From NCBI GenBank assembly GCA_021650895.1, contig CP091278.1, positions 959,659 through 1,023,658 on the forward strand: a stretch of DNA of 64,000 bases. The letters run 5' to 3'. The position numbers and the translations under genes were made by a program. Every line of letters begins with the position of its first letter. Within the stretch, counting starts at the first letter, position 1. Under the pieces are notes generated by a model. That model worked only from the letters and a program-made list of their open reading frames with translations, did no database searches and was not told where the DNA came from. Of this stretch, positions 1-64,000 are shown in pieces. Origin of the DNA: Candidatus Jettenia sp. Its GTDB lineage: Bacteria; Planctomycetota; Brocadiia; Brocadiales; Brocadiaceae.

Positions 1-882
1 AATTTCTTCCTTATAATAATCCTTGATAAATATTTTAATTTTTGGAGGAATTACAATCTTATCGGGGAAATTCTTATTTAAGGAAAAATACAAAGGTTCT
101 ATAAGCAGCCGAAATCTTCGTAGATTTTTGTGAATTATCGGCTTATTATGAGTATAACTGCGTACATAAAATCGAAGTCTCTTATATATTCCATGCAATT
201 TAGGATTCTTCATCGATTCGGTACGGTTGAATACTTTAAAATCATAATCTTCATAAAATTCAGGACTGATTTCAGCAAAAGAACTAACAGACTTAACAAC
301 AGTCAACGGATCTTTCACCAACTCCTCGTAAAAAATAATCTGAATTCGATCTCTACCAAATAAATCAAAATAAGGATTCAAATAGACGGAGTATCGTCCC
401 TGCTCAAGAGAGCGCATATGTTGTTCTCCTTTTTCACTGGTATTCGTGTGAAGCTGCTTCTCTATATATTCTTCAAGGGTAACATCTCCAGAAATTTGCC
501 CATTCTGCTGAGCAAATTTATACCATGAAATAATTCTTGAAAAAGGCTCACGTAAAACAAATACAAGTTTAACTTTCGGGAGGGAGTCTTTAATTTTCTG
601 CGAAGTACCTGATGAGTATAAATAATCTGGGGTAGCTTCTAATTGTAATTTCGAATCATCACCATGATTGAAATACTCTCCGTATTTATCCATTCCATCC
701 TCATATCGGTATTTAGACTTTACGGGATAGTCCCGATCTAAAAAAAATCGTGTTTCTTTCGCACTTGCAGCACAAATATCAGGATGGTCCGCAAGATATC
801 TGAATAATGATGTTGTTGCGGCTTTGGTTGTACCACCAATAATGAGGAAGTGGCGATCTCTTATATTGAGTTTTACTTTCAT
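1..882 (-). CDS. Sulfotransferase, C-terminus beyond the left edge
   Basis: The minus-strand frame is open from the ATG at 882 to the window edge, so the gene is partial. Near residue 14 the protein has IIGGTTKAATTSL, which fits the PAPS 5'-phosphosulfate loop. Around residue 115 it has VLREPFSRIISWY, which fits the 3'-phosphate binding motif. Both are typical of the Sulfotransfer_1 family, which moves sulfate from PAPS to a carbohydrate or other acceptor. The start codon overlaps the flippase stop (ATGA), so the two are probably translationally coupled in the rfbA-rfbC-cysQ-flippase operon. That context suggests the acceptor is a cell-surface glycan (inference). No signal peptide is seen, so it is likely cytoplasmic. 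Confidence 0.85.
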   Translation of the reverse strand, partial: MKVKLNIRDRHFLIIGGTTKAATTSLFRYLADHPDICAASAKETRFFLDRDYPVKSKYRYEDGMDKYGEYFNHGDDSKLQLEATPDYLYSSGTSQKIKDSLPKVKLVFVLREPFSRIISWYKFAQQNGQISGDVTLEEYIEKQLHTNTSEKGEQHMRSLEQGRYSVYLNPYFDLFGRDRIQIIFYEELVKDPLTVVKSVSSFAEISPEFYEDYDFKVFNRTESMKNPKLHGIYKRLRFYVRSYTHNKPIIHKNLRRFRLLIEPLYFSLNKNFPDKIVIPPKIKIFIKDYYKEEI

Positions 883-2282
883 ATCTTAAACTTATTCTTA
901 TTTATATTTGGAATATACAAAGTAACTATATTCATATATGATTTAATATATACCACTGAGCTTAAATTCCAAAAGATTACAGCAATCATACTTGCGAAGG
1001 CCGCTCCGTTTATTCCATACCTTGGTATTAAAATAGCATTCAAAACAATATTAAGTACTGTAGCTATTAGCATTATATTTTGAAAAACTTTTTGCTTTCC
1101 TGTCATTTGGAGAACAAATCCTACTGAACCAGAAATAGCATTTATAAATTGTCCTATAGTTATAAATAATAAAACATGTGAACCTGTTTTGAACTCTTCT
1201 CCAAAAAAACCAAGAATAAATGATGGGAAAAGAAGAATAACGAGCAAAATAGGGAAAGAAGTCCAGAATATAAGTTTTGTCGATTGTTTTACTACTCTAC
1301 TAAGACCTTTTATATCTCCCCTTCCATAGAATTCTGCAAACTTTGGCGCTGCTATGCTATTGATAGCAAATAAAGTAATAGCTGTAAAGTTTGCAATTTT
1401 TAAGGCGACGTTATAAATCCCAACTTCAATTTCTGTTCTAAAAATTCCCAGCATCACAGTATCAGTCCATTGTATAACTAATAACATTGAGCTTGATAAT
1501 AACATCGGGAGAGAGATACTCAGTATATTATTATATTTAATTGAATTTGCCATCTTATACTTAAAGATATCTACATGCTTAAACCATACAATTATACTTA
1601 TAACAGATAGAATTATTATTCCTATGACATGGGCAATAACAGGCACTCGCATGTCTTTCGAAAAAAAAATGGCAATACCTATGATCATAGACGCAAAAAG
1701 TGGTATGGCCATATTTTTGAAAATTGTATAAGCAACTATTTTTTTTAATCCTCTCAAACTTTCTGCATGTAAAAAAAGTATAGCAAACGGAAGAATTGCT
1801 AAGGAAATTATCTGGAAGTATGATGATAAATGTGGTTTTCTAAAAATATAATGAGATAGAAAAGGTGAGAAACAAAAAAGTAAGAGGCTGAGGATAAGAG
1901 ATACAGGAATTAAAAGCCTTAAAGTTTTCACATACACTTCTTTTACAAGATCCCATTGATTCTTCGATGAGTATTCTGCTACAAATTTTAAAGATACGGT
2001 ATCAAGTCCGAGTCTGCCAATTACTGAGCTAACTAATAAAACCGTTTGAGACAGAGCAAATAGGCCCATAGCTTCAGCGCCATAATTTCTGGCAACCAGT
2101 AACGCAAAAATGTAACCAGTACCCATACCCAGTATACGAATAATAAAGGATATTGAGCTACCTTTAAGAAGCTCCTTGAGGTGTATATCAAAGTGGGAAG
2201 GTAAGAAAGGAAGATAGTGAGAAAGCTTTTTATAAATATGAGAAAGTAAGAAAGTAATGCCGAATGATGTAGTTTTATTCAT
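879..2282 (-). CDS. Polysaccharide flippase (Wzx/MOP superfamily)
   Basis: 467 aa with a dozen or more hydrophobic segments spread along its length, the layout of oligosaccharide flippases of the MOP (MATE/MVF) superfamily. The N-terminal part (residues 37-75) contains the usual GSSISFIIRILGMG-like first helix followed by ARNYGAEAMGLFAL, characteristic of the Polysacc_synt family. Such proteins move lipid-linked glycan repeat units across the inner membrane. The gene lies in a minus-strand cluster with rfbA, rfbC, cysQ and a sulfotransferase, and its stop overlaps the start of the sulfotransferase by 4 bases. The substrate cannot be told from sequence. Confidence 0.85.
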   Translation of the reverse strand: MNKTTSFGITFLLSHIYKKLSHYLPFLPSHFDIHLKELLKGSSISFIIRILGMGTGYIFALLVARNYGAEAMGLFALSQTVLLVSSVIGRLGLDTVSLKFVAEYSSKNQWDLVKEVYVKTLRLLIPVSLILSLLLFCFSPFLSHYIFRKPHLSSYFQIISLAILPFAILFLHAESLRGLKKIVAYTIFKNMAIPLFASMIIGIAIFFSKDMRVPVIAHVIGIIILSVISIIVWFKHVDIFKYKMANSIKYNNILSISLPMLLSSSMLLVIQWTDTVMLGIFRTEIEVGIYNVALKIANFTAITLFAINSIAAPKFAEFYGRGDIKGLSRVVKQSTKLIFWTSFPILLVILLFPSFILGFFGEEFKTGSHVLLFITIGQFINAISGSVGFVLQMTGKQKVFQNIMLIATVLNIVLNAILIPRYGINGAAFASMIAVIFWNLSSVVYIKSYMNIVTLYIPNINKNKFKI

Positions 2283-2339
2283 TCTCCTTCTATCCTAAGG
2301 ACTCCTTTCTTCTTTATTCTTACTTCTATGTTATAATTT

Positions 2340-3251
2340 TTATCTGTTTTTTTCATGTAACTCATAGTTGTTCTTTGAAAAGACAATAAACCATGGATTT
2401 ACAAGACTCTCTTTATTGTAATTTAAAGACATATCAGTTTGAAACTCCATCACCTTACCGCCTGCCCCCTCTACTATTGCCTGCCCTGCCGCAGTGTCCC
2501 ACTCCATAGTTGGACCAAACCTTGGATAGATATTGGCTTTTCCTTCTGCAATTAAACAAAATTTTAATGAACTACCAATAGTGACAAGTTCCATTTTCCC
2601 ATATTCTTGTTTTACTGCATGTATGTAATCTTCGGTTTCTTTCGAGAGATGAGAACGGCTGGCAACTATAGTTATGGGCAAGGTATTATTTGTGAATGGT
2701 GGATATCCTTTTATGATGGGAAGTTTTTGTGATATTTTTTTTAAAATTTCAATACTTTCTCTATTTGCGATATTTATTTTCTGACCATGTGCCGCATCAT
2801 CATAATCTGATAATTTATAGGCTCCTATCCCTTCTGCAGCAAAATAAAATACCTTTAAAACCGGGGCATAAATAACGCCAAGGACTGGTTTCCCATTGTG
2901 TATGAGCGCAATATTTACCGTAAATTCACCATTTCTTTTGATAAATTCTTTCGTTCCATCAAGTGGATCAATGAGCCAGAAATATTCCCAGTTCTTTCTT
3001 TCCTCATAAGGGATGTCTTTACCCTCTTCGCTGAGTATATGACCAGTAATATATGCCTTCTGATTGGTAAGTTGTGATACATGCTTCGCAATAATCTCAT
3101 GAGAGCGCTTATCTGCTATCGTTAAAGGAGAATTGTCCTCTTTTTTCTCAACAGAAAAGTTTGAATTATATATCTCCAAGATAGCATCGCCTGCTTCTTT
3201 TGCAGCTAACAAGGCAGCAATAAGGTTTTGTGCATATTTATCATTATTCAT
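2340..3251 (-). CDS. cysQ: 3'(2'),5'-bisphosphate nucleotidase CysQ
   Basis: 303 aa member of the inositol monophosphatase/FIG superfamily. The metal-binding motif DPLDGTKEF is present near residue 95, and the second signature WDTAAG near residue 253, with GAGGKV following as in CysQ. CysQ hydrolyses 3'-phosphoadenosine 5'-phosphate (PAP) to AMP, removing the by-product of PAPS-dependent sulfotransfer. Its start overlaps rfbC by 4 bases (3248-3251), and the sulfotransferase lies two genes downstream, so the likely job here is PAP recycling during glycan sulfation (inference). A general inositol-phosphatase activity is the alternative, but the DPLDGTKEF form favours CysQ. Confidence 0.88.
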   Translation of the reverse strand: MNNDKYAQNLIAALLAAKEAGDAILEIYNSNFSVEKKEDNSPLTIADKRSHEIIAKHVSQLTNQKAYITGHILSEEGKDIPYEERKNWEYFWLIDPLDGTKEFIKRNGEFTVNIALIHNGKPVLGVIYAPVLKVFYFAAEGIGAYKLSDYDDAAHGQKINIANRESIEILKKISQKLPIIKGYPPFTNNTLPITIVASRSHLSKETEDYIHAVKQEYGKMELVTIGSSLKFCLIAEGKANIYPRFGPTMEWDTAAGQAIVEGAGGKVMEFQTDMSLNYNKESLVNPWFIVFSKNNYELHEKNR

Positions 3252-3841
3252 GGTATTTGCGGTTTCTCTTGAAAGTTTACTCTGGATTCAAAAACAAAAT
3301 TTTTATCAGCATCTTTTAACAAAGGAAGTTTTTGATCTTTCTCTGAAATGACCGGATTTTCAACAGGCCACTTAATGCTAATGTCCGGATCGTTCCAGAT
3401 AATTCCTCTGTCATTCTCAGGGGAATACTCTTTTGTACATTTGTAGATAACATCTGCAGTATCACTCAACACTACAAACCCATGTGCAAATGCAGGTGGA
3501 ATGTAAAGCATACGATTATTTTCTTCAGAAAGCTCCATTCCAATCCATTGTCCAAAAGTAGAAGACCCTTCTCTTATGTCTACTGCTACATCAAAGATCT
3601 TTCCTCTTAAGCATCGCACTAATTTACCCTGCGCTCTTGGATTTTTCTGGTAATGAAGTCCCCGGAGGACATTCTTTTTCGATTTTGTATGGTTGTCCTG
3701 GACAAAAGATTCTTCTATACCAAACTGAGCAAAATCTGAATACTTATAAACTTCTATGAAGCACCCCCTTTCATCGTGAAAGATTTTAGGCTCAATGAGT
3801 ATAATCTCAGGTATCGATAATCGCTTAAAATGAAAAGGCAT
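3248..3841 (-). CDS. rfbC: dTDP-4-dehydrorhamnose 3,5-epimerase
   Basis: 197 aa, close to the usual 180-190 for RmlC/RfbC cupin epimerases. The conserved LRGLHYQ segment carrying the catalytic histidine, the VDIR strand with its aspartate, and the IPPAFAHGF and YKCTKEYSPEND segments with the active-site tyrosine are all visible. It converts dTDP-4-keto-6-deoxyglucose to dTDP-4-keto-rhamnose. The gene overlaps cysQ by 4 bases. It is separated from rfbA only by a small GxxExxY gene that looks inserted between them. The dehydratase (rfbB) and reductase (rfbD) genes are not in this window. Confidence 0.93.
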   Translation of the reverse strand: MPFHFKRLSIPEIILIEPKIFHDERGCFIEVYKYSDFAQFGIEESFVQDNHTKSKKNVLRGLHYQKNPRAQGKLVRCLRGKIFDVAVDIREGSSTFGQWIGMELSEENNRMLYIPPAFAHGFVVLSDTADVIYKCTKEYSPENDRGIIWNDPDISIKWPVENPVISEKDQKLPLLKDADKNFVFESRVNFQEKPQIP

Positions 3842-3861
3842 TAATTATTCCTCTATAAAAC

Positions 3862-3897
3862 ACCACAAAGCACACGAAGAACACGAAGAACACGAAG
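3862..3897 (+). repeat. CCACRAAG-type repeat, left flank of GxxExxY gene
   Basis: A run of CCACAAAG/CACGAAG units. The inverted counterpart lies at 4292-4318, so the pair brackets the small nuclease-like gene between them. Confidence 0.7.
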
Positions 3898-3904
3898 TAA
3901 AAAT

Positions 3905-4275
3905 TTACAAAACAAATCTTTTAATTCCGTTTTTTAATATTTTTTCATTAAAGTTCATGAGTAGACCTATCTTATTTTTACAAGTTTCATATAAGTTAAT
4001 AGTTGTGCTTCATGAATGGGGTGTACTTCATCAACACTTTTTAACTCCACTATCAATTTATTCTCTATTAATAAATCTATACGATATCCACAAGAAACGC
4101 TTATCTCTTTATACTGTACTGGTAATTCTACCTCTAATAGAAATTTAATTTGTACTTGGCTTAATTCATAAGCAAGGCACTGTTTATAAGTACTTTCTAA
4201 CAGACCGGGCCCTAATTCTTTATGAACTTCGATTGCTAAACCAATTACCCTGTTAGACAGATTATCAAATTCCAT
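3905..4275 (-). pseudogene. GxxExxY family protein, frameshifted near its C-terminus
   Basis: The intact first frame (3967-4275, 102 aa) contains ELGPGLLESTY, the motif that names the GxxExxY family (PD-(D/E)XK nuclease-like fold), and the following IDLLIENKLIVELK core. The frame stops early after LTYMKLVKIR. If one A is restored in the A-run near 3982, the frame reads on as KIGLLMNFN and ends at 3905-3907, which is the expected C-terminus of about 124 aa. The gene is therefore a one-base-deletion frameshift, or a sequencing error in a homopolymer. It splits the rfbA-rfbC pair and is flanked by inverted CCACGAAG repeats, as if it had been inserted with them. Its cellular role is unknown. Confidence 0.75.
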
Positions 4276-4291
4276 AAATAATAAGAGTTTT

Positions 4292-4318
4292 CTTCGTGAA
4301 CTTCGTGTTCTTCGTGGT
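4292..4318 (-). repeat. CCACGAAG-type repeat, right flank of GxxExxY gene
   Basis: Inverted copy of the repeat at 3862-3897: CTTCGTG units ending in CTTCGTGG. It lies immediately upstream of the GxxExxY gene. Confidence 0.7.
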
Positions 4319-4343
4319 TTTAACTAAAATTCAATAGTATGAT

Positions 4344-5216
4344 TTACTTCGCTATATTTAAAAGATACTGTCCATAACTATTTTTCTTTAAAGGTTCAGC
4401 AAGTCTCAATAACTGTTCTTTATCTATGTAGTTCAGTCTATATGCAATCTCCTCTATACACGCTATTTTCATTCCCTGCCTTTTTTCTATGGTTGCTATA
4501 AATTCTCCGGCCTCCAGAAGGCTCTCTGGTGTCCCTGTATCAAGCCATGCATAACCCCTTCCAAGAAGCTCAACCCTGAGACTGCCCTTTCGGAGGTACT
4601 CTTTATTTACATCTGTTATTTCGAGCTCCCCTCTCCATGAAGGCACAATATTCCTGGCTATTTCAATAACTTTATTATCGTAAAAATACAGCCCTGTAAT
4701 TGCGTATCTTGATTTTGGGGACTTGGGTTTTTCCTCTAAGGATATAGCCACCCCATTTTTATCAAACTCAACTACCCCATACCGCTCAGGATCATTTACA
4801 TAATATCCAAATATCGTTGCTCCTTTTTTCATAGATACATCCTGAACAGTTTTTTTTAGCAAGTCAGTCAGGCCGTGACCATAAAATATATTATCTCCCA
4901 GTATGAGGCACACGTCATCGCTGCCAATAAATTCCTTACCAAGTAAAAATGCCTCGGCAAGTCCATTCGGGTGAGGTTGTTCTTTGTAGGAGAAACTTAA
5001 GCCTAAATGAGAGCCATCGTGGAGTATTTCACGAAATTTATGGAGATCATGAGGTGTGGAGATTATTAAGATTTCCCTTATACCCGCAATCATCAGGACA
5101 GATAAAGAATAATATATCATTGGCTTGTCATAAATCGGTAAAAGCTGCTTACACACAGCCAACGTTACCGGATATAACCGTGTACCACTACCACCCGCTA
5201 AGATAATACCCTTCAT
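4344..5216 (-). CDS. rfbA: Glucose-1-phosphate thymidylyltransferase
   Basis: 290 aa, the normal length for RmlA/RfbA. The nucleotide-binding signature [11 protein letters not shown] sits at residues 8-18, followed by [14 protein letters not shown], with the [11 protein letters not shown] and EEKPKSPKS segments typical of the family. It makes dTDP-glucose from dTTP and glucose-1-phosphate, the first step of dTDP-L-rhamnose synthesis. It is the first gene of the minus-strand polysaccharide group. The 1.3 kb upstream is a repeat field, so its promoter probably lies just 5' of 5216, but no clear promoter was picked out. Confidence 0.95.
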
Positions 5217-5600
5217 ACGTATTGCTTATAATCTTTTTCTTTACATTTAATGTTTAGGAATTTTTCCAGTACAGGCTCGCGTCAGTATGATACCGACACT
5301 AATCACTACCACTGAAAAGTTATCAAAGGCCTGATGTAAAATTTAAAGGTAGTTGATATACCATAAAAACTTTTGAAAATCAAGAATAAACAAAAACGCG
5401 GTGATGTATATCTTTCATGAGATACATGATAATTGATTAGTTTTACTATTGCGAAGCTGATAAAACATCTTATAATCAGGAATACATAGCTATTATTTTA
5501 TAATGAATGTTTAGGAATTTCAAACGTGTTGCCTCCCTCTGAATCCTCCTTACGGAGGGGGACAGGCACTGTCTCCCGCTGGCGGGGGTGAGAAGGGGCG
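5217..5600. other. Intergenic region, no gene seen
   Basis: About 380 bases upstream of rfbA without a credible coding frame. It holds two copies of GTTTAGGAATTT (near 5250 and 5506), a word that recurs next to hairpin repeats elsewhere in the window, and a short CCTCCTTACGGAGG palindrome at about 5546. Confidence 0.6.
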
Positions 5601-6239
5601 TATGCATCAAGCTAAGAATAGTGATCCATGAAAAAGGAGGCTATCCTCTTGGAAAAAGAGCAAGGTGTGTCCATATTCCCCTCTAATCCCCCCTAACCCC
5701 CCTTTTAAAAAGGGGGGAAAGAAAGATAAATTTAGAAAAGGGAGGAAAGGAGGATAAGTTTAGGAGGGGGAAAGAAGGAAGGATTTTCTCTTGAGAAAAG
5801 TTTGCCTGATCAAACATATCAAACATTTCCCCCTTTTCTAACTTATCCTTACCCACAAGTTAGGTAGAGAGCGAAGGTAGAAGCAAGATAAACCACGAAG
5901 TACACGAAGAAAGAAGAACGTAGAGAAGCAAGATTTTGCGAAAGATGTAGAGACGCAAGATTTTGCGCCTTTACAATTGAGGTAGGGGTGTGTTGCTTTT
6001 TGTTTAGTGTCAGTATCAATATCAGTGTCAGTGTCAGTGTCAGTGTTTTCTCACTCACACTCACATCGCCTCAAGAAGGGATCGATCATAAAAAGAATTT
6101 ATTGAGATTTGGAACTCTCTTATTCTTCGTGTACTTCGTGCTCTTTGTGGTATTTTTAAAGATGTGGGTAAGGACAAGCTTTTCTAAAGGGGGATTATGT
6201 TATTCTTCACCATTTCCCTATTTTAGCTTGATGCATATG
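5601..6239. mobile_element. Inverted-repeat element, copy 1, interrupted by a MITE
   Basis: The ends carry TATGCATCAAGCTAAGAATA on the left and, on the opposite strand, CATATGCATCAAGCTAAAAT on the right. The interior matches copy 2 at 13315-13619, including the GGGGGATTAGAGGG-like stretch and TTTTCTCTTGAGAAAAG. A further 337 bp are inserted at 5842-6178. No protein is encoded. Confidence 0.75.
5842..6178. mobile_element. MITE with terminal inverted repeats and 9-bp target duplication
   Basis: A 337-bp insert. The left end reads CTTATCCTTACCCACA and the right end, on the other strand, CTTGTCCTTACCCACA (15 of 16 identical). It is flanked by exact 9-bp direct repeats CTTTTCTAA at 5833-5841 and 6179-6187. 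The uninterrupted target is seen in related elements near 13549 and 36134. Inside lie subterminal inverted CCACGAAG repeats, GCAAGATTTTGCG palindromes and a short tandem run of CAGTGT (about 6018-6046). There is no transposase gene, so it is non-autonomous. Confidence 0.82.
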
Positions 6240-6394
6240 GGATTTAGGGGTGGGTAAATCGGGAGAGAATCAACCCCTTAGTCCCATCCAGAGGGAACCG
6301 AAGATTGGATAAAAAAGAAAATTCACTGGGTTTTACCTTTTAAAACCCAACATAGTTTAAACGTTTAGGGAATTCCAATATTCTGTTGTATGTT

Positions 6395-6423
6395 GTAGGG
6401 GCAGGTTTAAAACCTGCCCCTAC
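6395..6423. repeat. Palindromic hairpin repeat
   Basis: GTAGGGGCAGGTTT and its reverse complement separated by one base, a 14-bp stem. A similar hairpin occurs at 14778-14806. It lies 65 bases upstream of the MATE gene. Confidence 0.8.
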
Positions 6424-6487
6424 TTGTTTGCCTTGTAGATTCAAAATGTTCGTATTTGTTTTCCGTATTTGAAAAAAATTAACTTCT

Positions 6488-7837
6488 ATGAGACAACTTG
6501 AACTTACAGAAAAAAATCTCAACAACAATATCCTTACATTAAGTATTCCTGTAGCCATTGAAAACATTTTACATATGGGTGTCTTTCTATCAGACACGAT
6601 CATGGTAAGCCGATTAGGGACAGATGCTATTGCTGCAGTGGGTTTGGCAGGTACTCTTTTCTTCATTATCTCTATGGTCTTCTCTTCCTTCAATGTTGGC
6701 ACAACGAGTATCGTAGCAAGACATGTAGGTGCAAAAGAATATGAGCAAGCCCAGGTGGTCGGAGGCCAATCCATACTTATATCACTCATCACCGGTATAA
6801 TAGTCACGCCATTCCTGCTGCTTTTTGCAAAAAAAATATTAATTCTCATGAGCGCAGAACCAAACATTGTAGCCCTTGGCAGCAATTTTCTTCAAATTAT
6901 CACGGCATTCCTTGTATTTCGCCTGATTACTCTTACCGGTAATGGAATTCTACGAGGAGCAGGTGATACAAAAACTCCCATGAAGATAACTCTTATTGTT
7001 AATTGTATAAACATTCTGCTCAATTGGCTATTAATCTTTGGTATAGGACCTTTTCCGGAACTTGGTGTTACCGGAGTCGGATGGGCCACAGCCATCGCTT
7101 ATACTATAGGCGCCGGATTGCTCTGTATAAGGCTCTTTGCAGGAAGATATACTCTGCATATCTCTCTTCGTCATGTGGTACAGATCAATTACCACGCACT
7201 CCAAAGAATTATCCGTATTTCTGTTCCCGCTGCTATTGATGCCGTTCTGACGCAGACAGGATTTTTGTTCTTTACAAAGATTGTCGCTCTCCTTGGCACA
7301 GCGCCTCTGGCAGCGCATCAAATTGCTGTTCGGATTGAAGCGATGTCCTTTATGCCTGGATTCGCCTTAGCGGTCTCTACAGCCACGCTCGTTGGTCAGA
7401 GTCTCGGAAGAAAGAATGTAAATCTTGCACTGCTCAGTATGAGACGTAGTTGCTATTTTGCCCTGATTTTGATGGGGTCATTTGCCTTCATTTTTCTTAT
7501 ATTTCCTCAGCAAATAGCTATGATATTCAAACCCGAAGCCAAGGTACTCTCATTGTCAGTAGCTTGTATCATGGTAGCTGCCATTGAGCAACCTGCCCTC
7601 GCTATCTACATGGTTTACGCCGGGGGGCTTCGCGGAGCGGGGGATACGATAAGTCCCATGATCATAACCATCGTAGGTACTTTATGTTTCCTCGCCCCTC
7701 TTGCCTATTTTTTTGGTATCACACTTGGTTGGGGATTAGCTGGTATATGGTTTGGATCTGCCCTGGACTGGATTGGCCGTGCTGTCGCTATTTATATTCT
7801 CTATAGAAGGGGTAGATGGAAGAGGATTTATGTGTAA
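6488..7837 (+). CDS. MATE family efflux transporter
   Basis: 449 aa with about twelve hydrophobic segments in two homologous halves, as in MatE transporters. Both halves show the family's recurrent features: AIAAVGLAGTLFF and VGTTSIVARHVGA in the N-half, APLAAHQIAVRIEAMSFMPG and LVGQSLGRKN in the C-half, and GILRGAGDTKTPM / GGLRGAGDTISPM at equivalent places. MATE proteins export cationic drugs and metabolites using Na+ or H+ gradients; the substrate here cannot be assigned. It appears monocistronic, framed by repeat-rich intergenic DNA on both sides. Confidence 0.93.
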   Translation: MRQLELTEKNLNNNILTLSIPVAIENILHMGVFLSDTIMVSRLGTDAIAAVGLAGTLFFIISMVFSSFNVGTTSIVARHVGAKEYEQAQVVGGQSILISLITGIIVTPFLLLFAKKILILMSAEPNIVALGSNFLQIITAFLVFRLITLTGNGILRGAGDTKTPMKITLIVNCINILLNWLLIFGIGPFPELGVTGVGWATAIAYTIGAGLLCIRLFAGRYTLHISLRHVVQINYHALQRIIRISVPAAIDAVLTQTGFLFFTKIVALLGTAPLAAHQIAVRIEAMSFMPGFALAVSTATLVGQSLGRKNVNLALLSMRRSCYFALILMGSFAFIFLIFPQQIAMIFKPEAKVLSLSVACIMVAAIEQPALAIYMVYAGGLRGAGDTISPMIITIVGTLCFLAPLAYFFGITLGWGLAGIWFGSALDWIGRAVAIYILYRRGRWKRIYV

Positions 7838-7940
7838 ATAGAAAGAACAACAAGCATATGAATCGATGATAAGTTTCTATAGGACTGTATGTTTTCACTT
7901 GACTTGCAATGAAAAAGGTATTAGCATGATTTCATAAGTT

Positions 7941-8070
7941 AATGAGACCTTCGGCAACTGGGTAACATGTAGGGCAAGGCTTTAGCCTTGCTTCCCCGCC
8001 AGTCTGAATACGTATATGGAGGAAGCAAACCTAAAGGTTTGCCCTACAAAATTGAAATCTCTATACATGA
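7941..8070. repeat. TGTAGGGC hairpin repeat unit, copy A
   Basis: Starts with AATGAGACCTTCGGCAACT, then TGTAGGGCAAGGCTTTAGCC and the inverted arm ending GCCCTACA at 8041-8048, followed by an AATTGAAAT tail. The same layout is found at 10336-10473 and 13252-13665. Confidence 0.75.
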
Positions 8071-8101
8071 GGATAACATCCTTCATTTGTGAGCGTTGGA
8101 T

Positions 8102-8488
8102 ATGCCTTTGAAGTATTTCAGGAAAAATAAAACTTTAGCGAACAACGTGTTTGTTTCTGTCCTGCTTCCTTATCTCCTCCTGTGTCTAACGATAGGAGGC
8201 GTCCATGATAGCATCTTTACCACCCAACATTGTACCCATACCCAACAACCAGCAACTAACGATACAGATACTACACAAATTGGAATCTGTGAGGATGCGT
8301 CAGAACATAACTCCGAGACATGTCAAATTTGTCAGTGGTTAAAGACGCCCTCAACACTTATACGGTTTCTATTACCAGATACTCAATTCCAGTGTATCTG
8401 TATCAAATTTGTATGCCGTTCCAATCCATTACTTCCGCCTCTATCCATCCATAAATTTACCATCCGACCACCTCCGTCTTTCGCCTGA
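8102..8488 (+). CDS. Small membrane-anchored protein, DUF2946-like
   Basis: 128 aa from the ATG at 8102 (a TTG at 8096 would add two residues). An N-terminal hydrophobic segment (VFVSVLLPYLLLCLTIGG) is followed by a His/Cys/Asp-rich stretch (TTQHCTHTQQ), then CQICQWLK, then a C-terminus ending RPPPSFA. This layout resembles DUF2946-type proteins, which often sit beside metal transporters: a leader helix, a metal-ligand-rich region, a Cys pair and a terminal R-x-PP. The gene stands just upstream of a porin-like gene and a metal ABC transporter, which supports a periplasmic metal-related role. The family match is from memory of pattern only. No strong ribosome-binding site is visible. Confidence 0.5.
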   Translation: MPLKYFRKNKTLANNVFVSVLLPYLLLCLTIGGVHDSIFTTQHCTHTQQPATNDTDTTQIGICEDASEHNSETCQICQWLKTPSTLIRFLLPDTQFQCICIKFVCRSNPLLPPLSIHKFTIRPPPSFA

Positions 8489-8670
8489 TTCTCAGTATAA
8501 AAAACGATAAGAGCTTTAAACAGGAATAGTATCTGTTTATTTCAGGGTTTACTAGCTATTTGTACCTATACACTACCTGAGACTGCGGGGAATTCTGCAG
8601 ATTTATGCTCGTTCATAATAATTTCCTGCATGATTATTTATATAAGAATCGTTTTCACAGGAGAGTTTGT

Positions 8671-10329
8671 ATGAGACGGTCAAGTTATATTTTACTCATA
8701 TGCATACTTATTATAGAAAGTAATGTGCCGTATGCATATAGTGAGGTGATAAAGAAGGATTCACAATTGATAAGCACAGAAGAAGATTCAGATATTATTC
8801 GTATGAAAAAGGACGAATTTAATGAGATCATTGGACAACTGCAGGGTATGAGAAATCTTCTGGAAGAGATGAAACAGGATTATGATTCACGCTTGAAAGA
8901 AATGCAAGAAAAGATCGCTACTCTTGAGAAAGAGAAAACGGAACCCGAAAAAGAAAAAATATCATGGGAAGAGAATACATCCCTCCCTCCGGAGACAGAT
9001 TCAAAACTCTTAGAAACTTCTGTAATAAACGAAGAAGAAGCATCTATGCTATCACGCACAGATACTATTACAAATACCCCTCCGCTTTCTCAAACAGTAT
9101 CGCCTTCTCCGGAAAGTGAGACAACAGAATCTGCTATGCCATTAATGAATACTACCACACCTGATCAATCGGCAGGCGTAGGAACAGGACACTGGTCTCC
9201 TGCACAACCTATCACGTTATGGAGTAGCGGACAGAGTTATATGAATATCTCTTTTAATGGATTGTTTGCGGCAGCAGGTTCTACAGCGAAAGATTTAGAG
9301 GAAATTGAAACAGGAGCACATGACCCTGTTCAGCGAGGATTTACTGTGCAAAATTTAGAAACTACCTTTGAGGGCGCAATAGATCCTTATTTCAAGGGAC
9401 AGGCAAATATCATTTTTCAAATCGATAAAGATGGTGAATCGTCTCTCGAAGTGGAAGAAGCTTATCTGACCTCTTTATCGTTACCCCTGAATTTACAGGT
9501 AAAGGCCGGAACATTTTTTACCGAATTTGGCAGACAGAATCAACTTCATCCTCACGCATGGAGTTTTGTAGACCAACCGTTAGTTAACGGCCGGTTTTTA
9601 GGACCGGACGGGATGAGAAACCCCGGTGCACGCCTTTCATGGTTAGCTCCTACAAACAATTACACGGAATTATTCTTTACGGTACAAAATAGTCAGGGAG
9701 AAACTGTTCACAGCTTCAGATTTGAAGAAGATGGTACAGGACTGTTTGGACGTGAGGCAGTGGAAACACGCGTACGCAGCATGGAAGATCTCCTCTATGT
9801 TCCACGGATTGCCACCTCCTTTGATATAACAGATGAGCAGACCGTTTTATTGGGCGCATCAGCAGCCTTTGGGCCAAATTCCACAGGAAGGGATAAAAAT
9901 ACCCTGATCTACGGAATCGATGTATTTTGGAAGTGGAAGTCTAAATATGCCGCCGGTGGATTTCCCTTCGTCTCCTGGCAAACAGAAGTTATGGGCAGAC
10001 GTTTCGAAGCCGGAGAAGATGTTAATTCCAATTTGCCGGACGAAGTAATGAATAACTGGGGCGCTTACTCTCAGATTATGTGGGGATTTAAAAAGCGCTG
10101 GATAGCCGGGCTCCGTGGTGATTATGTTGATGGAGAGGAGGAAGCAACAGATCCTTTAGGACTTGAACGATGGAGGCTTTCCCCCAATATTACTTTTCAT
10201 CCATCAGAATTTTCAAAAATACGGTTGCAATACAACTACGATACTATCTTAGGCAACGACAGCACGGAACATTCCGTATTTTTACAATTTGAATTTTTGC
10301 TGGGCTCACATGGCGCACACAAGTTCTAG
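8671..10329 (+). CDS. Outer-membrane beta-barrel porin-like protein
   Basis: I choose the ATG at 8671 because it follows CACAGGAGAG and begins a clear signal peptide (MRRSSYILLICILIIE...YAYSE); the frame is open back to 8605. The mature protein has a coiled coil (about residues 40-100, heptads rich in E, K, L and M), then a Ser/Thr/Pro-rich linker. The C-terminal 370 residues alternate aromatic and polar strands (ETTFEGAIDPYFKGQANIIF, FFTEFGRQNQLHPHAW) and end LQFEFLLGSHGAHKF, as in outer-membrane barrels. A coiled coil plus barrel is typical of porins that also tether to the cell wall. Position upstream of the znu-type genes suggests it admits or binds metal (inference). Confidence 0.7.
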   Translation: MRRSSYILLICILIIESNVPYAYSEVIKKDSQLISTEEDSDIIRMKKDEFNEIIGQLQGMRNLLEEMKQDYDSRLKEMQEKIATLEKEKTEPEKEKISWEENTSLPPETDSKLLETSVINEEEASMLSRTDTITNTPPLSQTVSPSPESETTESAMPLMNTTTPDQSAGVGTGHWSPAQPITLWSSGQSYMNISFNGLFAAAGSTAKDLEEIETGAHDPVQRGFTVQNLETTFEGAIDPYFKGQANIIFQIDKDGESSLEVEEAYLTSLSLPLNLQVKAGTFFTEFGRQNQLHPHAWSFVDQPLVNGRFLGPDGMRNPGARLSWLAPTNNYTELFFTVQNSQGETVHSFRFEEDGTGLFGREAVETRVRSMEDLLYVPRIATSFDITDEQTVLLGASAAFGPNSTGRDKNTLIYGIDVFWKWKSKYAAGGFPFVSWQTEVMGRRFEAGEDVNSNLPDEVMNNWGAYSQIMWGFKKRWIAGLRGDYVDGEEEATDPLGLERWRLSPNITFHPSEFSKIRLQYNYDTILGNDSTEHSVFLQFEFLLGSHGAHKF

Positions 10330-10335
10330 CCGTTA

Positions 10336-10494
10336 CATGAGGCCTTCGGCAACTTTTGTTTTTTATTAAACTGTAGGGCAAGGCTTTAGCCTTGCTTCCC
10401 TGCATGAACGTGCATGCGGGAGAGAGCAACCCTAAAGGGTTGCCCTACAGAATTAAAATTCCTACACATTAAATGAAGCCTTCGGCAACTTTTC
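10336..10494. repeat. TGTAGGGC hairpin repeat unit, copy B
   Basis: ATGAGGCCTTCGGCAACTTTT, then CTGTAGGGCAAGGCTTTAGCC, and the inverted arm AAAGGGTTGCCCTACAG followed by AATTAAAATTCCTACACATT. A second GCCTTCGGCAACTTTT at 10479 starts a truncated extra unit. The repeat begins 7 bases after the porin stop. Confidence 0.75.
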
Positions 10495-10515
10495 AGTATC
10501 AGTGATTAGTTATCG

Positions 10516-10530
10516 GTGTCAGATTGACAC
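10516..10530. promoter_or_regulatory. Candidate operator upstream of metal ABC transporter
   Basis: GTGTCAGATTGACAC, a perfect palindrome with 6-bp arms and a 3-bp spacer, 61 bases upstream of the binding-protein start. A half-similar CACACTGACACT follows at about 10539. It could bind a metal-responsive repressor; no regulator gene is in the window. Confidence 0.3.
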
Positions 10531-10591
10531 AAACCACTCACACTGACACTTCATGCCCTTGTTGCATGATTTTTTATAAAGGACGTACGAT

Positions 10592-11506
10592 ATGAAGATA
10601 AAATACCAAATATGCCTTTGTCTGTTATTTGTTTCTAGCTGGATGTCTGTTGCCCATGCAAAACTAAATATCATCACATCAACATCTGATTTGGGTGCCT
10701 TAGCTGCTGAAATCGGAAAAGATAAGGTCACCGTTACCAGTATTGCAAAACCGACGGAAGACCCCCACTTTGTGGATGCAAAACCTAGTTTTATTGTTAA
10801 ACTGAATAAAGCAGATATGCTTATTGAGGGAGGATTGCAGTTGGAAATCGGCTGGTTACCACCCTTGGTTATGGGAGCAAGGAATAAAAAAATACTTCCG
10901 GGGCAAGCCGGATATTTGACTGCCTCCACGGGAGTTGAAATAGTAGATGTGCCGAAGACACCTGGCGATCGTTCTATGGGTGATATTCATTCTTTTGGAA
11001 ATCCACATTTTATGCTGGACCCATCCAATGGCAAGATAGTTGCAACACATATTTGTGAACGCCTCTGCCAAATCGATACCGTAAATTGTAACTATTATAA
11101 GAATAATCTACAGGATTTTGTGAGAAGGCTAGACCAGAAATTATCTGAATGGCAAAAAATATTACAACCCTTTCAAGGAACAAAAATCGTTACGTATCAT
11201 AAGACCTTTCCTTATCTTGCACGACGATTTAATTTGAATGTGCTGGGAACGCTTGAGCCAAAACCTGGCGTTCCACCTTCTCCCTCGCATCTAAACAGCC
11301 TTATTCCTATGATGAAAAATGAAGGAGTAAAATTGATCATTATTGAAGAGTTCCGGGAACACAAAATACCTGAATTTGCTGCATCCCAGACAGGAGCAAA
11401 GATCGTTATTTTGCCCATCATGGCCGGAGGCCAGAAAGAAACCAAAGATTATGTAGCCCTTTTTGATTATATTATTAAGCAAATTGCATCAGCCCTTAAA
11501 ACGTAA
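10592..11506 (+). CDS. znuA: Metal ABC transporter substrate-binding protein (ZnuA/TroA family)
   Basis: 304 aa with a signal peptide (residues 1-23, MKIKYQICLCLLFVSSWMSV...AHA). The periplasmic cluster-A-I binding family is shown by the ligand histidines in DPHFVDAKPS (near residue 65), GNPHFMLDPSNG (near 136) and YHKTFPYLARRF (near 204), plus PGVPPSPSHL and the late EFREHKIPEFAA segment. The family binds Zn(II), Mn(II) or Fe(II) and hands it to a permease. The His-rich loop of many zinc-specific ZnuA proteins is absent, so zinc versus manganese is open. An AAGGA ribosome-binding site lies 8 bases upstream. It is followed by the ATPase and permease genes. Confidence 0.85.
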   Translation: MKIKYQICLCLLFVSSWMSVAHAKLNIITSTSDLGALAAEIGKDKVTVTSIAKPTEDPHFVDAKPSFIVKLNKADMLIEGGLQLEIGWLPPLVMGARNKKILPGQAGYLTASTGVEIVDVPKTPGDRSMGDIHSFGNPHFMLDPSNGKIVATHICERLCQIDTVNCNYYKNNLQDFVRRLDQKLSEWQKILQPFQGTKIVTYHKTFPYLARRFNLNVLGTLEPKPGVPPSPSHLNSLIPMMKNEGVKLIIIEEFREHKIPEFAASQTGAKIVILPIMAGGQKETKDYVALFDYIIKQIASALKT

Positions 11507-11540
11507 ATTATATCCACAGATTTCTCTGAATAACACAGAT

Positions 11541-12242
11541 ATGGATACCGACAACTGCATCACACTGAAAGACCTGGCTATTGGGTATAAGGGGAAAATC
11601 ATCCTCAGTGACATTAATTTCTCATTAAAAAAAGGGGAATTTGCAGTCCTGTTTGGATCAAACGGTTCAGGCAAAACCACATTGTTCAAGACCATTTTAC
11701 GGATTATTCCCCCTATTCAGGGTACCATCCTTTATGGTAATAGCCAGTATCCGAAATTTGGTTATGTACCGCAGCGCAAGTATTTAGATGAAATATATCC
11801 ATTTACCGCAGAAGAAGTAGTATTAATGGGCACTTTCGGATCGATAAAACCATTTAGTCCAAGCCCTGCATCAAATCACATTTTAGTGAACCAATGTTTA
11901 AAGGATGTTGGAATGTTTGAGTTAAGAAAACAGTTGTTCTCTGAGCTATCTGGAGGGCAAAAACAACGTATACTGATAGCCCGGTCACTCGTGACAAAAC
12001 CTGATGTTTTACTGCTTGATGAACCCATTACAGGAGTTGATATCCATGCACAAAGGAAGATTACAGAGCTTATTTCTGAATTGCATAAAAAGCGCAAATT
12101 AACGATTATGATGGTTACTCACGAGGTTCATCATATTCCAAGATGGGTAAATAAAATAATCCATATTCATCACTATAAAGTGGTACTTGGCTCATTGGAA
12201 GAGATAATTTCTTTATCAAGAATTGATGAAATACCAAATTAG
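11541..12242 (+). CDS. znuC: Metal ABC transporter ATP-binding protein
   Basis: 234 aa from the ATG at 11541, which gives the normal length; the frame is open back into znuA but an earlier start would overlap that gene. Walker A FGSNGSGKTT is near residue 37, the signature LSGGQKQR near 139, Walker B VLLLDEP near 157 and the H-loop MVTHE near 192. It powers uptake with the permease encoded 12 bases downstream. Like other ZnuC/MntB-type ATPases it lacks long extensions. The metal is not determined by the sequence. Confidence 0.88.
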   Translation: MDTDNCITLKDLAIGYKGKIILSDINFSLKKGEFAVLFGSNGSGKTTLFKTILRIIPPIQGTILYGNSQYPKFGYVPQRKYLDEIYPFTAEEVVLMGTFGSIKPFSPSPASNHILVNQCLKDVGMFELRKQLFSELSGGQKQRILIARSLVTKPDVLLLDEPITGVDIHAQRKITELISELHKKRKLTIMMVTHEVHHIPRWVNKIIHIHHYKVVLGSLEEIISLSRIDEIPN

Positions 12243-12254
12243 GAATATTTATAC

Positions 12255-13121
12255 ATGGAACAATTAGGAGAAATATTGAATCCGCATTTTCTTTTGCGAA
12301 ATGCCCTGTATGCAGGATTATTGGTAGGCCTCGTATGCCCACAAGTGGGTATATTTTTTGTATTACGCCGTATGATTTTACTAGGTATAGCCTTACCTCA
12401 GGTATCAAATGCCGGAATTGCCTTTGCATTTTTAATGCATACCTTAGGATGGCATCTTTTCTACCATATGGAATCTGAAAAGGTTATGGCCCTTTCAGGT
12501 TCGATTGTTTTTACGTTCATTGCTATATTTACCCTGGCAACTCTCGAACGCAAGCAAAAAGGGTTTGCTGAAAACCGTATAGGTTTTACCTATGCCCTTG
12601 CAGGAGCAGCCTCCATACTGTTTGTTGCCTGGAACCCGTATGGGCAAACAGAAGTACTTTCTATGCTTAAAGGAGAGATTATATCTATTCCGGATATTTA
12701 TGTGTTATCAATGCTTATTATTTATGGCACTATTTTCATTTTTTTAATCGGTTTTCATCGCAATTTTATCCTGGTATCATATGATATCGACATGGCTACC
12801 ACCCTTGGTAAAAATGTTATCCTGTGGGACACCCTCCTCTACCTGATAATCGGTATCATTATATCATTCGGTGTAATGACCGTTGGACCGTTGGTTATAT
12901 TTGGCTTCCTCCTGATACCACCAATGGCTGCGAAAATGGTCACTCGGGGGATCTTCCTTTTCTGCATTGTTTCCTCTATTATCGGAATTTTTGCATCTTT
13001 TATTGGCTTTTACATCTCATACCGTTTCGATCTTCCAACAGGCCCCACTGATGTAGCGTTGCTTTGCGTCATATTTGTGATGCTCTCCTTAGGGAAAATA
13101 TTTTTCCGACTTAAGAGATAG
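12255..13121 (+). CDS. znuB: Metal ABC transporter permease (ABC-3 family)
   Basis: 288 aa with seven to nine membrane helices. The N-terminal RNALYAGLLVGLVCPQVGIF and FFVLRRMILLGIALPQVSNAG segments match the ABC-3 permease family (ZnuB/MntC/TroC). The central GEIISIP and C-terminal TVGPLVIFGFLLIPPMAAKM are also family hallmarks. It forms the inner-membrane channel for the uptake system encoded by the two preceding genes. A 150-bp AT-rich stretch and a repeat field follow, so the operon probably ends here. Confidence 0.9.
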   Translation: MEQLGEILNPHFLLRNALYAGLLVGLVCPQVGIFFVLRRMILLGIALPQVSNAGIAFAFLMHTLGWHLFYHMESEKVMALSGSIVFTFIAIFTLATLERKQKGFAENRIGFTYALAGAASILFVAWNPYGQTEVLSMLKGEIISIPDIYVLSMLIIYGTIFIFLIGFHRNFILVSYDIDMATTLGKNVILWDTLLYLIIGIIISFGVMTVGPLVIFGFLLIPPMAAKMVTRGIFLFCIVSSIIGIFASFIGFYISYRFDLPTGPTDVALLCVIFVMLSLGKIFFRLKR

Positions 13122-13251
13122 GTTGCATGTCTATCCCTGTATCGATATAATTACTACGATAACTTTTTCGGCAGTAAAGCCGTAAAGACGTTGAAATTGA
13201 AAATAATTTATTAATAACGGATTCAACGTGCGCGTAGATTACCTTGTGGAT

Positions 13252-13665
13252 TACATTAGGCCTTCGGCAACTTTTATCCTTATTAATAATATTATGTAGG
13301 GCGAGGCTTTAGCCTCATATGCACCAAGCTAAGAATATTGTTCCATAAAAAAGGGTATCCCCCTGGAAAAAGAGCAATGGGTGTTCATATTTCCCTCTAA
13401 TCCCCCCTAACCCCCCTTTAAAAAAGGGGGGAAAGAAGGATAAATTTAGAAAAGGGGGAGAGAAGGATAAGTTTAGAAAAGGGGAGAAAGAAGGAAGGAT
13501 TTTCTCTTGAGAAAAGTTTGTCTGATCAAAAATATCAAACTTTTCCCCCTTTTCTAAAGGGGAATTAAGGGGGATTATATTATTCTTCACCGTTTCCACA
13601 TTTTAGCTTGATGCATATGGGCTTTAGCCTTGCCCTACAGAGTTGAAAATTTTTATACGTTAAAC
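13252..13665. repeat. TGTAGGGC hairpin unit, copy C, split by an inserted element
   Basis: ATTAGGCCTTCGGCAACTTTT starts the unit, TGTAGGGCGAGGCTTTAGCC follows, and the other arm GGCTTTAGCCTTGCCCTACA with an AGTTGAAAATTTTTATACGT tail ends it. Between the arms sits the inverted-repeat element at 13315-13619. Confidence 0.75.
13315..13619. mobile_element. Inverted-repeat element, copy 2
   Basis: 305 bp. Ends: CATATGCACCAAGCTAAGAA on the left and, on the opposite strand, CATATGCATCAAGCTAAAAT on the right. Flanked by direct repeats GGCTTTAGCC at 13305-13314 and 13620-13629. It keeps the CTTTTCTAA site that is occupied by the MITE in copy 1. No protein is encoded. Confidence 0.75.
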
Positions 13666-13681
13666 TATGAGGAGAGGTATA

Positions 13682-14680
13682 TTGAATAAGAGAAATATTG
13701 TAAGTGTTGCAACTGTTTGCAGTCTTGTGATGGTAACATTCTGTAATCCAGCCCGTTGTTTTTCCCAGGAAGGAAAAAAAACCGGCATAAACGATACTGC
13801 TAATAAGGTCAAAAAAGACAATCCATCCAACCATATTGATATGCCTCATGAACAGTATAAGCAAGGCTTACACTACGCACAGTATGGTCTTTTTGACGAA
13901 GCAATAGAGATGTTTAAAAAATCGTTAGCTAAAAATCCCAATAATACAGATGCGTATAACAATATGGGCCTTGCATATGCCCAAAAGGGCATGTTTGATA
14001 ACGCTATTGAGGCATTTCAGAAGGTTATAGAACAAAAACCGGACAATGTTGATGCTTATTACAATCTGGGTTCCGCATATTTTGATACGGGTCATTTTGA
14101 TAAGGCTATTGAAAGCTTTAAAAAAACCGTTCAGATAAAACCCGATCATCGGTCTGCTTATTCCCTCCTGGGAATTGCGTATTCAAAAATCGGCAAATAT
14201 GATGATGCAATCCAGATATTGAAAAAACGCATAGAGTTAGACCCAAATCTGGCAATAGCCTATTCGAACTTAGGTATTGTTTATTCTATGAAGGGAATGG
14301 ACAAGGAAGCTATGAAAGAATACACGAAGGCATTAGAAATTGACCCAGGTCATGAAAGTGCACTCTACAATACAGCGCTTTTATACGATAAAATAGGAGA
14401 TACAGATAAGGCTATTCAATATTATATAAAGGCAACCGAGGCAAATGTAAGTAATGCAGATGCTCAGTATCGGTTGGGCAAAAATTATATAAAGAAAAAA
14501 CAATATGACGATGCAATCAATGCCTTTCAAATAGCGGTAATGACAAATCCAGACAATGCAGAAATCTATCAGGATATCGGCAATGCCTATAAGGCAAAAG
14601 GTATGAAGAAGGAAGCAGAGGGGTATTTCTCTTTATACAAAAAGCAGACAAAAGGAAAGAAGAAAGCAGCAGCAAAATAA
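13682..14680 (+). CDS. Periplasmic TPR-repeat protein
   Basis: I prefer the TTG at 13682, preceded by GAGGAGAGG at 8-base spacing, over the ATG at 13667. It gives a 332-aa protein starting with a signal peptide (KRNIVSVATVCSLVMVTF...ARCFSQ). From about residue 60 to 320 there are about eight 34-residue TPR units, with repeated patterns such as AYNNMGLAYAQKGMFDNAIE and NPNNTDAYNNMG. TPR solenoids mediate protein-protein contacts; the partner is unknown. The C-terminus is lysine-rich (KKQTKGKKKAAAK). It stands alone between repeat-bearing spacers. Confidence 0.85.
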   Translation: MNKRNIVSVATVCSLVMVTFCNPARCFSQEGKKTGINDTANKVKKDNPSNHIDMPHEQYKQGLHYAQYGLFDEAIEMFKKSLAKNPNNTDAYNNMGLAYAQKGMFDNAIEAFQKVIEQKPDNVDAYYNLGSAYFDTGHFDKAIESFKKTVQIKPDHRSAYSLLGIAYSKIGKYDDAIQILKKRIELDPNLAIAYSNLGIVYSMKGMDKEAMKEYTKALEIDPGHESALYNTALLYDKIGDTDKAIQYYIKATEANVSNADAQYRLGKNYIKKKQYDDAINAFQIAVMTNPDNAEIYQDIGNAYKAKGMKKEAEGYFSLYKKQTKGKKKAAAK

Positions 14681-14777
14681 CGAAAAACTAAGGGAGAAGC
14701 AAGGTAAACCACGAAGTACACAAAGGGCATGAAGAAAGAGTAAATAAGGCCTTTGACTACTTTTTTACAACACCGGC

Positions 14778-14862
14778 GTAGGGGCAGGTTTTAAACCTGC
14801 CTTTACAACAGAACATTGGAATTCCTAAACGTGAGCGTAGAGACGCAAGGTTTTGCGTCTCT
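14778..14862. repeat. Two hairpin repeats upstream of murD
   Basis: GTAGGGGCAGGTTT paired with AAACCTGCCTTTAC (14778-14806), then AGAGACGCAAGGTTTTGCGT with its TCT arm (14839-14862). Variants of both occur at 6395-6423, 5925-5970 and 36266-36325. Confidence 0.75.
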
Positions 14863-14945
14863 CTCTCCTGATATTGCATGGATAAAAAGAATTCGTTAAG
14901 ACAGGTTTATATTTGTTTTGAGTAAATACTATATTTATACAATCT

Positions 14946-16328
14946 ATGCATTACGAGTTTAAAAACAAAAAAATCACTGTTATGGGATTAGGTTCCTTTG
15001 GTGGCGGTGTAGGCGTAGCTCAATTTCTTGCAAAACAAGGCGCTCTCGTTACGATAACTGATTTAAGGAATACACCAGAACTTTCTTCATCCATAAAACA
15101 GCTTGAAGGACTCCCTATTTCGTATAAACTCGGAGGACATTACGAAGAAGATTTCATCAATACAGATATGGTTATTGTTAATCCCGCGGTGCCAGATAAT
15201 TCAAAATTTCTACAAATTGCAAGAAATAACCAGGTACCATTACATACCGAAATAAACATTTTTTTCTCCTTATGCCCTGCCCCTGTTATCGGTATTACCG
15301 GCAGCAACGGGAAATCAACTACAACCGCTCTTCTTGGTAAAGTACTCCAGCAAACCTCTCGTACAACATGGATCGGGGGAAATATCGGAAGGTCTTTGCT
15401 GACAAACCTTGAAGAGATAAAACCTCAGGAGATTGTAGTCCTTGAACTCTCCAGTTTTCAACTGAAAGAACTATCGGGTATCAAAAAAAGTCCACACATT
15501 TCCATTGTAACCAACATATCTCCCAATCATCTTGACAGACACACAGATATGGATGATTATATTCAAGCGAAAAAAACTATTATCACCTATCAAAAACCGG
15601 AGGATTACACTATTCTTAACTATGATGATCCCGAGTTAAGAAGATGGGAGCAAGAGTGCAAAAGCCATGTTTTATGGTATAGTACAAGGCAAAGAATAAA
15701 AAACGGTGCATGGATAAAAGATGGTAGTATTGTATTATCTATCCATGGCCAGGAAAGAGTGATAGTATGCACATCCAGAATCAAGATACCAGGAAATCAT
15801 AATCTTCAGAATATTTTGGCGGCCTCTTGTGCCGCACACCTGGCTGGCGCCCATGAGCAACACATGGAAAGAATCGCGACAAACTTTGGCGGATTGGAGC
15901 ACCGTCTGGAATTTGTGCGGGAAATACATGGTGTACGGTATTACAACGACTCCAAGGCCACTACACCAGAATCGGCGATTGCCGCTATGAGAGCCTTTCA
16001 GGAACCGATAATACTTATTGCCGGCGGAATTGATAAGGGTAGTAATTTTGAAAAATTTGCTGAAACCTGCATACAACAGACTAAAGCTATTGTTCTGATC
16101 GGAAAAATGGCACATAAAATACAAGAGCTTATCCTGCAAAAAACAGACGGAGAGAAAAAGCCCTCAATATGCATATCAAACACCTTCAGAGAGGCATTTC
16201 AACAAGCTCATGGTATCGCAAAAACAGGAGAAATTGTACTGCTCTCCCCTGCTTGTGCCAGTTATGATATGTTTCTGAATTATGAAGAACGAGGGAAGCA
16301 ATTTAAGAATATGGTGCAGGCTTTATGA
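14946..16328 (+). CDS. murD: UDP-N-acetylmuramoylalanine--D-glutamate ligase
   Basis: 460 aa, the usual MurD length. The ATP loop GITGSNGKSTTTALL lies near residue 117, with the Mur-ligase motifs NISPNHLDRH near 194, GGLEHRLEFV near 315 and YNDSKATTPES near 333. It adds D-glutamate to UDP-MurNAc-L-Ala in the cytoplasm. An N-terminal Rossmann-like segment (VMGLGSFGGGVGVAQFL) is present, with the unusual FGGGVG in place of the common GxSG. Its presence fits a peptidoglycan-making cell. It is not in the usual mra/mur cluster, and the gene downstream is on the opposite strand. Confidence 0.95.
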   Translation: MHYEFKNKKITVMGLGSFGGGVGVAQFLAKQGALVTITDLRNTPELSSSIKQLEGLPISYKLGGHYEEDFINTDMVIVNPAVPDNSKFLQIARNNQVPLHTEINIFFSLCPAPVIGITGSNGKSTTTALLGKVLQQTSRTTWIGGNIGRSLLTNLEEIKPQEIVVLELSSFQLKELSGIKKSPHISIVTNISPNHLDRHTDMDDYIQAKKTIITYQKPEDYTILNYDDPELRRWEQECKSHVLWYSTRQRIKNGAWIKDGSIVLSIHGQERVIVCTSRIKIPGNHNLQNILAASCAAHLAGAHEQHMERIATNFGGLEHRLEFVREIHGVRYYNDSKATTPESAIAAMRAFQEPIILIAGGIDKGSNFEKFAETCIQQTKAIVLIGKMAHKIQELILQKTDGEKKPSICISNTFREAFQQAHGIAKTGEIVLLSPACASYDMFLNYEERGKQFKNMVQAL

Positions 16329-16408
16329 TCCATGGTGCAGTATAGGACGGCAAAAAGTTTCCAAAGTAATCGTAAGGCCATCATAATTCATTTTTTATAA
16401 ATCTTGAC

Positions 16409-17539
16409 CTACTTTCTATTTCCCGTGTAGTCAGGTATGCTAAAATTTGACTCATCAGCAATAAGTCTCATATATTTAGCCGTTATATCATCCCAATTGT
16501 ATTTTGATTGAACACGTCTTTTTGCTTTATCTGCGATATCTTCCTGTTCATGAGATGAATATAGTTCAATTTTTTTTATAATACTAGGAATATCATGTGG
16601 ACTAGTAAAGTACAATGCAATGTCACCCGCTACTTCCCGGTTAAATCGATTATCATGCGCAATCACAATATTTCCGCAACCAAGAGCTTCAAGTAAGGAT
16701 GGATTTGTCCCGCCCGCTGTATGGCCATGAAAATAAGCTAATGAATGGGAGCGGAGTGCCTGCAGTTTTAATTTATCATAGACAGTACCAATAAAACGAA
16801 TACGATCATCTTTTAACCTTAATAAACACTCCACATACGGTGTTCTTGTTGTATGGTCTCCGACAATGACAAGAGGATAAGAGCTACCAGAAGCGATAAA
16901 TCCCTCTATTACTTCTAACACGCTATTTTCTGGCTCTAATCTGCATACCACCAGATAATATGCCTTAGCATACAGTTTCCACTCCCGTAATAAATCAACA
17001 GGAGGAGAAACTTCAGACACATAGGCGCCGTATGGAATAACTGAACATGGTGGCATATGTTTATGCCGTAATTGTAAATGCTCCTTAATACCATTGGCAT
17101 CGGCAATAAGCTGGTTTGGCATATACATAGCAACAGTCTCCATACACTTGAACCATAGTTTAGCAAAAGTGCCCCATTTGGAGCGAGCCCATTCAATACC
17201 ATCCATGTTTAACCAAACCTGATTTCCCCATAAACGCGGAATAAAACATACTATGCTTGCACCATAGCCTAACATATAAACTATGTCGAACTTATTTCGG
17301 GCATGCCAAAGGCAAAGAAAATCAAACCAAATAGTAGTAAGAGGACCTAAATGAAAGGAAGGAATATATACCAAATGAACACCTTTATAAGTACCTGGCT
17401 GTTGGTTATTGTCTGCCTTACAATAAACCGTTACATCAATACCTTGCCGGGCAAGACGGACAGCCAATTCTTCCGCAAATGTCTCAAAGCCACCGTATTT
17501 GGCTGGTATACCCCGAGTTCCAAGAATAGCTACTTTCAA
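16409..17539 (-). CDS. Glycosyltransferase family 4 with DUF1972 N-domain
   Basis: 376 aa. The N-terminus ILGTRGIPAKYGGFETFAEE is the diagnostic start of the DUF1972 (rhamnosyltransferase-like) GT4 subgroup. The C-terminal half has the GT-B nucleotide-sugar site GGTNPSLLEALGCGN near residue 275. Members add rhamnose or similar sugars during exopolysaccharide or O-antigen synthesis, which would fit the rfbA/rfbC genes elsewhere in the window. No signal peptide is seen, so it acts at the cytoplasmic face. It lies between murD (convergent) and the oxidoreductase operon and is likely transcribed separately. Confidence 0.88.
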   Translation of the reverse strand: MKVAILGTRGIPAKYGGFETFAEELAVRLARQGIDVTVYCKADNNQQPGTYKGVHLVYIPSFHLGPLTTIWFDFLCLWHARNKFDIVYMLGYGASIVCFIPRLWGNQVWLNMDGIEWARSKWGTFAKLWFKCMETVAMYMPNQLIADANGIKEHLQLRHKHMPPCSVIPYGAYVSEVSPPVDLLREWKLYAKAYYLVVCRLEPENSVLEVIEGFIASGSSYPLVIVGDHTTRTPYVECLLRLKDDRIRFIGTVYDKLKLQALRSHSLAYFHGHTAGGTNPSLLEALGCGNIVIAHDNRFNREVAGDIALYFTSPHDIPSIIKKIELYSSHEQEDIADKAKRRVQSKYNWDDITAKYMRLIADESNFSIPDYTGNRK

Positions 17540-17607
17540 AATATTACCTACTCATATCCATTGGCATAAAGTGAAAACTATCGTCAAAGACTGAGAGAGA
17601 TGCAACC

Positions 17608-18149
17608 TTATAAGAGAGATTCTATCACTTGCATACCGCTCTCAAAGGCTTGTTTATTGATAAGAAATAATTCCCCTTTTTTCTGTTTTAACATTATCCG
17701 CAATTGGTCTAAAACATGATCGGTAGAAAATAACTTTTTAATTGCTATATAGGCGCCTAACATAACGATATTGGAAACAAGCACACTTCCCAGCTTGCTG
17801 GCAATCTCTGTTGCTGGCACATTGTATGTTTTTACATGAGGAAGATTATCTGATTTGCTCATGGAAGAATTTAAAATAAGCAACCCATCATGCTTCAGCA
17901 TACCCTTAAATTTTTGATACGAAGGCTGATTCATTATAATAAGGGTATCAGCAACCTCGATAAGTGGAGAAAAGATTTCTTCGGTTGAAATAATAAGGTG
18001 ATATACAGCCGTCCCCCTCTTACCTCGGTACCGTAGGAGGGAAAATAAGTAACATATTTGTCATCGGTCATAGCCGTCTGGGCAAGCAACTTACCTAACA
18101 GCATCATTCCCTGTCCGCCAAAACCGGCTAAGATTATCTTTTCCGTCAT
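17608..18149 (-). pseudogene. korC: 2-oxoacid:ferredoxin oxidoreductase gamma subunit, one frameshift
   Basis: The start (18149 down to about 18030) reads ILAGFGGQGMMLLGKLLAQ and YFPSYGTEVRGG, the standard opening of the gamma subunit. It then runs into nonsense and stops at 17934. Adding one G to the G5 run near 18029 restores TAVYHLIISTEEIFSPLIEV and joins it to MNQPSYQKFKGMLKHDGLLI at 17608-17934. So the whole family sequence of about 180 aa is present in two frames. The gamma subunit is a core part of the enzyme, and alpha, beta and delta are intact just upstream. A sequencing error or a recent mutation is more likely than old decay. Confidence 0.82.
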
Positions 18150-18163
18150 AGTTATGATTATTT

Positions 18164-18192
18164 AGCCACGAATGGACACGAATCTACACGAA
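18164..18192. repeat. CCACGAA-type repeat
   Basis: CCACGAATGGACACGAATCT followed by ACACGAA, a variant of the CCACGAAG repeats seen at 3862, 4292, 5894 and 14707. It fills the korB-korC gap. Confidence 0.5.
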
Positions 18193-18237
18193 TAATGAAG
18201 GTATTATAATAGGTATTATACATTTGCATAGCTAAAT

Positions 18238-18984
18238 TTAATTTTTGCGCTCCCAATCTTTCACCACTCCCAGGGGGAAGGTAAGAGACATCTCTTCATC
18301 AATATATTTCATTGCTTCATTAGCATCCATTCTCCAGTAAATTGGACAGGGGGAAAGAACCTCTATGAGAGAAAACCCTCGCTTTTCCATCTGAGTTTTA
18401 AAACCCTTCTCAAGAGCCTTCTTTGTCTTTCGAATATTTTCCGGAGAAGATATACTGACTCTCTCCAGGTAACTACTACCATCAAGAACAGCCAGTAATT
18501 CACATACACGGATGGGATATCCATAATTCATCGCATCACGGCCCGAAGGCGTGGTGATGGTTTTCTGCCCGATTAAGGTTGTTGGAGCCATCTGCCCGCT
18601 TGTCATGCCATAAACAGCGTTATTAACAAAGATAAAGGTAATATTCTCTCCTCTGTTGGCAGCATGAATAATTTCTGCTGTCCCGATTGCTGCCAGGTCG
18701 CCGTCCCCCTGGTAAGCAAACACAATGTGGTCCGGATGAACTCTTTTGATACCGGTAGCTACAGCAGGCGGGCGGCCATGAGCAGCTTCGCACATGTCGA
18801 TATCAAGATAATTATAAGCAAGAACGGAACATCCTACCGGAGCTAGCCCAATCGTTTTACTTCGAATATCCCATGCATCAATAATCTCTGCAATCAGCCT
18901 CAGCACAATTCCATGACCGCAACCCGGGCAAAAATGTGTTGGTGTTTCTGTAAGCGCCTTTGGTTTTTCATATATTAGTTGCAT
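18238..18984 (-). CDS. korB: 2-oxoacid:ferredoxin oxidoreductase beta subunit (TPP-binding)
   Basis: 248 aa. FCPGCGHGIVLRL near residue 19 carries cysteines typical of these beta subunits. The thiamine diphosphate motif runs from QGDGDLAAIGTAEIIHAANR (near residue 93) to the terminal NN of FIFVNNAVYGMTSGQ. Together with the alpha and gamma subunits it oxidatively decarboxylates a 2-oxoacid to its acyl-CoA while reducing ferredoxin. The subfamily most resembles 2-oxoglutarate (Kor) or branched-chain (Vor) enzymes; I cannot separate these from sequence alone. It follows the alpha gene by 14 bases. Confidence 0.88.
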   Translation of the reverse strand: MQLIYEKPKALTETPTHFCPGCGHGIVLRLIAEIIDAWDIRSKTIGLAPVGCSVLAYNYLDIDMCEAAHGRPPAVATGIKRVHPDHIVFAYQGDGDLAAIGTAEIIHAANRGENITFIFVNNAVYGMTSGQMAPTTLIGQKTITTPSGRDAMNYGYPIRVCELLAVLDGSSYLERVSISSPENIRKTKKALEKGFKTQMEKRGFSLIEVLSPCPIYWRMDANEAMKYIDEEMSLTFPLGVVKDWERKN

Positions 18985-18998
18985 AGTACCAATCTCAA

Positions 18999-20081
18999 TT
19001 AATGTGATGCCACAGAGACTGAGTGGCTATCCGATATGATGTCTGCTAATTTCTTCACCACTTCCAAAGATGTAGGTACTCCACCGCCGGTTCTTCCATA
19101 AAAATGAACTGGACATCTACCCTCAACTGCCAGCTTTACATCCTCAACCATCTGCCCCGCACTCATCTCCACCGTCAAAATACACTGCACTTTTTCTGAT
19201 ACCGTTCTGATACACTCCTTTGGAAACGGCCATAAGGTAATGGGACGTATCAAACCTACGTTAAATTCAAGTTGACTGCTTTTCCTGATAACCTCTTTAC
19301 ATATACGCGCAGAGGTACCATAAGCGATGAGAACAACATCAGCCTCATCAACATCAATGGCCTCATAACGGACTTCATGTTCTTCAATTGTCCTATATTT
19401 CCTCTGCAGGTGGGCATTGAACTCTTCCAATTGACCCTTAATAGGATAGAAGGACTTTACAATATTCCTCTTTCTCCCTTCAGCGCCTGTCAGTGCCCAA
19501 TCTTTTGGTGGAAAATCTTTCTTCGGCTTTCTATGAAATTCTACCGGTTCCATAAGTTGGCCTATCTGCGCATCTCCCAGGATCAAAACAGGATTCCGGT
19601 ATTTATCAGCTAAATCAAAAGCATCATAAACAAGATCTGCCATTTCCTGAACAGAGGCTGGCGCAAGCACTATAACATGATAGTCGCCATGCCCTCCGCC
19701 TTTTACCGCCTGAAAGTAGTCAGCCTGAGATGCTGAAATATCACCTAATCCTGGTCCACCCCTTTGTATATTAACAATTACACAGGGAAGTTCACTTCCG
19801 GCCAAATAGGAAATTGCTTCTTGTTTCAAACTTATTCCAGGACTCGAAGAAGAGGTCATTGTCCGAGCGCCTGCCGCTGCACTCCCGTAAACCATATTAA
19901 TTGCTGCAATCTCACTTTCAGCCTGAATAAAGGTGCCACCAACCTGAGGCATTCTTACTGCCATATAGTTAATAAGCTCATTCTGGGGAGTAATAGGATA
20001 TCCGTAATAGTATCTACAACCAGCTTGTATGGCAATCTCGGCAGCAGCCTCATTTCCCGTTAATAACCGCTTCATAATCAT
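18999..20081 (-). CDS. korA: 2-oxoacid:ferredoxin oxidoreductase alpha subunit
   Basis: 360 aa. GNEAAAEIAIQAGCRYYYGY near residue 9, PITPQNEL, and SSSPGISLKQEAISYLAGSE are hallmarks of the POR_N domain. The second domain continues with IRPITLWPFP and ends with a GGGVPTS segment. It forms the core heterodimer with the beta subunit. The start is MIMK or the internal ATG two codons later. The gene order delta-alpha-beta-gamma within one minus-strand run indicates a four-subunit complex supplying reduced ferredoxin or running carboxylation, depending on metabolism (inference). Confidence 0.88.
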   Translation of the reverse strand: MIMKRLLTGNEAAAEIAIQAGCRYYYGYPITPQNELINYMAVRMPQVGGTFIQAESEIAAINMVYGSAAAGARTMTSSSSPGISLKQEAISYLAGSELPCVIVNIQRGGPGLGDISASQADYFQAVKGGGHGDYHVIVLAPASVQEMADLVYDAFDLADKYRNPVLILGDAQIGQLMEPVEFHRKPKKDFPPKDWALTGAEGRKRNIVKSFYPIKGQLEEFNAHLQRKYRTIEEHEVRYEAIDVDEADVVLIAYGTSARICKEVIRKSSQLEFNVGLIRPITLWPFPKECIRTVSEKVQCILTVEMSAGQMVEDVKLAVEGRCPVHFYGRTGGGVPTSLEVVKKLADIISDSHSVSVASH

Positions 20082-20141
20082 ATGTCCTTTGAAAATTATC
20101 TTTCTCTACAATCTGTGTTCTTCTGTGCTCAACTGTAATGC

Positions 20142-20345
20142 TCAGGTATAAATCTCTATCGCTACATCAGGACACATGATTGCGCATTTCTTACAGCCGT
20201 CACACACACCACCTTCTTTAAATACTACGGGATGCAATCCTTGTTCATTTATCGTGGTTGATACCACTAATGACTTATTATGGCATACCGGTAGACAAAG
20301 AAGACACCCTTTACAATAATTTTCTTTTATTTTAATTACGGCCAT
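20142..20345 (-). CDS. korD: 2-oxoacid:ferredoxin oxidoreductase delta subunit (2[4Fe-4S] ferredoxin)
   Basis: 67 aa from the ATG at 20345; an upstream ATG at 20360 would overlap nadK further. Two CxxCxxCxxxC clusters are visible: NYCKGCLLCLPVCHN and GVCDGCKKCAIMCPD. This is the arrangement of a bacterial-type ferredoxin that passes electrons from the TPP site. The gene overlaps the end of nadK by 14 bases and precedes the alpha gene, which fixes its role as the delta subunit. Confidence 0.87.
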   Translation of the reverse strand: MAVIKIKENYCKGCLLCLPVCHNKSLVVSTTINEQGLHPVVFKEGGVCDGCKKCAIMCPDVAIEIYT

Positions 20346-21174
20346 AATTCGGATGTCCACCCCAGTTTAATTTTTCGCGCAACACGCCATAAAATGTCCT
20401 TGTCCCTGTATCGATCATTTGGACTTCAATAGCAGATCGCTCGATCTTTATTTTATCACCTACCTCTAATTCTGTAAAAACCTGTCCATCTACGGTAAAA
20501 CCGGTACCGCTCAATTGTGATAAAAGCTCCATTTCTATTTTCACATTGCCTGAAACAACTAACGGCCGGTTTGTGAGGGTGTGAGGACATATAGGCACAA
20601 TAATAAATGCGTTTAAATCAGGGGTAAGAAGCGGTCCTCCTGCAGACAAGGAATGTGCTGTTGAACCTAAAGGGGTTGATACAATTAAACCATCAGCCCG
20701 GTACGTTGCTACACATTCTCCGTTAATATTCAACTTAATAGAAATCAACCTTGATAAGGATGAGCGGGAAATTACCGCATCATTAATACCCGTGGATTCA
20801 TTCAGTATTTTACCTGAACGTTCAACATGGCATAAGAGCAGCATTCTCTTTCGTATCAGATAATCTCCCGTAAATATCTTTTCTAAGGACATGAACACAT
20901 CCTTTTCCATAAGCTCTGCCAGAAAGCCAAATCTTCCCATATGCACACCAATAATTGGTATTTGATCCCTTCCGAGGGCTCTACAGGTAGAAAGGATTGC
21001 GCCATCGCCACCAAATACTATAGCAATTTCTGCTCCAACTCTCTCAAATTTTTTTTCTTTAGACAGATCAATAATTTCAATACCTACATACTTCTCAAGC
21101 CACGGCTTTAATCCGTAAATAGAATCATAAATCTTTTTTCTGCTTAAATCGCCTAAAACTAAAATCTTTTTCAT
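20332..21174 (-). CDS. nadK: NAD kinase
   Basis: 280 aa from the ATG at 21174, which leaves a 5-base gap from dxs; the ATG at 21189 would overlap dxs by 11 bases. The diacylglycerol-kinase-like motif FGGDGAILSTCRALG is near residue 55, with the conserved GINDAVISR near 145 and TPLGSTAHSLSAGGPLLTP near 178. It phosphorylates NAD+ to NADP+. The upstream neighbour is dxs, which consumes no NADP itself but feeds the NADPH-requiring isoprenoid pathway. Confidence 0.93.
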   Translation of the reverse strand: MKKILVLGDLSRKKIYDSIYGLKPWLEKYVGIEIIDLSKEKKFERVGAEIAIVFGGDGAILSTCRALGRDQIPIIGVHMGRFGFLAELMEKDVFMSLEKIFTGDYLIRKRMLLLCHVERSGKILNESTGINDAVISRSSLSRLISIKLNINGECVATYRADGLIVSTPLGSTAHSLSAGGPLLTPDLNAFIIVPICPHTLTNRPLVVSGNVKIEMELLSQLSGTGFTVDGQVFTELEVGDKIKIERSAIEVQMIDTGTRTFYGVLREKLNWGGHPNYGRN

Positions 21175-21178
21175 TCGC

Positions 21179-23110
21179 TTAAACGGCAAAGCTCCTGCTT
21201 CCTACTCTGGTAAATAAATTAATATCTGTCATTTCAAGTGCTTCGATAAACCTATTAGCAATTCCATCCTCATCTAAATTCAGGTTTTTTAGTATGAGAT
21301 TCCGAGGTCCATGTTCAATAAAGCGATCAGGAATACCCATTCTCACAATTTTATTTGCGTCTTCGCTTTCACTCGTAATAAGCTCAAGCACTGCAGACCC
21401 AAAACCACCCATGAGAGCATGATCCTCGACTGTTAGGATTAATTTATGATTCTTCACCAGGCTTAAAAGAAGTCCTTTATCAAGGGGTTTGGCAAATCTT
21501 GCGTTAACCACCGTAACTTCTATACCTTTTTTACTCAACTTCTCCGCCGCCAGTAAACACCGATATACCATTGCACCATACGCAAGAAGCACTCCATCAA
21601 CTCCTTCTCGTAATATCTCTGCCTTCCCAATCTCAAATGTTTTATCGTGTGAATCCTGTTTTTCTTCAGGAATATCTTCCTTAGGATATCTGATCGCTAC
21701 AGCTTTACCTGAATCCAGGGCTATTTTCAGCATAGACCTCAATTCACTTCCGTCTTTTGGCGCCATCAGGATAATTTCCGGCAAATGACGGAGATAGCCA
21801 ATATCAAATATACCATTATGCGTAGGTCCATCATTGCCAACAATCCCTGCCCGGTCTAACATAAATACGACTCCATTTCGCTGCAGGCAAATATCATGGA
21901 ATACCTGATCATAGGCTCTTTGTAAAAACGTTGAGTAAATAGCCACAACAGGTTTCAGGCCCCCAGCAGCTAACCCATTTGCCAAACCAATTGCATGTTG
22001 TTCACAAATCCCGACATCATAAAACCGGTCAGGAAATTTTTTACCAAAAGAAATAATACCAGTCCCATCAGGCATAGCAGCAGTAATTCCAACGATCTTA
22101 TGATCCGTTCTGGCAAGTTCTACAAGAGCGTCTCCGAAAACATTCGTATAAGAGATTGTCTTTTGATCTTTTGTACTTTGTGTAACCTTTCCATCGCACA
22201 TTTCAAATTTACCAGCGCTATGGTATTGGGTCGGATTCTGACATGCCGGCTCAAAACCTCTCCCTTTTTCTGTAATCACATGCAAAAGTACCGGACCTTC
22301 AAGATGTTTCATATTATTCAACGTCTCAAGTAATATTTTAAAATCATGTCCATCAATCGGACCAAAATAATTAAACCCAAGGTCCACAAATATCTGGCCT
22401 GGAGCAGCCCCTTTTCTTATTGACTCAACGATATGTTCCAGCGTCTTTCCTACTGGCTTGCCAAATACTGGTAAGATACTCAGTAAATTATGAAAATCCT
22501 TCTTGAGATCGGTATAGAGTGGCGCTGATCTAATCTTATTCAAATATTTTGAAAAAGCTCCAACCGTATTGGAAATTGACATCTCATTATCATTTAACAC
22601 TACCAATAAATTTTTCTTAAGATCACCCGCATGATTAAGTGCCTCCAAAGACATTCCAGCACCTATAGCGCCGTCTCCAACAACAGCAACAACAGACCTC
22701 CTATATCCAAGAATCTCATCAGCACAAGAGATACCGAGAGCTGCCGATATAGCATTACCACTATGGCCGCAGGTAAAGGGATCATAGGGACTTTCATTCT
22801 TATCTGGAAAACCACTAAGGCCATTGTATTGCCTTAAGGTTGAAAATTTCGATTTTCTTCCGGTAAGAATCTTATGAACATAGGCCTGATGGCCTACATC
22901 CCATACTATTTTATCCCTTTTAAAATCGAAGCAGTAATGCAGTGCAATGGTTAATTCAACAACACCCAGGTTTGAAGAAAGATGGCCTGGATTTTTTGAA
23001 ACAACATCTACGATGAGTTCTCTAATCTCTGTTGCCAGTTGAGGCAAATCCTCTACTTTTACTTTTTTTAAATCCTCTGGATATTCAATACAATCTAATA
23101 ATTTACTCAT
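21179..23110 (-). CDS. dxs: 1-deoxy-D-xylulose-5-phosphate synthase
   Basis: 643 aa, the usual Dxs length. The N-terminal NPGHLSSNLGVVELTIALHY carries the substrate histidine. The TPP motif runs from GDGAIGAGMSLEALNHAGDL to LNDNEMSIS. GICEQHAIGLANGLAAGG with the catalytic glutamate, and DRAGIVGNDGPTHNG, are further hallmarks. It condenses pyruvate and glyceraldehyde-3-phosphate at the head of the MEP isoprenoid pathway. It sits between xseB and nadK in a minus-strand run, a common grouping. Confidence 0.96.
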   Translation of the reverse strand: MSKLLDCIEYPEDLKKVKVEDLPQLATEIRELIVDVVSKNPGHLSSNLGVVELTIALHYCFDFKRDKIVWDVGHQAYVHKILTGRKSKFSTLRQYNGLSGFPDKNESPYDPFTCGHSGNAISAALGISCADEILGYRRSVVAVVGDGAIGAGMSLEALNHAGDLKKNLLVVLNDNEMSISNTVGAFSKYLNKIRSAPLYTDLKKDFHNLLSILPVFGKPVGKTLEHIVESIRKGAAPGQIFVDLGFNYFGPIDGHDFKILLETLNNMKHLEGPVLLHVITEKGRGFEPACQNPTQYHSAGKFEMCDGKVTQSTKDQKTISYTNVFGDALVELARTDHKIVGITAAMPDGTGIISFGKKFPDRFYDVGICEQHAIGLANGLAAGGLKPVVAIYSTFLQRAYDQVFHDICLQRNGVVFMLDRAGIVGNDGPTHNGIFDIGYLRHLPEIILMAPKDGSELRSMLKIALDSGKAVAIRYPKEDIPEEKQDSHDKTFEIGKAEILREGVDGVLLAYGAMVYRCLLAAEKLSKKGIEVTVVNARFAKPLDKGLLLSLVKNHKLILTVEDHALMGGFGSAVLELITSESEDANKIVRMGIPDRFIEHGPRNLILKNLNLDEDGIANRFIEALEMTDINLFTRVGSRSFAV

Positions 23111-23255
23111 ATTGCATCCATTATGTTAAAGGTAAAAATGTATGTAATCTATTCATCTTCCAGGCAGTTCTGGAATATATTTTTTTCCTCAAAATCTTCA
23201 TATCTCTTTATCATGATAATACAGAATCCTGACAAAAACAGATACAAAAATTTCT

Positions 23256-23486
23256 TCAGGTAGTCTCAATCTCGAAATCTTTTGTACGAAAACCACCATT
23301 TCCATCTTTCATCAGGATTTGAATCTTTTTTTCTGCATCTTCTAACATAGAGACACATTGTTTATACAATTTAATACCGTTCTCATATTCAGATAATGCC
23401 TCATCCAGAGATAAATCTCCTCTCTCGATCCGCTCTACAATATCCTCTAATCCTTTTAGTGCATCCGCAAATTTTATCTTGGCCAT
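23256..23486 (-). CDS. xseB: Exodeoxyribonuclease VII small subunit
   Basis: 76 aa, normal for XseB. The family pattern FADALKGLEDIVERIERGDL, then LSLDEALSEYENGIKLYKQC, fits the helical hairpin of this subunit. It binds XseA to make exonuclease VII, which trims single-stranded DNA. It lies 160 bases after xseA, with a hairpin repeat in the gap. Confidence 0.93.
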   Translation of the reverse strand: MAKIKFADALKGLEDIVERIERGDLSLDEALSEYENGIKLYKQCVSMLEDAEKKIQILMKDGNGGFRTKDFEIETT

Positions 23487-23530
23487 ACAATCGTAACCAT
23501 ATATTCCTGATTTCGAAACATCCTATACAC

Positions 23531-23625
23531 CAAAATGTTTAGGAATTTTAATTCTGTAGGGCAACCCTTCAAGGATGCCTAGCAAGGCTAAAGCCTCGCC
23601 CTACATCGATTCTCTCTTTTACCAA
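23531..23625. repeat. TGTAGGGC hairpin repeat between xseA and xseB
   Basis: CTGTAGGGCAACCCTTCAAG on one side and GGCTAAAGCCTCGCCCTACA on the other, preceded by GTTTAGGAATTTTAATT. It is an inverted copy of the intergenic family at 7941, 10336 and 13252. Confidence 0.7.
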
Positions 23626-23646
23626 AGGCAGTCTCATGTAAAATAT

Positions 23647-24891
23647 TTACTTTACTATCTCAACTATTGAAGATACAACGTTACCATGAGAAAATCGTAT
23701 TTTCAATTTTTTCCCAACAACGAGTCCCTCGGTTGACTTGATCGGTTTATCGTCTTCTACGTTTGTCGTAATGGAATAGCCTCTTTCTAATACTTTCAAT
23801 GGACTCACATTATCCAATCTATTTGCAAGACCCGTTAACCGTTCCCATTCCAACTCCACGGTATGTTTACTTACCGTAATTAACCTTTGCGCAACTTCAT
23901 CTAATTCCTGTTGTAACCTAAGAATTTTATCACGTAGTTTCTTAAAGGAAAGACTATTTTTGATTCCCATAAGTTGACTCTTGATAAGCAATATTTTATT
24001 ATATAGTGCCTGGACAAGTCTAGTTTTAATTTTCTCCAATGAATCGCTTACCTGATCATAGCATGGAACAACAAGCTCCCCCGCCTCTGTAGGTGTAAGA
24101 GCCCTTTTATCAGCAACCAAATCGGAAATAGTTATATCAATCTCATGACCTACTGCGGAGATAACGGGGATTTTTGAGGCATAAATACTCCGTGCAACAA
24201 CCTCCTCATTAAAGGCCCACAAATCTTCTAAACTACCACCGCCCCTTCCAACAATCATCACATCAATATCTGGAATAGTATTCAAATCAGAAATTGCCTG
24301 AGCAATCTCCTGTGCTGCCCCTTCCCCCTGTACTTTTACCGGATAAATGAGAATCTTTACCTTGGCAAATCTTCTGTGAATCACCTGGATAATATCCCTG
24401 ATTGCAGCACCAGTTAGAGACGTTACAATAGCGATCTTTCCCGGAAACAACGGAAGGGCTTTTTTATGTGCCAGATCGAATAATCCTTCTTTCCCGAGTC
24501 GTTCTTTTAGCTGCAAAAAGGCCAACTGCAATGCTCCCATACCTTTTGGCTCAATCGCTTCAATAATTAATTGGTATTGACCACGGGATTCGTATACGGT
24601 AACAGAGCCAAAGACCAACACCTCCATCCCATCCTTTAACTCAAATTTTACAGAGCTTGCAACAGACCTGAACATAACAGTCTGAAGCTGGGCATCGGCA
24701 TCTTTTAATGTCAGATATACATGCCCGGATATCGGTCTTTTCATGTTGGATATTTCTCCCACAACCCATACATGAAAAAATTCCTGCTCAAGCGAACCAC
24801 GTATCCTTCGTGTAATTTCAGAGATCGTTAGTATACTTTTTCGGTTCTTTGTGATATCCGTCTGGAAAGGTAATGGTTCAGTAAAATCCAT
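23647..24891 (-). CDS. xseA: Exodeoxyribonuclease VII large subunit
   Basis: 414 aa. The N-terminal OB-fold (ISEITRRIRGSLEQEF and VWVVGEISNMKRPISGHVYL) is followed by the catalytic domain with VTSLTGAAIRDIIQVIHRR, GRGGGSLEDLWAFNEE and VISAVGHEIDITISDLVADK, all diagnostic for XseA. A coiled coil fills residues 280-350. It is the nuclease subunit of exonuclease VII. Start ATG at 24891 immediately follows the ymdB stop. Confidence 0.95.
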   Translation of the reverse strand: MDFTEPLPFQTDITKNRKSILTISEITRRIRGSLEQEFFHVWVVGEISNMKRPISGHVYLTLKDADAQLQTVMFRSVASSVKFELKDGMEVLVFGSVTVYESRGQYQLIIEAIEPKGMGALQLAFLQLKERLGKEGLFDLAHKKALPLFPGKIAIVTSLTGAAIRDIIQVIHRRFAKVKILIYPVKVQGEGAAQEIAQAISDLNTIPDIDVMIVGRGGGSLEDLWAFNEEVVARSIYASKIPVISAVGHEIDITISDLVADKRALTPTEAGELVVPCYDQVSDSLEKIKTRLVQALYNKILLIKSQLMGIKNSLSFKKLRDKILRLQQELDEVAQRLITVSKHTVELEWERLTGLANRLDNVSPLKVLERGYSITTNVEDDKPIKSTEGLVVGKKLKIRFSHGNVVSSIVEIVK

Positions 24892-25683
24892 TTAATCACC
24901 CTCTCTGACTTCAACTCTCTTTATACTATCAGCTTTTCCCGTTTGGCTATCAACAACTACCTTCACTCCGTTTATGCGGATATCTCCTTCTGCCACCTCA
25001 AACCGAGTTGGCATTTGTGTTGTAATTGCCTTCAATACACAATCAATTTTCCTTCCCAGTATAGACTCATGAGGGCCTGTCATTCCCAAATCGCTGATAC
25101 ATGCCGTTCCTTTTGGCAATATCTTCTCATCTGCAGTGGGCACATGAGTATGGGTGCCAACAACAGCACTTACCCTGCCATCCAAATACCATCCCATTGC
25201 AATCTTTTCAGAGGTTGCTTCTGCATGCATATCCACAAAAATTACCTTTGTCTCTTTTGATATAATCTTCAGAATATCATCAACCACTCTGAAGGGGCAA
25301 TCTACCGGTTTCATAAATACCCGGCCCAATAAGTTAATAACCCCAATCGGAGTACCTAAATGAGAGGTCTTTACAACATAACCTTTTCCAATTGCCAGTG
25401 GCGAATAATTACCAGGTCTCAGGATACTCCTGTTCGTTTCTAAAAAATGCATTATATCCTTTTTATCCCAGACATGATCGCCCATAGTTATAACATCAAC
25501 ACCATAAGAAAATAACTCATTAGCTATTTCCTCAGTAATACCGGCGCCACCAGCAGCATTTTCACCATTTGCTATACAAAAATGTATCTGTTCCCTATCG
25601 ATATATGCCTTTAATTTATTCTTTAATATGATACGTCCAGGTTTCCCCACGATATCACCAATAACCAGAACGTTAATTTTCAT
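24892..25683 (-). CDS. YmdB-family metallophosphoesterase
   Basis: 263 aa, normal length for the TIGR00282 family. The metal ligands lie in VIGDIVGKPGR (D8), CIANGENAAGGAGIT (N and E), TMGDHVWDKKD and VDMHAEATSEK with VVGTHTHVPTADE. In Bacillus the homologue hydrolyses 2',3'-cyclic nucleotides and affects biofilm and sporulation; its role in this organism is unknown. The gene overlaps coaD by 4 bases and abuts xseA, so it is part of the same transcription unit. Confidence 0.88.
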   Translation of the reverse strand: MKINVLVIGDIVGKPGRIILKNKLKAYIDREQIHFCIANGENAAGGAGITEEIANELFSYGVDVITMGDHVWDKKDIMHFLETNRSILRPGNYSPLAIGKGYVVKTSHLGTPIGVINLLGRVFMKPVDCPFRVVDDILKIISKETKVIFVDMHAEATSEKIAMGWYLDGRVSAVVGTHTHVPTADEKILPKGTACISDLGMTGPHESILGRKIDCVLKAITTQMPTRFEVAEGDIRINGVKVVVDSQTGKADSIKRVEVREGD

Positions 25684-26180
25684 TCAACTTTCTTTCCATA
25701 AAAATCCTTAAATTTCTGTTTTAAACGCCTTTCGACATCAGCCGGAACAAATTGACTCACACTACCTCCCAAACTAACAGCTTCCTTAATTAAGGTAGAG
25801 TTTAAGAATGAATACTGCTCGCTTGTCATTACAAATACCGTCTCAACTTCTTTATTGAGAACCCGGTTGGTAAGCGCCCTCTGAAATTCATATTCAAAAT
25901 CAGACACTGTACGTATACCGCGGAGTATGATATTCGTCTGTTGTTTTTTTAGATAATCAACGAGCATGCCGGTAAAATAGTCAACTTCCACATTCTTCAA
26001 ATCTCCAATATTATCACGGATCATCTCCATACGCTCATGAACGGAAAACAAGGCGTCTTTCAAAGGATTGCATCCTACAGCAACAATTAATGTATCAAAA
26101 ATAATGCAACCCCTTCTTATTACATCCAGGTGCCCATTCGTAACCGGATCAAATGTTCCCGGATAAACTGCTTTTTTCAT
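25680..26180 (-). CDS. coaD: Phosphopantetheine adenylyltransferase
   Basis: 166 aa from the ATG at 26180, which gives the standard protein; the frame is open further back into lptD but those residues are not family-like. YPGTFDPVTNGHLDVIRRG with the T/HxGH nucleotidyl-transfer motif is at residues 5-23. ILRGIRTVSDFEYEFQ and SQYSFLNSTLIKE are also conserved. It makes dephospho-CoA from 4'-phosphopantetheine and ATP. It lies 16 bases after lptD. Confidence 0.94.
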   Translation of the reverse strand: MKKAVYPGTFDPVTNGHLDVIRRGCIIFDTLIVAVGCNPLKDALFSVHERMEMIRDNIGDLKNVEVDYFTGMLVDYLKKQQTNIILRGIRTVSDFEYEFQRALTNRVLNKEVETVFVMTSEQYSFLNSTLIKEAVSLGGSVSQFVPADVERRLKQKFKDFYGKKVE

Positions 26181-26196
26181 AGTAATATGGTATCGC

Positions 26197-28968
26197 TTAA
26201 AACCAAAAACGGTTTCGGGTTCTCTGCAATCCTTTCGGTGATATATCAAACCTGTAGGAACTATCATTTCTCACAGGATCGAGTTCAAGGGTAAGACTTG
26301 CTACCCAATCATGAAAATAACGGGACAGGATAAAATTTGTTCTAAGATTTTTAGGGTCACTTTCGCCATCATCATCTATATCGTCCGTATCAAGAGATTT
26401 AAAATCATACATTTCCCTGGCTGCCACACTCCATTTCTCACTAATCCGGTAATCTGCCGCCAGGATGAGAGTAGAACTGATATCCCGGATAAATCTATGG
26501 CCAACAAAATATTGCCATTTCGGTGGATTGTAAATTTCAAAACCTGAACTAAGGACGTCAAATCGGAACTCTTCGGTATTAAACTCATTTCTTTCAGAAA
26601 CAAACGTAACGATATCGGTAAGTTTACACCGGAAATCGAGATTCACAAAATTGTCTTCCCTTATGACAATTCCATTAATACCATCATTAAAAATACCGGC
26701 ATCTGTTGGAAAAATGTAATACTCTAAATTAAAATAAACAAAATCTACATTTTTTTCAAAACCCGGTTCTCCCCGTTTTGTCTGCAACATATTCTTTACC
26801 CCTATTACAACAATCTGTGATGAGTCCTGCGCATCAATTTCATCATACTGATAGAACGTATTCGGATCTTCCGTAACAACCGGGTTATACACATAACGCA
26901 GCTCAGGAACAAAGATATGCCTTAAACGGTTTATCTTTAAGAAATCGTTATAAACACTGTAGGTTCTCCAATGTGTCGAACTCCAATCAAATCCCAGGGA
27001 ACCTATGAAACGACCTGTGGCAGGACCGTTTGGCTCATCATTCGGACCAGAGGTATCTATACTTTCGGAATATCCTGTCACTCTGCCTTCTACAAAAGGA
27101 TTTATATTAAAAAACCCCGGTTTCCAGGGCATAGTTATCCGATTCACATTATCAAGTCTTACAACAGATTGAGGTTGCACCGGTTCATCTATCCGGTCAA
27201 GAGAATTATCAAAATGAGTCGCTGATGACTCTGAGGTAAATATAAGGCGGTTATCCCATATAGGTTCTCCAATAATTTGATACGTTAATTCCGGTAAACG
27301 TTCCGCATATCTCTTTTCCCTTAATGAATCCACCGTTGTATCGAATCCATTCAACTGCTCGTTAATCAAAAATGTCTGCGCAGTCGTATCGTGAATTCTT
27401 CGTAAATATAATACCGTCTCACGGTCTTTTTCTTGTTTAAATTCATGGCGGAAAAATTCTCTCAGGAACCTTGGATCACTCAAATATGAATACTCCATAT
27501 CCAAACGGAAATCATAAGGCAATTCCTGACGATGTCTCCAAAGAACTGCGCCACGGTCTTCGTCTTCGATAGGGATATCATTAATATCGAATTCACCCTT
27601 ATCTTTTATATAATAGGTGTCGAGAAAACCATAAGCATCTTGTCCCCTATACTCAAAGTTAATTCCTGTGCCCAAACCTCTCTCCTGTAAGTAATCGAGG
27701 CTGAAGATAAGGTCACTCCAGTCTTTTTGACTTCCACCTGTTATTGCAAATAAGTCCCAATCCGTACTAAGAAACGAACCAAAGCGTGAAGAACTTCCAA
27801 ATTCCCAGTTTCTTAAGATTTTTTCCTTTTTCCGGACATCAAGGGATAAATAGGGTAAATAGCCCATAGGATAGCTGCCTACATGAAAAGTATTGTTCGT
27901 AGAAGATATAATATTGTGTTTACCTCTCTGAATCAACCGGATCTTTTTACCTTTAAAATGATAGTGGGGATGCCCATATCCACACGTAGTTATTATACCG
28001 TTTTTAATCTCATATTGTCCTTTATCAACGTGTTTTATCTGTTCTCCACTAACATAAACAGGCAATCCTTCGAGATATTCGCTTTTACCTTTTTGAGATT
28101 CGTCGCGTATGGTGCCTTGTTTTTGTGGCTGAAGAGTCGTTTTTATCTGGCTATTAATAAGAATCCCTTTATCTTCCTCTATATTCTCAAATATTTTATC
28201 GGCAATGAGCATATCATCTTTGCGGCGCATCATCACATTCCCTTCCGCATATATCGCACTCAGCGGTAGCTCTGAATACTCTGAATCCTCCGATTTTTTT
28301 TGATCAAACCATAAAATTACATTATCGGCATCTATCGCCGCATCTTTTTTGTTAATTTTAACATTTCCAAGCGCTACAACGATACGCTTATCTTCTTCCT
28401 GCCATGAGTCGATATTGTCTGCTATAATATCAACTATTTCCTGTTTCTCAGGAGTATCTGAGGTTAAGACTTTTTTGGGTATCTCATGAGATAAATATTC
28501 CTCTTCTTTCCTGGATCGTATTTCTTCACCACGTAAAACAACTTCTGTCTTTTGTGCCTCCTCAAAAGTCTTTATCGGTTGTGTATACGGATTAACTACG
28601 ATACCAGTCATCGTCTCAAATCTTAAGTATACCTGTTCGTACTTCTCGTAGTTCTCATCTTGCAGAATAGTCACGTTACCTTCACAATACACTTCTACCG
28701 ATGCCTCCTTGCTTTGTATAGCTTCTTCTTCATGAAACCAGCATACAATAGTATCTGCGGTAATTTGGAATGGTGCCTGTAATACTTTCGCTTCCTTATG
28801 GGCAACAAAGACTCTAATCCCTTCTTTTTTCCAGGTACTAACGGTTTCCGCCGACAGAGAAAAAGGCTTTTGTTCTATATATTTTACCGACAATAGTCCA
28901 TCAGCATAACTATCTCTATTGATAACAAACAGAATGGCTAAAATTATGAGAATATGTATTTTTTGCAT
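26197..28968 (-). CDS. lptD: LPS-assembly protein LptD-like (OstA)
   Basis: 923 aa with a signal peptide (residues 1-22, MQKIHILIILAILFVI...SYA). Residues 30-300 hold OstA-like repeats with recurring DxVxWxxE patterns (ITADTIVCWFHEEE, IDADNVILWFDQKK, MLIADKIFENIEED). The C-terminal 580 residues form the beta-barrel with LEYRGQDAYGFL-like strands and end LQRTRNRFWF with a terminal aromatic, as in outer-membrane barrels. LptD inserts lipopolysaccharide into the outer leaflet, so this indicates an asymmetrical outer membrane. It starts the run lptD-coaD-ymdB-xseA-xseB-dxs. Confidence 0.8.
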   Translation of the reverse strand: MQKIHILIILAILFVINRDSYADGLLSVKYIEQKPFSLSAETVSTWKKEGIRVFVAHKEAKVLQAPFQITADTIVCWFHEEEAIQSKEASVEVYCEGNVTILQDENYEKYEQVYLRFETMTGIVVNPYTQPIKTFEEAQKTEVVLRGEEIRSRKEEEYLSHEIPKKVLTSDTPEKQEIVDIIADNIDSWQEEDKRIVVALGNVKINKKDAAIDADNVILWFDQKKSEDSEYSELPLSAIYAEGNVMMRRKDDMLIADKIFENIEEDKGILINSQIKTTLQPQKQGTIRDESQKGKSEYLEGLPVYVSGEQIKHVDKGQYEIKNGIITTCGYGHPHYHFKGKKIRLIQRGKHNIISSTNNTFHVGSYPMGYLPYLSLDVRKKEKILRNWEFGSSSRFGSFLSTDWDLFAITGGSQKDWSDLIFSLDYLQERGLGTGINFEYRGQDAYGFLDTYYIKDKGEFDINDIPIEDEDRGAVLWRHRQELPYDFRLDMEYSYLSDPRFLREFFRHEFKQEKDRETVLYLRRIHDTTAQTFLINEQLNGFDTTVDSLREKRYAERLPELTYQIIGEPIWDNRLIFTSESSATHFDNSLDRIDEPVQPQSVVRLDNVNRITMPWKPGFFNINPFVEGRVTGYSESIDTSGPNDEPNGPATGRFIGSLGFDWSSTHWRTYSVYNDFLKINRLRHIFVPELRYVYNPVVTEDPNTFYQYDEIDAQDSSQIVVIGVKNMLQTKRGEPGFEKNVDFVYFNLEYYIFPTDAGIFNDGINGIVIREDNFVNLDFRCKLTDIVTFVSERNEFNTEEFRFDVLSSGFEIYNPPKWQYFVGHRFIRDISSTLILAADYRISEKWSVAAREMYDFKSLDTDDIDDDGESDPKNLRTNFILSRYFHDWVASLTLELDPVRNDSSYRFDISPKGLQRTRNRFWF

Positions 28969-28983
28969 GAAAAGAATGTAACG

Positions 28984-30090
28984 TTATATCTTTGAAAAGA
29001 AATTTTTTATGTGATCAATTACACAATCCTGTTCCTTGTATGTAATTTCAGAAAAGATAGGCAGGGCTAATGTCTCACGCGATGCTCGTTCGGATTCGGG
29101 TAAATCACCTTCTTTATACCCCAGATATTCAAAACACTCTTGTAAATGAAGGGGCATTGGATAATAAACTGTAGTTTCTACTCCTTGTTGCCCAAGATAC
29201 CTCATCAATGCGTCTCTTTGAGATGTCGCTATCACGTATTGATGAAATATGTGAGTATTATAAGATTCTATTTCAGGCAGACGGATGGGTAACGGCTTCA
29301 AATGCTCAGAATAATATGAAGCAGCCAACCTGCGCTTCTCAGACCACTCATTCAGATATTTTAATTTAACCGATAGAACAGCAGCCTGTATGGCATCTAA
29401 TCTTCCATTCATACCAACATATGAATGATAATACCTGGATTTCGACCCATGCACTCTCAAAACCTTAATAAGCTCTGCCAGTTTATCATCATAAGTTGTC
29501 ACAAGTCCACCGTCACCATAGCCACCCAGATTCTTTGTAGGATAGAAAGAAAAACAACCTATGTTCCCGATAGAGCCGGCTTTTTTACCTTTATACACCG
29601 CCCCTATTGCCTGTGCAGCATCTTCAATAACCACAAATCCATGTACACCTGCAATTTCAAGGATACTATCCATATCGGCACACTGCCCGTACAGATGAAC
29701 GGGAAGGATAGCTTTTGTCCTTTTACTTATTGCAGATGCAATCTTGCTTACCTCAATATTATAGGTAACAGGATTTATATCCACAAATACCGGAACCGCT
29801 CCCAAACGAGCAATCGACCCTGCCGTTGCAAAGAAGGTAAAAGGTGTAGTGATAACCTCATCATCCTTACCAATACCGGATGCCATTAAGGCTAATAAGA
29901 TTGCATCTGTACCTGAGGATACTCCAATGGCGTGCTTAATGTGGCAGAATTCTGCTATGCTGTGCTCGAATGATTCGACAAAAGGACCAAGGATAAAAGA
30001 TTGGCTAGCTATTACTTCTAAAACAGCGTTATTTATTTCATCTCGAATATTTTCGTATTGCCGTTTTAAATCCAGAGCTGTTACTTTCAT
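28984..30090 (-). CDS. DegT/DnrJ/EryC1/StrS aminotransferase
   Basis: 368 aa PLP-dependent aminotransferase of nucleotide-sugar type. FIQ-like start RQYENIRDEINNAV is followed by SGTDAILLALMASGIGKDDEV for the cofactor phosphate. VIEDAAQAIGA holds the PLP-pyridine aspartate, and SFYPTKNLGGYGDGG the Schiff-base lysine. Members transaminate keto-sugars used in surface glycans. Position next to lptD suggests a lipopolysaccharide or capsule sugar (inference); the substrate is undetermined. The upstream 200 bases end at tRNA-Arg on the other strand. Confidence 0.92.
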   Translation of the reverse strand: MKVTALDLKRQYENIRDEINNAVLEVIASQSFILGPFVESFEHSIAEFCHIKHAIGVSSGTDAILLALMASGIGKDDEVITTPFTFFATAGSIARLGAVPVFVDINPVTYNIEVSKIASAISKRTKAILPVHLYGQCADMDSILEIAGVHGFVVIEDAAQAIGAVYKGKKAGSIGNIGCFSFYPTKNLGGYGDGGLVTTYDDKLAELIKVLRVHGSKSRYYHSYVGMNGRLDAIQAAVLSVKLKYLNEWSEKRRLAASYYSEHLKPLPIRLPEIESYNTHIFHQYVIATSQRDALMRYLGQQGVETTVYYPMPLHLQECFEYLGYKEGDLPESERASRETLALPIFSEITYKEQDCVIDHIKNFFSKI

Positions 30091-30244
30091 CTACGAGTAA
30101 TAATTATCCCCTATATAAACTTAATTCATAAATTTGCTAATCTATTGTATTTGCATAATAAGAGTTTGGAATTATATTTACAGAATGAGGCTTTGTCAAT
30201 TAAAAAGAGATTTTACCTATCCTAACTTATGTCGAACATTAATC

Positions 30245-30274
30245 TTGATTTCAGTTATTCTTTTTATGTAAAAT
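30245..30274 (+). promoter_or_regulatory. Possible sigma-70 promoter for tRNA-Arg
   Basis: TTGATT at 30245-30250 and TAAAAT at 30269-30274 with an 18-base spacer, 25 bases before the tRNA. Matches are moderate. Confidence 0.3.
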
Positions 30275-30298
30275 TTTGAAATATACGTGAAATGAGTA

Positions 30299-30372
30299 GC
30301 CCCTATAGCTCAACTGAATAGAGCGTTGGCCTCCGGAGCCAAAGGTTGCAGGTTTGAATCCTGCTGGGGGCG
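30299..30372 (+). tRNA. tRNA-Arg (anticodon CCG)
   Basis: Acceptor GCCCCTA pairs with TGGGGGC at the 3' end. The D-arm is GCTC...GAGC, the anticodon arm TTGGC/GCCAA around loop CTCCGGA (anticodon CCG), and the T-arm GCAGG TTTGAAT CCTGC. CCA is not encoded. The 3' end serves as the integration site of the element that follows: a 38-bp repeat starts inside the T-arm. Confidence 0.95.
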
Positions 30373-30394
30373 CTTGTATTTCAGGGGTTTCAAG
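30357..30394 (+). repeat. Left attachment repeat (attL) of the tRNA-Arg element
   Basis: 38-bp sequence covering the tRNA-Arg 3' end and 22 bases beyond. An identical copy lies at 32944-32981. Together they bound a 2.6 kb insertion. Confidence 0.9.
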
Positions 30395-30423
30395 GCTATG
30401 TGTACAAGTTTTGTACAAATAAT

Positions 30424-31466
30424 ATGAGCTTTAGAGCCTATAAAAGAGGTAAAAAATACTGGTATTATTTCTGTATTAATAATAAAGTTTACAGGAATTC
30501 TACTCATACAGATTCGAAAGATTTAGCTCTGCAATATACGCAAAAAGTTTATAACGATGTCTACCTGGACAAATGCGGAGTGAAAAACCTTGATGTGTAC
30601 TTTTAAGCGATTTTATTGAATACCATTTAAAACACTAAAGAAAAGAACTTGTCAGAGAGATGGTCTCAGCAAAAACGGACTATGCTCTATGATTTTCTTA
30701 GATTTGCAAAAAGCAAAAATGTAGAATATTTAGCAGATGTAAATCTTGCAGTCATCAATGAATCAACACTACTTCTTGGAGAATGCAACCCAAAGACAGT
30801 AAAAAACAAATTAAATACTATAAATACTTTATTATACGATGCAGTAAAGCTTGAACATAAAGCATAGTCCATGCCAGAATATCGATCTGATCCGTGGTGC
30901 CTTAAAGAATAAAGAGAGATATTTAAACAAAGAGGAAATAGAAATAATTAAGGGAGCTACAAAAGGAACCAGGCTTGAGGGTCTTGTTCTGACTGCCCTG
31001 TACACAGGTATGAGGCGTAGCGAATTGTGCAATCTCGAATATACCTGATATTGATTTAAAACAAAGATTGATTTATATCAAGAATAAGTCGAAAAGGAAT
31101 TTTAAGACTAAATCAAGAAAGGAAAGGGTTGTTCCTCTCCACAGCGAATTGATTCTCCTTTTTTCGAATATCAGTAAAAATAGCGCTTGTTTCCAAGTTC
31201 CAGTCCATAGCGCAACAAAGATATTCAGGCAATTGACAGACAGTGTTGGATTATCGGATGTTGGGCTTCACACTTTACGCCACACCTTTGTGTCTCATTG
31301 CCTGATGAACGGTATGAATATTTTTGACGTATCCAGGATCGTCGGACACAGTACATCGCATACCACAGAACTATACGGCCATTTGTGCCCAGAAAGACGA
31401 GAGATCGATAAGTTAAGTTTAGCTATTAAAACGCAAATCTCTTTCATCTCTCTGCAATTTTACTAG
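30424..31466 (+). pseudogene. Tyrosine recombinase/integrase, broken by about three frameshifts
   Basis: The pieces together make a full integrase. They are MSFRAYKRGKKYWYYF (N-terminal arm domain, from 30424), WSQQKRTMLYDFLRFAKSKN (core-binding domain, 30649-30867), TALYTGMRRSELCNLEY (first catalytic arginine, to 31048) and HTLRHTFVSHC, GHSTS and ELYGHL (HxxR, H and Tyr, in 31068-31466). Frames change near 30605, 30850 and 31045. All catalytic residues survive, so inactivation looks recent. It sits right after attL, as expected for the integrase of this element. Confidence 0.85.
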
Positions 31467-31827
31467 CTGCATCGACAAGAAAAACCGAACGTGGCACGCC
31501 ACGTTTCTTTGCCGCCTTGTCTATTTTACGAAGAATCCTTTCAGGTACCGTTATATTAATTCGTACTGTTTTACCAGACAGAAACGAAAGATCAATATCC
31601 ACCAATACCCAAACACCACCCTTATAATCATGATGTTGTATATACTTATCTATACTCGATGGTTTTGGCACTTCTGTTTCACCTTCAAGATGACATTCTA
31701 CCGCCTCCTGTATATTGGCCAATGCCTCATCCAGTGTACCACCAACCGTAAAACAACCGGGAATATCGGGAATAGTGGCTCCATAGCCACTCTCCTTGTC
31801 TTTATGAATTACCACGGGAAAATACAT
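31444..31827 (-). CDS. hicB: HicB-type antitoxin
   Basis: 127 aa. The N-terminal partial RNase-H-like domain has FPVVIHKDKESGYGATIPDI followed by PGCFTVGGTLDEALANI, diagnostic for HicB. The C-terminal TVRINITVPERILRKIDKAA and RGVPRSVFLVDAA form a ribbon-helix-helix DNA-binding domain. It should neutralise the HicA encoded 4 bases upstream in the same operon and repress its own promoter. Its 3' end overlaps the integrase relic by 23 bases on the other strand. Confidence 0.9.
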   Translation of the reverse strand: MYFPVVIHKDKESGYGATIPDIPGCFTVGGTLDEALANIQEAVECHLEGETEVPKPSSIDKYIQHHDYKGGVWVLVDIDLSFLSGKTVRINITVPERILRKIDKAAKKRGVPRSVFLVDAASKIAER

Positions 31828-31831
31828 AGAA

Positions 31832-32059
31832 TTACCTCCATTTCCAGCCCGCTTGTTTAAAAATACTTCTTAATGTCCCAACAGGATAATCCTTTCTGGG
31901 ATGAACAACCGTAACGATTTCTTTTTTCTCAGGATGTTTAAACTTGTGATGACTTCCCTTCGTGTGCACCCTTACCCATCCTTCGCTTTCCAATCTTTTG
32001 ATTATATCTTTGCTGTCCACGTTAATATTATACACACTATACATATTATTGTTAAGCAT
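31832..32059 (-). CDS. hicA: HicA-type mRNA interferase toxin
   Basis: 75 aa, with the likely functional start at an internal ATG (codon 6, MYSVYNINVDSKD). The family signature SKDIIKRLESEGW, then GSHHKFKHPEKK with the catalytic histidine, and HPRKDYPVGTLRSIFKQAG are all present. HicA is a double-stranded-RNA-binding-fold ribonuclease that cleaves mRNA. It is followed by hicB, the usual toxin-antitoxin order. It is cargo of the tRNA-Arg element and could help keep the element in the population. Confidence 0.9.
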   Translation of the reverse strand: MLNNNMYSVYNINVDSKDIIKRLESEGWVRVHTKGSHHKFKHPEKKEIVTVVHPRKDYPVGTLRSIFKQAGWKWR

Positions 32060-32086
32060 TCTTTTAATTTTTTCTTAACATATTAA

Positions 32087-32431
32087 CAGGAACTTTTTTA
32101 TCGGTCTACTGCTGCACACGAAACAGGACATGCAATATTGCATGTACCCGATTATAGAAACGCAAAAGCCGTCTTACGATCAGTCAATGATAAAGAGCAT
32201 ATATTACGGGCATATCGAGAAGAGGATCTAAAACCATACATGAACCCAGAATGGCAGGCATGGCGGTTTGCTGGCGCTTTATTGATGCCTGCGCAGGCAG
32301 TAAAAGAAGCAATTAGACGTGGGTATAGTATTGGCGAAATGTCAAAAAGATTTGGGGTAAATCCAGCTTTTGTGATAAGCAGAATAAAGGCATTAACGAG
32401 AATCAATTACCAACAAATAAAGGGGCATTGA
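32087..32431 (+). pseudogene. ImmA/IrrE-type metallopeptidase, N-terminally truncated
   Basis: From a stop at 32084 the frame reads ELFYRSTAAHETGHAILHVP, with the zinc motif HETGH that defines the IrrE N-terminal domain. It continues to a helical DNA-binding-like end (WRFAGALLMPAQAVKEAIRR, SIGEMSKRFGVNPAFVISRI). No start codon lies upstream of HETGH in frame; an internal ATG at 32138 would lose the metal site. The gene is therefore a 5'-truncated relic. Members cleave phage-type repressors in integrative elements. Confidence 0.75.
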
Positions 32432-32450
32432 TAGATGCCCCTTTATTGTT
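32419..32450 (+). terminator. Rho-independent terminator after the IrrE relic
   Basis: AAAGGGGCAT and ATGCCCCTTT around a 6-base loop, followed by ATTGTTT. The IrrE stop codon lies in the loop. Confidence 0.75.
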
Positions 32451-32611
32451 TAGCGGACCAGAGTCTTCGAACAAAGGAGCCGAAAAATCTGGTAAATATT
32501 CCACAAGGTGTGGAAAGCCGACCGCTGACACAGCGTGTATCTCACGTGTTACATAATAACACGCCGTGGAAGGAAATCAAGGAAATTGCTCCCTACCATA
32601 AGGAGGCAAAT

Positions 32612-32752
32612 ATGGTTACTCAAAACGATAACCGTAGAAGCCGCCGAATCATCGGATACATTTTCCGGACTTGGATCACCCGGAATGGTGTCCGTGATTA
32701 TGCACGCGACCACGGCTTTAAGGCCTGGCGAATACCAGTCTATGCAGAATAG
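32612..32752 (+). CDS. Small basic protein of unknown function
   Basis: 46 aa. Start at the ATG preceded by TAAGGAGGCAAAT, a near-consensus ribosome-binding site at 6-base spacing, and a terminator follows at 32769. The sequence is rich in Arg (NDNRRSRRIIGYIFRTW) with VRDYARDHGFKAWRIPVYAE at the end. It is the last gene of the tRNA-Arg element. I do not recognise the family. The strong translation signal and terminator argue that it is expressed. Confidence 0.55.
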   Translation: MVTQNDNRRSRRIIGYIFRTWITRNGVRDYARDHGFKAWRIPVYAE

Positions 32753-32768
32753 ATAAACTGGTAGATTG

Positions 32769-32803
32769 GAATGCCCGGTGTTTTTATAACTGGGCATTCT
32801 TAT
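32769..32803 (+). terminator. Terminator after the 46-aa gene
   Basis: GAATGCCC and GGGCATTC arms with a 15-base loop, followed by TTATCCTTT. Confidence 0.65.
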
Positions 32804-32943
32804 CCTTTGATTAAAGCGAGGATTTTTGAAATTATGCTAATAAAGGATGGTAGGCTTATAAGGCTTATAAATATCATAACAAACTTATATCTTCTGTCAA
32901 ATAACCTCTCATCCTCGAATTCTTTTTTCTTGTGAAAGCTTTA

Positions 32944-32981
32944 AATCCTGCTGGGGGCGCTTGTATTTCAGGGGTTTCAAG
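32944..32981 (+). repeat. Right attachment repeat (attR) of the tRNA-Arg element
   Basis: Exact copy of the 38 bp at 30357-30394, restoring only the 3' end of tRNA-Arg. Element length is 2,587 bp from repeat to repeat. Confidence 0.9.
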
Positions 32982-32987
32982 ATATGA

Positions 32988-33077
32988 GTAGGGTGGATTA
33001 AGGCATTGGTTTTTACGCCGAATCCACTAATACTATTTCCAGAAAAGGCGGACCCGCTATCGCTTCATCCGCCCTAC
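32988..33077. repeat. Inverted-repeat intergenic element (GTAGGGTGGAT type)
   Basis: GTAGGGTGGATTAAGG on the left and, on the other strand, GTAGGGCGGATGAAGCG on the right. It lies 7 bases after attR. Confidence 0.65.
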
Positions 33078-33391
33078 TACAAACCCGCTTCATGAAAATG
33101 AAAATTCCCAAGATACCGTATGAAGGTGTGACATACGTGTGACGTAGCACCTCCAAAATAATATAAAATATGATGGATTTTATTAGAGATCAAAATGGAA
33201 TGACAGCTTTACTGCTAAAGTCCCGAATTACTTTACCTATACAGAAGCTGAGATGAAGGCAGAAGTGATTACTTTCTGAAGTTCCTACAGAATATAAGCA
33301 GAAACGGGCTTATTAAATACCTTTCAGAACAGGCTGTAAAGCTATGAGTATAGTAAGCTAAGATTTTCAATATATCCTTCATTGTTTTACT
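33078..33391. other. Non-coding stretch with decayed coding traces
   Basis: No intact frame. Around 33205-33290 the phrase NYFTYTEAEMKAEVITF appears in one frame and EVPTEYKQKRAY in another, as if a gene had decayed, but I cannot name it. Confidence 0.35.
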
Positions 33392-33652
33392 TCAATTTTC
33401 TAATAGTCCTTTACTAATAAAGAACTTTAATGTTCGCTGAACATCTCCTGCTATATCATATTCTCTTGTCATAGAAAAGTTATCCCTTACAGCTTGCTCT
33501 ATATCTTCTATACTATGCTCACCATCACAAAGTTCCCAAATGAATTTTGCTGTAGCATTAAGGACGTGAAATACCCGCTCTCTGGCACTATAAAGGAGCG
33601 TTTCCCGTCCAATGTCTTGTACGAAAATACCCTGTTTTCGGATAGGCATCAT
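33392..33652 (-). CDS. PqqD-family peptide chaperone
   Basis: 86 aa, the usual length of stand-alone PqqD proteins. RERVFHVLNATAKFIWELCD followed by GEHSIEDIEQAVRDNF and a helical C-terminus matches the PqqD/RRE winged-helix domain, which binds the leader of a ribosomal peptide and presents it to the modifying enzyme. A likely precursor peptide gene lies just upstream on the same strand (33826-33975). No radical-SAM or other modifying enzyme is in the neighbourhood. Confidence 0.8.
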   Translation of the reverse strand: MMPIRKQGIFVQDIGRETLLYSARERVFHVLNATAKFIWELCDGEHSIEDIEQAVRDNFSMTREYDIAGDVQRTLKFFISKGLLEN

Positions 33653-33825
33653 TTTATCATTATCATCGTTTCTTATATCCTTTTTATTAATGATAGCCAG
33701 ACCTCCAATAAGGGCAATGCGATATTGTTAACCAATTCATAAAAATTTCGTTGTTCCTCCTCTCCGTAATTTTTTATACTTTTCGATATAATACATACAG
33801 TCGAATAAAGATAAGCGAAAAACCT

Positions 33826-33975
33826 TTATAACGCTAAAACTTCCATAGGCATGTTTTGATGCATCGGTCGTTTTGATTTCATTGGTCTGTGACGGACTAA
33901 CTCTTCAAGAATCTCCTCATCGGTATAGGTAACCACACTGGGTAACTCATATTCGGGTAATTTTTTTTCTTCCAT
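33826..33975 (-). CDS. Putative RiPP precursor, leader intact, core probably frameshifted
   Basis: 49 aa from the ATG at 33975, which follows AAAGGATAT at 5-6 bases; the frame is open further back. The leader PEYELPSVVTYTDEEILEEL closely resembles the conserved leader of small RiPP precursors that accompany PqqD proteins. Those usually continue GPAQ. Here the frame reads VRHRPMKSKRPM, but one extra G at 33897 would give GPSQTNEIKTTDASKHAYGS and run to a stop at 33737. So the core appears to have been lost by a one-base deletion. The family call is from pattern memory. PqqD downstream supports it. Confidence 0.55.
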   Translation of the reverse strand: MEEKKLPEYELPSVVTYTDEEILEELVRHRPMKSKRPMHQNMPMEVLAL

Positions 33976-34035
33976 TTTGCATATCCTTTCCGTAAATAGG
34001 AATTTTTTATGTTTAAACTTTCCGGCCTTATTCAA

Positions 34036-34393
34036 ATATTTCTTCGATTTTAGGAAACCATGTTTATCAAAATATGTACCAGTTAACAGCTAAATTTCAA
34101 AAGGTTTATTTTTAGAAAATTATTTATATCATAAGTACTATTAAGTAATAAATTTAAATAGTTTTTAGCAGGAAAAACAAACTATGAAATTCGGGCAATA
34201 GCAGAATAAAGTTCTTAAACAAATCAATAAAAAGTGTGACTTGACACAAGGGCGTGCCATTGCAAGGTGCGACATGACACATTATATGGCACAATACAGA
34301 GGAAACAAGATATGAGGAGTAAATAGTGATAGCACAATGTTATATTTAAGCACAAATAATCGAAATTGTGATCTGTGGTTCCTGATTCTCCTA
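34036..34393. other. Intergenic region, no gene seen
   Basis: AT-rich. Two similar short words, GTGTGACTTGACACA (34231) and GTGCGACATGACACA (34267), repeat at 36-base spacing; their role is unknown. Confidence 0.5.
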
Positions 34394-35755
34394 TTATGAA
34401 CGACCGTAGTCATCCTCTAATCTGATAATGTCATCTTCTCCTAAATAGTTACCTCGCTGGATCTCAATAAATACCAGAGAAGATTGCTCCTGATTTGCTA
34501 CACGGTGAGCTGCTCCTTTGGGAATATCAATGGCTTGCCCTGATTTAAGCAATATCTCTTTCCCGTCTATAGTTACCGATGCTTTGCCCCCGACCACATT
34601 CCAATACTCCTCACGTTGAAAATGTTTTTGATAGCTAAGCCGATTTCCCGGTAGAACTGTAATCCTCTTTACCTTATAAGTAGGTTCATCCAATAGTACC
34701 TCCCACTTTCCCCAGGGAGGATTAGCATGGTGTGCCCGTGGTCTTTCCATCTCAAGTATCTTCTTGTATACTTTAAGGTAGTCATCCACCATACGATCCT
34801 GACTAAAACGATCTTCTACCCATCGGCGACATTGCGTCCGATTAATTGTGGAAATTTGTTTCAATCTATTCAATGCATCTTCAATACTTCCAACGATATA
34901 CCCTGTTTCACAGTCTTTTATAATCTCATGCATGGCACTTCCTGAAAAAGCGATAACCGGTGTTCCACATGCCATGGCCTCGATAATGCTCAGATCAAAA
35001 GGATCTCCTAAACGAATTGAATGCAAAAAAGCATAGGCACCACCCAGCAATTTATCCTTAAGTACCTGATCCATCATTCCACAATGAATTATGAGATGAT
35101 CACCCTGCTGCGGAAGCACAACATTCTCAAAATAGGTTTGGTCTAAAACGTTACCGGTAAGAACAAGTCTCATACCAGATTTCTGGGCAATCTCAATCGC
35201 CTCTTCAATACCATTGTTTGGATGGATATTACCAAAGGATATAAGATAGTTTTCTTTTTGTTCTTTAAACGTAAATGACTGTAAATCGATACTATCATAA
35301 ATTGTAGAGATATACTCCAGGCAAGGGTTCCGATCGGCAATACTCGTCGAAACGTAGTAGCTTCGGCCTTCGTCTTCCTTAAAAAGAGATAAGATGTCCG
35401 AAGAAGGTGCATGAATTGTAGTAACCATCGGAGTGTTAATAAGGCGGCGGTAAAAGAGAGGCACGAGATTAAAGTAATTGTGGATTAAATCGAACTCTCC
35501 AGCCTTTTTCAACACATTAACCATATGAGAAGATACACAGGCTATAAAGTTAAGGTGGTTTTCTTCTTCATAAGGAATTAAGCAGTTGGATTCGCGTCTT
35601 TCTTTTGTTTCTAAGTCACTGCCGGTAAAGAGTGTGACATCCACTCCCCGTTTTATTAAACCTTCGGATAAGAGTGAAATGGCATTTTTCTTTGAATTGC
35701 AAGATTTGTGATGCTGCATGAACCTGCTTGATGGCGATAGTATGGCAATTCTCAT
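34394..35755 (-). CDS. Glycosyltransferase family 4 fused to a type-II cupin
   Basis: 453 aa. Residues 1-330 form a GT-B glycosyltransferase. The N-terminal ILSPSSRFM and HNYFNLVPLFY are followed by the family 4 site FDLSIIEAMACGTPVIAFSG near residue 260. Residues 345-450 are a cupin of the mannose-6-phosphate isomerase/GDP-mannose pyrophosphorylase C-terminal type (EEYWNVVGGKASVTIDGKE, KSGQAIDIPKGAAHRV, YLGEDDIIRLEDDYGR). The two are in one continuous frame, so this is a fusion. The cupin hints at a phosphosugar or nucleotide-sugar ligand. It lies upstream of the RiPP-like genes on the same strand, but 360 bases away. Confidence 0.85.
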   Translation of the reverse strand: MRIAILSPSSRFMQHHKSCNSKKNAISLLSEGLIKRGVDVTLFTGSDLETKERRESNCLIPYEEENHLNFIACVSSHMVNVLKKAGEFDLIHNYFNLVPLFYRRLINTPMVTTIHAPSSDILSLFKEDEGRSYYVSTSIADRNPCLEYISTIYDSIDLQSFTFKEQKENYLISFGNIHPNNGIEEAIEIAQKSGMRLVLTGNVLDQTYFENVVLPQQGDHLIIHCGMMDQVLKDKLLGGAYAFLHSIRLGDPFDLSIIEAMACGTPVIAFSGSAMHEIIKDCETGYIVGSIEDALNRLKQISTINRTQCRRWVEDRFSQDRMVDDYLKVYKKILEMERPRAHHANPPWGKWEVLLDEPTYKVKRITVLPGNRLSYQKHFQREEYWNVVGGKASVTIDGKEILLKSGQAIDIPKGAAHRVANQEQSSLVFIEIQRGNYLGEDDIIRLEDDYGRS

Positions 35756-36028
35756 AAGATTACCTCCCTAAAAACCCTTATTGTGTATCTTTAAAATGAA
35801 TGAGATTTCAAGGACAACTAGAGATTAGGATTTTTAGCATAATCTATGCCATTTGTGGTTTCAAATGTGTTTATCTGTGAGTATAGTTCAAACAATCATT
35901 CTTAATGATGATAATAAATCGGGAAAATGTAGGATAAGGCTATACAGGTTATCCGAGAATTGTTTTGTAAATCACATATTCTCCGGTATCGTGACCTATG
36001 TTTACCATGAAAACACTCACGGAGTCGA
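35756..36028. other. Intergenic region, no gene seen
   Basis: Upstream of the glycosyltransferase-cupin gene. No coding frame or repeat I could support. Confidence 0.5.
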
Positions 36029-36247
36029 TGTAGGGCGAGGCTTTAGCCTCATACGTATCAAGCTAAGAGTATCATTCCCTAAGAGAGGAGGATGTGTGTC
36101 TATTTTTCCTCCCTAATCCCCCTGTTTCCCCCTTTTCTAAAGGGGGACTAAGGGGGATTATGTTATTCTTCACCATTTACCTATTTTAGCTTGATGCATA
36201 TGGGCTTTAGCCTTGCCCTACGGAATTGAGATTTCTCAACATTAAAC
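36029..36247. repeat. TGTAGGGC hairpin unit, copy D, split by an inserted element
   Basis: TGTAGGGCGAGGCTTTAGCC at the left; GGCTTTAGCCTTGCCCTACG and an AATTGAGATTTCTCAACATT tail at the right. The element at 36049-36202 lies between. Confidence 0.7.
36049..36202. mobile_element. Inverted-repeat element, copy 3 (shortened)
   Basis: 154 bp with the same ends as copies 1 and 2 (ATCAAGCTAAGAGTA left; TTTTAGCTTGATGCATATG right), but lacking the middle. Flanked by direct repeats GGCTTTAGCC at 36039-36048 and 36203-36212, the same site as copy 2. Confidence 0.72.
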
Positions 36248-36265
36248 ACAGAGATACACAATGTT

Positions 36266-36405
36266 GCAATGGTACAGACGCAAGATTTTGCAATTGTAGA
36301 GATGCAAGATTTTGCGTCTCTACCCAATCCCGTAGGGATGTCAGATTATAGAAAAAGCAGAAAAAAACCCTTCAACCCCGAAGGGGTGACATGGGATATC
36401 TGCAC
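36266..36405. repeat. Short palindromic repeats
   Basis: Two GCAAGATTTTGC units, the second inside GAGATGCAAGATTTTGCGTC. Then CCCGTAGGGATGTCAGAT (36329) and CCCCGAAGGGGTGACAT (36379), two variants of one unit about 50 bases apart. Confidence 0.55.
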
Positions 36406-36554
36406 TGAGATGCATCCCTTCAGGCTTGAATTGCGGTATGTTCAGTCTCATATAGGAGATTACTATAGCCTTACCGCTTAACATTCCTCACAGTTTGGTA
36501 GGCTAAGTTGAGATACGAGAAATAACCTATTCATGAAGTACAGTATTCCCCAAA

Positions 36555-36767
36555 TTAAGTATTACCAAGATACTTTAACTCACCAACGTTACAGACCGGA
36601 CACCTCTCTGGGGTACCAAATACATCTTTGCACGCCCCCATTTCGATCAGGCATTTTGTACAGACAGGATACTTATGTGCCTGGCAATGAGCAGCCTTAC
36701 AGGAATATACCGCCCTTGGTTGCCAAAAAGTACTTTTATGCCCGCATCTGCTACATTCAATTGCCAT
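36555..36767 (-). CDS. Small zinc-ribbon protein
   Basis: 70 aa from the ATG at 36767, preceded by AAGGAGGATACT, a strong ribosome-binding site; the frame opens further back but without a site. Cysteine pairs ECSRCGHKST, then SCKAAHCQAHKYPVCTKC, then RCPVCNVGELKYLG suggest two zinc-binding knuckles. No enzymatic domain is seen. Function unknown; it could be a redox or RNA-related accessory protein. It stands alone on the minus strand after the DUF1264 gene. Confidence 0.75.
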   Translation of the reverse strand: MAIECSRCGHKSTFWQPRAVYSCKAAHCQAHKYPVCTKCLIEMGACKDVFGTPERCPVCNVGELKYLGNT

Positions 36768-36880
36768 AGTATCCTCCTTAACTATACAAACAGGAACCGT
36801 CAATCAATTTTATCTTCTAGCATTTTTAACAATATAGCAAAATCTCTTTCCATAAAGCATACTCATTCTTTCTGGAGTTT

Positions 36881-37636
36881 TTATTTTAACTTCTTTGGTT
36901 TATCTGGCCCCTTACCAGTCCACTGCCGGCCAATCTCCTCAAGGGACTTAGGTACTTCCACTTTCGGAACCTGATAACCATATATCTTTCTCCGCTCACG
37001 CAGGTCATCCGAAGAAATACCGAATTGCTTATCGCGTTTGTCTATCATCTCTTTGCTAATCTGCCCGTCAGCACCGGCCGACCACATCAGGAGCGGTTCT
37101 CCGAGTGGAATATCAGTGCTGGGATCAGGCCATGTATGAAACGTCTTACCCCAGCTCGTAATAAAACCTTCAAGTGCCTTGTCACCCATATCAGATAAAT
37201 CCGGCACAATGAGTTGTCCGGATATTATTTCATAAGCATGAGGATGCCAATACTTCTTTTCCTGTGCTGGGAGCGATTGATAGGTTTTATCGCTAATAAT
37301 GTACTCTATACCAAGAAGCTTGGCAGGCGCTTCTTTGGAGTCGTATACGACACATTGGTGGAGCTCGCCATCCCGTATATTAAGATCCCGCATTGAACAA
37401 TAGTGATGAGCCTCTATCGCCAGATTAGGGTTGTTCTTGGCAATATGGAATGCGCAGAGATATAGGTGAATATCCTTGATGGGATCAGCATATTTCAACT
37501 TATTAACGTTGTTAACACCATCACCCTCTTTTCCTGCTGCAATACATTTTGTTGCAATGAGCGTGAAACCAAGAAACGCAATAATTACAACTACTGTCAT
37601 CTTATTCATCATCTTTTTATAAGAATGTCGACGCAT
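36881..37636 (-). CDS. DUF1264 / OBAP-family secreted protein
   Basis: 251 aa from the ATG at 37636, with AAAGGAG 6 bases upstream; two further ATGs lie upstream. An N-terminal signal or anchor (residues 12-34, TVVVIIAFLGFTLIATKCIAA) precedes the DUF1264 domain (DPIKDIHLYLCAFHIAKNNP, EAHHYCSMRDLNIRDGELHQC, VYDSKEAPAKLLGIEYIISD, QEKKYWHPHAYEI). This family is known as oil-body-associated protein in plants and is also found in bacteria and fungi; its function is unknown. The many histidines (EAHHYC, HPHAYE) could bind a metal (inference). Confidence 0.75.
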   Translation of the reverse strand: MRRHSYKKMMNKMTVVVIIAFLGFTLIATKCIAAGKEGDGVNNVNKLKYADPIKDIHLYLCAFHIAKNNPNLAIEAHHYCSMRDLNIRDGELHQCVVYDSKEAPAKLLGIEYIISDKTYQSLPAQEKKYWHPHAYEIISGQLIVPDLSDMGDKALEGFITSWGKTFHTWPDPSTDIPLGEPLLMWSAGADGQISKEMIDKRDKQFGISSDDLRERRKIYGYQVPKVEVPKSLEEIGRQWTGKGPDKPKKLK

Positions 37637-38024
37637 TTTCATCTCCTTTCTTTTTTCCATGATTAAGAAATTGTCTTTATCAATTACTGATGTAACCTTT
37701 CAAGATACTCAAAAATTACCTATCTTTCTGCCAGATCAGATCTTTTCGACTACCTAAACAACTTCACTTTCAACATATATTAAATCTATTGCACAAGCAA
37801 TTGAAAAATAGTTGGAATTTTGTAGTATACTTTTTTATTATTCACAAAAGAGCTTGCAGTAAATCTCTATGATTCCCTTCCTTCTACAATAAGTTACTTC
37901 AGTTACCAATATCTTTGCAGCAAAGTTTTTTATCTAGAGATAAAAAATAACAGAGAGTATATTTGTAATACTCTTTCTTTTCTCTTTTAAAGTTTAAACG
38001 TGGTAAACGTTATCCAGGGAGGAA
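37637..38024. other. Divergent intergenic region
   Basis: 390 bases between the divergent DUF1264 and 326-aa genes. AT-rich, likely holding both promoters, but no clear pair of hexamers was chosen. Confidence 0.4.
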
Positions 38025-39005
38025 ATGCTCTTGAAGAACAAAGAACATGAAGAAGCAGATAAAGAAAAGAAAAAAATTTGCCTGAATATGAGAGATGTTA
38101 TTACGTATTATATTGCACCATTAGGAAGTATCATTGTTGCAGTAGCTATCGGAATATCGGGATTCTTAGGCTCTAGCTATCTCAAGGAAAAGGCAGCTGT
38201 TAAAGCACGTACTGAAAAGAGCTATCTAACCGTTGAAGCATTACGAATTTACTCAGAGTTAATGAACAAACAGGAGGAGGTGGACAGTGTACTACGGAAA
38301 AATATATTTGACTCAATCATCAGATCATTTTCTGAAACAGAAAACGTACCGATTGAAAAACTCCTGTTAAATCTTAAACTTCTTGCCTATAATTTTAATA
38401 AATCATTGAATATTAAACCCTTTTTTCTATTCCTCAGGGATAAAAAGTTAATTTCCAATACCATGTCTAGTGAGGAATATTTAAAAGATTTGGAGGACAT
38501 CGCACAATATGTTATTACCAGACAACTATGGATTTTGGAAGGAGATGGTAAATGTTTTTTTAGAACAATTGATTTGAATTTACTTCAACAAAATAAAGCA
38601 TGCCTTCTGCTAAAAGATGAAACCATCACCCTGGGAGAAATAGAAAGAAACTTTAGAATCGCTGTGTTAGAAGTTAATACTAACATGAAGGAAATAAAGG
38701 TTAGATTAGAAATTAAAACATCACAAGGATCAAATCATGCATTGGATATAAAAATAGTGGAATTCTGGATAGGCTTATTTGATTTCCCCATGATTGATAA
38801 TATTTACTTATTCCATGATCAGAGGTGTGCAATCGTACTGAACCAATTTTCAGAACAAACTGCAAATATTGCTTTAGTACTCTTTCCTGATGCCCTTGCA
38901 AGCATGAAAGAAAAACCATATTACCAGGAAACAGTCCAACACATTCTTGAGACAGGTGAACTTTTGGGTGAAGAAGGATTAAAAAAATCATGGTCGCTTA
39001 AATAA
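38025..39005 (+). CDS. Membrane-anchored protein of unknown function
   Basis: 326 aa. GGGAGG precedes two possible starts: the ATG at 38025 (very close) and the TTG at 38031 (8 bases away, better). Residues 27-51 (YYIAPLGSIIVAVAIGISGFLG) make one membrane segment, with a charged N-terminal side (KEHEEADKEKKK). The rest is a soluble domain with a helical start (AAVKARTEKSYLTVEALRIYS) and alternating strands later (VLEVNTNMKEIKVRLEI). I do not recognise the family. A polyferredoxin gene follows 200 bases later on the same strand. Confidence 0.7.
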   Translation: MLLKNKEHEEADKEKKKICLNMRDVITYYIAPLGSIIVAVAIGISGFLGSSYLKEKAAVKARTEKSYLTVEALRIYSELMNKQEEVDSVLRKNIFDSIIRSFSETENVPIEKLLLNLKLLAYNFNKSLNIKPFFLFLRDKKLISNTMSSEEYLKDLEDIAQYVITRQLWILEGDGKCFFRTIDLNLLQQNKACLLLKDETITLGEIERNFRIAVLEVNTNMKEIKVRLEIKTSQGSNHALDIKIVEFWIGLFDFPMIDNIYLFHDQRCAIVLNQFSEQTANIALVLFPDALASMKEKPYYQETVQHILETGELLGEEGLKKSWSLK

Positions 39006-39213
39006 ATATCATCAATTTTCATCAACCTCGTACTTACCAATGTATTAAATGTATCAAAGAATGTCAGAACTACTGCACAAGAATAAGTTTTGATAACATC
39101 TCATCGTACAAGAGTAAAAATATGACAAGAAGTAGATAATTTATTTGCAGCTTACTGTACAATTTTATAAAATAATGGTTATTAATTATTTTACAAATCC
39201 AGGGAGTCTCACC

Positions 39214-39642
39214 ATGAAAAAGAAATTCATAAAAGATAAATGTATAACGTGTAAGCAGTGCATGATGGAATGTTCTGTACGTCATTCTGCCTCAGGAAAT
39301 CTCTATGACGCTTTTACAGAAACGCCGAAATCCCATTACCGGTTACAAGTATCCATAAGAAAAGATAGGCCACATATGACGGTATGCCAAAATTGTGCAA
39401 AACCCAAATGTATGGCATCCTGCGAATATGGCGCTATCACAAAATATGAAGATGGTAATGTGGTCATTGATACAAAAAAATGTGTCGGCTGCTGGGCTTG
39501 TGTAGAGGCATGCCCTTTTGGCGCAATAACCAAGAACGCCGAACTCAATTTTGCCTTCAATTGCGACGATTGCAGGGGATTTGATACTATGGCCTGTGTA
39601 GAGGCATGTAAAACCGGCGCCCTCGTGTATACTGATAAATAA
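39214..39642 (+). CDS. Polyferredoxin with four [4Fe-4S] sites (CooF/DMSO-reductase beta type)
   Basis: 142 aa from the ATG at 39214; AGGGAG lies 9 bases upstream. Four cysteine clusters are visible: CITCKQCMMECS, CQNCAKPKCMASC, CVGCWACVEACPFGAI and CDDCRGFDTMACVEAC. This is the arrangement of four-cluster electron-transfer subunits such as CooF or HycB. It would shuttle electrons between a redox enzyme and a partner in the cytoplasm or at the membrane. No catalytic partner gene is adjacent, so it is an orphan here. A strong hairpin follows at 39665. Confidence 0.85.
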   Translation: MKKKFIKDKCITCKQCMMECSVRHSASGNLYDAFTETPKSHYRLQVSIRKDRPHMTVCQNCAKPKCMASCEYGAITKYEDGNVVIDTKKCVGCWACVEACPFGAITKNAELNFAFNCDDCRGFDTMACVEACKTGALVYTDK

Positions 39643-39664
39643 ATATTGAACTTATTTTAGCATA

Positions 39665-39699
39665 GGTAGTAAGGGCAAATAGCTATTGCCCTTACTACC
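39665..39699. terminator. Hairpin between convergent genes
   Basis: GGTAGTAAGGGCAA and TTGCCCTTACTACC, a perfect 14-bp stem with loop ATAGCTA. It separates the ferredoxin gene (+) from leuS (-) and likely stops both transcripts, though T-runs are weak. Confidence 0.7.
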
Positions 39700-39714
39700 A
39701 AACAAAAACCTCAT

Positions 39715-42216
39715 CTATTTTACCACAATATTTACGAGTTTTTTCGGTACAATAACGGTATTGACAATTTTCTTACCGTCCAATAATGCGGTAATGCGTT
39801 CATCATCGAGCACACACCTTCTCAATTCATCGTTGTTCATATCGACAGGCACCGATAGACGACTTCTGACTTTACTGTTGATCTGAATAACAATCTCTAT
39901 CATCTCCTCATGGATAGCATTTTTGTCATACGCAGGCCATGGTTGCTGGAATATGCTTGGTTTGTGTCCCATAACTTCCCATAATTCTTCACAAATATGA
40001 GGAACAAAGGGAGCCATTAACAAAAGAATAGTTTCCATGGCATGGCGGAAGACATGAAAATCAAGTTCTTCTTCAGTTTTCTGCGGAATGGTAACATGAA
40101 ACGAATCTACGTTGTTGAGTAACTCCATTACAGAAGCAATCGCCGTGTTGAAATGCCAGGAGGTTTCTATATCTTCTGTAACCTTCTTTATGGTTTGATT
40201 TGTTTGACGGTAAAGGGCCTTCGCCTGATTTGAAAGTTTTTGGATGTAAATATCCGTTCTCGGTATTTTTGCATAAACTTCCTCATAATCGGTAATTTTT
40301 TGCCATAAACGGCCAAGAAACCGATAAGCGCCTAAAACTCCACGGTCGTTCCATTCAGCATCCTTCTGAGGCGGACCGATAAAAAGGATATAGAGGCGCT
40401 GGGTATCTGCTCCATACTTATCAATAAGGATATCAGGACTCACGACGTTACCTTTGGACTTTGACATTTTAGCGCCGTCCTTGATAATCATACCCTGAGT
40501 AAAGAGGTGTTGAAAAGGCTCTTTAAACGTAATATATTCAAGATCGTAAAGGACCTTGGTAATGAAACGAGAATACAGGAGGTGCAGAATCGCATGTTCG
40601 ACACCGCCAATATACTGGTCTACAGGTAACCATGTATTAACTTTTTCCGGAATAAAAGGCCTATTTTCTTCCTTAGGGGAAAGGTATCTGAGGAAATACC
40701 AGCTCGAATCCACAAACGTGTCCATCGTATCGATCTCCCGCCTTGTCGCCCCGGAACATCTCGGACATTGCGTATTAATAAATGAATCCACCTCTGCCAA
40801 TGGACTCATGCCGTGAGACTTAAATTCTACTTTTTCAGGCAGTACCACCGGAAGCTGTGATTCAGGAACAGGTACTGTACCACATTTTTCACAGTAAACA
40901 ATGGGAATAGGCGCTCCCCAGTACCGCTGCCTTGATATAAGCCAGTCCCGTAACCTGTAGGTTACCGTCTTTGTACCGAATCCTTTCGATTCGAGATATT
41001 CAGTAATCTTTCTTATCGCTTCAGTATTCGGCACACCATTAAAAATCCCTGAATTGACCTGCACACCATCATCAACGTATGCCGCCTTCATTGTATCAGC
41101 TCTCAATTCTCCTTCTCTGGGTTGAATAACAATCGTAACCGGCAGATGATATTTCCTGGCAAACAGAAAATCCCGCTGATCGTGAGCAGGCACACCCATA
41201 ACAGCTCCCGTACCATATTCCATAAGAACATAATTGGCTATCCAAATGGGGACTTTACTGTTATTGACAGGATTGATAACATATTTACCAGTAAATATTC
41301 CCTCCTTTTCTGTACCTTCTGCCGTACGTTCTACTATACCCTGACTGCGTGCCTTTTCTATAAAATCCCTAATCACATTTTCCTGGGGAGAGCCGGAAAT
41401 CAACTCATCAATAAAGGAATGTTCTGGCGCCAGGGAAATAAAGGTAACACCATAGAGTGTATCAGGGCGTGTGGTAAAGCACGGCACTATCGTATCAGAA
41501 TTTTCTAAGGTAAAATTGACCCGAACACCTTCGCTTCTCCCTATCCAATTTGCCTGCATGGTCTTTACCCGTTCAGGCCAGCCCTCTAATAAAAAAATAT
41601 CATCCAGTAATATTTGCGCATACTGACTGATACGGAAAAACCATTGTTCAAGGTCTCGCTGTCGGACCGGCGTATCACAGCGTTCACAACAACCGTCTAC
41701 AACCTGTTCATTGGCCAGCACGGTGGCACATGAAGGACACCAGTTTACGGCTGCCTTCTTTTTATATGCCAGATTATTCTCGTAGAGTTTGAGGAATATC
41801 CACTGTGTCCATTTATAATAATCGGGGCTACAGGAAGTAACTTCTCTATCCCAGTCATAGCCTACCCCCCATCGCTGAAGTTGGCGTTTCATGGCCTTAA
41901 TATTGTCTCTTGTCCAGAGAGTAGGATGAACACCACTCTTGATAGCTGCGTTTTCCGCAGGAAGACCAAAGGCATCCCAACCAATAGGTGAAAGCACATT
42001 GTATCCCTTCATAATTTTGTATCGTGAGACAACATCACCAATGATATAGTTTCTGCCGTGACCTACATGCAGGGTACCAGAGGGATACGGGAACATGACC
42101 AGACAGTAGAATTTTTCTTTCCTGCTCATTTCATCAACATGAAACAATCCGCAACCTTCCCAAAATCCCTGCCACTTTCTCTCAATATCGGTGAAGTTAT
42201 ATTCCCTCTTTGCCAT
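39715..42216 (-). CDS. leuS: Leucyl-tRNA synthetase
   Basis: 833 aa, slightly shorter than the E. coli enzyme. The HIGH motif appears as PYPSGTLHVGHGRNY near residue 45, and KMSKS as GAKMSKSKGN near 575. The CP1 editing domain contains TTRPDTLYGVTF. The zinc region has CPSCATVLANEQVVDGCCERC and later CEKCGTVPVP. The C-terminal end has MSKSKGN downstream features and LDGKKIVNTVIVPKKLVNIV, as in bacterial LeuRS. It charges tRNA-Leu. It seems to be transcribed alone. Confidence 0.96.
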   Translation of the reverse strand: MAKREYNFTDIERKWQGFWEGCGLFHVDEMSRKEKFYCLVMFPYPSGTLHVGHGRNYIIGDVVSRYKIMKGYNVLSPIGWDAFGLPAENAAIKSGVHPTLWTRDNIKAMKRQLQRWGVGYDWDREVTSCSPDYYKWTQWIFLKLYENNLAYKKKAAVNWCPSCATVLANEQVVDGCCERCDTPVRQRDLEQWFFRISQYAQILLDDIFLLEGWPERVKTMQANWIGRSEGVRVNFTLENSDTIVPCFTTRPDTLYGVTFISLAPEHSFIDELISGSPQENVIRDFIEKARSQGIVERTAEGTEKEGIFTGKYVINPVNNSKVPIWIANYVLMEYGTGAVMGVPAHDQRDFLFARKYHLPVTIVIQPREGELRADTMKAAYVDDGVQVNSGIFNGVPNTEAIRKITEYLESKGFGTKTVTYRLRDWLISRQRYWGAPIPIVYCEKCGTVPVPESQLPVVLPEKVEFKSHGMSPLAEVDSFINTQCPRCSGATRREIDTMDTFVDSSWYFLRYLSPKEENRPFIPEKVNTWLPVDQYIGGVEHAILHLLYSRFITKVLYDLEYITFKEPFQHLFTQGMIIKDGAKMSKSKGNVVSPDILIDKYGADTQRLYILFIGPPQKDAEWNDRGVLGAYRFLGRLWQKITDYEEVYAKIPRTDIYIQKLSNQAKALYRQTNQTIKKVTEDIETSWHFNTAIASVMELLNNVDSFHVTIPQKTEEELDFHVFRHAMETILLLMAPFVPHICEELWEVMGHKPSIFQQPWPAYDKNAIHEEMIEIVIQINSKVRSRLSVPVDMNNDELRRCVLDDERITALLDGKKIVNTVIVPKKLVNIVVK

Positions 42217-42539
42217 CCAAAGCTCCTTAAACTTGAATCATAGAGACACAAAAACATGGATAAAACAGACAGATAGAGTTTACAAGTATAATTCTGTACC
42301 TCTATATCAATGAAATCTATTGTCTAAATTATTGTATTCTTTTTGAGAAATCGTTAAAGAAATTAAAATTCTATCAAAATTTCATACTGAATCAATTGAA
42401 ATTCCCATTGAAAAGCCTTGACAATCTTTATTGATCATGTTATTTTTATACCTTGTCAAATTAACCACGAAAATATCACGCATTTCTCTTTTATATTCGT
42501 GTAAATTCGTGGCTAATTTCTCCGGTAGAATATTTAGGT
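42217..42539. other. Intergenic region upstream of tRNA-Ala
   Basis: No gene. Contains a probable promoter (42418-42446) and an inverted repeat of the CCACGAA family: TTAACCACGAA (42462) and TTCGTGGCTAA (42507). Confidence 0.6.
42418..42446 (+). promoter_or_regulatory. Sigma-70-like promoter upstream of tRNA-Ala
   Basis: TTGACA at 42418-42423 and TATTTT at 42441-42446 with a 17-base spacer, about 93 bases before the tRNA. Confidence 0.45.
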
Positions 42540-42618
<79 letters not shown>

Positions 42619-42630
42619 AATTCAAAGGTT

Positions 42631-43683
42631 TCAGGCGTTTGACACTTCCTGTTTTTGCTCAACTGTAGTCAAATTGTAGTCAACTTCTAAAACCTGTATT
42701 CCATCCCTTAGACTATCCGGACAATGATGAGCATACCTCTGCGTCATTCGAATATCCTTATGACCTAATAACTTTGCTATTTTATATATATCGACCCCTC
42801 TTTGTGCTAGGCGTGTAGCAAAGGTATGTCTAAAAGTATGTGGAGTTACATCTTCAATACTAACCTTCTTTAATACACTTTCAAGCGCCCTTCGGAGATT
42901 ATCGCTATCAATCTTAGTTCCGACAGCACTTGTAAACACTAAATCATTCTTAATATTTCTTACCTTTGATTTCTGCACTAATATATCGAGTGCTATTTGA
43001 TTCAATGGTATAGTTCTTGGCTTTTTGTTTTTGGATTCGTGAATTAAAATCGTTTTACGGAACAGATTTACCCGACTCCATTCTAAGGAAAGTAATTCGG
43101 AGATACGCAACCCTGTATGTAAATCAAAAACAATTATATCCCTTAGCCATTGAGGAGATACTGCAAGTAATCTTTTTTCCTCATCTTCAGTTAACCAACG
43201 ATCTTTTTCGTTATTCTCTATCTCTTTTGGAACCTTGGAGACAGGATTAATTTGAATCCATTCCCATTCTTTAACCGCTAAATTAAAAGCCTTTGAGAGC
43301 ATAGCTAACTCCCTGTTAATAGTAGCAGGCTTTACACCTTCATTTCTTCTTAACACCTTATACTCAGAAATCATTTTAGGTGATATTTTTGAAACCTTTG
43401 AAGTACCAAAAAAAGGTATAAGGTGTTTCAATGATGCTGAATAGTTACGCTGCATATTTTTCGAGACTTTAGGAGCATGCTCATTCATGAACTTTTCTAT
43501 CATTTCAGTGAAAGTTTTGTAACTCCCGATAAACTTATCAAAATACTTTCCCTCAACAATTTCGGTTCTAATCTTAGCTTCAATCTCTTTGGCAAGTTTC
43601 TTATCAGAAGTATCTAAACTTTTTTGAATCCTTTTCCCATCATGCCTAATACAAGTCCACCAGACACCACCCCGTTTAAACAT
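42631..43683 (-). CDS. Tyrosine recombinase (integrase) of the tRNA-Ala element
   Basis: 350 aa, complete. The N-terminal arm-binding segment (FKRGGVWWTCIRHDGKRIQK) is followed by the core-binding domain (residues 55-150) and the catalytic domain. Catalytic residues: TGLRISELLSLEW (Arg), HTFRHTFATRL (HxxR), GHKDIRMTQRYAHH (His and Tyr). It should catalyse integration into and excision from tRNA-Ala; its 3' end faces attL 13 bases away. A close homologue, broken, lies at 51872-52938. Confidence 0.95.
   Translation of the reverse strand: MFKRGGVWWTCIRHDGKRIQKSLDTSDKKLAKEIEAKIRTEIVEGKYFDKFIGSYKTFTEMIEKFMNEHAPKVSKNMQRNYSASLKHLIPFFGTSKVSKISPKMISEYKVLRRNEGVKPATINRELAMLSKAFNLAVKEWEWIQINPVSKVPKEIENNEKDRWLTEDEEKRLLAVSPQWLRDIIVFDLHTGLRISELLSLEWSRVNLFRKTILIHESKNKKPRTIPLNQIALDILVQKSKVRNIKNDLVFTSAVGTKIDSDNLRRALESVLKKVSIEDVTPHTFRHTFATRLAQRGVDIYKIAKLLGHKDIRMTQRYAHHCPDSLRDGIQVLEVDYNLTTVEQKQEVSNA
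42662..42684 (+). repeat. Copy 1 of 23-bp repeat with doubled TGTAGTCAA
   Basis: Two TGTAGTCAA words 12 bases apart, in the 3' end of the integrase coding sequence. The same 23 bases recur at 48302-48324 near attR. Confidence 0.8.
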
Positions 43684-43746
43684 ATTTTCCTCCTTTCCCG
43701 GGACTGATTGTGCCTGTATGACCGCTATTAGGCATTATAATTATTC

Positions 43747-43968
43747 CTAAAAAATTTCTCCAATGATTTTATTCGCAACTTCCTTAAATGATTGCATATC
43801 ACGTTTATAAGATGCCATTATCTGGTCTATATCTTCTAAATCAAATAAAACACGACGACCAAACTTAATAGAGGGAACTTTTCCCTGGCTTGCCCAATCG
43901 TAGAGTGTTTTCACGGGCAAAGAGGTATATTCAGAGACTTCTTTAACACTCACATACCGTTTTTTCAT
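43747..43968 (-). CDS. Excisionase-type MerR/helix-turn-helix protein
   Basis: 73 aa from the ATG at 43968 (AAGGA 7 bases upstream). SVKEVSEYTSLPVKTLYDWA followed by GKVPSIKFGRRVLFDLEDID is the standard AlpA/excisionase HTH_17 domain, which bends DNA to drive excision or regulates element genes. It stands just upstream of the integrase gene on the same strand. A degenerate copy lies at 51606-51814 next to the second integrase, so the xis-int pair is a conserved module. Confidence 0.9.
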   Translation of the reverse strand: MKKRYVSVKEVSEYTSLPVKTLYDWASQGKVPSIKFGRRVLFDLEDIDQIMASYKRDMQSFKEVANKIIGEIF

Positions 43969-44001
43969 TGTGATGTCCTTATTCATCATATTATTACTTC
44001 A

Positions 44002-44832
44002 TTAGAAAGGTACTTCTATCAAACTCTCATTTTTTTCAAACCACTTTTTCACATCGGTAACATAATTTTCTTTAATCATAGTCTCTAATTCCAGAGATCT
44101 GAATTTATCAAGATTACCCCTGAGCTTTCTATTAATCTTTGTCATTAAAAAATATAAACCGCCTACCATAGAGCCTATTCTTTCCTTATCTTCAAAATCA
44201 TAGAACCGTATCCTGTCAAAGTGTGATACTAAAGTTACAGGATCATTTACTATATCCTTTAAACAGCCTTTAAAATTACTTAATTGAATTTCAAATCGTG
44301 TTATCTGTTTTTCTGATTCAATAATACCTTTTTCCCATTCTGTAATATCCCATCCTTTTCTTTGTCTGTGTTTAATCTCTTTTACCTTATCATAAATTCG
44401 TATCTTTGGATTAGAGCCTATATAGATAGTACCTTTATAAAGACTCAAACTATCACGATTGAAACCAGGAACGTGCAAACGTGAAAACACCACATCCATA
44501 GGAAGATTCTCCACATCTGCCGTTAAATCAATTCTACTGACATTGAGATATTCTAAATCAAGTTGATCATGAAAGATATTGCCAACATAGTCATAAAGAA
44601 ATTGAAAACAGTCAAAATACTTCGGGTTAATATCTATCTTTGAGTAGGGTATTCTCATATTCGTTTCATCACTAAACTTATGAGGCTTCCACATTACTTG
44701 GGCATAATCCATCTCACAGAAGTATTTATAAAGCCTTAATCTTTGTAAATCCTCAGTAATTTTCCAGAATTCCCTTAAATAGTCAGCTTTAACCATTTCA
44801 GAAGTCGTAAGACATAATTTATCAATTCCCAT
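44002..44832 (-). CDS. Replication-initiation-like protein (Rep_trans type)
   Basis: 276 aa from the ATG at 44832, preceded by AAAGGTG at 7 bases; the frame is open to 44910. The middle has ISRIDLTADVENLP-like (LNVSRIDLTADVENL) and PKIRIYDKVKEIKHRQRKGW, followed by EKQITRFEIQLSNF. This order of strands fits rolling-circle replication initiators of the Rep_trans/phage gpII kind. If right, the element can replicate after excision. The nick-site tyrosine cannot be fixed by eye. A giant hairpin lies 290 bases upstream (45121-45254), a possible origin. Confidence 0.6.
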   Translation of the reverse strand: MGIDKLCLTTSEMVKADYLREFWKITEDLQRLRLYKYFCEMDYAQVMWKPHKFSDETNMRIPYSKIDINPKYFDCFQFLYDYVGNIFHDQLDLEYLNVSRIDLTADVENLPMDVVFSRLHVPGFNRDSLSLYKGTIYIGSNPKIRIYDKVKEIKHRQRKGWDITEWEKGIIESEKQITRFEIQLSNFKGCLKDIVNDPVTLVSHFDRIRFYDFEDKERIGSMVGGLYFLMTKINRKLRGNLDKFRSLELETMIKENYVTDVKKWFEKNESLIEVPF

Positions 44833-44902
44833 ATTATACACCTTTAACCTTAATGAAAAGTAACGAGTTTGCTGGTGATTACCCATATACCAGCAAACGA
44901 TT

Positions 44903-45115
44903 TTACGCACATGGAGAATTATCGCCGGGGCGGGCTGCGCTTGTTCGTCCCTGAGTCCTCACAGCTTGCCCGCAAGAACTGAAATATTTATATACCTCTT
45001 CAGACTCAATAAACCATATGCAAGGTTGATAAGGAGTTATTTCGCTGATACAGTAATCATCATCTTGCCAGTGATAACAATATCTACAATGTGTAATTGC
45101 CATTTTTTTAATCAT
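44903..45115 (-). CDS. Small cysteine-rich protein
   Basis: 70 aa from the ATG at 45115; an in-frame GC-rich extension to 45226 overlaps the large hairpin and is unlikely to be coding. HCRYCYHWQDDDYCISEITP with later CIWF and SCGQAV gives several cysteines, perhaps a zinc site. The C-terminus (VRTQGRTSAARPGDNSPCA) is unusually GC-rich compared with the rest of the element. Function unknown. Its 3' end lies just upstream of the Rep-like gene. Confidence 0.5.
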   Translation of the reverse strand: MIKKMAITHCRYCYHWQDDDYCISEITPYQPCIWFIESEEVYKYFSSCGQAVRTQGRTSAARPGDNSPCA

Positions 45116-45120
45116 TCCCG

Positions 45121-45254
45121 AAGTTTCTCTATCCTTGCCCGCTAGCCCGATTGCAAGTTCCACTTGCGCCCACATATTACGGCATGCTGCTTTCCTTCGG
45201 GCGCATGCCGTAGGGAAAGGGCGCAAGACAATTAGGGCAAGGATAGAGAAACTT
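45121..45254. other. 134-nt giant imperfect hairpin
   Basis: The outer arms are a perfect 20-bp inverted repeat (45121-45140 and 45235-45254, AAGTTTCTCTATCCTTGCCC). Inside lie nested arms CTTGCGCCC/GGGCGCAAG (45163-45171, 45219-45227) and TACGGCATGC/GCATGCCGTA (45178-45187, 45203-45212). Base composition is much richer in G+C than the surroundings. Candidate replication origin or single-strand folding site of the element. Confidence 0.85.
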
Positions 45255-45300
45255 TTTCAAATTGCTAAGAGATATTGAGAATATTTACACCAAATAAAAA

Positions 45301-45343
45301 AAGCCGAGACTCTAGTTGAATGTATCAACCATAATCTCGGCTT
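45301..45343 (-). terminator. Terminator for the zinc-ribbon/RHH genes
   Basis: AAGCCGAGA and TCTCGGCTT arms; on the minus strand it is followed by TTTTTTTATTT. It lies 45 bases after the 58-aa gene. Confidence 0.75.
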
Positions 45344-45388
45344 CTTTATCTTCGAGAGACTTCTTTACCGTTCTAAATATAACTTATT

Positions 45389-45565
45389 TTATGTACAGAC
45401 TAGCATCTCATTACATTTACTGCATTTTATATGTCGGATGTTTTCTCTTTCATACTCTATCAAAACTGAAGGTTTCCATATTTTTTGTCCTGGTTTAATA
45501 ATTTTAAGCTTTTTCCCGCATTTAGGACAGCTTCCATCAGAAAGAAGATGACTTTGCTTTCTCAT
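45389..45565 (-). CDS. Small zinc-ribbon protein of the element
   Basis: 58 aa from the ATG at 45565, with GGAGG 8 bases upstream. GSCPKCGKKLKIIKPG and HIKCSKCNEMLVC form two CxxC knuckles, so it likely binds one zinc. No catalytic motif. Such mini-ribbons are common in integrative elements, possibly contacting DNA or RNA polymerase (inference). It follows the ribbon-helix-helix gene by 44 bases and shares its terminator. Confidence 0.7.
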   Translation of the reverse strand: MRKQSHLLSDGSCPKCGKKLKIIKPGQKIWKPSVLIEYERENIRHIKCSKCNEMLVCT

Positions 45566-45609
45566 ATCTGTTTCCTCCAAAAATTATAAAAAATAAAATA
45601 CAATTTTTC

Positions 45610-46245
45610 CTATACTTCCCTACCAGGTGGTTTTTCTTTTAATTCCTTAATGAGTTCATTGCGTACTTTCTCAAGCTCTGCATTCACTTTGTTATAAGAA
45701 TCTTTTGCAAATGTCAAGGCGGTAAAATAATAGCATGCCTTTTCAGCAAGGTTTTTCTTCATGTCTATGATATGTTCCTGAGTTTCTTTGTCGCCTGATT
45801 TTATAAAAACAAGCCCATCAATAAGAACTTCACCCACACTTATTAGAGTGTCTGCTGCAAATCTTCTGTGTTCTTCAGATATGGAATCAAAGTGTTTAAT
45901 AGTTTCTTTTAAAATTTGGTGAATCCATCCCAACAATACAACTGGCTGTAAATCTGGCTTTGTTTTATTAAGAGGATTTAAGAATTCTGTATAAAGGACT
46001 GCAATGAAATCTTGAAAAGCCCTTACTATAGGCGACTTATCTAATTCCTTCCAGAAAACAGGTCTTTCTTGTTTTCTTTTATTAATAGTGCTTACTATGA
46101 ATTCCTTGTCTTCTTTAAAGCTATCAATAAGGTGTTCATCAATAAGTTTTGATAGAGAAATACCTTTTTCCTTTGCCCTCTTTTCTAAAAAGGCTCTCAA
46201 TTCCTTACTGATTCTTATTCCGACAAATTCTTCTTTTTTCGCCAT
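45610..46245 (-). CDS. Ribbon-helix-helix regulator with long helical C-domain
   Basis: 211 aa. The first 50 residues (FVGIRISKELRAFLEKRAKE, KGISLSKLIDEHLIDSF) form a CopG/Arc-type ribbon-helix-helix DNA-binding domain. Residues 60-205 are mostly helical with no family I recognise, perhaps a sensor or oligomerisation module. It is transcribed away from the restriction gene, and the 178-base gap between them holds a GC-rich hairpin (46356-46402), so it may control that divergent promoter (inference). Confidence 0.75.
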   Translation of the reverse strand: MAKKEEFVGIRISKELRAFLEKRAKEKGISLSKLIDEHLIDSFKEDKEFIVSTINKRKQERPVFWKELDKSPIVRAFQDFIAVLYTEFLNPLNKTKPDLQPVVLLGWIHQILKETIKHFDSISEEHRRFAADTLISVGEVLIDGLVFIKSGDKETQEHIIDMKKNLAEKACYYFTALTFAKDSYNKVNAELEKVRNELIKELKEKPPGREV

Positions 46246-46355
46246 AGTTTATGAGTTACTATTTGTTTAACATTTAGTTACTAACTGATTATCATCAATG
46301 TAAACTGTTTTGTCAAATAAAATTTATAATTATTTTTCTTCTTTTATGTACTTTG

Positions 46356-46402
46356 CCGTGCTTCGTTGCGCTCTCGTACAGCTTCCGCTCCACTCAGCAC
46401 GG
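46356..46402. promoter_or_regulatory. GC-rich hairpin in the divergent RHH/restriction promoter region
   Basis: CCGTGC at 46356 and GCACGG at 46397 enclose a C-rich stretch (TTGCGCTCTC, CTTCCGCTCC) in otherwise AT-rich DNA. Confidence 0.45.
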
Positions 46403-46504
46403 AATTAATCTGGTTAAAATTAATTGAAATACTTTTCTAAATACCATATACTGCATACCAATTTATTAATAGATACCCAAATTGTACTTTTAATGTTTGG
46501 CCAT

Positions 46505-47374
46505 ATGGAACTTTGGAGTAAAAATACAGAAATTGAGTTTTTTGCTAAGGCAAGGGAGTTTGCTACGCCCGATCAGCTATTTTACAAAGATATCTCTGGT
46601 AAGTATTTAGCCTACTGGCCTAAAGGATATGGTAATCCTAAAACAACTCTTCAGAGTAGGAATACTTTGATTGGTAACTTTACTGAAAAGTGGACAACTA
46701 ACTTAATTCAAGATGTTGTTAAAGATAAAGGATTATTTGCTGTTCAAGGTGCTATTTGTGAAGAGATTGCTCTTTCAAACAAATCTTCAGCCGATGTTGT
46801 AATATCAAGATCAAACACAATTAACCAAAATCCTGAAAATATTCTAGCTATCTTAGAAGTAAAAATGTCTGTTGTTTGGAATTGGGAATTTAAGCCAAAT
46901 TTAAACAAACTCATCTGTTTGGGCGATTTTAAAAGTCACCAAGGGAATCCCGGTTTGTTACGCTCTGACTCCATGCTCAAAGCTATTGGTAAAAGTATTA
47001 ATATTAGGGTATCAAGCTATAAATCAAATAAAATACCTATCATTATCATGGGTAATACTCCGATAACAATTAGTTATTACTCAAAAGTAGATTATCTAAA
47101 GATTGCTGGAATAATCCAGGGTTTTTGGTCAATTAATCCAAATCCCTTGAACGGTAATGGAGAAAATATAAAAAAGACTCCTAAAGAAGGATTTTACAAA
47201 TTTGATACTTTTTCAGAACTTAAAACTAAAATTGATGATTTATTAAATAAGGAACATCATTTCTTTTCAAGCATGAAAAGTAAGAAAGAACTTGGTAAAA
47301 TAATAGAAAGTGCAAATAAGAAAGAATCATACGAAGAAAAGGCAGAAGAATTTTTAAGAATAATTGGTGGGTAG
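46505..47374 (+). CDS. Type II restriction endonuclease, PD-(D/E)XK type
   Basis: 289 aa from the ATG at 46505 (frame open to 46424 with other starts). The active-site pattern fits PD-(D/E)XK: SSADVVISRSN (Asp), then NILAILEVKMSVVWNW (Glu-x-Lys). The rest is alpha/beta as in that fold. It is followed at once by a DNA methyltransferase whose start lies just past its stop, the standard restriction-modification arrangement. The recognition sequence cannot be predicted. The assignment rests on the catalytic pattern and the neighbour. Confidence 0.75.
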   Translation: MELWSKNTEIEFFAKAREFATPDQLFYKDISGKYLAYWPKGYGNPKTTLQSRNTLIGNFTEKWTTNLIQDVVKDKGLFAVQGAICEEIALSNKSSADVVISRSNTINQNPENILAILEVKMSVVWNWEFKPNLNKLICLGDFKSHQGNPGLLRSDSMLKAIGKSINIRVSSYKSNKIPIIIMGNTPITISYYSKVDYLKIAGIIQGFWSINPNPLNGNGENIKKTPKEGFYKFDTFSELKTKIDDLLNKEHHFFSSMKSKKELGKIIESANKKESYEEKAEEFLRIIGG

Positions 47375-47375
47375 T

Positions 47376-48299
47376 ATGAAGGATTTAAAGTATAGCAGAA
47401 ATGGGACAAAAACAAGTTCTTTTGGGACTCCGGGAAGAATTAATCATGATTCTTCTGAATTTTATAATAGTAAGTTATATGAAGGGTTTAAGCCTGATGA
47501 AAGTATTAAATATGTTGAGAATCCTATTCCAGCAGAAGTGTTGAATAAGATTTTTTGTAAATCAAGTGAAAGAATGGATGAGATTCCAGATAATAGTGTT
47601 CACTTAATGATAACTTCTCCACCATATAATGTAAAAAAAGAATACGATCAAAATTTATCATTACAAGAATATAGGCAGCTTCTTAAAAAAGTTTTTCAAG
47701 AAACTTACAACAAACTTATTCCTGGTGGGAGAATCTGTATAAATATAGCAAATCTAGGACGAAAACCTTATATACCTTTGCATAGTTATATTATTGAGGA
47801 TATGCTTAGTATTAATTTTCTAATGCGAGGTGAGATTATTTGGAACAAAGCATCAAGCGCTAGTCCATCAACAGCATGGGGCAGTTGGTTATCTGCTGCT
47901 AATCCTGTTTTACGTGATATTCATGAATATATTTTAGTTTTTTCTAAAAGCTCTTTTACAAGAAAAAGACTTAAAAAAGTAAGTACAATCACAAAGGAAG
48001 AATTTTTAGAATTTACTAAAAGCGTTTGGACATTTCCAGCAGTTTCAGCAAAATCTATTGGGCATCCAGCACCATTCCCGGAAGAATTACCCCACAGACT
48101 AATTCAGCTATATTCTTTTAAAGGTGATGTAATTCTTGATCCCTTTTGTGGAAGCGGAACAGCTTGTTTATCAGCTTTAAAAAATGAAAGATATTATATT
48201 GGATATGATATTAATAAAGAATACGTTGAGTTAGCAAATCGAAGAATACAAGAGGTTATAAATAAATCAAAACAAAAAAAGCTTTTTCAAGAAGTTTAA
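47376..48299 (+). CDS. DNA methyltransferase (N6-adenine or N4-cytosine, beta class)
   Basis: 307 aa from the ATG at 47376, one base after the restriction gene stop. Motif IV ITSPPYNVKKEYD comes near residue 83, and motif I DPFCGSGTACLSAL near residue 266, so the order IV-then-I marks the beta class. It shares the DNA_methylase N4/N6 fold and would protect host DNA against the adjoining endonuclease. SPPY does not by itself separate adenine from cytosine-N4 methylation, though TSPPYN is frequent among N4-cytosine enzymes. Confidence 0.9.
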   Translation: MKDLKYSRNGTKTSSFGTPGRINHDSSEFYNSKLYEGFKPDESIKYVENPIPAEVLNKIFCKSSERMDEIPDNSVHLMITSPPYNVKKEYDQNLSLQEYRQLLKKVFQETYNKLIPGGRICINIANLGRKPYIPLHSYIIEDMLSINFLMRGEIIWNKASSASPSTAWGSWLSAANPVLRDIHEYILVFSKSSFTRKRLKKVSTITKEEFLEFTKSVWTFPAVSAKSIGHPAPFPEELPHRLIQLYSFKGDVILDPFCGSGTACLSALKNERYYIGYDINKEYVELANRRIQEVINKSKQKKLFQEV

Positions 48300-48301
48300 A
48301 T

Positions 48302-48324
48302 ACTGTAGTCAAATTGTAGTCAAC
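48302..48324 (+). repeat. Copy 2 of 23-bp repeat with doubled TGTAGTCAA
   Basis: Exact copy of 42662-42684, outside any gene, 137 bases before attR. Followed by GCGGTCATAACAGTCAC (about 48402), similar to the DNA just upstream of both integrase genes. Confidence 0.8.
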
Positions 48325-48461
48325 ATCAGAGAAATCCAAAGGAACTCATAGAAGTTAACAGAAAATAAAGTAAGTTATAAGTTATTGCATTGCAATAAAT
48401 TGCGGTCATAACAGTCACAATATCAGTCAGTTATAAAAAATGCTAAAAATACTCTTTTAAC

Positions 48462-48511
<50 letters not shown>

Positions 48512-48531
48512 TTATTAAAGGTTTCAGGATA

Positions 48532-49190
48532 TTAACCATTGCTCGCCTCTCCCAAATTGTATAGTTTTTGTATAGTTGGTTTTGTGGCCAAGATGTCATC
48601 CAGCGTATCAACTGCTTTAACCTTGTGATTCGGTGCTTTGTGCCCCATAAGCTCTTTTACAGTAGTAAGGTCAATACCCGCCATTACCCAGTGGCTTGCA
48701 AAGGTATGTCTCAAATCGTGAAACCTAAAATCTCTTATCTCAGCTCTCTTTAATGCCGTCTTAAAACTTCTTTTAACATCGCCATAACAATTACGAGTCA
48801 CGAGATCGTGGAATATATACGGCATATCTTCACACCTTGAAATACTCTGTAATATTTCCTGTAATGTCTGGTTTATAGGTAGTTCTTTGCGCTATGAGTT
48901 CTTGGTTTGGCCTTAATTCAGCAATATAAAGCCTGCCTTCAGGTCTATGTTGTCCCATTTAAGTCTTAATACTTCATCTTTCCGCATCCCGGTATTTAAT
49001 GCGGTAATGACAATAGGTTTTAGGTGCTTATCGCATGAATCAACAAGCCTTTGACACTCCTCTGTGGATAGATACCTCAACCGCTTTCGTGAACATATGG
49101 GATATGGTAGCAATAAGCCTGTTTACAGTGGCAGGTTTATTACCCTTTATAGCTTTTATGCCCTGACTTAGCCCGACCTTCGCAATTCGA
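48532..49190 (-). pseudogene. Older integrase relic, frameshifted and 5' truncated
   Basis: Pieces read NKPATVNRLIATISHMFTKA (near 49150-49090), YLSTEECQRLVDSCDKHLKP and TGMRKDEVLRLKWDNIDLKA (48913-49080), then FHDLRHTFASHWVMAGIDLT with VKELMGHK (48532-48825). At least two frame changes lie between 48850 and 48915, and the catalytic tyrosine segment is poorly preserved. The N-terminal third is gone, cut near the repeat at 49165. Its 3' end faces attR 21 bases away, the same geometry as the intact integrase facing attL. So it belonged to an earlier element in the same tRNA-Ala site. Confidence 0.8.
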
Positions 49191-49239
49191 GGGGTAGACA
49201 AGCCGGTGAGCCAGTAAATTCAAGGGGTTATGGGAAAAG

Positions 49240-49252
49240 GTCGGCACTACAG
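49240..49252 (+). repeat. Left 13-bp direct repeat flanking the IS1634-family element
   Basis: GGTCGGCACTACA, identical to 51071-51083. Confidence 0.7.
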
Positions 49253-51070
49253 CCCAATTTGTCCTGATGCATAAACCTTGGGTGGCGGTTGTTCAGGAAG
49301 CGTCAATCCCAATTATGCTAAAAGGAGAGAAATATCCTTATCCGGCTGGCTATAGCGGCTCATGACAATGTGACGGCCATCCGTGGTCGGTAAATGAACA
49401 TCGATCATTTGAATGGTTGAGAGTTTTTCTAAAATTGCTTCAGATGTCAGCCCTGCGGCTCTTCCCCGTGCAAGATTTCTTAGCATCGTGTGGAGACAAA
49501 AAGCCAAAAAGGAAACAAAAATATGGGCTTCAATTCTCCTTTCCAACTGGTGCCATATGGGGCGGAGGGAAAGCGATCCCTTCAAATCCTTAAATGCCTG
49601 TTCAATCCGGGTCAACAGCAGATAAGTTTCCCAGATCGTTTCAGGCGAAGCAGCCTGCATGTTGGAACGAAGCAGATAGCGTCCTTCGCGCCGCAACGTT
49701 CGCCTCAGGCGTTCCCGATCCAGGCTGAAATGGAACGTATTCTCATTCACCGGTTCCTGTGGCTTTGGCAGAGAGATACGAACCAGTCCAAAGTCACGCC
49801 CGGCTTCTTTCTTCAATGCCCCAATATGCATCAGCAGGTTATCACGTGTGATGCTCTTTCGATTGCGAAGTTCGTGCAGGCTTGCCCACAGACGCTTCAG
49901 TCTGCGGCGACGTATGGAACGTTCCTTGACTCCCCGGTCATGGCTTTCCACATAAACATAGAACTCCGATTCTTGCTGAAGAATTTTCACGCGGACACTT
50001 TCTCGTGCTTGAATCCACGTCTGTTCCAGTAACGATTTTTCAACACGAGTTAAATGTCCCTTGGGTGTCCCAACCAAATAATCAATTCCTCTCAAGCGCA
50101 TCTTTTCCAGTATATCCTCCGTTGGAATGCCTCGATCCATCAGCCAGGTGCGACGGAATTTCCCATACCGTTTCTCTCTCCGATCCAAAAATTCCCCTAA
50201 TGTTGCAGTGTCTCTGGTATTACCGGGATATACTTCATAGGCCATGGGAAATCCTTCCGGCGTCAACACCAATGCCACTACCACCTGAACACAATCCGAA
50301 CGTTTGTCCCGGCTATACCCAAAACGTTTTTTACTGTCCAAATCTCCAGACGGCGGATCACTTTCAAAATACGTACTTGTCAAATCATACAGGAGCACAT
50401 CATACTTCGCTCCAAAGAGTTTGCCCCATTGCCCTTTTAAAAATACAAATACCTCATCGCGATGCCTCAGCAGCAAATCCAAACAACGATACGGCTTATC
50501 CTTCTGAGCCAATGAATAATCCTCCCCCAGCAGATCACCCAGAGCACTGCGCACATACCACTCACGGTGAAAACGAAATTCGCTTCCCGGATCTATTAAC
50601 CGGTAACAGGTCAATGCCTTCAGCATATTGAGCCAGCTTGTCCCCTTACGGCTTGACGGCAAACGCTCCCTCCAAAATGCATCCAGTTCCAGCATATCCC
50701 ATACATACAATCCCAACCAGCATGCGCCCCATTGCCGTGGATGGCGCAATGCTATTTTGTCCAACCGCACCCGGATGGTCTCGCAGTCCAATATGGGCAA
50801 TTCTTCCCGGTCATCCGGAAATAGTGCTAGTTGTTTTGCCCTGGACTCTTCACCAGAAACAGCCTCTATCGTCCGAACCCATCCCGCACGTTGGTTGTCA
50901 TTGAGTTCTCCCAGGTAGAGAATTTGCCTCTGTACCACTTTTCTTCCGCTGACCCGACGGTTTTCTACTACACTCCAATACCGGTGTGTTTTCCCATCTT
51001 TCGTCCGTGTTTTTTCTCGTAAAAACATGCAAACATTTTCGCAGTTTCCCCAAATGACGTCAATAGGGTA
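49253..51070. mobile_element. IS1634-family insertion sequence
   Basis: About 1.8 kb bounded by the 13-bp direct repeats GGTCGGCACTACA. Terminal inverted repeats are weak (CCCAATT on the left versus CCCTATT on the right, other strand), so the exact borders are uncertain. It holds one intact transposase gene. Confidence 0.6.
49313..51028 (-). CDS. IS1634-family (IS4-like) DDE transposase
   Basis: 571 aa from the ATG at 51028, which starts the family-typical FLREKTRTKDGKTHRYWSVV; the frame is open to 51079. The catalytic pattern is visible: DVLLYDLTSTYFESD (first Asp), RRTWLMDRGIPTEDILEKM (second Asp) and LLLTRIEQAFKDLKGSLSLR (Glu). The frame is undamaged, so the element may be active. Codon usage is more GC-rich than the neighbours, a sign of recent arrival. 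Confidence 0.92.
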   Translation of the reverse strand: MFLREKTRTKDGKTHRYWSVVENRRVSGRKVVQRQILYLGELNDNQRAGWVRTIEAVSGEESRAKQLALFPDDREELPILDCETIRVRLDKIALRHPRQWGACWLGLYVWDMLELDAFWRERLPSSRKGTSWLNMLKALTCYRLIDPGSEFRFHREWYVRSALGDLLGEDYSLAQKDKPYRCLDLLLRHRDEVFVFLKGQWGKLFGAKYDVLLYDLTSTYFESDPPSGDLDSKKRFGYSRDKRSDCVQVVVALVLTPEGFPMAYEVYPGNTRDTATLGEFLDRREKRYGKFRRTWLMDRGIPTEDILEKMRLRGIDYLVGTPKGHLTRVEKSLLEQTWIQARESVRVKILQQESEFYVYVESHDRGVKERSIRRRRLKRLWASLHELRNRKSITRDNLLMHIGALKKEAGRDFGLVRISLPKPQEPVNENTFHFSLDRERLRRTLRREGRYLLRSNMQAASPETIWETYLLLTRIEQAFKDLKGSLSLRPIWHQLERRIEAHIFVSFLAFCLHTMLRNLARGRAAGLTSEAILEKLSTIQMIDVHLPTTDGRHIVMSRYSQPDKDISLLLA

Positions 51071-51083
51071 GGTCGGCACTACA
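51071..51083 (+). repeat. Right 13-bp direct repeat flanking the IS1634-family element
   Basis: GGTCGGCACTACA, see 49240-49252. Confidence 0.7.
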
Positions 51084-51159
51084 AGCCATTTTGAAAACCG
51101 ACTCCTGTAAATTCAAGGATTTCTGGGTAATTCTTAACCAAAAATAACCTTTTGGGAGT

Positions 51160-51597
51160 GTGAATTGCGAAAGTCGGGTTAGCATGAGCCAAGGAACCTA
51201 TAGTGCTTTAGCTGACTTAGATCTTGCTAAAAAACAAGTAAGAAAAGTCTGGCTGAAGGAATATGGGTTTATCGTAGTTTGTAAGATAGTCCACACAAAC
51301 GGAGACATTACCTATGTGGCAAGTAATGATTTAAGTTTAACCGATTATGATACATTTACTGAGCATTTTCACCAGAGATGGAAAATAGAAGAGTTCCATA
51401 GAGGTATTAAACAAACGACGGGAATAGAGAAGTGTTATTCCACTCTAGCAACTTCTCAACTGACCCATATATTTGCCTCTTTTCTTGCTTTTATAAAATT
51501 GGAAATAAGACGTATCAAAGAACGAATTTCCTGGTATGAACAAAAAGCCTCTCTTACCAGGTTTTCTGTTACTCACTATTTGTTAGGAAATGCGTAA
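51160..51597 (+). pseudogene. DDE transposase, C-terminal fragment
   Basis: About 140 residues resembling the end of an IS4/IS701-type transposase. QGTYSALADLDLAKKQVRKV is followed by FHQRWKIEEFHRGIKQTTGI, with the catalytic glutamate in KIEEFHRG, and FASFLAFIKLEIRRIKERIS. The N-terminal two thirds are missing. It begins at GAATTGCGAAAGTCGGGTTA (51163), whose inverted near-copy lies at about 49165-49185. So the fragment and the region to its left were probably brought together by rearrangement. It cannot encode an active enzyme. Confidence 0.75.
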
Positions 51598-51605
51598 GTC
51601 CTATA

Positions 51606-51814
51606 AATATTAAAGAAGTCTCCGAATATACTTCTTTACCAGTTAAAACGCTCTATGATTGGGCAAGTCAAGGCAGGGTTCCATCTATAAAGTTTGGTCG
51701 TCGTGTACTATTTGATCGGGAGATATAGACCAAATTATGAAATCTTTAAAACGTAATACAAATCATTGTGAGAAAATAGCTAATAAAATCATTAGAGAAA
51801 TTTTTTGGGAATAA
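51606..51814 (+). pseudogene. Excisionase-like gene, no start and one frameshift
   Basis: IKEVSEYTSLPVKTLYDWAS and GRVPSIKFGRRVLFD match the intact excisionase at 43747-43968 almost word for word. The frame then stops at a TAG near 51728; a one-base change gives DIDQIMKSLKR and IANKIIREIFWE to 51814. The start codon region is replaced by the end of the transposase fragment, so insertion truncated it. Confidence 0.8.
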
Positions 51815-51871
51815 TTATACTGCTTAATAGCGGTCATACAGACACTATCAGTCCCGGGAAAGGAGGTAATT

Positions 51872-52938
51872 ATGTTTAAACGGGGTGGTGTCTGGTGGGC
51901 TTGTATTAGGCATGATGGAAAAAAGATTCAGAAAAGTTTAGATACTCCTGATAAGAGACTTGCCAAAGAGATTGAAGCCAAGGCTAGAATCGAAATTATC
52001 GAGGGAAAGTATTTTGAAAAGGTAAAAAGCGGTAATAAGACCTTTCATGATATGATGGAAAAGTTTATGAAAGAATACGCTCCAAGGGTCTCTCCTAGTA
52101 TGCAAAACAGTTACTATTCTTCTCTGAGACATTTAAATCTATCTTTTGGTAATTCAAAGTTATCAGCAATCTCTCCTAAAATGATTTCTGAATATAAGGT
52201 ATTGCGGAAAAGCGAAGGTGTAAAACCTGCTACCATTAACCGGGAACTAGCAATGTTATCAAAGGCATTTAACCTGGCTGTTAAAGAGTGGGAATGGATT
52301 AAAGATAACCCTGTATCGAAAGTACCGAAAGAAAAGGAAGATAATGAAAGAGACCGTTGGTTAACAGAGGATGAAGAAAAGAGATTGCTTGAGAATTCTC
52401 CAGCATGGCTTAAGAATATAATCTAATCCTTTTTGATCTACACACTGGTTTACGTCAAGATGAATTACTTTCCCTTCAATGGGATCGGGTAAGCTTATTC
52501 CGTAAAATTATTATCATTCAGAAATCAAAGAACGGCCGGCCAAGAACGATTCCATTAAACCAAATTGCACTTGGCGTTTTAATGGAAAAATCAAAGATTC
52601 AGAATCTTAAAAGTAATCTCGTATTTTTCAGTAGTACAGGAACCAAGATTGACAGACATAATCTGAGAAGGGCTTTTAATATCGCTTTAGGTAAGGCTGG
52701 CATTCAAGGTTTCCATTTCCACGACCTTAGACATACCTTTGCTACGAGATTAGCACAAAAAGGGATAGATATTTACAAAATATCAAAACTATTGGGGCAT
52801 CAGGATATCAGAATAACTCAACGTTATTCACACCACTGCCCTGATAGTTTAAGAGATGGGGTACAAATTCTTGAGGCTGACTACAATTTGACTACAGTTG
52901 AGGAAAAACGAGATATGGCAAATTCGAGAAACCCTTGA
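51872..52938 (+). pseudogene. Tyrosine integrase, inactivated by a 5-bp tandem duplication
   Basis: A close homologue of the integrase at 42631-43683, same length overall. The first part (51872-52426) runs from FKRGGVWWACIRHDGKKIQK to SPAWLKNII and then stops. The stop arises from TAATC being present twice (52419-52428). Removing one copy gives NIILFDLHTGLRQDELLSLQ and continues through HDLRHTFATRLAQKGIDIY and ITQRYSHHC to 52938. All catalytic residues are present. Its 3' end lies 6 bases from tRNA-Pro, the expected target of its own element. Confidence 0.88.
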
Positions 52939-52944
52939 ATTTAT

Positions 52945-53022
52945 TGGTCGGGGTGGCGGGATTTGAACCCACGACCTCTTGAACCCCATTCAAGCGCGCT
53001 AGCCAAGCTGCGCTACACCCCG
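52945..53022 (-). tRNA. tRNA-Pro (anticodon GGG)
   Basis: On the minus strand: acceptor CGGGGTG/CACCCCG, D-arm GCGC...GCGC, anticodon arm CTTGA/TCAAG around ATGGGGT (GGG), T-arm GTGGG TTCAAAT CCCGC, and encoded CCA. It is the probable att site of the neighbouring broken integrase. Confidence 0.94.
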
Positions 53023-53085
53023 ACACAGATTTACTATTATAGTATCTTTTTATCTATTATCAACTTAAATCTCTTTTGAAATATT

Positions 53086-53114
53086 TTGACATCATCCTTA
53101 TTTTTTACTATAAT
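53086..53114 (+). promoter_or_regulatory. Consensus sigma-70 promoter of ftsH
   Basis: Perfect TTGACA (53086-53091) and TATAAT (53109-53114) with a 17-base spacer, 67 bases upstream of the ftsH start. Confidence 0.8.
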
Positions 53115-53181
53115 TTAGTCTGTTTTTCTCGGAAAAAATTGCTAGTATTTTAATTATAGTTTACTTATCTCAACTAAATAC

Positions 53182-55116
53182 ATGCTTAAAAAAAATAAGA
53201 ATAAAACTAAAAAGACACCTTTTTCTATTGGATATATATTACTATTCCTTGCCGTTATGTATATCGTGCAGATGTTTTTATCCCCTAAGGCTGAGGAGCT
53301 GTCTTATAGCCAATTTCGGTTATATCTGAAGAATGGTTATATATCCGATTGTTCCGTAGGAGCTAATCTTATCCGCGGCCATTATAAAAAATCATCTCCT
53401 GAAGAAACTGGTAAAGAACAGAAAATTGCATTTGTTACCGTACCAATACACGATAAAGAGCTTATCAATGAACTCGAATCACAAAAGGTTAGATTTAAAG
53501 GTACAACCGAAAATAACTTTCTTAAAAATATCTTGATGTGGTGGGTATTCCCTTTCGGTATTATGGCATTAGGCTGGTTTTTTCTCTTCAAAAAAGTTGG
53601 TGGGATGGGCTCACCTTTTATGTCTTTTGGAAAGGCAAAAATTAAATTATATTCGGACAATGGCTCGCAGAAGACTACTTTTATAGACGTTGCAGGATGT
53701 GACGAAGCAAAAGAAGAATTAAAGGAAATCATAGATTTTCTCTCTTTCCCTGAGCGGTTTCAAAAGCTCGGGGGAAAAATCCCTAAAGGAGTACTTCTCA
53801 TTGGTCCTCCGGGAACAGGAAAAACATTACTTGCCAGGGCCGTTGCTGGAGAAGCAGGAGTACCTTTTTTTTCGATTAGTGGATCGGACTTCGTCGAAAT
53901 GTTTGTTGGAATGGGTGCAGCAAGGGTGAGAGATATGTTTGAACAAGCAAAAGAAAAGGCCCCATGTATTGTCTTCATTGACGAAATCGATAGTGTTGGC
54001 CGACAAAGGGGCACAGGATTAGGCGGCGGCCACGATGAACGCGAACAAACTCTTAATCAACTCCTTGCAGAAATGGACGGTTTCAATTCACAAAAGGGAG
54101 TCATTATAATTGCAGCAACGAACCGACCTGACGTCCTGGATAGTGCATTACTTCGTCCAGGTCGTTTTGACCGACAAGTAACCGTTGATAGACCGGATCT
54201 TATTGGACGGGAGGCTATTTTGTCAGTTCATGCCAAGAATATAAAGCTGGCATCCAATATTAGTTTAAAAGTTATCGCAAAACGTACGCCTGGCTTTTCC
54301 GGGGCAGATTTAGCCAACGTTATCAATGAAGCTGCACTGCTTGCAGCAAGGTATAATAAGACTGACGTAGGTATGGAGGAATTAGAATCCTCCATCGACA
54401 GGGTGTTAGCTGGTCCGGAAAGAAAGAGCAGGATTATGAGCAGTGGTGAAAAAAGGACTGTTGCTATTCACGAGTCAGGACATACTCTGATAGCAGCTTT
54501 ACTTCCCAATACAGACCCCGTACATAAGGTTTCTATTATTCCTAGAGGAACTGCAGCACTTGGCTATACTATGCAACTGCCTATGGAAGATAAATATCTA
54601 ACCAGCGAATCTGAGATACTCGACACTCTTTGTGTGTTACTCGGAGGCCGCGCTGCTGAAGAACTCATATTACAGGAAATATCGACAGGCGCTCAAAATG
54701 ATCTCGAAAAGGTCTCACAATTATCTCGAAGTTATGTATGCCGGTTTGGCATGAGCAAGATACTAGGACCCCAAACTTTCGGCAGACAATCGGGAAATAT
54801 CTTTCTCGGACATGACCTTGTCCAGGAAAAGGAATATAGCGACAAAACCGCTGTGATTATCGATGATGAGGTTACCAATATTATTATGAGAAGTTATGAA
54901 AAAGTAAAAAAACTCATCAATGATAACCGGGATAAACTAGAATTATTATCAAAAAAGCTAGAGGAAGAAGAGGTATTAGAGGGAGATCAGGTACTTGAAT
55001 TGCTTAACATAGAAAGGAAACATCCAAAGACGCATAAAGAAACTGAGATTGCTCCCGTAGAACAGCCACAAAAAAGCTTGCAATACATAACCAAAGATAT
55101 TGGACTGGGACTATAA
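53182..55116 (+). CDS. ftsH: ATP-dependent zinc metalloprotease FtsH
   Basis: 644 aa, typical. Two membrane segments (residues 13-33 and about 113-133) flank a small periplasmic domain. The AAA+ domain has Walker [21 protein letters not shown] near residue 209, Walker B IVFIDEID near 264 and the second region of homology [19 protein letters not shown] near 314. The protease has [11 protein letters not shown] (HExxH) near residue 430, with a third ligand in AQNDLEKVS. It degrades membrane and regulatory proteins. It lies behind a consensus promoter, which fits high basal expression. Confidence 0.97.
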
Positions 55117-55219
55117 ATAATAATATGCAGGATTACCGAAATACGGCTATCCTTACCTCAGCTCATGCATCAAAAGGAATAAGTTTTATCAGTTAAATAA
55201 AAGGGTATGCTATTACCAT

Positions 55220-55978
55220 TTACTTCGAAGATTGCATTTCTGCAAGAAGGCTTTGTGGAAGATTAAAATTAGAATATACATTTTGCACATCATCATGTTC
55301 TTCAAGTGCCTCCATAAGTCCCAATACTTTACGGCCTGCAGTTTCATCTAAATCAACGCTATTTTTAGGTATCCAGCTTAGTTCCGCGGTTTGGACTGTT
55401 ATGTTTTTATTTTCAATTGCACCCTTGATGTTGTACAAGTCTACTTGTGAACAGATTACCTGAAAGGCGTCACCTACCTTTTGCAGGTCCTCTGCTCCTG
55501 CTTCCAAAGCCAGCATCATCAAGTCATCTTCATTGAGGGTATCACTATTTATTATAATAAGCCCCTTCTTTTCGAACATCCAGGAGACACAACCTGATTC
55601 TCCCATATTCCCACCAAATCGTTCAAATATTTTCCTTATTTCAGGTGGGGTTCTATTTTTATTATCAGTCACAATCTCCACCATTAATGCTACACCGCCC
55701 GGACCATAACCCTCGTACATACATTCAAATAACTCGGTGTCGGCGCCCCCCTCTCCTGTCCCCTTTTGAATAGCACGTTCAATATTATCTTTCGGCATAT
55801 TAACAGCTCGTGCTTTACTTATAGCAAGTTGTAACCTTGGATTCATCTCTGGATTTCCCCCGCCCCTTCTGGCAGCTACAGTAATCATACGAGCTATTTT
55901 AGAAAATGCTTTGCCTTTTTTAGCGTCAGTAACGCCCTTTTTATGCTTTATACTTGCCCAATGTGAGTGTCCGGCCAA
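55220..55978 (-). CDS. yebC: YebC/PmpR-family protein
   Basis: 252 aa, the standard length. GHSHWASIKHKKGVTDAKKG, KAFSKIARMITVAARRGGGN and PEMNPRLQLAISKARAVNMP at the N-terminus are near-invariant in the family, followed by ENRTPPEIRK-like (KNRTPPEIRKIFERFGGNMG). The family includes transcriptional regulators and, as shown recently, ribosome-associated factors that help at proline runs. It is the last gene of the infB-rbfA-hisG run on this strand. Confidence 0.94.
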   Translation of the reverse strand: MAGHSHWASIKHKKGVTDAKKGKAFSKIARMITVAARRGGGNPEMNPRLQLAISKARAVNMPKDNIERAIQKGTGEGGADTELFECMYEGYGPGGVALMVEIVTDNKNRTPPEIRKIFERFGGNMGESGCVSWMFEKKGLIIINSDTLNEDDLMMLALEAGAEDLQKVGDAFQVICSQVDLYNIKGAIENKNITVQTAELSWIPKNSVDLDETAGRKVLGLMEALEEHDDVQNVYSNFNLPQSLLAEMQSSK

Positions 55979-56016
55979 ATTTCTTTCTCTCTCCCAAAAT
56001 TATTTTAATACATTGA

Positions 56017-57600
56017 TTACGGTTGATTACTATTTTCAACCTCTCTGTGATTTAGAGTAACTTTTAAAGTCGTTTCTTCCAGAGAAATTAATCTTCTTAT
56101 TTTTTCTAATTTTGCTGTTATATTCTTTAATTTCGCCTCATGGTTAAATATCTCTTTATAGAGGATCTTTGCTTTTTCAAAAGCCTTTATAGCTTCATCC
56201 CAATGCCCAAGACTATAATAGACATCTCCCATATGCTCATAGATATCAGGTTCTTCCGCAAATTGAACAGCTTCCCGTAACTTTTCAAGCGCCATAACGA
56301 GATAATTATCTTTTTTTTCCTTCTGCGCCTTCTTATAGTATGCCCAACCTAAACTATCAAGATATGCCCCATTCTTAGGTTGCACCTTTAATGCCTTGCT
56401 AATAAGTAGTATGGCTTCGTCCAAATTTTTATTATTTTCAACAAATAAATAACCAAGAAAATTATTTGCCTCATGGAAATCAGGATCAAGTTTTACCGTC
56501 ATATATAACTCTTCTTCTACTCTGTCAAATTCCTGCCTCTCATAATAAAGATTTGCTAACAAGAAATGGGCATCCCTGTTTGTTTCTTTATCCAAAGGAA
56601 TCAATTTCATATTCTCAATAACGGCAATTGCCTTACCAATCCTATGTTGACTTCTATAAATTTGACTTAATAAAAAATATTCCTTTGGATTTTTACTGCC
56701 AGCATCTACATTTTTTCTCAAAATTTCTTGAGTTTTTTCAATCTCTTCGTTTCTTTTGGATTCATCATGTATTTTTCTGTATATATCAGATAACGCGAAA
56801 TGCATAATCCAGTTGTCTGGTTCTTTTTCTAAAAAAGCTTTTCCCTCATTTATGGCATGAGAGTAATCGTTGAGTGCATCGTAACAAAGGGTAAGATAGA
56901 AGTTAGCAAAATTTAAGTTCGGATCAACCTTTTTCACAAGAAGGAAGTACTCCAAGGCATTTTTGATATCATTTTTTTCAAAATATCTTCGGCCAATCTC
57001 ATAATATATCTTTGCAGGCTCATTAACAAGCTTCATATCGAGCATACTTTTGTAACACTCAGCACCTTTTTCCATCATCCCCTCCTGCATGTAAAGATTG
57101 GCAAGTCTGTACAAAGTATCAGCCAAAAATACATGGTCTAACTTTGTTATCTTGCATCGGCGCGCATTCTCGTATTCCGCAATAGCATCTTGATATTTTC
57201 CCCCAATCTCATAGAGCGTAGCCAATGTATAATGCACATTGAATTCATGAGGTTTCATTTCGGCTAATTTTTTAATGAAGTTAACTGCCTTTTCATTCTT
57301 ACCCAATTGAAAATAGCAGGTCGCTAAGTGACGTAGTATTTTTTCAGAAGAATTATCTAACTGCAGCGCTTTTTCAAAATAACGAGCTGCGTCTTCCCAA
57401 TTTCTCTCTAACATATAAAAGTAGCCGGTACAGAAATAAGAGTATGTTTTTTCCTGGACATCTAAAGGTTGATTTTTGTTACCAGCTAAAGGTTGAGCAT
57501 CCTGCCTGGCGGTAATACTATTACATCCTAAAAGACCAATACATAAGAACGCTATAATACCCAAAACAACATTACCTGGGTTGGGAAAAAAACATCTCAT
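56017..57600 (-). CDS. TPR-repeat lipoprotein
   Basis: 527 aa. A lipoprotein signal (FCIGLLGCNS-like: LCIGLLGC with the lipobox Cys at residue 26) indicates periplasmic anchoring. About ten TPR units follow from residue 50 to 500, with typical A-A-Y patterns (FYMLERNWEDAARYFEKALQ, VHYTLATLYEIGGKYQDAIA, DVYYSLGHWDEAIKAFEKAK). Such proteins scaffold complexes, for instance in secretion or envelope assembly. The partner is unknown. It lies 43 bases after hisG and may be co-transcribed. Confidence 0.85.
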   Translation of the reverse strand: MRCFFPNPGNVVLGIIAFLCIGLLGCNSITARQDAQPLAGNKNQPLDVQEKTYSYFCTGYFYMLERNWEDAARYFEKALQLDNSSEKILRHLATCYFQLGKNEKAVNFIKKLAEMKPHEFNVHYTLATLYEIGGKYQDAIAEYENARRCKITKLDHVFLADTLYRLANLYMQEGMMEKGAECYKSMLDMKLVNEPAKIYYEIGRRYFEKNDIKNALEYFLLVKKVDPNLNFANFYLTLCYDALNDYSHAINEGKAFLEKEPDNWIMHFALSDIYRKIHDESKRNEEIEKTQEILRKNVDAGSKNPKEYFLLSQIYRSQHRIGKAIAVIENMKLIPLDKETNRDAHFLLANLYYERQEFDRVEEELYMTVKLDPDFHEANNFLGYLFVENNKNLDEAILLISKALKVQPKNGAYLDSLGWAYYKKAQKEKKDNYLVMALEKLREAVQFAEEPDIYEHMGDVYYSLGHWDEAIKAFEKAKILYKEIFNHEAKLKNITAKLEKIRRLISLEETTLKVTLNHREVENSNQP

Positions 57601-57643
57601 ACTTCCTTCTATGTTTTAACATATCGTAGTAATTCATCTCTTC

Positions 57644-58516
57644 TTAAAGAATAACTTTATTTAAGGGATATTCAATAATCCCCTCAGCTCCTGCCCTTTT
57701 TAATTCAGGGGTTATCTTTCTTGCTATCACTTCATCCAGCACGGTTTCAATTGCATAACCAGCTCCCTCAGATAACGATGAAATCGTTGGTTTTCTCAGC
57801 GCAGGTAATTTTTTTAATACCTGATCTAAAGCACCGTTCGGCACATTCATTTTCAATCCAACCTTTTCACGGGCAATAATAGCTCCTTCAAAAAGCATTG
57901 CAAGGTTTTCTATCTTCGTACGCTTCCATTCATCCTCCCATGCATTATGATTCGCAATAAGGAGTGTTGATGATTCCATAATAGTTTCCACAATGCGAAG
58001 TTTATTTGCCCGTAAACTATTACCTGTTTCGGTGAGCTCTACAATTGCATCAACTAAATCAGGGGCTTTTGCCTCTGTAGCACCATGAGAAAATTCAATA
58101 TCAGCAACAATTCCCCGTTCAGCAAGATATCGACGTGTTACATTTACCAATTCAGTTGCAATCTTTTTCCCCTGCAGATCATTTACGGTATGTATTGCTG
58201 AAGTTTCAGGAACTGCCAAAACCCATTTAACTTTTGTCAACTGTTGTTTGGCATATATCAAGCTTACAACAACTCTGACATCAGATTCAGCCTCTTTTAC
58301 CCAATCTGCACCAGTTAAGCCAGCATCTATAATACCTTTTTCAATATACCTTGACATATCCTGCGGTCTTATCAATCTTACAGAAATTTCATCATCATCA
58401 ATCGTAGGATAATAGGAACGTGAATTCACGATGACCGTATAACCCGCCTTTTTCATCATATCAATAGTTGCTTCTTGAAGGCTGCCCTTAGGCAAACCTA
58501 AACATAATTTTTTCAT
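57644..58516 (-). CDS. hisG: ATP phosphoribosyltransferase, long form
   Basis: 290 aa, so the long HisG type with a C-terminal regulatory domain, not the short type needing HisZ. LGLPKGSLQEATIDMMKKAG and IDAGLTGADWVKE near residue 65 are family motifs. TEAKAPDLVDAIVELTETGN holds the PRPP-binding segment. It performs the first step of histidine synthesis from ATP and PRPP. It follows rbfA by 5 bases and is far from any other his gene in the window. Confidence 0.93.
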   Translation of the reverse strand: MKKLCLGLPKGSLQEATIDMMKKAGYTVIVNSRSYYPTIDDDEISVRLIRPQDMSRYIEKGIIDAGLTGADWVKEAESDVRVVVSLIYAKQQLTKVKWVLAVPETSAIHTVNDLQGKKIATELVNVTRRYLAERGIVADIEFSHGATEAKAPDLVDAIVELTETGNSLRANKLRIVETIMESSTLLIANHNAWEDEWKRTKIENLAMLFEGAIIAREKVGLKMNVPNGALDQVLKKLPALRKPTISSLSEGAGYAIETVLDEVIARKITPELKRAGAEGIIEYPLNKVIL

Positions 58517-58521
58517 TCTTC

Positions 58522-58890
58522 CTACTCATCCTTTACCGTCATATCACTTCCTTTAACGGCTTCATCAATAAGTTTTGAAATATGCATACTCTTTTTAATC
58601 GATTCATCCAAAAAAAATGACAAAACAGGTGTATATCGCGTTTGCAAATGCGCACCAACTTCAGCTTGGATAAATCCTTTAGCATGTTCTAATGCCCTGA
58701 GGGTTTTCCTTTGCGTTGGTTCATCACCTAATATAGAAATATATACCTTTGCCCTTTTCAAATCGGGTGTTATTTCCACCTTTGTTACGGTAATAAAACT
58801 TATCCGGGGATCTTTCAGTTTATAGAGGATGGCTTTGCTTACCTCTTGCTTGAGGACCTCAGATAATCTCTCAATTCTTCTTGAAGACAT
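58522..58890 (-). CDS. rbfA: Ribosome-binding factor A
   Basis: 122 aa. The start RRIERLSEVLKQEVSKAILY and KDPRISFITVTKVEITPDLK, with the following KVYISILGDEP, form the type II KH fold of RbfA. It aids late 30S maturation and processing of 16S rRNA. Its place after infB is the classical nusA-infB-rbfA order, with a DUF503 gene between. Confidence 0.93.
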   Translation of the reverse strand: MSSRRIERLSEVLKQEVSKAILYKLKDPRISFITVTKVEITPDLKRAKVYISILGDEPTQRKTLRALEHAKGFIQAEVGAHLQTRYTPVLSFFLDESIKKSMHISKLIDEAVKGSDMTVKDE

Positions 58891-58965
58891 AGTACGTTCC
58901 CTCTTCTTTTTATGAAGAAAAAAATAAATATCATAATAAGGGATTTGAAATTTATATGCTTAATG

Positions 58966-59277
58966 TTAAACAAATTCAAGTTTATAATCAACAAGCTCTA
59001 CAGAGCTTGCACATCTGATCAGGTTAATCAAATTCGACAAGACGCTATTCACATATCGATTGTCGTTTCCTACCATTGCAATTCCTATTTGAGAATATTG
59101 ACAATGGTCTAAAGATCCTGTTTCTGCGATAGATACATTAAAATTATTTTTAATACGATCTTTCAGGCTTTTAATAATACGACGCTTATCTTTTAAAGTA
59201 TTTGCGCTCCTGATTACCAACCGAATATTTACAATACCAATTACCGTATCGTCAGATTTATAAAACTCAAGATTCAT
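58966..59277 (-). CDS. DUF503 (YlxP-like) protein
   Basis: 103 aa. IGIVNIRLVIRSANTLKDKR followed by RRIIKSLKDRIKNNFNVSIA is the DUF503 signature. In many bacteria this gene lies between infB and rbfA, as here, and has been linked to ribosome assembly. It may act as a small RNA-binding factor (inference). Confidence 0.88.
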   Translation of the reverse strand: MNLEFYKSDDTVIGIVNIRLVIRSANTLKDKRRIIKSLKDRIKNNFNVSIAETGSLDHCQYSQIGIAMVGNDNRYVNSVLSNLINLIRCASSVELVDYKLEFV

Positions 59278-59358
59278 ACAATAGTAAACTGCGATTAAAG
59301 TATTAAAAAATATTTCTTTTAGACCATTACAGAATACTATTTAATTTTAATTCAATTA

Positions 59359-61587
59359 CTATCCCGTTAAGGTACGGGCAATCTTTTGTACTTCGTATGC
59401 TTCTACAATATCACCGACTTTGATATCATCATAATTTGCAATCTTTATTCCGCATTCGTGACCCGCTCTAACTTCTCTCACATCGTCTTTAACTATCTTT
59501 AGAGATTCTAACTTTCCATCATAAATAATAATACTATCACGAATCAAGCGAACAGAAGCGTTTCTGGTAATTTTACCAGATTTCACATAACAACCAGCAA
59601 CATTGCCAATCTTTGAGATATTGTAAACAAGTCGTATTTCAATTTGTCCGAGAACAACCTCTTTAGTTTCTGGTTCTAACATACCTTCCATTGCAGCCTT
59701 TATTTCGTTCGTAGCATCATAGATAATTTTGTAAAGTCTGACCTCAACTCCTTTTTCTTCTGCCAATATACGAGCCTTATCTTCAGTTGTCACATAAAAA
59801 CCAATCACAAATGCATCTGATGCATCCGCAAGAAGCACATCTGATTCCGTAATCCCCCCTACACCACAGTGTAAAATTTTCACTTTAATTTCGGGGGTTG
59901 AGAGCCCTTCTAAAGCCTTTTTCAACACTTCAACGGAACCTTTATAGTCTGCCTTTAGTATTACTTTAATCTCTTTTACCTTTCCTTCGGCAATTCTGGA
60001 GTAAAGGCTATCCAGGGTAACATGCTGAAATTTCATTAAAGAGGTCTCTCGTTCCTTCTTTTGCCTCTCCTGAGCGATTTCCCTTGCCTTCTGTATATCG
60101 TTGACTACAAAGAATTTATCTCCAGCTTCGGGAACCTCAGAAAAATCTGAAACAGATACAGGAATCGCCGGGCCAGCTTCTTTGAGCTCAACACCTCTTT
60201 CATTTGTCATAAGACGCGCCCTGCCAAATGTTTTACCGCAGAGAATTATATCTCCCTGATGCAGGGTGCCGTCCTGTATCAGGATACTGGCAACAACACC
60301 CCGTCCCTCACTTAGATGTGCCTCTAATACCACACCACGTGCAGGATTTTTAGGATTTGCTTTTAATTCAAGAATTTCGGATTCTAATAGAAGCCTTTCG
60401 AGAAGGGTATCTATTCCTTTTTTTGTTATAGCAGAAGTTTCAACAAATTGAGTTTTTCCGCCCCATTCTTCGGGGATTAAATCCAGCCCTGCAAGCTGCT
60501 GTTTGACTCTCATAGGATTGGCACCTGGTTTATCAATTTTGTTCACCGCTACAACAATCGGCACATTAGCAGCCTTAGCATGGTTTAGCGCCTCCTCTGT
60601 TTGAGGCATCACTCCGTCATCAGCTGCCACAACAAGCACCACCACATCAGTAATATTCGCTCCTCTTGCCCGCATTGCGGTAAAGGCCTCATGACCTGGA
60701 GTATCCAGAAATACCACATGCTTTCCGTTCATTTCTACTTTATATGCACCTATATGTTGCGTAATACCGCCTATTTCTCCAGCAGCTACATCTGTTTGTC
60801 GGATACTATCAAGAAGCGATGTCTTCCCGTGATCAACATGTCCTAAAAAAGTCACAATTGGCGCACGATGCACCATATCCTCTACTTTTGTGGACACCTG
60901 CTCAGCTATAAAATTATGCTCCTCAACAACCTCCCGCTTTCTAATCTCAATTTCGATTCCATACTCGATGCCTAACAAGTGGACAATATCTTCTTTTAAG
61001 ATTTGGTTAATTGTTACACGAATATTATGCTCAAGAAGTAGTTTTGTTATAATTTCGTTTGCGCGTATCCCCAATTTGGAGGAAAGGTCTTTTACCGTTA
61101 TTGGTGATTCCATAATAACCTTTGTTTCTTTCTCCTTAATTATCGGTTTTTTTACTTCTGCAACTTCCTCTAAATGTTCTCTCCTTTTAGGGGATATGTT
61201 ACTCGACGGGTGCTTCTTTTTCCAATATGATTTTACGGGTGTTACCCTTACAACCTGTTTTTGCGCAGGAGCACTTCCCCTGTGAACTGTAACAACTTTG
61301 TTTGGTTGAACAACTTTAACAACATTACCTGCCTGCGGCACTGTCTTGACTTCTTTTTTTTGTTCAACAATTGGTGGTGGCACCGTTTCTTTTACTTTAG
61401 GTTCTTCTGCAGGAGTTACCTTTGTGCTTGGCTGGAACAGTTGCCGTATCATTTCTGCTTGCTCAGGCACCAGCGTATTTGCATGGTGAGTAATATGAGT
61501 GAGCCCTCTCTCATGGCACTTATCAATCAACAGGCTACTCTTTACTCCTAGTTCTTTTGCAAGTGAACTGATCCGAATTTTTTCCAT
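59359..61587 (-). CDS. infB: Translation initiation factor IF-2
   Basis: 742 aa. Two IF2_N modules sit at residues 1-50 ([20 protein letters not shown]) and about 165-215, joined by a Pro/Lys-rich linker. The GTPase has G1 [14 protein letters not shown] near residue 247, G3 [10 protein letters not shown] near 292 and G4 VAVNKIDK near 346. Domains II-IV follow to residue 742. It brings fMet-tRNA to the ribosome. The nusA gene directly upstream is damaged, but infB is intact. Confidence 0.97.
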
Positions 61588-61633
61588 CTAAACTCCTAAA
61601 ATATAACGTAATTTTCTAATATAATATATAGAA

Positions 61634-62760
61634 TTAAGATTCCTCTTTTTTATCACTCGTTTCAATATTGTCGCGAGATATTTCATGTTTCGCAGGTAAA
61701 TCACTTGAGGGCATTTTATTTGTTTCGGCAACTTCTGTAAGTTCTACAGCATGAGATTTTTGCCTCTCCTCAAGTTCTGATTCTGTTATGATGTCAATAT
61801 CCCAGGAAGTTAAGCGAGCTGCAAGGCGCACATTTTGCCCCCTTTTCCCAATCGCTAAAGAAAGCTGATCATTTGGTACCACAATCGTTGCAACGCTTAT
61901 TGTCCAAGGAAAGGATAGTCCAGGAACAGTATGCCAGCTTCGACTACGTTCCGGCAACAAGAGTTCTGGCTGGTCACACCATCTGATAGTATCTAATCTT
62001 TGCGCCATTCAACTCATCAACAATATTCTTGATCCAAGCCCCACATACACCAACACACCTGCACCAACACTCTCCACATTTGGATCACGCAAAAGATCCA
62101 CCAGCGATTTCGGTCCTGTGTAGGCTCTGGCTGCGAGGAGATTTCAATCTGGGTTGTACCTTCCTGCAATTCGCAGGTGCTTCCAGCTCAAAAAGCCTGC
62201 GAACAAAATCAGGATGTGCTCTTCGAGAAGCAATATCTCTGCCCGTGCTCCTACTTTCTTGACATCGAGAACGATTGCTCTTGAGTCCGTTCACCCGTAT
62301 ATAATGCTCAGTCAGCAATCTGTTCTGGCTTGTGTAAAATACTTTCTGTATTTGCCAAGATCGCAGCCTTCGTGGAACCTCTCGAAATCTTACACTGTAC
62401 CCTAACAATATGGTACTCTTCCGGCTGATGAAGTCCTCGTATATGCACATCCCGTTCAGCTTCTCGTATTTTTTGGATGATGACTTGTTTAGCAGTTTGT
62501 GCTGCAACCCTGCCTATACTCGGAAGGGTCGATTTTGTGATCGCCCTCATCACTGTAATCTCCCCAGTGTCTCTTTCTCAATTTTGGATGGAAATGGTAA
62601 CATTGTGAGATTTGAAGTGTTTTCACGCAGCAGTGGTCGAAGCGGCTTCTATTACCCTGGAAAACAACATCCTTGGCAATTTCTTCTATCCTTGTGTAAA
62701 CTTTCTTACTTAAACGTAGTGGACTTTCCTTGCTCCATGAATGCCTTTATACAATCTAGA
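61634..62760 (-). pseudogene. nusA: Transcription factor NusA, heavily frameshifted
   Basis: Fragments in all three frames cover NusA from near its N-terminus to its end. They include VIEAASTTAA and SHNVTISIQN (62690-62570, with in-frame TGA codons), GRVAAQTAKQVIIQKIREAE (about 62510-62450), SRAHPDFVRRLFELEAP (about 62230-62180), [13 protein letters not shown]-like (62010-61960), then the intact C-terminal [20 protein letters not shown] (61890-61830). Many one-base shifts are needed to rejoin them. NusA is generally essential, so another copy or poor sequence here must be considered. rimP, often upstream, is not seen. Confidence 0.85.
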
Positions 62761-62918
62761 CAATGATACTGCAAGGTAAACGGCTTCTTCCACTTAGACT
62801 GGAAGGAAACGACTAACATCAGAGTGTAGTATTAGGAACAGCTCATTGCAATCTCGCTATCCAGCATGCGGCAAAGAACCTCAAATATGCCTAAAGTACT
62901 CCAAACATTAAAACAAAA

Positions 62919-62937
62919 AAGTGGGTTACGCCCACTT
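62919..62937. terminator. Bidirectional hairpin upstream of trpG
   Basis: AAGTGGG and CCCACTT arms with loop TTACG; A-rich to the left and TCTTTC to the right. Confidence 0.6.
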
Positions 62938-63210
62938 CTTTCGTAGTAGTCTGAAATCTTATTTGGTTAGCAACTTCTTAGAAACCCTTTAAAGATAATG
63001 CATCTATTTTTCCCTAAATGGAATAGTCAATGAATCTTCAAAGGACAATTTTAACAAAAAAACAATATTATCGAGTTATTTTAGGTATCTGGATCTAGCC
63101 ATGAATGGGTGTTACAACCTGTCATTATTTGTTTATTCATGAAAAAATATCTTTGATATTCATAACTTATTTTGTTAATATCAAAACGCTAAGGAAAGAA
63201 GAAATATACT
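62938..63210. other. Intergenic region before trpG
   Basis: 270 bases without a coding frame, AT-rich. The trpG promoter must lie here; AAGGAAAGAAG at 63191 is its likely ribosome-binding region. Confidence 0.45.
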
Positions 63211-63774
63211 ATGGTAATCATTATCGATAATTACGACTCCTTCACGTATAATCTTGTGCAACAAATAGGTGCATTTGGTGCAAGAATGGAAGTCTTTAGA
63301 AATGATAAGGTCGACCTTAAAAAAATTGAAGAAAAAATGCCTAACCATATCATTATATCACCAGGACCTTGCACACCTAAGGAAGCAGGCATCTCCAATG
63401 ATATTATAAAGCACTTTTCCGGTAAAATACCTATCCTCGGAGTCTGTCTCGGTCACCAGTGTATTGCTTATACCTATGGTGCAGATGTGATCCGTGCACG
63501 CAGGCTTATGCATGGCAAGACATCCATGATCACTCATGATGGCAAAACTATTTATAAAGGACTTTCCAATCCCTTTGTAGCAACACGTTATCATTCTCTT
63601 ACTGTCAAAAGAGATTCATTACCTGATTGTCTTGAGATCACTGCCAGGGCAGATGATGATGAAATTATGGGTATACGCCATAAGGAATATCCGTTGGAGG
63701 GTGTCCAGTTTCATCCGGAATCTTTTTTAACTGAAGAAGGTCCAAAACTTCTTAAAAATTTTTTAGCGCTTTAA
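63211..63774 (+). CDS. trpG: Anthranilate/aminodeoxychorismate synthase component II
   Basis: 187 aa glutamine amidotransferase class I. IIDNYDSFTYNLVQQIGAFG starts the family fold. The catalytic triad lies in ILGVCLGHQ (Cys near residue 80) and GVQFHPESFLTEEG (His and Glu near 168-170). The oxyanion part is HIIISPGPCTPKEAG. It releases ammonia from glutamine for TrpE or PabB. The partner chorismate-binding gene is not in the window, and one protein often serves both pathways, so trpG versus pabA is open. Confidence 0.93.
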   Translation: MVIIIDNYDSFTYNLVQQIGAFGARMEVFRNDKVDLKKIEEKMPNHIIISPGPCTPKEAGISNDIIKHFSGKIPILGVCLGHQCIAYTYGADVIRARRLMHGKTSMITHDGKTIYKGLSNPFVATRYHSLTVKRDSLPDCLEITARADDDEIMGIRHKEYPLEGVQFHPESFLTEEGPKLLKNFLAL

Positions 63775-63816
63775 CTGCTCAAGGCTATTAAAATTTAGTC
63801 CCAGTTTTGTACAACG

Positions 63817-64000
63817 ATGGAAAATTTTGCCGACCGCCTTATCGCTACTATCCGCGCAAAAAACAGCCCCGTGGTAGTAGGTCTAGATCCTTATTTTACC
63901 CTCATTCCTGATTCATGTAAACAAAAGCCCTTAACCCCGAATAAAGACAATCTTGAGTATGCAGCATATGTTATCCTGGAATTTAATAGACAAGTCATTG
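63817..64000 (+). CDS. pyrF: Orotidine 5'-phosphate decarboxylase, 5' part only
   Basis: The start ATG is at 63817 and the frame is open to the right edge (61 codons). FADRLIATIRAKNSPVVVGL with the following DPYFTLIPD matches the N-terminus of the type 2 PyrF group, with the GLDP substrate motif. It would convert OMP to UMP. The catalytic DxKxxD region lies beyond the window. Confidence 0.8.
   Translation, partial: MENFADRLIATIRAKNSPVVVGLDPYFTLIPDSCKQKPLTPNKDNLEYAAYVILEFNRQVI

Follow-up and report, generated by a model that had tools for sequence, protein, structure and literature searches.

The feature under study lies within a roughly 5.9-kb integrative element in the window, by which we mean the whole stretch of 64,000 nucleotides that was analysed. 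Examination of the minus strand of this element reveals the following order: a gene for a ribbon-helix-helix-like protein, a terminator-like hairpin, a giant hairpin, a small Cys-containing ORF, a second and much shorter hairpin, the replication gene rep, an HTH_17 gene and an integrase gene. A type II DNA methyltransferase and a neighbour without an assigned family form the cargo. The features, with strand where one applies and, for some, the basis of the call, are:

42569-48506, integrative element of about 5.9 kb, delimited by a tRNA-Ala direct repeat (about 50 bp; copies at 42569 and 48462)
42631-43683, minus strand, tyrosine integrase of the element
43747-43989, minus strand, HTH_17 excisionase-like protein
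44002-44832, minus strand, divergent Rep_trans-like initiator of the RepA type (motifs; weak Pfam match)
44867-44898, minus strand, small second hairpin, stem GTTTGCTGGT/ACCAGCAAAC and loop ATATGGGTAATC in the rep sense (sequence)
44903-45103, minus strand, small Cys-containing ORF (MAITHCRYCYHW...) of 66 codons, kept before rep in RepA loci
45121-45140, 5' arm of the outer stem P1 (fold and covariation)
45163-45171, 5' arm of the middle stem P2, CTTGCGCCC (alignment of copies)
45172-45178, 5' internal loop ACATATT, unpaired (alignment of copies)
45178-45187, 5' arm of the inner stem P3, variable in sequence but co-varying (fold and covariation)
45188-45202, apical loop TGCTTTCCTTCGGGC (alignment of copies)
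45203-45212, 3' arm of P3 (fold and covariation)
45219-45227, 3' arm of P2 (alignment of copies)
45235-45254, 3' arm of P1 (fold and covariation)
45297-45347, minus strand, terminator-like hairpin with a T-run after it in the rep sense (sequence)
45610-46245, minus strand, ribbon-helix-helix-like protein (weak Arc/NikA/CopG-like matches)

The terminator-like hairpin divides the unit of giant hairpin and rep from the upstream ribbon-helix-helix gene. The initial annotation had placed the giant hairpin upstream of a Rep-like operon; it does lie 5' of rep, but the 66-codon ORF and the small hairpin intervene. A GC-rich inverted repeat, GCGGGC...GCCCGC, is found within the Cys-containing ORF (44922-44975), with similar repeats in L018, L063 and L123. 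In the cargo region (46424-48299) an ORF of no known family is situated upstream of the type II methyltransferase and may be its restriction enzyme. Remnants of further elements come after the second tRNA-Ala repeat (48462-52945): an integrase that is truncated (48532-48825), a DDE transposase (49313-51079) and, next to a tRNA-Pro, another integrase that is broken.

The giant hairpin spans 134 nt and comprises three nested stems, P1 (20 bp), P2 (9 bp) and P3 (10 bp), all without a mismatch and exactly as first described. Its GC content of 52%, against about 35% in the surroundings, likewise bears out the earlier description of a GC-rich structure in AT-rich DNA. Folding of the 134 nt as both RNA and DNA, a check proposed in the initial annotation, gave energies of -76.8 kcal/mol (z -10.8) and -44.3 (z -8.9) respectively, and none of 200 shuffled sequences folded as well. 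Furthermore, no other 134-mer of the window reaches so low an energy once GC content is corrected for (z -7.4, with the next independent region at -4.3), and the perfect arms of the hairpin are the longest among the inverted repeats in the window that are spaced by less than 200 nt.

A DNA search recovered a second copy in the same genome, upstream of a gene for a different replication protein, RepB, in an integrative element at a tRNA-Met. A covariance model built from five copies identified 17 copies, spread over 11 of the 33 genomes of the host's family, the Brocadiaceae (anammox bacteria), a count from draft genomes in which copies may be missed, and none in 29 genomes from other families of the same order. 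The host genome of 3.8 Mb contains just three, each in a replicative element. In a pattern scan of 84,980 genomes true copies were seen in Brocadia only; matches in G186 (L019), Bradyrhizobium and others were chance finds in GC-rich DNA devoid of the rest of the structure. The pattern also led by chance to an unrelated, very long and near-perfect inverted repeat on a Saprospiraceae contig (L037:2060-2134 and flanks). Plasmid and phage records held no similar DNA, and a pattern search of viral contigs gave either nothing or two matches that failed the covariance model.

An alignment of the 17 copies showed changes on both sides in 26 of the 38 base pairs, as opposed to at most 12 when the same structure is shifted by 1-3 columns, with a covariation score of 0.31 versus 0.12 or less for the slid structure; since the copies are related by descent, these counts do not represent independent events. 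All three stems co-vary, and in P1 both sides have changed in 18 of the 20 pairs among the 17 homologues. The 17-copy alignment was fitted to the model and so favours the outer two stems, but the unfitted five-copy alignment agrees with it. In P2 the 5' arm CTTGCGCCC co-varies to CCCTTGCCC/GGGCAAGGG in the copies from inoviruses, while the CATATT core of the 5' internal loop is almost unchanged across the 17 copies, and the apical loop is TGCTNTTCCTTCGG-like in the core copies. Given its conservation with compensatory changes in 16 other copies, a chance origin of the hairpin is excluded. Selection on the structure, earlier surmised from the nesting of the stems, is strongly supported by these changes and by the conservation. 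Two further candidate features were rejected: 1) a pseudoknot between the apical loop and AAGGAA, for which pairing with the true partner was no better than with swapped ones (p 0.45); 2) an in-frame ATG within the hairpin (MWAQV...) as the start of Rep, the frame being lost in L020 and the ATG being explained by the conserved AATATGTGGGCGCAAG sequence.

The two Rep types found beside the hairpins, RepA and RepB, are about 20% identical. Enzymes of the Rep_trans family have published active-site motifs comprising a conserved D, RxD, T/SxY/ExG, YxKxxE and W/LxRxE (PMC5714925). RepA displays counterparts of these as GID, SRID, TIYIG, YDKVKE and ITRFE (with I in place of W/L), and RepB as GID, RVD, YEKTVE and VWRLE (with V in place of W/L), motif II being unmatched. 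The YxKxxE tyrosine motif is present in the Rep, where a protein without a nicking tyrosine would have spoken against the origin suggested initially. Against the Pfam Rep_trans profile (PF02486) RepA scores 17.6 bits (E=0.003), under the gathering score of 29.6, and RepB gives no match; structure models of both have pLDDT values of 33-36. Plasmid pTHEBA.01 of Mesotoga prima (1,724 bp) has a large ORF related to both RepA (E 2e-3) and RepB (E 2e-13), and, as in the anammox elements, a small ribbon-helix-helix-like ORF comes before it, although the conserved hairpin motifs are absent from the plasmid. A match to RepB also came from the filamentous Thermus phage Zuza27, in its endonuclease. In light of the Rep_trans motifs and of these relatives, RepA and RepB are most likely rolling-circle initiators. 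A further RepB relative is encoded on a Thalassospira marina plasmid (L023); a gene annotated as major capsid protein P2 follows within a few genes, a context that suggests a PM2-like prophage.

Directly 5' of a Rep gene lie 15 of the 17 copies (three with RepA and 12 with RepB), and the other two are in inovirus DNA. The distance from the hairpin end to the start motif of rep ranges from 116 to 345 nt where measured, and the orientation relative to the replication genes is identical in 17 of 17, a count that overstates the significance because the copies are not independent and the acquisitions behind them may number only 3-5. Being common to Reps of about 20% identity and to the Rep_trans replicon of an inovirus, the hairpin is not tied to Rep specificity. 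Moreover, the copy at the RepA locus L063 groups with the RepB copy L036 (74% identity, support 0.99; other RepA copies, 49-51%); the module has therefore passed from one Rep type to another. In these respects the giant hairpin resembles a module that can be exchanged, keeps its orientation and is confined to certain hosts, on replicons that pass through single-stranded intermediates. A link with rolling-circle replication is strongly supported. A MITE-like or other non-autonomous repeat that came to be located here by chance would likewise form a discrete unit that some homologous sites have and others lack, but the confinement of the three copies in a 3.8-Mb genome to replicative elements, the fixed orientation, the conserved inner loops and the want of a matching transposase make such an origin highly improbable.

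The initial annotation would have been refuted by homologous elements lacking any hairpin here, and this applies in part: the giant hairpin is absent from two of five RepA and eight of 20 RepB loci (10 of 25 in total). These loci retain a different, small hairpin right before rep, which is present in all five RepA loci, with a ATGGGTAAT-like loop, and has a counterpart in nearly all RepB loci, with an invariant AGTAACACA in a CYTAGTAACACA-like loop, including RepB loci of another family; the RepB stem varies in a compensatory manner. Short palindromic double-strand origins (dsos) sit upstream of rep (PMC5703833), and by this analogy the small hairpin is a better candidate than the giant one for the site nicked by Rep. 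The giant hairpin might itself be nicked, either as the double-strand origin of Rep or as an oriT for a relaxase acting in trans, as it is a large palindrome adjoining Rep and close to a ribbon-helix-helix protein with weak NikA-like similarity. However, rep and a separate small hairpin also occur at loci where it is absent, and it stands beside Reps of only about 20% identity, which leaves this reading with a low probability. Of the two origins suggested earlier, the single-strand origin fits, whereas the rolling-circle origin, as a Rep nick site, fits poorly and is contradicted by the rep loci that lack the giant hairpin. In a separate observation, a GC-rich hairpin with GAGCG/AAGCG words was noted upstream of rep in L081, L082, L085, L087 and L095, and also in L008, L031 and L036; RepB elements often have it, whether or not they carry the giant hairpin, and it is possibly a second single-strand origin.

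The third copy of the host genome is in an intact-looking inovirus prophage of 11.4 kb (L102:775-12138, genome 1404674-1416037), which is bounded by a 60-bp tRNA-Gly repeat and codes for a repressor, a Rep_trans protein (E 3.6e-32), a secretin, coat-like proteins, a Zot match and an integrase. Here the hairpin lies 175 nt inside one end, in the same strand sense as the phage genes; rep is about 3 kb away, beyond genes on the opposite strand. The second inovirus-associated copy, in G002, is in a remnant between tRNA-Gly repeats that adjoins an inovirus. These placements raise the possibility of a packaging signal, which would tag single-stranded DNA so that inovirus assembly proteins export it, with the RepA and RepB elements as satellites packaged by the resident inovirus. 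The M13 packaging signal, thought to be a hairpin (PMC10480500), offers a precedent, the RepB relative in a filamentous Thermus phage also speaks for such a role, and hairpins occur in five of six Zot-bearing genomes versus six of 27 others (Fisher p 0.0096), although this is weak evidence as the genomes are related. Conversely, Zot was not detected in six of the hairpin genomes, and an inovirus in G002, 99.8% identical to that of the host genome over a 7.2-kb stretch that includes Zot, has no hairpin, with the qualification that this prophage may be defective. We accordingly consider a packaging role doubtful, and it is no less a long shot that the small Rep-only integrative elements with defence cargo are satellites of an inovirus, travelling in filamentous particles as single-stranded DNA.

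The inovirus copy also bears on whether the hairpin could act as RNA, namely as a structured leader of the rep operon or as an antisense RNA that controls it. In the RepA elements it occupies the place of a 5' leader, between the terminator and the small ORF with rep, its RNA fold is highly stable, and regulatory RNAs typically have conserved unpaired bases. Yet in the inovirus it is separated from rep by opposite-strand genes, it occurs with unrelated Reps, homologous rep loci can do without it, and Rfam gave no match at either strict or permissive settings. Wobble pairs and fold energies of the copies gave no clear signal of a strand preference: G.T mismatches number 22 versus 13 A.C in all copies, and six versus 11 in the core copies. 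Mismatch counts favour neither strand, which weighs against a function in RNA and also against a single-strand origin. On balance we regard an RNA function as improbable.

Most known single-strand origins (ssos) come from plasmids of Gram-positive bacteria. The ssoA class bears the CS-6 motif, which we take to be TAGCGT; this motif was absent from all 17 copies, and no known sso hallmark was found in them. Known ssos have a fixed orientation, a flexible position, a length of about 160 nt and a restricted host range, occur on plasmids with diverse Reps (PMC5703833), and are usually upstream of the dso (PMC4595007). Given that the giant hairpin keeps one orientation at varying distances, has been exchanged between Rep types, is confined to one family, measures about 140 nt and lies upstream of the candidate dso, we propose, with somewhat better than even confidence, that it is an sso of an undescribed class used by small anammox rolling-circle replicons. 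The want of a known sso hallmark or an Rfam match counts against this proposal, as does the existence of some RepA and RepB elements without the hairpin, which as an sso would have to be replaceable. We take leading-strand polarity from the orientation of rep and the replication mode from the Rep type. On the proposed sso function, the element would excise, and its Rep_trans-like Rep would nick at the small hairpin beside rep, rendering the displaced rep-sense strand single-stranded. Just 5' of the nick region, the giant hairpin would be exposed last and then fold on the displaced DNA strand, where a host enzyme (RNA polymerase or primase) could recognise the unpaired CATATT internal loop and the TGCTNTTCCTTCGG apical loop and synthesise the primer for the complementary strand.

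Several described systems offer parallels. The staphylococcal ssoA and ssoU are similarly structured DNAs of about 140-160 nt with the same combination of orientation, position, Rep diversity and host restriction (PMC5703833), whereas the anammox hairpin, with putative sso activity, is one long rod of three nested stems from another phylum that shows neither CS-6 nor sequence similarity. The sso1 of ICEBs1 (MOBT/Rep_trans) is likewise structured and orientation-specific and belongs to an integrative element with a Rep_trans-type enzyme (PMC4595007), but it forms three stem-loops downstream of the nicking origin, while the anammox hairpin lies upstream of both rep and the candidate nick hairpin. 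The complementary-strand origin and packaging hairpins of Ff (M13) are found on the single-stranded form of a filamentous phage, and one anammox copy is in an inovirus prophage; however, phage records show no sequence similarity, and the anammox hairpin is also found on elements without coat genes. Among the open-licence papers searched, none described such a sequence in anammox bacteria.

A strongly co-varying structure defines a replicon module in anammox bacteria, ties together plasmid-like integrative elements, inoviruses and defence cargo, and provides short candidate sequences for the start sites of both strands. It could also serve as a marker for finding such elements in hard-to-culture anammox genomes, where small rolling-circle elements carry defence cargo. 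One RepB element of a Brocadia genome (L020:3153-5097) encodes a Thoeris-like ThsA (E 5e-204) and, adjacent to it, a 161-aa protein as its possible partner, with DNA methyltransferases further on.
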